Below, one piece after another: positions 1 to 18,404 of a DNA stretch of 18,404 bases. The notes under the pieces are model-generated. The model was not told where the DNA came from. It saw only the letters and a list, made by a program, of their open reading frames with translations, and did no database searches. Position 1 is the stretch's first letter. The number at the start of each line of letters is the position of its first letter. The position numbers and the translations under genes were made by a program. The stretch spans positions 1-18,404 of the forward strand of contig DYEF01000013.1 of the NCBI GenBank assembly GCA_020725805.1, written 5' to 3'. The DNA comes from Bdellovibrio sp. (GTDB lineage Bacteria > Myxococcota > SpSt-1050).

Positions 1-66
1 ATGGCTTTGGGATATGGGATAGATAAAAAGAATTTGCAAAAGAACAGAGAGGTAAAAGAAATATGA
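1..66 (+). CDS. Possible 3' end of a gene entering from the left
   Basis: Reading frame 1 is open from the first base to a TGA at 64-66, giving 21 Lys/Glu-rich residues ending KNREVKEI. It would converge on the HAD gene with only 5 nt between stop codons. The in-frame ATG at position 1 may be an internal methionine. A frame this short can be open by chance, and no family is recognisable. Confidence 0.25.
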   Translation: MALGYGIDKKNLQKNREVKEI

Positions 67-71
67 ATAAG

Positions 72-743
72 TTATTCCAATTTGATTATGGATAATAAAC
101 GAATTTTCTCTTGACAACCCACTTTCATAGATGACACCTTTTGCAGGTAACTAAAGAGGTTATCTGAATTGGTGAAATGGAATGCCGAAATGCCGAGTCC
201 GAGTGCAGCATTAATATATTCCTTTATATCGTCGGTATAGAATATATCTGCCGGATTGCAGCCGGCGGTTTCTATCAGTTCTTCGTAAATTTTTCTGCCG
301 GGCTTTCTTACTCCGACCCTGTAAGAAAGGAGAAATTCATCGAAAGAACTCATTATCTCATACCTTTTAAGGATATATTCGAAGTGCATCTCGTTGGTAT
401 TGCTTATCAGAATGAGTCTTATTCCGCTTTTCTTAATTTTTCTGATTATTTCTGTTGTCTTTTGGTCTGCCTCAAAAAATATATTGCAGAATATCTCCCT
501 GAACTTATCATCCGGTATTTCAAGGCAGAAGGTCTCCTTTACGTTTTTTATGAATTCTTCTGTTGTAATCTTCCCCTCTTCATAAAGATGTTCGATTTCC
601 GTTGTCCTGTACAGATGGTTATGGATATCCTGCGGTGAAAAGATGCCTTTTTTACACGAAAACCGAAGGAGTTCATGTGCCACTGACGAATGGTCAAAAG
701 GGACAATTACATTACCGAGGTCGAATGCATATGCCTTGAACAT
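72..743 (-). CDS. HAD-superfamily hydrolase, YihX-like sugar-phosphatase type
   Basis: The 223-residue protein is a haloacid-dehalogenase-type phosphatase, probably cytosolic. Motif I is FDLGNV at residues 7-12, with Asp8 the expected nucleophile. The second Asp of the usual DxD is Gly, as in the E. coli glucose-1-phosphatase YihX. Motif II is the LISNTN segment, motif III the Lys of RKPG, and motif IV the Asp pair in FYTDD. Resemblance to YihX runs through SNTN, the G-x-RKP segment and the C-terminal GLGI. The ATG lies 1 nt after the mlaD stop, so it is probably translated by coupling as the last gene of the mla operon. The substrate cannot be read from sequence. A link to lipid transport, for example dephosphorylating a lipid precursor, is only suggested by position. 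Confidence 0.85.
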   Translation of the reverse strand: MFKAYAFDLGNVIVPFDHSSVAHELLRFSCKKGIFSPQDIHNHLYRTTEIEHLYEEGKITTEEFIKNVKETFCLEIPDDKFREIFCNIFFEADQKTTEIIRKIKKSGIRLILISNTNEMHFEYILKRYEIMSSFDEFLLSYRVGVRKPGRKIYEELIETAGCNPADIFYTDDIKEYINAALGLGISAFHFTNSDNLFSYLQKVSSMKVGCQEKIRLLSIIKLE

Positions 744-744
744 A

Positions 745-2274
745 CTATTTCTTTATTGAGGAAGTCGGGACGACCGAAAAGAGGGACTTCAGGTCGTCGT
801 CGTTAAACTGTATCCCGCCTCCCAAAAAGTAGTCCCTCGACATATTCGGATAATCTTTTCTGTAATTAAAGATATCATCGACGCCTGTGGAAATGAAGAT
901 ATAATCGTTCAGTGCGATCATTGCCGTTATTCTCATCCTTGGATTTTTACCCGGGAAGGCGAGTTCAAAGATATCCGTTTTGAATTTGAGCCTCTGCTGA
1001 AAGAGGTCGATATCAATTCCTGAACCGCCTGTGCTTTCAATGAGTCCTATTCTGAGCGTAATAAAATCGAATTTTTTTGCAAACTCAAGAGAGAGCTTGA
1101 GTTTGTTGGGCGGGCTGTTGATTGTCTCCTGTCTTTCTACCTCTTCGAATGTATCCCCGCTCTTTCTCTTGATAGACGTATAGGACTGGACTACATCGCC
1201 GCGCGGGTCGTCGATTATTTCGAGCAGATAGAATTTGTCTTCCTTTGGCTGAAGTTTTACGGCGAAGAATGACTTTGATACCTTTTGCAAAAAGCTGTAC
1301 TCATCTCTTATGTTGATGTTTATCTGGAGTCTCGAGAGCTGCTGTACGTAATCGGATATTCCGTCTGCAGTTTCCTCGATTGATCTGGCAATCTTCTCGT
1401 CCTTCAGTATCTTTCCGACTGTCCCTTCACCTTTTTCTATCGAATCAGTCACCTTCTCGATATTCGTGAGGGATTTGTCGAGTTTCTGCAGAATCTTCTT
1501 GAAATCCGAGACTCCTTCTGCGAGTTCACCCTCTCTCTTTCCTATTATATTCTGGACATTGTTGACGAGGGACTTGGTATCTCTGGTCAGGTCCTTGATA
1601 TTCTTGATAGCCTCGATGATATCCTCCTGAGAACCGCTTGATATTATTCTCAGGTTTTTACTGACCTCCTCGATATTCGACATAATCTGTCTCAGACTCT
1701 CGGTATTCTGCATAAGCAGTTCGGAGACCTGTTTTGATATTTTCTGTGTTTCGTTGACGATATCCTGCATTGAACCCTTGCCTTCTTTCGAGCCAAAAAC
1801 CTCGGCAAGCGATTTTGTAACCTCCCTGATATCCTGAGTAATGATATTCAGCGAGCCGAATACGTCCTCTATCTTGACCGGTTTTATGACATTCTTTATT
1901 TCATCTCCGTCCTTTAGTGCCGTCTGGTCGGATGTGCCCGGATTTATCTCGAGGTAATAATCACCGAGAATAGACGTGGACCTCTTGGTAATCGATGCAT
2001 TCTGGAAGAGTCTGATCTTCCTGTCGATTCTTATGAAAACCCTTGCGGCATTTCCTTCGAGTTCGATCTTTGATATTGCTCCGATGTTTACACCGGCGAT
2101 TACAACTTTTGTCTTATCCACAAGACCTGTTGTGTCGTCGAAAAGGGCTGACAGCTGATAACTGTTATCCTTATTGTAGCGGGATTTCGAGATATCGCCG
2201 ATGAATATGACAATCAGTACTATAATTAGTGCAGAGATGACTCCGACCTTGAGGGGAGTGATTAACCGGCTCAT
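745..2274 (-). CDS. mlaD: MlaD/MCE-domain lipid transport protein with long C-terminal extension
   Basis: This is the periplasmic substrate-binding component of an Mla-type phospholipid ABC transporter. At 509 residues it is far longer than E. coli MlaD (about 180). One N-terminal membrane helix lies near residues 9-26, followed by an MCE domain at about 38-117. Residues about 130-310 are strongly helical and heptad-like and carry a GEGTVGKIL segment often seen in long MlaD proteins. From about 315 the chain turns strand-rich (FYLLEIIDDPRGDV, FDFITLRIGLIE, RDYFLGGGIQF), resembling an outer-membrane barrel or beta-sandwich. The ATG is 1 nt beyond the mlaF stop, with AGAAAGG as ribosome binding site. 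MCE proteins form hexameric lipid channels. The extended helices and C-terminal domain suggest a bridge from inner to outer membrane without a soluble MlaC; none is encoded here. Confidence 0.9.
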   Translation of the reverse strand: MSRLITPLKVGVISALIIVLIVIFIGDISKSRYNKDNSYQLSALFDDTTGLVDKTKVVIAGVNIGAISKIELEGNAARVFIRIDRKIRLFQNASITKRSTSILGDYYLEINPGTSDQTALKDGDEIKNVIKPVKIEDVFGSLNIITQDIREVTKSLAEVFGSKEGKGSMQDIVNETQKISKQVSELLMQNTESLRQIMSNIEEVSKNLRIISSGSQEDIIEAIKNIKDLTRDTKSLVNNVQNIIGKREGELAEGVSDFKKILQKLDKSLTNIEKVTDSIEKGEGTVGKILKDEKIARSIEETADGISDYVQQLSRLQININIRDEYSFLQKVSKSFFAVKLQPKEDKFYLLEIIDDPRGDVVQSYTSIKRKSGDTFEEVERQETINSPPNKLKLSLEFAKKFDFITLRIGLIESTGGSGIDIDLFQQRLKFKTDIFELAFPGKNPRMRITAMIALNDYIFISTGVDDIFNYRKDYPNMSRDYFLGGGIQFNDDDLKSLFSVVPTSSIKK

Positions 2275-2275
2275 A

Positions 2276-3016
2276 TCAAACCTTTCTAAACCAGGTGTCC
2301 AGAAAACGTCTCAGGTTTTCATCCTGAGCCTTTCTTACTGACTCAGGAGGACCTTCGGCAATAATAACACCATTGTACAAAAACGCAATCTTATCTGCAA
2401 TCATAAATGCCGAACCGATATCGTGGCTTATGACTATCGATGTAACATTGAATTTTTCCCTTGCATCCAGAATCATCTCATTGACCGTCATCGTAGTTAT
2501 GGGGTCAAGGCCCGTTGTGGGTTCGTCATAGAGAATAATCTCCGGATTGAGTATGACTGCGCGGGCAAGACCTACCCGCTTTTTCATTCCGCCTGACAGT
2601 TCTGACGGATATTTCTCCTCTATATTGTAAAGTCCAAGTATGTTGAGCTTTTCACTGACTTTTTCCCGAATCTCATTCCCGGTGAGTCTTGTGTGTTCAA
2701 CAAGGGGGAAGGCCACATTCTCGTAGACCGTCATAGAGTCAAAGAGTGCGGAGTTCTGAAAGACCATCCCGAATGATTTCCGGACCTCATTGAGTTCCTT
2801 TTCGCTCAGATGTGTTATGTCCTTACCCTTAACGGAGATGGAGCCTTCGTCGGGACGTAAAAGTCCGATAATGTGTTTTATCAGGACGCTCTTACCCGAG
2901 CCGGATGCGCCGAGGATGACACATATCTCGCCTTCCTCGACACTGAGATTTATGCCCCTCAGGACTTCGTTTTCGCCAAATCTCTTCTTCAGGTTTCTGA
3001 TTTCTATCTTGGGCAT
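2276..3016 (-). CDS. mlaF: MlaF-type ABC transporter ATPase
   Basis: A 246-residue cytosolic ATPase that powers MCE-type lipid transport. Walker A is GASGSGKS at residues 36-43, the Q-loop Gln is at 87, the signature LSGGM at 140-144, and Walker B ending in Asp164-Glu165 is followed by the D-loop GLD; the H-loop is in VISHD near residue 198. LSGGMKKRVGLARA is typical of the MlaF/Ttg2A family. The start codon is 6 nt after the mlaE stop, and its GGAGG ribosome binding site overlaps the last codons of mlaE, so the two are probably translationally coupled. Length matches the family. No MlaB (STAS) partner is in the window. Confidence 0.96.
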   Translation of the reverse strand: MPKIEIRNLKKRFGENEVLRGINLSVEEGEICVILGASGSGKSVLIKHIIGLLRPDEGSISVKGKDITHLSEKELNEVRKSFGMVFQNSALFDSMTVYENVAFPLVEHTRLTGNEIREKVSEKLNILGLYNIEEKYPSELSGGMKKRVGLARAVILNPEIILYDEPTTGLDPITTMTVNEMILDAREKFNVTSIVISHDIGSAFMIADKIAFLYNGVIIAEGPPESVRKAQDENLRRFLDTWFRKV

Positions 3017-3022
3017 TGATAT

Positions 3023-3820
3023 TCAGCCTCCGAGGACATAACCCGGGAGATACTTGGTCATTACCACAGTCAGGAAATAGTCTACGACGAGAATCGTTAT
3101 GAAGCTTATAACCACAGAGCGGGTAGTTGCCTCTCCGACACCTTTTGCCCCTCCGCTGGCATAGAATCCGTTGAATGAACAGACCATTGTGAGGAAATAA
3201 CCGAAGACAGAGGCCTTGATGAGGCCGCTTATGACATCTACAGGGTCCATAAAGTATCTGATCTTGTCTATGAAAATACCGGCATCGATACCCATAAGAA
3301 GGACGGAGACAAGATAGGAACCCGCCACGCTTATGAGATTGAAGGCGGCCGTGAGTACCGGGAGCATAATAACACCGGCAATTACTTTCGGTGCAATGAG
3401 ATATTGTTTGGGGTCAACCCCCATTGTATAGAGGGCATCTATCTGTTCTGTTACTCTCATTGAGCCAAGTTCGGTGGACATTGCCGAGCCGGCCCTGCCC
3501 GTTACCATAAATGCCGTAAGAACAGGTCCGAGTTCGCGGGCAACGGAGATAGCAACCGTCGAGCCTACAAGTCCTTCCGCGTTGAATTTCGCAAAGACAT
3601 TGAGTGACTGCAGAGCCATAACCATTCCCGTGAATGCACCTGTAAGGAGGACCACAAAGAGCGACTGGATACCTATAGTGTCCATCTCTTTGAATATGTT
3701 TTTGAATCTGTAGGGAGGTCGGAAGGCGGCAATTATGACTTCTGCACACAGAAACAGGAACATTCCGAGTTGTTCAAAGGAATTCAGCAGTTTTCTTATC
3801 GTAATGTCGTCTTTTATCAT
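3023..3820 (-). CDS. mlaE: MlaE-type lipid ABC transporter permease
   Basis: A 265-residue inner-membrane permease and the first gene of the mla operon. Family hallmarks are GAFTGMVMALQ, then RELGPVLTAFMVTGRAGSAM and the MRVTEQIDAL segment, which place it firmly in the MlaE/Ttg2B family. It has about five or six hydrophobic segments and an amphipathic N-terminal helix before FRPPYRF. The ribosome binding site is poor, but starting at the first ATG leaves the usual N-terminal length. It acts with MlaF and MlaD to move glycerophospholipid between membranes; direction cannot be inferred. A TTGTCA/TATATT promoter ends about 23 nt upstream of the start. Confidence 0.95.
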   Translation of the reverse strand: MIKDDITIRKLLNSFEQLGMFLFLCAEVIIAAFRPPYRFKNIFKEMDTIGIQSLFVVLLTGAFTGMVMALQSLNVFAKFNAEGLVGSTVAISVARELGPVLTAFMVTGRAGSAMSTELGSMRVTEQIDALYTMGVDPKQYLIAPKVIAGVIMLPVLTAAFNLISVAGSYLVSVLLMGIDAGIFIDKIRYFMDPVDVISGLIKASVFGYFLTMVCSFNGFYASGGAKGVGEATTRSVVISFITILVVDYFLTVVMTKYLPGYVLGG

Positions 3821-3843
3821 AGGACCCGAACCATTGCTGCCAG

Positions 3844-3872
3844 AATATAATTACTTTTGGGCCGGTTGACAA
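3844..3872 (-). promoter_or_regulatory. Probable sigma70-type promoter for the mla operon
   Basis: On the minus strand TTGTCA (3872-3867) and TATATT (3849-3844) are separated by 17 nt. Predicted transcription would begin near 3837, leaving a short leader before the mlaE ATG at 3820. Confidence 0.6.
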
Positions 3873-3953
3873 GGAAATAATAAACGAAGTCATAGCTGTC
3901 TGATTTTCAGTTGTGAGGTTAGCACCCTTTGCCGGAAAGGATTTAGAATTATA

Positions 3954-3981
3954 TTGACACTAAGTCTCACTTTAATATAAA
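3954..3981 (+). promoter_or_regulatory. Consensus-like sigma70 promoter for the C39 lipoprotein gene
   Basis: A perfect TTGACA at 3954-3959 is followed after 16 nt by TATAAA at 3976-3981. A GGGAGGA ribosome binding site lies at 3994-4000 and the ATG at 4005, so the leader is short. It is divergent from, and does not overlap, the mla promoter. Confidence 0.7.
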
Positions 3982-4004
3982 ATTTTTGCGGTTGGGAGGA
4001 TAGG

Positions 4005-5360
4005 ATGAGAAATTACGTATTGCTATTCGTTTTACCGGTTCTGCTTTTGGGTTGCTATGATGATTTAGCTGAAAATTTTACGGATATTCTTTATCAGGAC
4101 AAAGGGGTATCGGATATAGTAAATTATGATATTGCCGATGACTTTTCTGGTTCTTCAGATATCCGTTCTGATGATGCGTATGGTTCTGATGAACTGAAAA
4201 ATCAGGATTCGGGTGATTTTCCCGATTCATATATACCGGACAGCGGTGCGGCAGATATTATTTATCTGGATGTCTTTTCTGATGCTGAACTCAATGATGG
4301 TTGTCTCAGGGATTGCCGTGACAAAGATTGTGGTGATGATGGATGCGGGGGAGAGTGCGGGACTTGTGGTAACGATGAATTCTGTAGTAAGTCATTTAAG
4401 TGCGAGAAGCTCTGCAAAAACGAATGTGCATCAGAAGGGGTTATTAAATGTGACCCTGACGGGCGATTCAGAAGATGTGTGAAAGATTCTGATGGTTGTC
4501 TCGTTTATAGTGAACCACAGTTGTGTCCGGGTGGTGCTCTCTGTTTTGAAAACGAATGTGCCGATGTTAAATTTATTGCTCCCGCTGACAATTCCTCGCT
4601 GAAGAATCCGGTAGAGTTCAGGGTTGATACTACAAAGAATATCAAAAGAGTTGTCTATGATGCGGACGGATATCTCTTCGGTTCGTCGGAGGATGCGCAG
4701 TCGGGATTTTATTACAAATACAGTTTTAACAAATACGGCAAAAGGGTTATTACCGCCAGCGGATATGACGGGACGGCAAAAGATGCAAGACTGATTGCAA
4801 AGGCCTCCGTAAATATTACCGTTATTGAGGATATCCCGGAGGTTCCGTATTTCTGCCAGTATAAAAACTCAATATATCCCGAGTCTACCTGCCAGAATAC
4901 GTCAATAGCGATGCTTCTCAGATATTTCGGCTGGAACGGTAAACCGGATGATATTACTTCTGAATTCGGAAAGGATTATGCCCAGAGTCCTTCCGGACTT
5001 GCATACATCTTCAACACGCTCGCACAGAGAAGCGGAATAACGAAGAGACTGACTCCTCACGATGACGGGACAGTTCAGAACGTCAGGGAACTTCTTGCAA
5101 AGGGATTACCTGTGATCGTACACGGATATTTCACAAGTTACGGCCATGTCCTTGTGATTCTTGGATACAGGGACGGTAAATATATTGTAAACGACCCCGC
5201 CGGAAGGTGGTCGGAGGTTTTCAAGGGTGGTTATGCCGATTACTGTGATACGAGCAGTTACGGACCCAAAATAGAATATTCAGCCCCGGCCTTCGAGAAG
5301 GCAATTGCAACATGGGACGGGAGTACGCCGGCTCCTGTATGGTATCACGAGATCAAATAG
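4005..5360 (+). CDS. Lipoprotein with Asp-rich stalk, Cys-rich module and C39-like peptidase domain
   Basis: The signal peptide ends in a lipobox LLLGC with lipidated Cys17. Residue +2 is Tyr, so outer-membrane or surface sorting is plausible. Residues about 18-98 form an acidic low-complexity linker. Residues about 98-185 are Cys-rich and start with the CGDDGCGGECGTC pattern frequent in deltaproteobacterial surface proteins. An Ig-like strand-rich segment (about 190-275) follows, and then a papain-like C39_2 domain from VPYFCQ. The likely catalytic set is Gln285 (oxyanion), Cys296, His381 (GHVLVI) and Asp397 (NDP). All are present, so the protein should be an active thiol peptidase or related hydrolase. 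There is no ABC transporter beside it, so it is not a bacteriocin-processing C39 exporter. It appears monocistronic. The substrate is unknown. Confidence 0.88.
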   Translation: MRNYVLLFVLPVLLLGCYDDLAENFTDILYQDKGVSDIVNYDIADDFSGSSDIRSDDAYGSDELKNQDSGDFPDSYIPDSGAADIIYLDVFSDAELNDGCLRDCRDKDCGDDGCGGECGTCGNDEFCSKSFKCEKLCKNECASEGVIKCDPDGRFRRCVKDSDGCLVYSEPQLCPGGALCFENECADVKFIAPADNSSLKNPVEFRVDTTKNIKRVVYDADGYLFGSSEDAQSGFYYKYSFNKYGKRVITASGYDGTAKDARLIAKASVNITVIEDIPEVPYFCQYKNSIYPESTCQNTSIAMLLRYFGWNGKPDDITSEFGKDYAQSPSGLAYIFNTLAQRSGITKRLTPHDDGTVQNVRELLAKGLPVIVHGYFTSYGHVLVILGYRDGKYIVNDPAGRWSEVFKGGYADYCDTSSYGPKIEYSAPAFEKAIATWDGSTPAPVWYHEIK

Positions 5361-5501
5361 GATTTCTGCTTTCAGATTTTTTCTTCTCTGTAAGGTCAAT
5401 AATAACCGGTTCGGACCTGTTTGGGCAAGGATATCCTTTCCGGTTGATATATTCATTCGGGCAGGAATCAAACCGTTCTGCCAGTAGGTATCGGACAATT
5501 A

Positions 5502-7715
5502 TTAATAAGCAAGACAGGGTGAGCCTCCCGGTAAAGAGGATATTGTCCAGTTTGCACTGTCGAAATAGACGTCTCCCGATACTCTTGTGATGGACAGACC
5601 TTCCTTGACAGACGTAATTTTGGGGTTGAAATAATCAAGTAGCAATCCGTTATAATACAGACAGAGGGTTTCCGGTGAACTGTTTCTAAGGTCCCTGCCT
5701 ATTATCCTGTCGGCTCCTCCAAGAACGGTACAGTTATGCTCGTTGCCGAAATATACTGAACCGTAGGAGACGATCAGGGCGGTCTCTTTGGGCATTATAT
5801 AGCTTTTGGACATCCTGCTGATTTTTACGGTCTTATCAGAGCAGTTGCTGACTGAGATAAGGTTTGCTGCCAGTCTGGTTGTGCCGTTGTTTATAATCTC
5901 GATGAATTCACCGCTTGTGTCAGCTCCCGAAGGATTCGGGAGGACTTCGTTGATGATGAGTGAAGTTCCGTTCTCGGAGTAGGACTCCGTGCTGAATTTC
6001 GTCTTCGCTGACGGATTATTGTATAGGTCGAGGCAGTATATCTCGGCAAGATATTCCTTGTATGAATCCTGAATTCTGATTTTGTATTCGAAGTGCTGCA
6101 TAAAACTGTATGAAGAGTATGAAAATGTCTCGTCAAGGTCCTCCTTGTATAAAAAATCTGCAAAGAGCAGACAGGGTACCGATGAATCCGCCTCGATATA
6201 AACATAATCCTTTATCTGCAAAATATTCCTGATTGTAACATAAGGCGGGTTAGTCTCTTCTGCTTTAGAAAAAAGCATACAGATCCCTGTATCTGCATCA
6301 TTTATAAACAGGCACATCTCTTCCTCTCCTTGAATCTGGTCTTTGATGGTACACAGAAATCTTCCCTCTTCTGTCCCTTTTGTACAGAGCATACTGAGCA
6401 GCTGAATCTCACCCCTGAGATAGACTTTTTCGGTGTCCATAGAATATTTTTGGGAGATAAATTCAAAGAATCTCGTGTTGGAGCCGACTCTAAATGAGGA
6501 GGGATAAGAGAGTCTGATGGACGGCATTTCCGGTGTTCTGATTTTTGCAACCTCCGAATCGGTTGCAAATGAATTCTGATAGATATCTTTCAGTGTCGGT
6601 GTTGCAACAAGAGAGTAATCATTCGAATACTTTAGTCTGAGAAGCGGTTTTAGGATAACTGTTTTACCTGTTGCTGTGCTAATTCCCTGAATGCGTGCCT
6701 TTTCCTGAGACAGAAGGTATAGACAGTCCTGAGAGCTACACTCCACATCTTCATCAAATTCGGCTATGATTTCGAAACCGGTCTCTGTCTCCCTTACAGA
6801 AACGGATACCGGGGAAGGCGGGAAGATATCTTTCATAAAAATACTGTTCTGGCTATCAGGGGTCGAACCCTTATCACTTACTGAATATCCCCAGTTCTTT
6901 TCATCTGACTGCCTGTACGGATTTATTCTCTCGAATGAGATACCCTTTCTGGCCTTTGAAAAAGGTCTGAACTCACTCAGTAGTCTTCCTTCTTCGCTGA
7001 ACAGGCGGATAGATTTGAGAGATGTATTCGAAAGTCCGTTTTTTCCGAATTTTCCTGATACGTAAATCAAAGGCTTTTCAGTAAATTCTTTAACATCACT
7101 TAGTATAATTCTTTGAGCCCCTTTCGGAAGGATGAATGAATTGTTCCTGAACAGAAGTTTCTGCGCCCTGTTTTCATCGATTTTAATATAATATCCGCGT
7201 AAATCGGTGTCATTTTCGGAACAGTTGAACAGTTCTATAAATTCATAATTGTAATTTTCAGACGGATAACTGAGCACCTCGTTTATTACCAGACAGGTAT
7301 CCGTGTTCTTCTTTTTCTTTATAAAATATGTATCCTCCGATACGAAATTCCCGCCGTAATAGTAGGATAAGAGCAGATTGTCCTCGGACATAATATCTCC
7401 CTTGAGCATGAGTCTGTAATACCTGTCGGGCTCTACATTTTCGGAATAGACCGTGAGTATATCTCCCGTTTCATTGATTTCGAAATTTGAAATTTCTGTA
7501 TCTGTTTCTATGTTCTGAATATCCAGAAGCCGTATGTCGGCCGGAGTAATGTTCTTCTTGTTTACCGGTTTTGAGAATCTGATGCTGACTCTGAGCATAT
7601 TTTCGAATTCTCCGGATTTGGGAAGAATCTCACTTACAAAAAAATCGCCCTGTTCGGGTGAAGAAAGACAGGAGAAGAGGGGAAGAACAATGGAAATGAT
7701 TAAGAAAAGTTTCAT
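5502..7715 (-). CDS. Lipoprotein with two lamin-tail domains and Ig-like domains
   Basis: A 737-residue predicted lipoprotein: lipobox LFSC with Cys16. In order I see a Big_5-like Ig domain (about 25-130, VSIRFSKPVN...), a lamin-tail domain (about 143-290, starting LVINEVLSYPS and FIELFN), another Ig-like segment (about 298-390), an unassigned middle region and a second lamin-tail domain (about 590-737, starting LIINEVLPNPS and GEFIEIIN). Such arrays are typical of exported or cell-surface proteins; bacterial LTDs are thought to be binding or anchoring modules. No catalytic site is recognisable. The ATG is 2 nt after the stop of the upstream gene, whose final codons contain the AAAGGAGG ribosome binding site, so the pair is co-translated. 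Confidence 0.88.
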   Translation of the reverse strand: MKLFLIISIVLPLFSCLSSPEQGDFFVSEILPKSGEFENMLRVSIRFSKPVNKKNITPADIRLLDIQNIETDTEISNFEINETGDILTVYSENVEPDRYYRLMLKGDIMSEDNLLLSYYYGGNFVSEDTYFIKKKKNTDTCLVINEVLSYPSENYNYEFIELFNCSENDTDLRGYYIKIDENRAQKLLFRNNSFILPKGAQRIILSDVKEFTEKPLIYVSGKFGKNGLSNTSLKSIRLFSEEGRLLSEFRPFSKARKGISFERINPYRQSDEKNWGYSVSDKGSTPDSQNSIFMKDIFPPSPVSVSVRETETGFEIIAEFDEDVECSSQDCLYLLSQEKARIQGISTATGKTVILKPLLRLKYSNDYSLVATPTLKDIYQNSFATDSEVAKIRTPEMPSIRLSYPSSFRVGSNTRFFEFISQKYSMDTEKVYLRGEIQLLSMLCTKGTEEGRFLCTIKDQIQGEEEMCLFINDADTGICMLFSKAEETNPPYVTIRNILQIKDYVYIEADSSVPCLLFADFLYKEDLDETFSYSSYSFMQHFEYKIRIQDSYKEYLAEIYCLDLYNNPSAKTKFSTESYSENGTSLIINEVLPNPSGADTSGEFIEIINNGTTRLAANLISVSNCSDKTVKISRMSKSYIMPKETALIVSYGSVYFGNEHNCTVLGGADRIIGRDLRNSSPETLCLYYNGLLLDYFNPKITSVKEGLSITRVSGDVYFDSANWTISSLPGGSPCLAY

Positions 7716-7717
7716 AA

Positions 7718-8269
7718 TTAATCCTCCTTTTTCTGAATGGTTTTATATTTGTGACAGGTCAGTATATTTATTCTGGAGTTGAGCAGATTGTATTCCTTCT
7801 CAAGGGTTTCTCTCTCCTGATTCTGGTCTGTCTTTTCCAGTTTCTTCAGGATCTCGACGAGTCTGTAATAGGTCTCCGAAAGCGTGTTCTGAAGTGTTAT
7901 ATATTTGTCAAGGCTGCTCTGGTAATCCTTTTTCAGACTGAGTTCATCCTTCGAAAAGAATAGTTCGTCAAGAGACCATCTGAGGCTGACTTCGATATTC
8001 CATCCGGATTTGAAGTTTGTAAGAAGGTAGGGTGAGGTCTCGGCAAGTTTGTTCGACTCAAGGTCATTCTCTTCGAATCTTCCCCCGACCCGCAGTTCGG
8101 GCAGGAGTGCCTTTAGATGTGAATCCTTTATTCTTTCTTTCGTTTCATTTGGATTAAACATTATGCATTCATCCATTGCCTTCATAAGTTTGTTTAGTTC
8201 AACAGGTTCCTTAAAGCTCACATCTGAAGTAATCATCAGCATCATATAAATTATTTCAGCCGTCAGCAT
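7718..8269 (-). CDS. Small exported protein, possibly TolC-like or remnant of one
   Basis: A 183-residue protein counted from ATG 8267-8269. This start is chosen because AGGAGGT sits 4 nt upstream; an upstream in-frame ATG at 8320 lacks such a site. The N-terminus (MLTAEIIYMMLMITS) looks like a short signal peptide but has no basic n-region, which is unusual. The middle, with LLPELRVGGRFEEND and WNIEVSLRWSLDELFFSKDEL, followed by a long helix to about residue 175, resembles a half-repeat of outer-membrane TolC-like proteins: beta-strand pair, then coiled coil. A full TolC would be over 400 residues. It precedes and overlaps the signals of the lamin-tail lipoprotein, so the two may act together at the outer membrane. 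Function is unassigned. Confidence 0.7.
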   Translation of the reverse strand: MLTAEIIYMMLMITSDVSFKEPVELNKLMKAMDECIMFNPNETKERIKDSHLKALLPELRVGGRFEENDLESNKLAETSPYLLTNFKSGWNIEVSLRWSLDELFFSKDELSLKKDYQSSLDKYITLQNTLSETYYRLVEILKKLEKTDQNQERETLEKEYNLLNSRINILTCHKYKTIQKKED

Positions 8270-8465
8270 CTGCACCTCCTTTGTGAGCGCCAAAGGCTTG
8301 GTTTTTATTAGCCTCTGCAATTTCCGTTCCAGATTTTTTCTTTGCGGTGCCGGATATAGAAGCCCGCAAGGTGCCGTTGTAGTATAAATTTATTATGTGT
8401 CCGGCATTGATTCTGTACTGTTATTCTCTTGCGATAATCCCGAATATTGAGAGTTCAGTTTCTCC

Positions 8466-8493
8466 TTGATTTATTCTTCTTTTGGTCTAATCT
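8466..8493 (+). promoter_or_regulatory. Possible promoter of the fumarase-to-mazG operon
   Basis: TTGATT (8466-8471) and TAATCT (8488-8493) are 16 nt apart, 36 nt before the GTG start. Both boxes deviate from consensus. The rest of 8270-8528 shows only a TTGCGG/CCGCAA inverted repeat at 8342-8369 and a TATACT-like box on the minus strand at 8386-8381 that could serve the opposite operon. Confidence 0.35.
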
Positions 8494-8528
8494 ATCTCCG
8501 TTTTATTTTCTCTTACGGAGGATTTGCC

Positions 8529-9386
8529 GTGGAAAGCAATATAATTTTTGAGAATGCTATGAATCTTATAGAACAGGCATCGACCGTCCTTCCCGATGAT
8601 GTAAAAACAGCCATAGAAAAGGCGTATCAGACTGAGGAGAGCGGTTCGAGGGCCAGAAATGCACTTGAAATCATTTTGGAAAATATCAGACTCGCAAAGG
8701 AGAACCGTCTGCCTATCTGTCAGGATACCGGAACTCTGATATTTTATATAGACAGGCCGAAGGGAATCACAGAGAAAATCATTAAGGATGAAATAATCAG
8801 GGCGGTCAGGGAATCTACCAGAAAAGGTATTTTAAGACCAAATGCGGTCGATTCCGTTACCCAGAAGAATTCGGGCGACAATACAGGAATCGGAAGTCCT
8901 TATTTTCATTTTGAGGAGTCTGAATCGGATTCGTTGAGGATACGGCTCATACTTAAGGGGGGAGGGAGTGAGAATGTCAGTATACAGTATTCACTGCCGA
9001 ATTCTGAGCCCGGGGCGGGCCGGGATATAGAAGGTGTCAAGAAGTGTATTCTCGATGCTGCATTTAAGGCACAGGGATTCGGGTGTGCCCCCGGTGTGCT
9101 TGCTGTCGGTGTCGGTGGTGACAGAATGACTTCTTATATGTGTGCAAAGGAGCAGCTCTTCAGAAGACTCGATGACAGGAATACGGATGTTACACTGAGG
9201 GAGATGGAAGAGGAGGTATACAATATCGCAAATATGCTCGGCATCGGTCCTATGGGATTCGGCGGGAAGACTACTGTGCTCGGAGTCAAAATCGGCAAGC
9301 GGCACAGAGTCCCGGCCTCGTTCTTCGTCTCAATCGCATATATGTGCTGGGCCTTCAGAAGGGCCGAAGTAACTTTCAGGATTTGA
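8529..9386 (+). CDS. Class I fumarate hydratase (or L-tartrate dehydratase) alpha subunit
   Basis: The 285-residue [4Fe-4S] hydro-lyase subunit would interconvert fumarate and malate in the cytosol. The start is GTG at 8529, with GGAGG at 8517-8521; the upstream in-frame ATG at 8466 adds a non-conserved tail. Likely cluster ligands are Cys64 (ICQDTGT), Cys186 (GCAPG) and Cys273 (YMCW). Other conserved stretches are GGGSENVS, GVGGDR, GIGPMGFGGKTT and the ending KRHRVPASFFVSIAY. The fold corresponds to the N-terminal part of single-chain FumA. The beta subunit, which normally follows, is absent from the window; the next gene is a PP-loop ATPase 5 nt downstream. Tartrate dehydratase TtdA is the main alternative, since the alpha subunits are hard to tell apart. 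Confidence 0.93.
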   Translation: MESNIIFENAMNLIEQASTVLPDDVKTAIEKAYQTEESGSRARNALEIILENIRLAKENRLPICQDTGTLIFYIDRPKGITEKIIKDEIIRAVRESTRKGILRPNAVDSVTQKNSGDNTGIGSPYFHFEESESDSLRIRLILKGGGSENVSIQYSLPNSEPGAGRDIEGVKKCILDAAFKAQGFGCAPGVLAVGVGGDRMTSYMCAKEQLFRRLDDRNTDVTLREMEEEVYNIANMLGIGPMGFGGKTTVLGVKIGKRHRVPASFFVSIAYMCWAFRRAEVTFRI

Positions 9387-9391
9387 GAGAT

Positions 9392-10423
9392 ATGGGAGAA
9401 AAGAAAGTAAAGGCATTATCCTTGATGTCGGGAGGTCTGGATTCCACTCTTGCTACCAAAATAATTATGGATATGGGTATTGAAGTGATAGCGGTTAATT
9501 TCACGAGTCCGTTCTGTACCTGTACCTCCAGACATAAAAAGGAACTCGGCTGCAAAAACGAGGCATTGAAGATTTCCCGTCAGCTTGGTGTAGATGTAAG
9601 GCTTGTCCCGAAGGGCAGGGATTATATCGCTCTTGTCAGAAATCCGAAATTCGGCTACGGCTCGGCTATAAATCCCTGTATCGATTGCAGAATTTTTATG
9701 TTCAGGAAGGCAAAGGAGATTATGGCCGAGGTGGGTGCCTCTTTTATTATTACCGGCGAGGTGCTGGGTCAGAGACCGATGAGCCAGAGGAGAGACACAA
9801 TTCATAAGATTGAGAGAGAATCCGGACTTGAGGGATTGATAATACGACCACTCTCTGCTACTCATTTTGAACCGACAGTGTTTGAGAAGGAGGGAATCGT
9901 GGACCGAAACAGGCTCCTCAGTATCGAGGGCAGGAGCCGCAATATTCAGATCAGGCTGGCAGAAGAGTACAATATCTCGGATTATCCCTGTCCTGCCGGA
10001 GGTTGTCTTCTGACCGATAAGCGTTTTGCAGAGAAACTCAGGGATTATTTTGAGCACAATCAGGACGATGATGATTATATCAGACAGATGGAGTATCTGA
10101 AAATCGGTCGGCATTTCAGACTCAGAAACGGGACGAAGATTATTATCGGACGCGACGAGGCAGAGAATGAGCGCCTGATTCTTCTGAACAGGGGCGAGAA
10201 CTATCTTGTCGAGAGCGAATTCCCCGGGCCTGTGGCATTGATTTTCGGAGAAAAGTCGGATGAGAATCTGTCGTTTGCTCTCACGGCACTTAAGCGGTTT
10301 AACAGAAAGACACCCGAAAATCCGGTTTATATAGTTTCGAGAGGTACATCTAAGGAGGAAATCTCCCATATCAGCGAATTTGCGGAAGAGCTCACTCTGT
10401 ATCAGATCGGTATCGACAGATGA
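9392..10423 (+). CDS. PP-loop tRNA thiolation-like protein (MnmA/ThiI type) with NFACT-R-like C-terminal region
   Basis: The 343-residue protein has an adenylating PP-loop SGGLDS at residues 13-18. It is Cys-rich: Cys42, Cys44, Cys54, a PCIDC pair at 96/99, and CPAGGC at 200/205. The GEVLGQRPMSQRR stretch (123-134) is typical of the MnmA-like proteins annotated as tRNA 2-/4-thiouridine synthases. From about 206 a basic region (YLKIGRHFRLRNGTKIIIGRDEAENE) resembles the NFACT-R/DUF814 RNA-binding domain that I recall being fused to such enzymes. The likely role is ATP-dependent sulfur insertion into tRNA. The ATG at 9392 is preferred over 9344, which would extend into the fumarase gene with non-conserved residues. 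The ribosome binding site is weak. The stop overlaps the next start (ATGA). Confidence 0.82.
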   Translation: MGEKKVKALSLMSGGLDSTLATKIIMDMGIEVIAVNFTSPFCTCTSRHKKELGCKNEALKISRQLGVDVRLVPKGRDYIALVRNPKFGYGSAINPCIDCRIFMFRKAKEIMAEVGASFIITGEVLGQRPMSQRRDTIHKIERESGLEGLIIRPLSATHFEPTVFEKEGIVDRNRLLSIEGRSRNIQIRLAEEYNISDYPCPAGGCLLTDKRFAEKLRDYFEHNQDDDDYIRQMEYLKIGRHFRLRNGTKIIIGRDEAENERLILLNRGENYLVESEFPGPVALIFGEKSDENLSFALTALKRFNRKTPENPVYIVSRGTSKEEISHISEFAEELTLYQIGIDR

Positions 10424-11205
10424 ACGGACTCGAAAGGCTGACAGATATTGTAAGTAAATTCGACAGGATTGCCATTGCCTATTCAGGTGGTGTGGACTCT
10501 ACGTTTCTGCTGTATTTTACGAAAATCATTGCAAAGCGGGATGTTCTGGCCATAACTGCCGTTTCCGATACATACACGGATGACGAGCTGAAATTTGCAA
10601 AAAGTTTTACCGGAAAGATTGGTGTGCCGCATATTTTAATAAAGACAGACGAGTTTGAGGACAAAAGATTCGTAAAAAATCCCGAAAACAGGTGTTTTTA
10701 TTGTAAATATGAGCTCTTTTCAAAGATTGAGAGTCTGAAAGGCAGGCTCGGATTTGATGTTGTATTTGATGGCACTAATTATTCAGACAGAACCGATTTC
10801 AGACCCGGCAATCTGGCAAAAAAGAGGTTTGGTGTGGTTTCTCCGCTTGAACTTGCAAAAATCACAAAAGAAGATATCAGAGGCTATTCAAAAAAATACA
10901 GGATTACGGGCTATAACAGACCTTCAAATGCCTGTCTGGCATCGAGAATTCCTTATGGAATAAGTCTTGACAGAGAAATTTTAAAAAAAATCGCTGTGAT
11001 AGAAAGATTTCTGAAAAAACTTGGAATAGAGGTGGTAAGGCTGAGGCATCACGGTACAATTGCCCGTATTGAGACATCCGTTCAGGACTTAAGAAAAGTC
11101 TTGATAAACAGGGACAAAATCGTTAAAAGGATTAAGAGGTACGGTTACAGATATGTTACGGTTGATATCGAAGGGTATCGTACAGGTTCACTGAACATAA
11201 GGTAG
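10420..11205 (+). CDS. larE: LarE, ATP-dependent sulfur transferase for nickel-pincer cofactor
   Basis: A 261-residue PP-loop enzyme. SGGVDS is at residues 22-27, followed by AVSDTYTDDEL, the CFYCKYEL pair Cys92/Cys95, DGTNYSD and the family signature PSNACLASRIPYG with Cys172. In Lactobacillus LarE the Cys at that last position donates its own sulfur. The extra CxxC here fits the alternative LarE class in which three Cys bind a [4Fe-4S] cluster used for sulfur transfer, so it may be catalytic rather than sacrificial. The partner genes larA, larB and larC are not in the window. Translation is coupled to the preceding PP-loop gene by a 4-nt ATGA overlap, and the response regulator follows after 2 nt. 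Confidence 0.93.
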   Translation: MNGLERLTDIVSKFDRIAIAYSGGVDSTFLLYFTKIIAKRDVLAITAVSDTYTDDELKFAKSFTGKIGVPHILIKTDEFEDKRFVKNPENRCFYCKYELFSKIESLKGRLGFDVVFDGTNYSDRTDFRPGNLAKKRFGVVSPLELAKITKEDIRGYSKKYRITGYNRPSNACLASRIPYGISLDREILKKIAVIERFLKKLGIEVVRLRHHGTIARIETSVQDLRKVLINRDKIVKRIKRYGYRYVTVDIEGYRTGSLNIR

Positions 11206-11207
11206 TT

Positions 11208-12599
11208 ATGCAGGAAAAGACGGCAAAATACAAGATTCTGATAGTTGATGATGAGATAAATATTCTCAAGGTACTCTCGGCACTCCTCAGAAAAGAGGGG
11301 TATGAAACATTTACTGCCGAGAGCGGCGATATGGCAGTCTCGAGGCTCTACGAGGAGGAGATTTCGGTCGTTATAACTGACCTGAAGATGCCCGGTATGG
11401 ACGGAATCGAGCTTCTGAAGAATGTTATGAGATTCAACTCGGATATCCCGGTGATTATTCTGACTGCTCACGGAACCATCAATAATGCCGTCGAGGCGAT
11501 AAAGGTCGGTGCCTTCGATTATCTCACAAAACCGTTTGACCGGGACGAACTTCTGCAGGTTGTGAAAAAGGCGGTAAACACCTTCGAGTACAGACGTTCT
11601 GATGTAAAGATTGACTTCGAGACCGATGAACCGGTTCATATTATCGGGCATTCGCAAAGGATGCAGGAGATATACTCCCTGATAGAAAAGATTGCCCCGT
11701 CTGATTCTACTGTTCTGATTTCAGGTGAATCGGGGACAGGGAAGGAACTCGTCGCCAGAATTATTCACCTGAAGAGCAACAGATGCAAGGGGCCTTTTAT
11801 TAAGGTAAACTGCGCAGCGATACCGCGTGAACTGATGGAGAGTGAGCTCTTCGGTTATGAGAAGGGGGCATTTACCGGTGCATATTCACAGAAGCCCGGA
11901 AGATTCGAACTTGCCAACGGAGGCACGATACTGCTCGATGAGGTGAGCGAACTCCCGTTTGATATGCAGGCAAAACTGCTCAGGGTATTGCAGGAACATC
12001 AGATATGGAGGGTCGGCGGTGTCAGGAGCGTAAATGTGGATGTGAGGGTAATTTCGGCCACCAATAAGAATCTTGCACTCGAAGTCGAGAGGGGTAACTT
12101 CAGGTCAGACCTCTATTACAGAATCAATGTCGTTCCGATCGAGGTCCCGCCCTTAAGGGAACACAGGGAGGACATAAGGGACTTCGTTTATTATTTCATA
12201 AAGAAGTTTTCCAAGAAGAACCGGAAGGCGGTAACGGGTATCTCGGATGCCGCCCTTGAGTATCTGATGAACTATCCCTGGCCCGGTAATGTCAGGGAGC
12301 TCGAGAATCTCATCGAGAGAATGGTTATACTCTCTTCGAACGAGAGTATAGATATAACGGACATTCCGGACGAGATAAAACTCAGACAGGTTACGAGGCA
12401 GCAGGTATCCAGTGTCTCGGGCGGGATTGACTTTAAGGAGATTGTAAAGAAGGCCACATCGGATATCGAGAAGGAACTGATACTGAAGGCTCTCAAGGAG
12501 ACGGGCGGGAATGTCACGAAGGCCTCCGAACTGCTCGGTATCAGCCGCAAGTCTCTGCAGCTCAAGATGAAGGAACTCGGACTCAGGGAAGAAGACTGA
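11208..12599 (+). CDS. NtrC-family sigma54-dependent response regulator
   Basis: The 463-residue regulator has a receiver domain (about 8-122) with acidic pocket Asp14-Asp15, phospho-acceptor Asp58 and Lys108 in LTKPF. The AAA+ domain (about 143-375) has Walker A GESGTGKE at 173-180, the sigma54 loop GAFTGA at 220-225, and the GTILLDEVSEL Walker B. The C-terminal Fis-type helix-turn-helix includes GNVTKASELLGISRKSL. It should activate sigma54 promoters when phosphorylated. No histidine kinase is in the operon, so it is an orphan here. Its position 2 nt after larE and 5 nt before mazG is unusual for a regulator with obvious metabolic targets. I found no convincing -24/-12 sigma54 promoter in the intergenic regions. 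Confidence 0.96.
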   Translation: MQEKTAKYKILIVDDEINILKVLSALLRKEGYETFTAESGDMAVSRLYEEEISVVITDLKMPGMDGIELLKNVMRFNSDIPVIILTAHGTINNAVEAIKVGAFDYLTKPFDRDELLQVVKKAVNTFEYRRSDVKIDFETDEPVHIIGHSQRMQEIYSLIEKIAPSDSTVLISGESGTGKELVARIIHLKSNRCKGPFIKVNCAAIPRELMESELFGYEKGAFTGAYSQKPGRFELANGGTILLDEVSELPFDMQAKLLRVLQEHQIWRVGGVRSVNVDVRVISATNKNLALEVERGNFRSDLYYRINVVPIEVPPLREHREDIRDFVYYFIKKFSKKNRKAVTGISDAALEYLMNYPWPGNVRELENLIERMVILSSNESIDITDIPDEIKLRQVTRQQVSSVSGGIDFKEIVKKATSDIEKELILKALKETGGNVTKASELLGISRKSLQLKMKELGLREED

Positions 12600-12604
12600 T
12601 CTGT

Positions 12605-13378
12605 ATGGAAAGTAGTGAATTTGATTCTCTGATTAAGATGGTCGACAGATTGCTCTCGAAAGACGGGTGCAGGTGGGATAAGAGTCAGAATCTTTTATCT
12701 CTAAGAGGATTCGTCCTTGAGGAGGCACTGGAGCTGGTCGATGCACTCGAGAGAAAGGATATAGCCGCGATAGAAGAGGAACTGGGGGATATTCTCTATC
12801 ATATTGTTTTTATTTCAAGGCTGACGCAAAAGAAGGGGTCGCTTGAGAGGGCGATTAAGGGCATTACAGAGAAACTGATAAACCGGCATCCGCATATCTT
12901 CAGGAAGAAGAAAAGGATGAAATCCGGTGATGTGGTAAAAGAGTGGGAGAGAATAAAGATCAGGGAAAAGAAGGCAGATTCGATAGGTTACGGGCTTCTG
13001 CCGACATTTACCGCCCTTCTCTCGGCCTACAAACTCGGCATAAGGTCAGAGTCCTTCAACTTCGACTGGGAGAATGTATCTCAGGTCTTCGGAAAACTCT
13101 CTGAAGAGATAGAAGAACTGAAGGCCGAACTGAGAAAGAAGAGGAAGAATAAAAAGGCAATCGAATCAGAGATAGGAGACATTCTTTTTGTGATTGCAAA
13201 CATCGCAAGACATCTCGGTGTCAATCCCGAAATCGCCCTTATGGGGACGAATAAGAAATTCGTAAGACGCTTTGACAGGATGTACCGGCTGATAACGGGA
13301 GATAAAAAGGATATCAGAAAGATGAATATTGCCGAGCTTGAAGAGTACTGGCAGAGGGCCAAAAGGGCGGTTCACTGA
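12605..13378 (+). CDS. mazG: MazG nucleoside triphosphate pyrophosphohydrolase
   Basis: The 257-residue house-cleaning enzyme hydrolyses NTPs or dNTPs to NMP and pyrophosphate. It has the two-repeat layout of full-length MazG. The first repeat carries CRWDKSQNLLSL, LEEALELVDAL and EEELGDIL, which supply the E-x-x-E and E-x-x-D metal-binding residues. The second has EEIEELKAEL and ESEIGDILF. The NRHPHIF motif lies between. It is the last gene of the operon, 5 nt after the response regulator. No strong terminator follows on the plus strand; TCACCG/CGGTGA at about 13384-13416 is a loose stem lacking a T-run. Confidence 0.95.
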   Translation: MESSEFDSLIKMVDRLLSKDGCRWDKSQNLLSLRGFVLEEALELVDALERKDIAAIEEELGDILYHIVFISRLTQKKGSLERAIKGITEKLINRHPHIFRKKKRMKSGDVVKEWERIKIREKKADSIGYGLLPTFTALLSAYKLGIRSESFNFDWENVSQVFGKLSEEIEELKAELRKKRKNKKAIESEIGDILFVIANIARHLGVNPEIALMGTNKKFVRRFDRMYRLITGDKKDIRKMNIAELEEYWQRAKRAVH

Positions 13379-13464
13379 AAGACTCACCGCTGTCCTGTCT
13401 TATTGTATCCCGGTGAAATTACACAAATTCATAAAACCAGATAAATATGTTAGAGTCTGCAGGC

Positions 13465-13505
13465 AAAAAAAATCTCAGGTGATAAGAAATCTTATACACC
13501 TGAGA
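13465..13505 (-). terminator. Intrinsic terminator of the four-lipoprotein operon
   Basis: TCTCAGGTG at 13473-13481 pairs perfectly with CACCTGAGA at 13497-13505. Five more inner pairs form after one bulged base, with a small AT-rich loop. The eight A residues at 13465-13472 give a U8 tract after the stem in minus-strand transcripts. There is no T-run on the plus-strand side, so it serves the minus strand. Confidence 0.9.
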
Positions 13506-13538
13506 CCTTGATAAACCTGAATAAAATCTGTGAATTAT

Positions 13539-13820
13539 CTATTTTTTCAGATGCGGATTGAGTACTTCCTGTGCCGCGTTCTCCTCTACACAGGTGGCTG
13601 TGTTGTCTTCATTGTAATTGCAGCGCTTTATAACAGATTTCCCTTTGTCGCAGCTGGTGCCAAGAATAACATAATTGGCACAATCTCCCTCCCAGTATGT
13701 AAAATATGCATAGTCTTTTTCCCATCTGGTATGGGTTATGCTTCTGACCGTTGTGCTGCAGGCCGATATAAGTATTGCAAGGGATAAAATTATAAAAATT
13801 ATTTTAATGGTCTTTTTCAT
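13539..13820 (-). CDS. Small lipoprotein, fourth of a tandem set
   Basis: The 93-residue precursor has signal peptide MKKTIKIIFIIL..., lipobox LISAC and lipidated Cys21. The mature part has four further Cys at 47, 57, 67 and 77, exactly 10 residues apart. The last two form the C-x9-C pair that aligns with the pairs in the three sister proteins. It ends LNPHLKK, comparable to the NPRSLY end of its neighbour. GGGAGGA is a strong ribosome binding site. The gap from the preceding gene is 15 nt, and the terminator lies downstream. No known family is recognised. Location is predicted as periplasmic face of the outer membrane or cell surface. Confidence 0.82.
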   Translation of the reverse strand: MKKTIKIIFIILSLAILISACSTTVRSITHTRWEKDYAYFTYWEGDCANYVILGTSCDKGKSVIKRCNYNEDNTATCVEENAAQEVLNPHLKK

Positions 13821-13835
13821 ATCTTCTTCCTCCCG

Positions 13836-14111
13836 TTAATACAGTGAACGTGGATTTACATTTTCGAGGATGAGGGTATCCTTGCAGTTCTCCTCCTTGT
13901 TTGCCTGATTGAGGGTGCAGATGCGGATATAATAGTCAAAGAGTCTTACCTTGTTTTTGTCGGAACCTACTGTCTGTGCCTTCGGAAGCATCAGGAGTTT
14001 TGCCGTCTTGTTTTCACCCATATATTCGTTGGCAATCAGGACTTTTTTGGGGGCACAGGAAACTGCAAATAAAGCAGCGGTTAGTATAGCTAAAATCAAT
14101 ATACGTTTCAT
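13836..14111 (-). CDS. Small lipoprotein, third of a tandem set
   Basis: The 91-residue precursor has lipobox FAVSC and lipidated Cys19. After the Cys comes APKKVLIA, similar in pattern to the sisters (basic pair then aliphatic). Cys65 and Cys76 form a C-x10-C pair inside a strand-like YYIRIC...C segment, and the chain ends ENVNPRSLY. The AAGGAGGAG ribosome binding site is strong. The gene lies 12 nt after the preceding gene and 15 nt before the next. No known domain is recognised. It is probably a small beta-rich, disulfide-bonded envelope protein, which is an inference. Confidence 0.82.
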   Translation of the reverse strand: MKRILILAILTAALFAVSCAPKKVLIANEYMGENKTAKLLMLPKAQTVGSDKNKVRLFDYYIRICTLNQANKEENCKDTLILENVNPRSLY

Positions 14112-14123
14112 ATTTGCTCCTCC

Positions 14124-14417
14124 TTATCTGACATTGGATGAAACATTCATAGTGGCCGTCGGGCAGCTGATATCCGTCTTGCCGTCGCAGGCCCTTTCAC
14201 AGGATATATTGTCATTCTTCTCTTCGCACATCCAGAATTCGTGAACGGCCGAACCCGGAAAGATTATGTAGTGGGTTGTCTTGTAGGTCTGGAAATTCAT
14301 TATAGGTCTTGTTGCGTGGTCATCTGCTCCGATAATACGGCGGCTTGTGCAGCCGGCAAGACCCAGAGCCGTAAGAATTGCTGCAATAAGTAACAAAATA
14401 ACTATTCCTTTTCTCAT
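14124..14417 (-). CDS. Small lipoprotein, second of a tandem set
   Basis: The 97-residue precursor starts at ATG 14415-14417. This start is chosen because AGGGAGGT lies just upstream and a signal peptide begins there; the frame is open farther upstream (to 14492) but that part overlaps the preceding gene. Lipobox LAGC gives lipidated Cys23, followed by TSRRIIG. Cys64 and Cys73 make the shared C-x8-C pair in FWMCEEKNDNISC, and Cys77 and Cys85 follow. The gap from the preceding gene is 13 nt. No known family is recognised. Confidence 0.82.
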   Translation of the reverse strand: MRKGIVILLLIAAILTALGLAGCTSRRIIGADDHATRPIMNFQTYKTTHYIIFPGSAVHEFWMCEEKNDNISCERACDGKTDISCPTATMNVSSNVR

Positions 14418-14430
14418 GGCAGACCTCCCT

Positions 14431-14658
14431 TTATTCCTTGAGTTCGACTTTAATGTTGCGGCAGTTTGATAAAGCGCCGTTCTGGGCAACATCGCACTTG
14501 ATTAATCCCTGTTCGTCATCATCATCCCAGATGAATTTTACGACACCCTGTCTGCCTGTTGAACCCACGATCAGTCTTGGCCCTGCACAGGCGGATAAGA
14601 CCGAGAGCAGGAAAATCAGTAATAAAAGCGAAACTATAACCTTTTGAAACCTTTTCAT
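14431..14658 (-). CDS. Small lipoprotein, first of a tandem set
   Basis: A 75-residue precursor starting at ATG 14656-14658, with AAGGAGGT 6-8 nt upstream. The frame continues upstream to 14751, but that part is not signal-like. Lipobox LSAC gives lipidated Cys24. The mature part, only 51 residues, has AGPRLIVG after the Cys, an acidic WDDDDEQG turn and the Cys55/Cys66 pair (C-x10-C), ending KVELKE. As first gene of the operon it lies 102 nt downstream of the shared 33-nt element. No known domain is recognised. Confidence 0.8.
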   Translation of the reverse strand: MKRFQKVIVSLLLLIFLLSVLSACAGPRLIVGSTGRQGVVKFIWDDDDEQGLIKCDVAQNGALSNCRNIKVELKE

Positions 14659-14760
14659 GCCAATACCTCCTTGGTTATGTCTGAAAATATTGTATATATG
14701 ATTATTGCTGCAGGATTGCATATAGTTGAGTTTTTCTCTATCAGATACCACAAAATTATT

Positions 14761-14793
14761 AAATCACCCCTTATGGGTATTTTATGGGTATTT
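14761..14793 (-). promoter_or_regulatory. Shared 33-nt regulatory element, copy 1
   Basis: Read on the minus strand toward the lipoprotein operon, the element comprises AAATACCC, AAAATACCC and GGGGTGATTT: two direct half-sites and one inverted. It matches 27 of 33 positions, without gaps, to 18062-18094 and has the same orientation relative to the downstream genes. It is 102 nt upstream of the first lipoprotein and 226 nt upstream of the divergent kinase. The best candidate binder is the LuxR-type response regulator encoded at 17438, an inference. Confidence 0.65.
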
Positions 14794-14814
14794 CTATGCT
14801 TACAGGTGTTCTGT

Positions 14815-14890
14815 GAGCTGTAAAACAGAATGTAACTGCAACATAAAAATGTTACATTTCTGTTTTGGAACAACAGAGCCGTAAAACAGA
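14815..14890. repeat. Direct and inverted repeats in the kinase upstream region
   Basis: A 15-nt direct repeat, GAGCYGTAAAACAGA, occurs at 14815-14829 and 14876-14890 with one mismatch. Between the copies, TGTAAC (14831-14836) and GTTACA (14851-14856) form an inverted repeat extended by CAGAA/TTCTG. TCTGTT (14859-14864) pairs with AACAGA (14872-14877). The layout suggests binding sites for a dimeric regulator of the kinase gene. The remainder of 14891-15019 shows nothing clear. Confidence 0.5.
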
Positions 14891-15019
14891 TTTGACAATA
14901 GACCGGTTTCCTGATAATTGGAAGGCCGCTCAGGCGGGTAGCAGACTATTAGGTATAATCGGTAATGTCAGTTAAGCTTATGTCGCATTGAAAATCTAAA
15001 TATAAACAGCAAAATTCTT

Positions 15020-17419
15020 ATGCCCAAGTTAAATAAAGGCAGAATATTGATATATTTTCTATTTGGTTTGAATATCACAATCACTGTACTGGGTTTCTTT
15101 TCGCTTCTCTCTTCTCCCTATACAGGTATCAGAACGGCAATAGAGAACGAATCTGTGGTGATTAAGGTCGACAGGAATAGCCCTGCAAAACTGGCCGGAT
15201 TACAGGATAGGGATATATTACTTGACGTAGAGAATCTGAAAATTCCTTTCTTTACCTTTAGTCCGGACCCTGATTATGTGAGCGACAGGAAGGATTACGA
15301 TCTCATTTGGGAATCACTGATACGGTTGGGAGATGTTGTTAAACTGAATGAGTCTGTGAATATTACGGTAAAGCGGGGGTCAGAAACCCTCTCTTTTTCG
15401 GTTGTGCCTGAGCATTTCAGTTTATTCGGGGTGATAAAACGGACACTGCCTGTATATATTGTTGCGTGGTCGTTTATGATAACGGCTTTTCTGGTTTTAA
15501 GGAAGAAGTCCAATGACATCTCTGTTGCGAATTTCATAGTTGGTACAGGTGTCTGTGCAAGTTTTGCAGCACTGGCTTCATATACCGTACGCGACCTCTA
15601 TTTCCCCTATATAGCGTTCAGGATTCTCAAGGAGGCAAATTACCTTGGTGCATTGTCTTCTTCTTTCGCTTTTTTGCACCTGATTCTGGTCTTTCCGAGG
15701 AAGAAGAAGATCGCAGAGAGGTATCCGTGGATTACCGGCGGTGTCTATCTGGTTCTACTGCTGGTATTGCTTGCGAACTATACAGGCCTATTCAGTAATA
15801 TGCATCTGACGTCATATCTGCCGATCAGTCTCTGTCTGATAACCTTTGTTCTTCTTCTAGTCATAGATTTCTTCAGGGAGAAGGATGTTGTATTCAGAAG
15901 GCAGATACAGTGGGTTGTCTTTGGGTTTTCTGCCGGGCTTCTTGCATGGCTCATCTTTACATCTGTACCTGTTCTATTCGGAGCCCCCATACTGTCGGAG
16001 GAGATAGCGCTCCTGCCTTCGATTGTCATTCCGCTCAGTTTTGCGTTTGCGATAACCAGATATAAACTGATGGATATAGGTACGATTTTCGATTACATAG
16101 TGATTTACGGTATGACGATACTGATACTTCAGGGGATAGAACTGACATTTCTTGGTGTAGTATCTCCTTATATCAGTGCATATATGGGACGGGCTCCTAT
16201 TATATCTGTTGTTGCCGTACTTCTGATTGTCTTTCTGTATATCCCTATAAGAAATACGGTCAAGAGAATGACCGAGAGATTCTTCAAAAGAGGCACATAC
16301 GATATCGACAGGGAAATAATGCGGTTTAATATGGAACTTAGTCTTTCTGAAGAGAGACTGCCGTTTGAGAAGTATTTTATATTTGTCAGAAATCTTATAG
16401 GTAGTTCCGGCTGTATAGTCCTCCTGAATGGCAGACAATTGATCTATTCGGATTCCGAGGGCACGGCTCTGATGGGTCTGAGACTTGCCCAAAATGAACA
16501 TGTGGCAGAATATCTTTCAAAACTCAGAGAGCAAGTTTTCGGTTTCGAAATAATCGATGAGGGACTTGCGCTGGACGATTCACTCAAAGGTGCACTCTTC
16601 GTCCCTGTAAGTACTTCAAAGGAATTCTATGTTGTGATATTTCTGGAAAAATGGAACAACACACCTTATTCTAAAAAAGACAGGAGTCTGATAGGTGCCC
16701 TCTCATTGAACCTGTCCCAATTGCTGGAAGTCGAGCGGCTTAGAATAGAGAAATCGGCACTCGAAGAGGAACTCAGAAGTCAGAAAAACCATATCCTGAA
16801 GGAGATGCACGACGGTCTTGGCAGCATACTGACTCATATTATTGTGGCTTCGCAGGTAGCAAGCGGTAGTCTGAACAAGGAGAAGGATGCGGAAAAGGTC
16901 AGAAATATGATCGAGATAATACATAATCACTCGCGGGAAGCAATGGATTTTATGAGAGTAGGTCTCTTGCTTCTGGAGAATCCCGAAAGCACCGTCGGAA
17001 CCATTGTATCCGGGTTCAGGCACAGATACAGAAATACGCTTCAGTCCTATGGTATAAGTGCAGAATATTTCGTTGATAAGGATGTTGAATCCGAATATCT
17101 GGGGGCAAGAGAAAATCTCAATTGTATCAGGTCTGTTCAGGAGGCTGTCAATAATATTCTGAAGCACTCAGGAGCAGATAAGATAGAGATGCATTTTACA
17201 AAGCAGGGGAATAACCTGAATATCACCATAAAAGACAACGGAAGGGGATTTGATGTAGTAAAAACGGGGAGCGGGTCGGGACTAAGAAACATAAAGGAAA
17301 GGATGTCGGAGATAAAAGGTTCTTTCGAAATAAAATCATCAATCGGAACCGGCACCGAACTTCTGCTCACAATACCCTTAAAATCACCGGTTGTGGTTAT
17401 GGATAACCGTTCTGTTTAG
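15020..17419 (+). CDS. Multi-pass histidine kinase with periplasmic PDZ-like domain (NarX/DegS type)
   Basis: The 799-residue sensor kinase has a membrane helix at about 10-30, a PDZ-like extracytoplasmic domain at about 31-130 (VIKVDRNSPAKLAGLQDRDI, later VNITVKRG), and roughly eight or nine further membrane segments from about 139 to 410. A GAF-like cytosolic region (about 415-570), a short coiled coil, and a HisKA_3 dimerisation helix with His597 in EMHDGLGS follow. The HATPase domain has N-box Asn711 and G1-box Asp739 (DNGRGF), then GSGSGLRNI. The HisKA_3 type pairs with LuxR-type regulators such as the next gene, 18 nt downstream. No Shine-Dalgarno sequence precedes the ATG, yet the membrane helix begins right after it, so the start is likely correct. 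The PDZ suggests sensing of exposed peptide termini in the periplasm, by analogy with DegS protease. Confidence 0.93.
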   Translation: MPKLNKGRILIYFLFGLNITITVLGFFSLLSSPYTGIRTAIENESVVIKVDRNSPAKLAGLQDRDILLDVENLKIPFFTFSPDPDYVSDRKDYDLIWESLIRLGDVVKLNESVNITVKRGSETLSFSVVPEHFSLFGVIKRTLPVYIVAWSFMITAFLVLRKKSNDISVANFIVGTGVCASFAALASYTVRDLYFPYIAFRILKEANYLGALSSSFAFLHLILVFPRKKKIAERYPWITGGVYLVLLLVLLANYTGLFSNMHLTSYLPISLCLITFVLLLVIDFFREKDVVFRRQIQWVVFGFSAGLLAWLIFTSVPVLFGAPILSEEIALLPSIVIPLSFAFAITRYKLMDIGTIFDYIVIYGMTILILQGIELTFLGVVSPYISAYMGRAPIISVVAVLLIVFLYIPIRNTVKRMTERFFKRGTYDIDREIMRFNMELSLSEERLPFEKYFIFVRNLIGSSGCIVLLNGRQLIYSDSEGTALMGLRLAQNEHVAEYLSKLREQVFGFEIIDEGLALDDSLKGALFVPVSTSKEFYVVIFLEKWNNTPYSKKDRSLIGALSLNLSQLLEVERLRIEKSALEEELRSQKNHILKEMHDGLGSILTHIIVASQVASGSLNKEKDAEKVRNMIEIIHNHSREAMDFMRVGLLLLENPESTVGTIVSGFRHRYRNTLQSYGISAEYFVDKDVESEYLGARENLNCIRSVQEAVNNILKHSGADKIEMHFTKQGNNLNITIKDNGRGFDVVKTGSGSGLRNIKERMSEIKGSFEIKSSIGTGTELLLTIPLKSPVVVMDNRSV

Positions 17420-17437
17420 TGATAGGGGGAAAGTATT

Positions 17438-18058
17438 ATGAAGATTGTAATTGTGGAAGATGATTCGCTTGTCAGGGAGAATCTGAAAATATTACTTGGC
17501 GGCGAGAGAGATATCGAGATTGCCGGAGCCTATTCTTCGGCCGAGGAGGCACTCCCCGTGCTGAAAGAGATCAGTCCCGATATTATTCTGGTTGATATAG
17601 GGTTGCCGAAAATGAGCGGAATCGAGCTGATTAGGGAGAGCAAGTCTCTTCTCCCCGATGTGGAGATAATGGCCTTTACGGTCTTCGAGGATAAGGATAC
17701 GGTATTTGCTGCACTCAAAGCCGGTGCGACAGGATATATACTAAAAGGCGCTACTCCAAGGGAACTCGTCGAAGCCCTGCATAACTTATATGAAGGCGGC
17801 TCGCCGATGAGTCCGCGTATTGCAAGGGCAATTATTATCGACCTTCAGGATGCAAATGACGAACAGTATTTACTGAGCGCAAGAGAGAAGGAGATTCTCT
17901 CCGATGTCGAAAAGGGTCTCTCCTATAAGGAGATCGCCGTCAGACTGAATATAAGCCCTTCTACCGTTCACTCACATATCAAGAAGATTTACAGAAAACT
18001 TCACGCCAAGAGCCGCAAAGAGGCGTTTCTGAAGGCAAGGCGAAAAGGGATCTTGTAA
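17438..18058 (+). CDS. NarL/LuxR-family response regulator
   Basis: The 206-residue DNA-binding regulator has a receiver domain with Glu7-Asp8-Asp9 acidic pocket, phospho-acceptor Asp53, and Lys in YILKG. The C-terminal LuxR helix-turn-helix begins LSAREKEIL and includes GLSYKEIAVRLNISPSTVHSHIKKIYRKL. It is the cognate partner of the kinase immediately upstream and probably co-transcribed. AGGGGGA serves as ribosome binding site. The 33-nt element begins 4 nt after its stop. A second copy lies upstream of the kinase and the divergent lipoproteins. The regulator may therefore bind both sides of its own operon. Confidence 0.96.
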   Translation: MKIVIVEDDSLVRENLKILLGGERDIEIAGAYSSAEEALPVLKEISPDIILVDIGLPKMSGIELIRESKSLLPDVEIMAFTVFEDKDTVFAALKAGATGYILKGATPRELVEALHNLYEGGSPMSPRIARAIIIDLQDANDEQYLLSAREKEILSDVEKGLSYKEIAVRLNISPSTVHSHIKKIYRKLHAKSRKEAFLKARRKGIL

Positions 18059-18061
18059 GGG

Positions 18062-18094
18062 ATTTACCCTCAAAATACCCATTGGGGGTGATTT
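18062..18094 (+). promoter_or_regulatory. Shared 33-nt regulatory element, copy 2
   Basis: The element has ATTTACCC, AAAATACCC and GGGGTGATTT at the same spacing as copy 1 at 14761-14793, with 27/33 identities. It lies 3 nt after the response regulator stop and 141 nt before the downstream lipoprotein. A TATTAT box at 18115-18120 is a possible -10. The sequence can also fold as AAAATACCC against GGGTGATTTT, so a terminator role is an alternative. The copy upstream of the divergent lipoproteins has no gene to terminate, which favours an operator. Confidence 0.6.
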
Positions 18095-18124
18095 TGTAAT
18101 CCGAATACCGGTGGTATTATTCTG

Positions 18125-18143
18125 CTGCTTTCTTAAGGAGCAG
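18125..18143 (+). promoter_or_regulatory. Small hairpin over the leader ORF ribosome binding site
   Basis: CTGCT (18125-18129) can pair with AGCAG (18139-18143). The latter overlaps the end of the AAGGAG site at 18135-18140. The stem is only 5 bp, so a regulatory effect is uncertain. Confidence 0.3.
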
Positions 18144-18146
18144 GGA

Positions 18147-18239
18147 ATGATAAGAAGTGCTGAATTAAAAGACAGCGGATTTGAAATATGGGGGGATTTT
18201 ATGCTTTTTATAATTTCTTCCAAAGGAGGTATTTTATGA
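18147..18239 (+). CDS. Possible 30-residue leader ORF coupled to the lipoprotein gene
   Basis: ATG at 18147 has AAGGAG (18135-18140) 6 nt upstream. The 30 codons start MIRSAELKDSGF and end SSKGGIL. The TGA stop at 18237-18239 overlaps the lipoprotein ATG at 18236 in an ATGA junction. The ORF spans the lipoprotein's own AAGGAGGT site, so its translation would affect that of the lipoprotein. There is no known family. Its own ribosome binding site and exact stop/start overlap favour a real coding or regulatory leader, but chance is possible. Confidence 0.45.
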   Translation: MIRSAELKDSGFEIWGDFMLFIISSKGGIL

Positions 18240-18404
18240 AGAAGATTTTTGTATTACTCACATCACTTGTTCTGGCATTTGTAATTTTTGCAAATTGCGG
18301 CGAGGATGAAAAGAAGGAAGTAACGATTACAGCGGCTCAGAAGGAGTCTGCAAAGGGAGTAGTAACCAAGGTAAGCTCTCTTAAGACTGTCAAGACCAAT
18401 CCCG
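18236..18404 (+). CDS. Lipoprotein, 5' part only (cut by window end)
   Basis: The visible 56 codons start MKKIFVLLTSLVLAFVIFANCGED. A basic start, hydrophobic stretch and Cys21 form a lipobox-like FANC; Asn before the Cys is uncommon but tolerated. The mature part begins with a Glu/Lys-rich stretch, EDEKKEVTITAAQKES. AAGGAGGT lies 5 nt before the ATG. The gene is downstream of the second 33-nt element and probably belongs to the same regulon as the four lipoproteins. It does not obviously belong to their C-x(8-10)-C family in the visible part. Confidence 0.75.
   Translation, partial: MKKIFVLLTSLVLAFVIFANCGEDEKKEVTITAAQKESAKGVVTKVSSLKTVKTNP

Follow-up and report, generated by a model that had tools for sequence, protein, structure and literature searches.

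The YgdI/YgdR family (NF033216) comprises lipoproteins of very small size whose mature part is short and beta-rich. Exclusion and immunity lipoproteins are typically small, located in the envelope and patchily distributed, and EexN carries cysteines. Tandem arrays of lipoprotein genes are known as well, e.g. the lpl cluster of Staphylococcus aureus (PMC4470592). In this work we describe four consecutive lipoprotein genes, LP1-LP4, that share some traits with each of these systems. The likeness to the lpl cluster (PMC4470592) is that of consecutive, paralogue-like lipoprotein genes. LP1-LP4 differ from it in that they are four fixed, separately conserved families whose order is constant; they are also much smaller, carry a Cys pair and have no Pfam match. 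With YgdI/YgdR they share a very small size and a short mature part that appears beta-rich, and with TrbK (TIGR04359) and EexN (NF033894) the character of small secreted lipoproteins. All three were rejected as candidate families. The YgdI/YgdR model, whose cut-off is 42 bits, gives 16.7 bits for LP1 and 14.5 for LP2, with the signal peptide making up most of the aligned region; TrbK gives 12.7 bits for LP2 (cut-off 23) and EexN 12.7 bits for LP4 (cut-off 33), both in the signal peptide region. No match above cut-off to LP1-LP4 was found in Pfam, NCBIfam or PHROGs, none in PADLOC at E <= 0.1 and none among PDB sequences; Rfam gave no match, and a search of the literature found nothing on the operon. 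The description of these proteins as an uncharacterised family, made in a first-pass annotation of the sequence, thus holds.

The window, by which we mean the whole stretch of 18,404 nucleotides that was analysed, is the entire contig C6 of genome G000 (3.29 Mb, 115 contigs). The four genes lie on its minus strand between 14658 and 13539. LP1 (14431..14658) encodes a lipoprotein of 75 aa with its lipobox Cys at position 24 and a Cys55/Cys66 pair, LP2 (14124..14417) one of 97 aa with Cys23 and Cys64/Cys73, LP3 (13836..14111) one of 91 aa with Cys19 and Cys65/Cys76, and LP4 (13539..13820) one of 93 aa with Cys21 and Cys67/Cys77. Each begins with a signal peptide and lipobox, the intergenic gaps are just 12-15 bp, and a strong Shine-Dalgarno sequence, read directly from the DNA, precedes every ATG (aaggaggt, gggaggt, aaggagga and gggagga, respectively). 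On all these points, i.e. coordinates, lengths, cysteine positions and a strong ribosome-binding site for each gene, the first-pass annotation was confirmed. Further along the same strand the window holds a set of genes for lipid transport of the Mla type (MlaD, ABC ATPase and MlaE, 745-3820), and it also contains two fast-evolving genes for large lipoproteins, at 4005-5360 and 5502-7715, of which one has a C39-like peptidase domain in addition to a Cys-rich segment and the other has lamin-tail and Big_5 domains.

The region between LP1 and a divergent histidine kinase gene (14659..15019) is the presumed site of the operon promoter. It contains two 15-nt direct repeats, GAGCyGTAAAACAGA, at 14815 and 14876, with a distance of 61 bp between them, as well as an 11-nt sequence repeated in tandem, TTATGGGTATT, at 14771 and 14782; these repeats (14771-14890) are possible candidate sites for a regulator. 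The divergent genes, at 15020-18058, encode a 799-aa sensor kinase and a NarL-type response regulator. The kinase has an N-terminal PDZ-like domain (below the Pfam cut-off) and several hydrophobic segments, followed by HisKA_3/HATPase_c; in the congener G001 the kinase/regulator pair does not adjoin the operon. At the other end an inverted repeat, CTCAGGTGATAAGAAATCTTATACACCTGAG (13475..13509), lies between LP4 and a convergent MazG gene. It was read from the sequence and is not among the output of the repeat scan, and it is likely a putative terminator shared by the two convergent genes.

A search with LP2 recovered an orthologue in G001 (67% identity; contig JAOAFA010000008.1, 'Deltaproteobacteria bacterium SKW273') and another in G002, which belongs to a different family of the same order (34%). 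When the GTDB species collection was scanned with LP2, using short exact peptides and so with little sensitivity, the congener was the sole match. G001 and G002 both carry all four genes with their order unchanged. Profiles of LP1-LP4 built from three genomes, and then from six, were searched over 195 genomes of the phylum, where the full set with its order kept was also found in G098, G134 and G140, three genomes of one distant family. The complete set in identical order is therefore present in six of the 195 genomes, and a seventh, G174, of the same distant family, carries a broken and decayed set. No further convincing matches were found among the 195 genomes, the remainder being marginal (E 0.002-0.05) and isolated; since at most about 28 candidates were scored per genome, a very diverged copy could escape this search. 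Extra or shuffled copies were found in none of the genomes searched. The search of related genomes with profiles, proposed as a check in the first-pass annotation, thus found separate orthologues of all four proteins, identically ordered, in five other genomes; the link between the four as one family is partial.

Between the congeners G000 and G001 the four lipoproteins are 67-81% identical, compared with 65-89% for neighbouring enzymes and 55-61% for two neighbouring lipoproteins. This level would fit constrained subunits, not variable antigens. LP1-LP4 are old orthologous lineages that have stayed separate; they are neither a recent array nor one of interchangeable members.

The cysteines are the most constant feature of these proteins. 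The lipobox Cys is invariant in six of six orthologues of each family, and LPAM_1 scores above cut-off for two of the LP4 orthologues. The paired cysteines near the C-terminus, noticed in the first reading of the window, were borne out: they are invariant in every family, with an exact spacing of 11 residues in LP1, 9 in LP2, 11 in LP3 and 10 in LP4 (6/6 each). Because the pairs are so exactly kept, and because six genomes carry orthologues of all four proteins together in one order, the observation exceeds what chance would produce. LP2 has a second invariant pair, 77/85, that had been missed earlier, and in LP1 both CAGPR and EQG are invariant. A common layout of lipobox Cys, a basic residue with hydrophobic residues after it, and a Cys pair near the C-terminus is found in 24 of 24 sequences, the basic position being Gln in two LP3 sequences. 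The basic-aliphatic stretch had been described as usual; it occurs in all four proteins, including LP4 (VRSI, with KFV or RYV in relatives). A further claim, that LP4 carries cysteines at exact 10-residue steps (47, 57, 67, 77), is correct for the LP4 of the window. However, the ladder is missing from all relatives, the congener's cysteines being at 47/53/63/73 and LP4 of the distant family lacking the first two. As it holds only in the window sequence, we regard it as a coincidence and reject it as a meaningful pattern.

Are the four proteins ancient tandem duplicates of one family, as had been suggested? We compared profiles of the mature parts, with signal peptides removed, against 150 column shuffles. 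LP1-LP3 (score 22.6) and LP1-LP4 (score 18.0) align in register and above all shuffles (0/150 for both). LP1-LP2 and LP3-LP4 are borderline, with 7/150 and 10/150 shuffles reaching the observed score, and LP2-LP3 and LP2-LP4 do not rise above the 150 shuffles. In an earlier run with untrimmed alignments LP2-LP4 had exceeded its 60 shuffles, a result that the larger run did not repeat. With the cysteines masked, the observed score was reached by 23/150 shuffles for LP1-LP3 and by 7/150 for LP1-LP4, and the homology signal thus appears to rest largely on the cysteines. The suggestion is plausible in so far as LP1 is linked by profile to LP3 and LP4, though mostly via the cysteines, and the comparison does not link LP2 to LP3 or LP4 beyond chance. 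That LP1, LP3 and LP4, at least, share an ancestor is suggested, and is made likely by the profile comparison, the shared layout and the LP3 model described below.

The mature parts of LP3 and LP2 were modelled, each from an alignment of two sequences. In the LP3 model (mean pLDDT 78) the chain forms a beta meander of four strands (6-12, 17-29, 36-49 and 55-67, mature numbering), and Cys47 and Cys58 (mature numbering) are predicted to lie on the two strands of its final hairpin. For LP2 the model, with a pLDDT of 43, is not credible; its weak strands also place Cys42 and Cys51 on a hairpin. As to a common fold with an equivalent disulfide, the other check that had been proposed, the LP3 meander with its hairpin Cys pair is a credible model and the LP2 model is unusable; the meander is a fold modelled for LP3 alone. 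Structure searches that started from the LP3 model returned only weak matches of a generic beta-sheet kind: the best Foldseek E value is 0.067, and the best Z score, 6.3 to 7jta, is below the level that the tool calls meaningful.

In the six genomes the flanking genes change with the genus, and the four lipoprotein genes stay together. The operon is flanked by MazG and the kinase/regulator pair in the window, by MazG and a Tad minor-pilin cluster in G001, by a prepilin peptidase gene in G002, by a lipoprotein gene and a kinase/regulator pair (adjoining LP4) in G098, by SfsA in G134 and by two tRNAs, with an integrase beyond, in G140. A convenient example of loss is provided by G098 and its congener G096, where the block is exactly present in one and absent from the other between the same two flanking genes. 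In G096 these genes are 31 bp apart, without LP1-LP4, and the 31-nt spacer aligns, with a 14-bp gap, to the final 40 bp of LP4 and the sequence next to it, a match that 3 of 2000 shuffles equalled. As the congener lacks exactly LP1-LP4 and carries a scar that matches the LP4 end, the block was lost as a unit, and deletion would be the simplest reading of the spacer. Immediately upstream of its operon, G098 has a separate gene for a 139-aa Cys-rich lipoprotein (L018, 8574-8993), which is kept in G096 (L108) after the loss. The G174 copy of LP1 is interrupted by an in-frame stop, its LP2 is truncated to half, and LP3 and LP4 are gone. With only a stopped LP1 and half of LP2 kept, the set decays once broken, and it seems to be of little value in that state. 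Together, the G096 deletion and the G174 decay indicate that the patchy distribution of the operon is at least partly due to loss.

Since the same order and the same Cys pairs recur in distant relatives, where the genes are kept or lost together, LP1-LP4 probably work as one unit. We propose, with a probability of about 0.5, that they form a single transcription unit whose products, four small secreted lipoproteins likely in the outer membrane, are subunits of a single complex. The four genes would be transcribed together, and the outer membrane is the most likely place of anchorage for their products; we assume this sorting because Asp is absent from position +2, by a rule that was derived in enterobacteria. 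Each mature part (51-75 aa) would most likely be a compact beta domain with its last hairpin closed by a disulfide, and the four would act together as subunits of one heteromeric complex, whose role may be accessory to the envelope or lie in secretion or binding. The complex is what we infer from the co-retention, the constant order, the loss as a unit and the slow evolution, although co-retention could also reflect the co-regulation of independent proteins. Four small surface lipoproteins with binding or adhesive roles, co-transcribed after tandem duplication and acting independently, would account for the in-register similarity of LP1 to LP3 and LP4 and for the layout common to all 24 sequences. 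That said, we think this unlikely, because a fixed order, all-or-none presence and decay once broken exceed the needs of interchangeable duplicates, and no genome has extra or shuffled copies. Lipoproteins that exclude phage or conjugative entry, or give immunity to a competitor's toxin, would be expected to show what is seen here: a patchy distribution, relocation, and losses inside a single genus. Nevertheless, no match was found, at the sensitivity used, in viral contigs (searched with LP3), plasmids (LP3 and LP4) or phages (LP2), nor in PADLOC, and the entry-exclusion models score far below cut-off. Furthermore, the four proteins evolve no faster than their housekeeping neighbours, and the G140 integrase lies beyond two tRNA genes, so that the operon is outside that element. 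We consider such a role improbable.

The neighbouring genes raise two other possibilities, both of which we rate as very improbable. One is that LP1-LP4 are accessory outer-membrane lipoproteins of a Tad/Flp-type pilus, as G001 has a TadE/TadG/Flp-like minor-pilin cluster with the operon about 450 bp downstream of it on the same strand, and G002 has a prepilin peptidase gene next to the operon. A conserved Tad location was rejected, because Tad genes adjoin the operon only in G001 and, via a different gene, in G002; there is no pilus gene beside it in the window, G098, G134 or G140. The link fails because the orthologous Tad cluster of G000 and G002 is on another contig, without the operon, and because TadE occurs in 147 of 195 genomes and the operon in seven, which makes co-occurrence uninformative. 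The minor-pilin-like cluster is itself conserved (L004, 6132-10780 in G001; L086, 7447-11113 in G000; L087, about 4800-10150 in G002) and comprises TadE, a TadG-like protein, a second TadE-like protein, a protein of 266-287 aa without a Pfam match and a Flp-like peptide of 61-82 aa ending in NLPIP. The other possibility is that the operon is an output of the PDZ-containing sensor kinase and NarL-type regulator, e.g. as part of an envelope-stress regulon. The divergent pair adjoins LP1 in the window, with direct repeats in the shared intergenic region, and a pair adjoins LP4 in G098. Against this, the G098 regulator is not an orthologue of the window regulator, having better matches elsewhere in G000, and G096 retains the pair though it lacks the operon. 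On these grounds the link fails; no such pair is found beside the operon in G001, G002, G134 or G140. With the Tad and kinase links gone, what remains is a self-contained four-gene unit, for which a heteromeric lipoprotein complex would be the best-supported mechanism.

Tentatively, this complex may be a dedicated four-subunit outer-membrane assembly that is so far undescribed, made of four beta-meander domains that arose by ancient duplication and are each closed by a disulfide, and inherited and lost as a unit across the phylum. The analysis turns four unannotated small open reading frames into four defined families with fixed partners and a testable prediction of fold and disulfide, and the natural presence/absence pair of G098 and G096 opens their function to genetics. 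Lipoproteins this small usually go unannotated, and a conserved unit of four such parts points to a missing piece of the envelope biology of this phylum.

Follow-up and report, generated by a model that had tools for sequence, protein, structure and literature searches.

A paired element around a kinase/NarL-type regulator operon as a predicted operator for the adjoining lipoprotein genes in Bdellovibrio sp.

Autogenous or local control by NarL/FixJ-family regulators through clustered half-sites is well known. NarL and NarP recognize the heptamer TACYYMT (PMC4886647), the NarL output domain binds as a dimer to inverted heptamers, with TACCCCTAAAGGGGTA as an engineered site (PMC4549865), and direct repeats are also used by NarL (PMC7380067). 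In this study, we analyzed a window of 18,404 nucleotides, an entire contig of a Bdellovibrio sp. assembly, in which two copies of a conserved element enclose an operon for a sensor histidine kinase and a NarL/FixJ-family response regulator. Judging from the sequence and the genome comparisons below, we consider it probable that the element is the operator of the regulator encoded between its copies and that the adjoining lipoprotein genes, left and right, are under its control.

The element pair and the genes around it

The genes and elements of the locus are as follows.

13539 to 13820, minus strand: small lipoprotein 4, 93 aa
13836 to 14111, minus strand: small lipoprotein 3, 91 aa
14124 to 14417, minus strand: small lipoprotein 2, 97 aa
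14431 to 14658, minus strand: small lipoprotein 1, 75 aa, opening the left unit downstream of element a
14755 to 14793, minus strand: element a, predicted operator copy ahead of the four lipoprotein genes, AAATACCCATAAAATACCCATAAGGGGTGATTTAATAAT
15020 to 17419, plus strand: sensor histidine kinase, 799 aa, with an N-terminal TM segment, a weak PDZ match (37-128), several TM segments, HisKA_3 (His597) and HATPase
17438 to 18058, plus strand: NarL/FixJ-family response regulator, 206 aa, with receiver Asp53 and a GerE DNA-binding domain, predicted to bind the element
18062 to 18100, plus strand: element b, predicted operator copy that separates the regulator stop codon from the following lipoprotein gene, ATTTACCCTCAAAATACCCATTGGGGGTGATTTTGTAAT
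18236 to 18404, plus strand: lipoprotein gene downstream of element b, truncated where the contig ends

The 33-nt elements, AAATACCCATAAAATACCCATAAGGGGTGATTT (14793-14761, minus strand) and ATTTACCCTCAAAATACCCATTGGGGGTGATTT (18062-18094, plus strand), are identical at 27 of 33 positions without gaps, and the coordinates and strands first given for them were verified. Extended outward, the conserved block comprises 39 nt (14755-14793 and 18062-18100, 31/39 identical), ends in GGGGTGATTTnnTAAT and has the consensus AwwTACCCnnAAAATACCCATnnGGGGTGATTTnnTAAT; beyond it the flanks of the two copies are unrelated. In element a, two 11-mers stand in perfect tandem, AATACCCATAA (14771-14792), and element b starts 3 nt past the regulator stop codon. 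Such a likeness is above the level of chance: a 33-mer pair with at least 27 identities appeared in none of 48 dinucleotide shuffles of the whole window, shuffling the two intergenic regions 1500 times never gave a 27/33 match, and among 1035 real intergenic pairs of this genome the only one to reach 27/33 is a different, unrelated true repeat. In addition, the flanks of four other NarL-type operons of the genome reach only 21-22/33.

The lipoprotein genes on both sides, four on the left and one on the right, read away from the operon. Each copy of the element lies between the operon and these outward-facing genes and reads toward the lipoprotein unit downstream of it, in agreement with the original prediction. 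The prediction also spoke of two lipoprotein units, which holds for the four genes on the left; the right-hand unit is one partial gene only, because the contig end cuts the gene that begins at 18236.

The four small lipoproteins (13539-14658), alike in size and in their conserved lipobox Cys, are possibly old paralogs, and a relative of the second was found in only three other genomes of 97. The last 141 nt of the window (18264-18404), inside the right-hand lipoprotein gene, are identical to the terminal 141 nt of contig C4 (L065 12381-12521), also inside a lipoprotein gene; the two copies differ in their signal-peptide starts and upstream DNA, and the shared end looks like a repeated lipoprotein gene where the assembly broke. 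On contig C95, a block starting TTTTTTGACAAACAAAAACGGA recurs at a distance of about 1.3 kb in two upstream regions (L055 ~16510-16545 and ~17810-17845), with 31-32/33 identical positions; one copy is ahead of a lipoprotein-like gene, and the pair represents a promoter block in repeat. The fitting composition of the window and a MazG 69% identical to that of a genome of the same genus ruled out a foreign or contaminating contig.

Domain searches placed both operon products in the proposed families. The kinase carries HisKA_3 and HATPase domains above gathering score, which makes it a HisKA_3 sensor kinase, and the regulator carries Response_reg (3.6e-24) and GerE (4.4e-18), both above gathering score, as a NarL/FixJ-family member. 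NarL is its best PDB match (1a04, E 1.8e-29); against the NCBIfam NarL equivalog it scores 134.3 bits, far short of the cut-off of 250, and so does not qualify as NarL itself. Between element a and the kinase gene, positions 14805-14880 contain a strong hairpin, AAAACAGAATGTAAC ... GTTACATTTCTGTTTT (z -4.4), together with a 15-nt direct repeat, GAGC(T/C)GTAAAACAGA, at 14815 and 14876; this region is possibly an operator or a terminator for the kinase promoter.

The three half-sites claimed for each copy were recovered in both elements; two of them form a direct pair with an 11-bp offset, and the third is inverted. Their scores against the NarL heptamer are listed below.

14784 to 14790, minus strand: element a, half-site 1, TACCCAT, 7/7
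14773 to 14779, minus strand: element a, half-site 2, TACCCAT, 7/7, 11 bp from half-site 1
14765 to 14771, plus strand: element a, half-site 3, inverted, CACCCCT, 6/7, one base from half-site 2
18065 to 18071, plus strand: element b, half-site 1, TACCCTC, 5/7
18076 to 18082, plus strand: element b, half-site 2, TACCCAT, 7/7
18084 to 18090, minus strand: element b, half-site 3, inverted, CACCCCC, 5/7

Half of the six half-sites thus match TACYYMT in full and the others at 5-6 of 7 positions, against a background in which 0.055% of the 7-mers of this genome score 7/7. The layout of element a is TACCCAT-N4-TACCCAT-N1-AGGGGTG. Inverted heptamers two bases apart, the 7-2-7 arrangement of NarL, were not present, the best fit being one base apart. 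The half-sites fit the expected target of a NarL/FixJ regulator, and we read the motif as a NarL-like site rather than a NarL site because of the one-base spacer in place of two and because the regulator falls below the NarL equivalog cut-off. This reading depends on a C-rich motif that might serve other regulators too. Just downstream of element b, at 18104-18118, lies a small palindrome with TACC/GGTA half-sites, AATACCGGTGGTATT, possibly a further weak site.

Distribution within the genome and among relatives

The original prediction had proposed a genome-wide search for the pattern. In the assembly searched (3.29 Mb, 97.9% complete), elements a and b are the sole matches to the core TACCCnnAAAATACCCATnnGGGGTGA at up to three mismatches; the element is therefore not a dispersed repeat, and a generic repeat was ruled out. 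Less specific patterns gave more matches: the inverted pair alone, at two mismatches, had twelve further matches compared with eight for a reversed control, and the three half-sites alone (a 14-base pattern), at two mismatches, had five, all of them within ORFs. The regulon seems confined to its own neighborhood.

A sister genome of the same genus keeps MazG and the four lipoprotein genes in the same order, and the two lipoproteins compared directly are 79% and 67% identical. Beyond the lipoprotein genes, where the window has the kinase/regulator operon, this genome has unrelated genes, among them putative TadE-like ones, judged from the translations. It has no ortholog of the kinase, and the element is missing both from the upstream region of its lipoprotein genes and from the whole genome. 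Since operon and element are both missing while the lipoprotein genes are kept, the element goes with the operon and not with the lipoproteins. This contrast is supportive, not conclusive, because it comes from one sister genome and the upstream region is rearranged there. Each computational check suggested with the original prediction and carried out here favors the reading as a cis-acting site of the regulator: the element is unique, is no generic repeat, and is absent together with the kinase and regulator where the lipoproteins stay; regulator binding itself is still a prediction. Taken together, the predicted operator lies upstream of its putative targets, is confined to the putative regulon and co-occurs with the regulator, the co-occurrence being judged in one sister genome.

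No second genome with this kinase was found among 195 genomes of the phylum, nor any close relative of its sensor half in the phylum, and a search of the genome contigs gave one partial match only. Full-length relatives of the kinase are remote (21.8%), located on Pseudosulfitobacter plasmids next to a regulator. The closest regulator relatives, in three genomes with a GC content of 0.66-0.70, are without such an element. A NarL-type pair that adjoins MazG in another relative is not orthologous (31%). The sole 3-mismatch match to the element among 193 relatives lies inside a 980-aa ORF, and by our estimate one or two such matches are expected by chance.

Predicted mode of action and alternative explanations

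Two suggestive promoter matches were noted at the same offset downstream of the elements.

18112 to 18120, plus strand: possible extended -10 downstream of element b, TGGTATTAT
14743 to 14735, minus strand: counterpart downstream of element a, TGATAGAGA

They share TGN followed by a hexamer, TATTAT on the right and TAGAGA on the left, and a good -35 box is absent from both lipoprotein promoters. If the TGN-hexamer is the -10, the inverted pair is centered near -44, an activator position; if the conserved TAAT that closes the block belongs to the -10, the element lies between -35 and -10 and would be a repressor site. We lean weakly toward activation, because neither promoter has a good -35 and the inverted pair would lie near -44 under the TGN-hexamer -10. 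Contig C4, away from the operon, carries another copy of the right-hand lipoprotein gene; its promoter is of the form TTGACT-16-TAAAAT and the element is lacking there, in keeping with a replacement of an ordinary promoter by the element.

As predicted from the protein families, a signal received by the membrane sensor kinase would lead to phosphorylation of the regulator at Asp53, which would free the GerE domain and allow it to dimerize. The dimer would then bind the inverted pair TACCCAT-N1-(A/G)GGGGTG, the outer TACCC half-site, 11 bp or about one helical turn further out, would add a third contact, and the bound regulator would control the left four-lipoprotein unit and the right lipoprotein gene. 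This model is weakened by the inverted-pair spacer of 1 as against 2 in NarL and by a third half-site that scores only 5-6/7. The mechanism would be an ordinary one; it is well supported, and the case is unusually clean for a prediction from sequence alone.

First, the element might be the operator of another transcription factor that controls the lipoprotein genes, its place around the operon being incidental. This seems unlikely: the genome does hold many response regulators (37 matches to the regulator query) and the tie between element and regulator is itself predicted, yet the only two genomic copies flank this very operon, the sister genome without the operon lacks the element as well though it retains the lipoprotein genes, and a global regulator would have more sites. 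Second, the kinase and regulator could form a recently acquired cassette with its own operators at both ends, one that takes over the flanking genes at any landing site. In that event it would here have replaced the promoters of resident lipoprotein genes, which have other promoters in the sister species and at another locus; we regard such an origin as doubtful.

Third, we think it very improbable that the copies are the terminal inverted repeats of an inserted kinase/regulator cassette with transposon-like ends. Like such repeats, they stand in inverted, outward orientation at the two ends of a 3.3-kb segment, one that the sister species lacks; however, no transposase gene lies between them, the genome has no further copy, no target-site duplication is visible beside the ends, and the internal tandem 11-mers and NarL-type half-sites would be left unexplained. 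Fourth, an intrinsic terminator is slightly more improbable still. Copy b, with a terminator-like score, follows the regulator stop by 3 nt and could fold into a GC hairpin (predicted at -15.3 kcal/mol) with UUUU behind it, but the z-scores of the folds reach just -1.45 (b) and -1.17 (a), near those of shuffles, the copies pair differently, copy a has no preceding gene on its strand to terminate, and a terminator does not need 27/33 sequence identity. Copy b alone may have a secondary terminator role. An RNA element was rejected, as there was no Rfam match and the folds were near shuffles. Finally, chance similarity or a functionless remnant of a duplicated promoter region is scarcely credible: there are only two copies, with conservation seen in one genome, but the shuffle and real-intergenic controls speak against it, and conservation limited to the half-sites and the A-tract amid unrelated surroundings is the pattern of selection and not of a recent duplication.

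If the operator reading is true, an uncharacterized sensor kinase of a poorly studied lineage would gain a defined operator, regulator and target set. The regulon would apparently be limited to two neighbors and hence easy to test with reporters, and it would provide a first handle on the signals that the small lipoproteins answer to. Furthermore, the presence and absence between two species of one genus offers a compact case of local regulon gain or loss.

Comparison with described systems

This kinase, these lipoproteins and this arrangement of sites appear to be undescribed, and several known systems resemble parts of the locus. Among the envelope-type LuxR/NarL systems, LiaSR and VraSR come near it, as the kinase weakly matches the LiaS and UhpB models and the PDB matches of the regulator include VraR; in contrast to these systems, the kinase here has a PDZ match and a many-TM sensor half, and all the matches are below curated cut-offs. 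The E. coli NarL/NarP sites (TACYYMT, 7-2-7) are similar in that TACCCAT is fully consensus and that an inverted pair is combined with a further direct half-site (PMC4886647, PMC4549865, PMC7380067); the element differs from them by the single-base spacer of its inverted pair and by a fixed direct repeat at 11 bp. AgrR of Cupriavidus (PMC7380067) is an OmpR-family regulator with the half-site ATTACA in a 6-4-6 arrangement, and in these respects it differs from the regulator and element described here, yet its site follows the same plan, an inverted pair accompanied by an imperfect direct repeat in helical phase.
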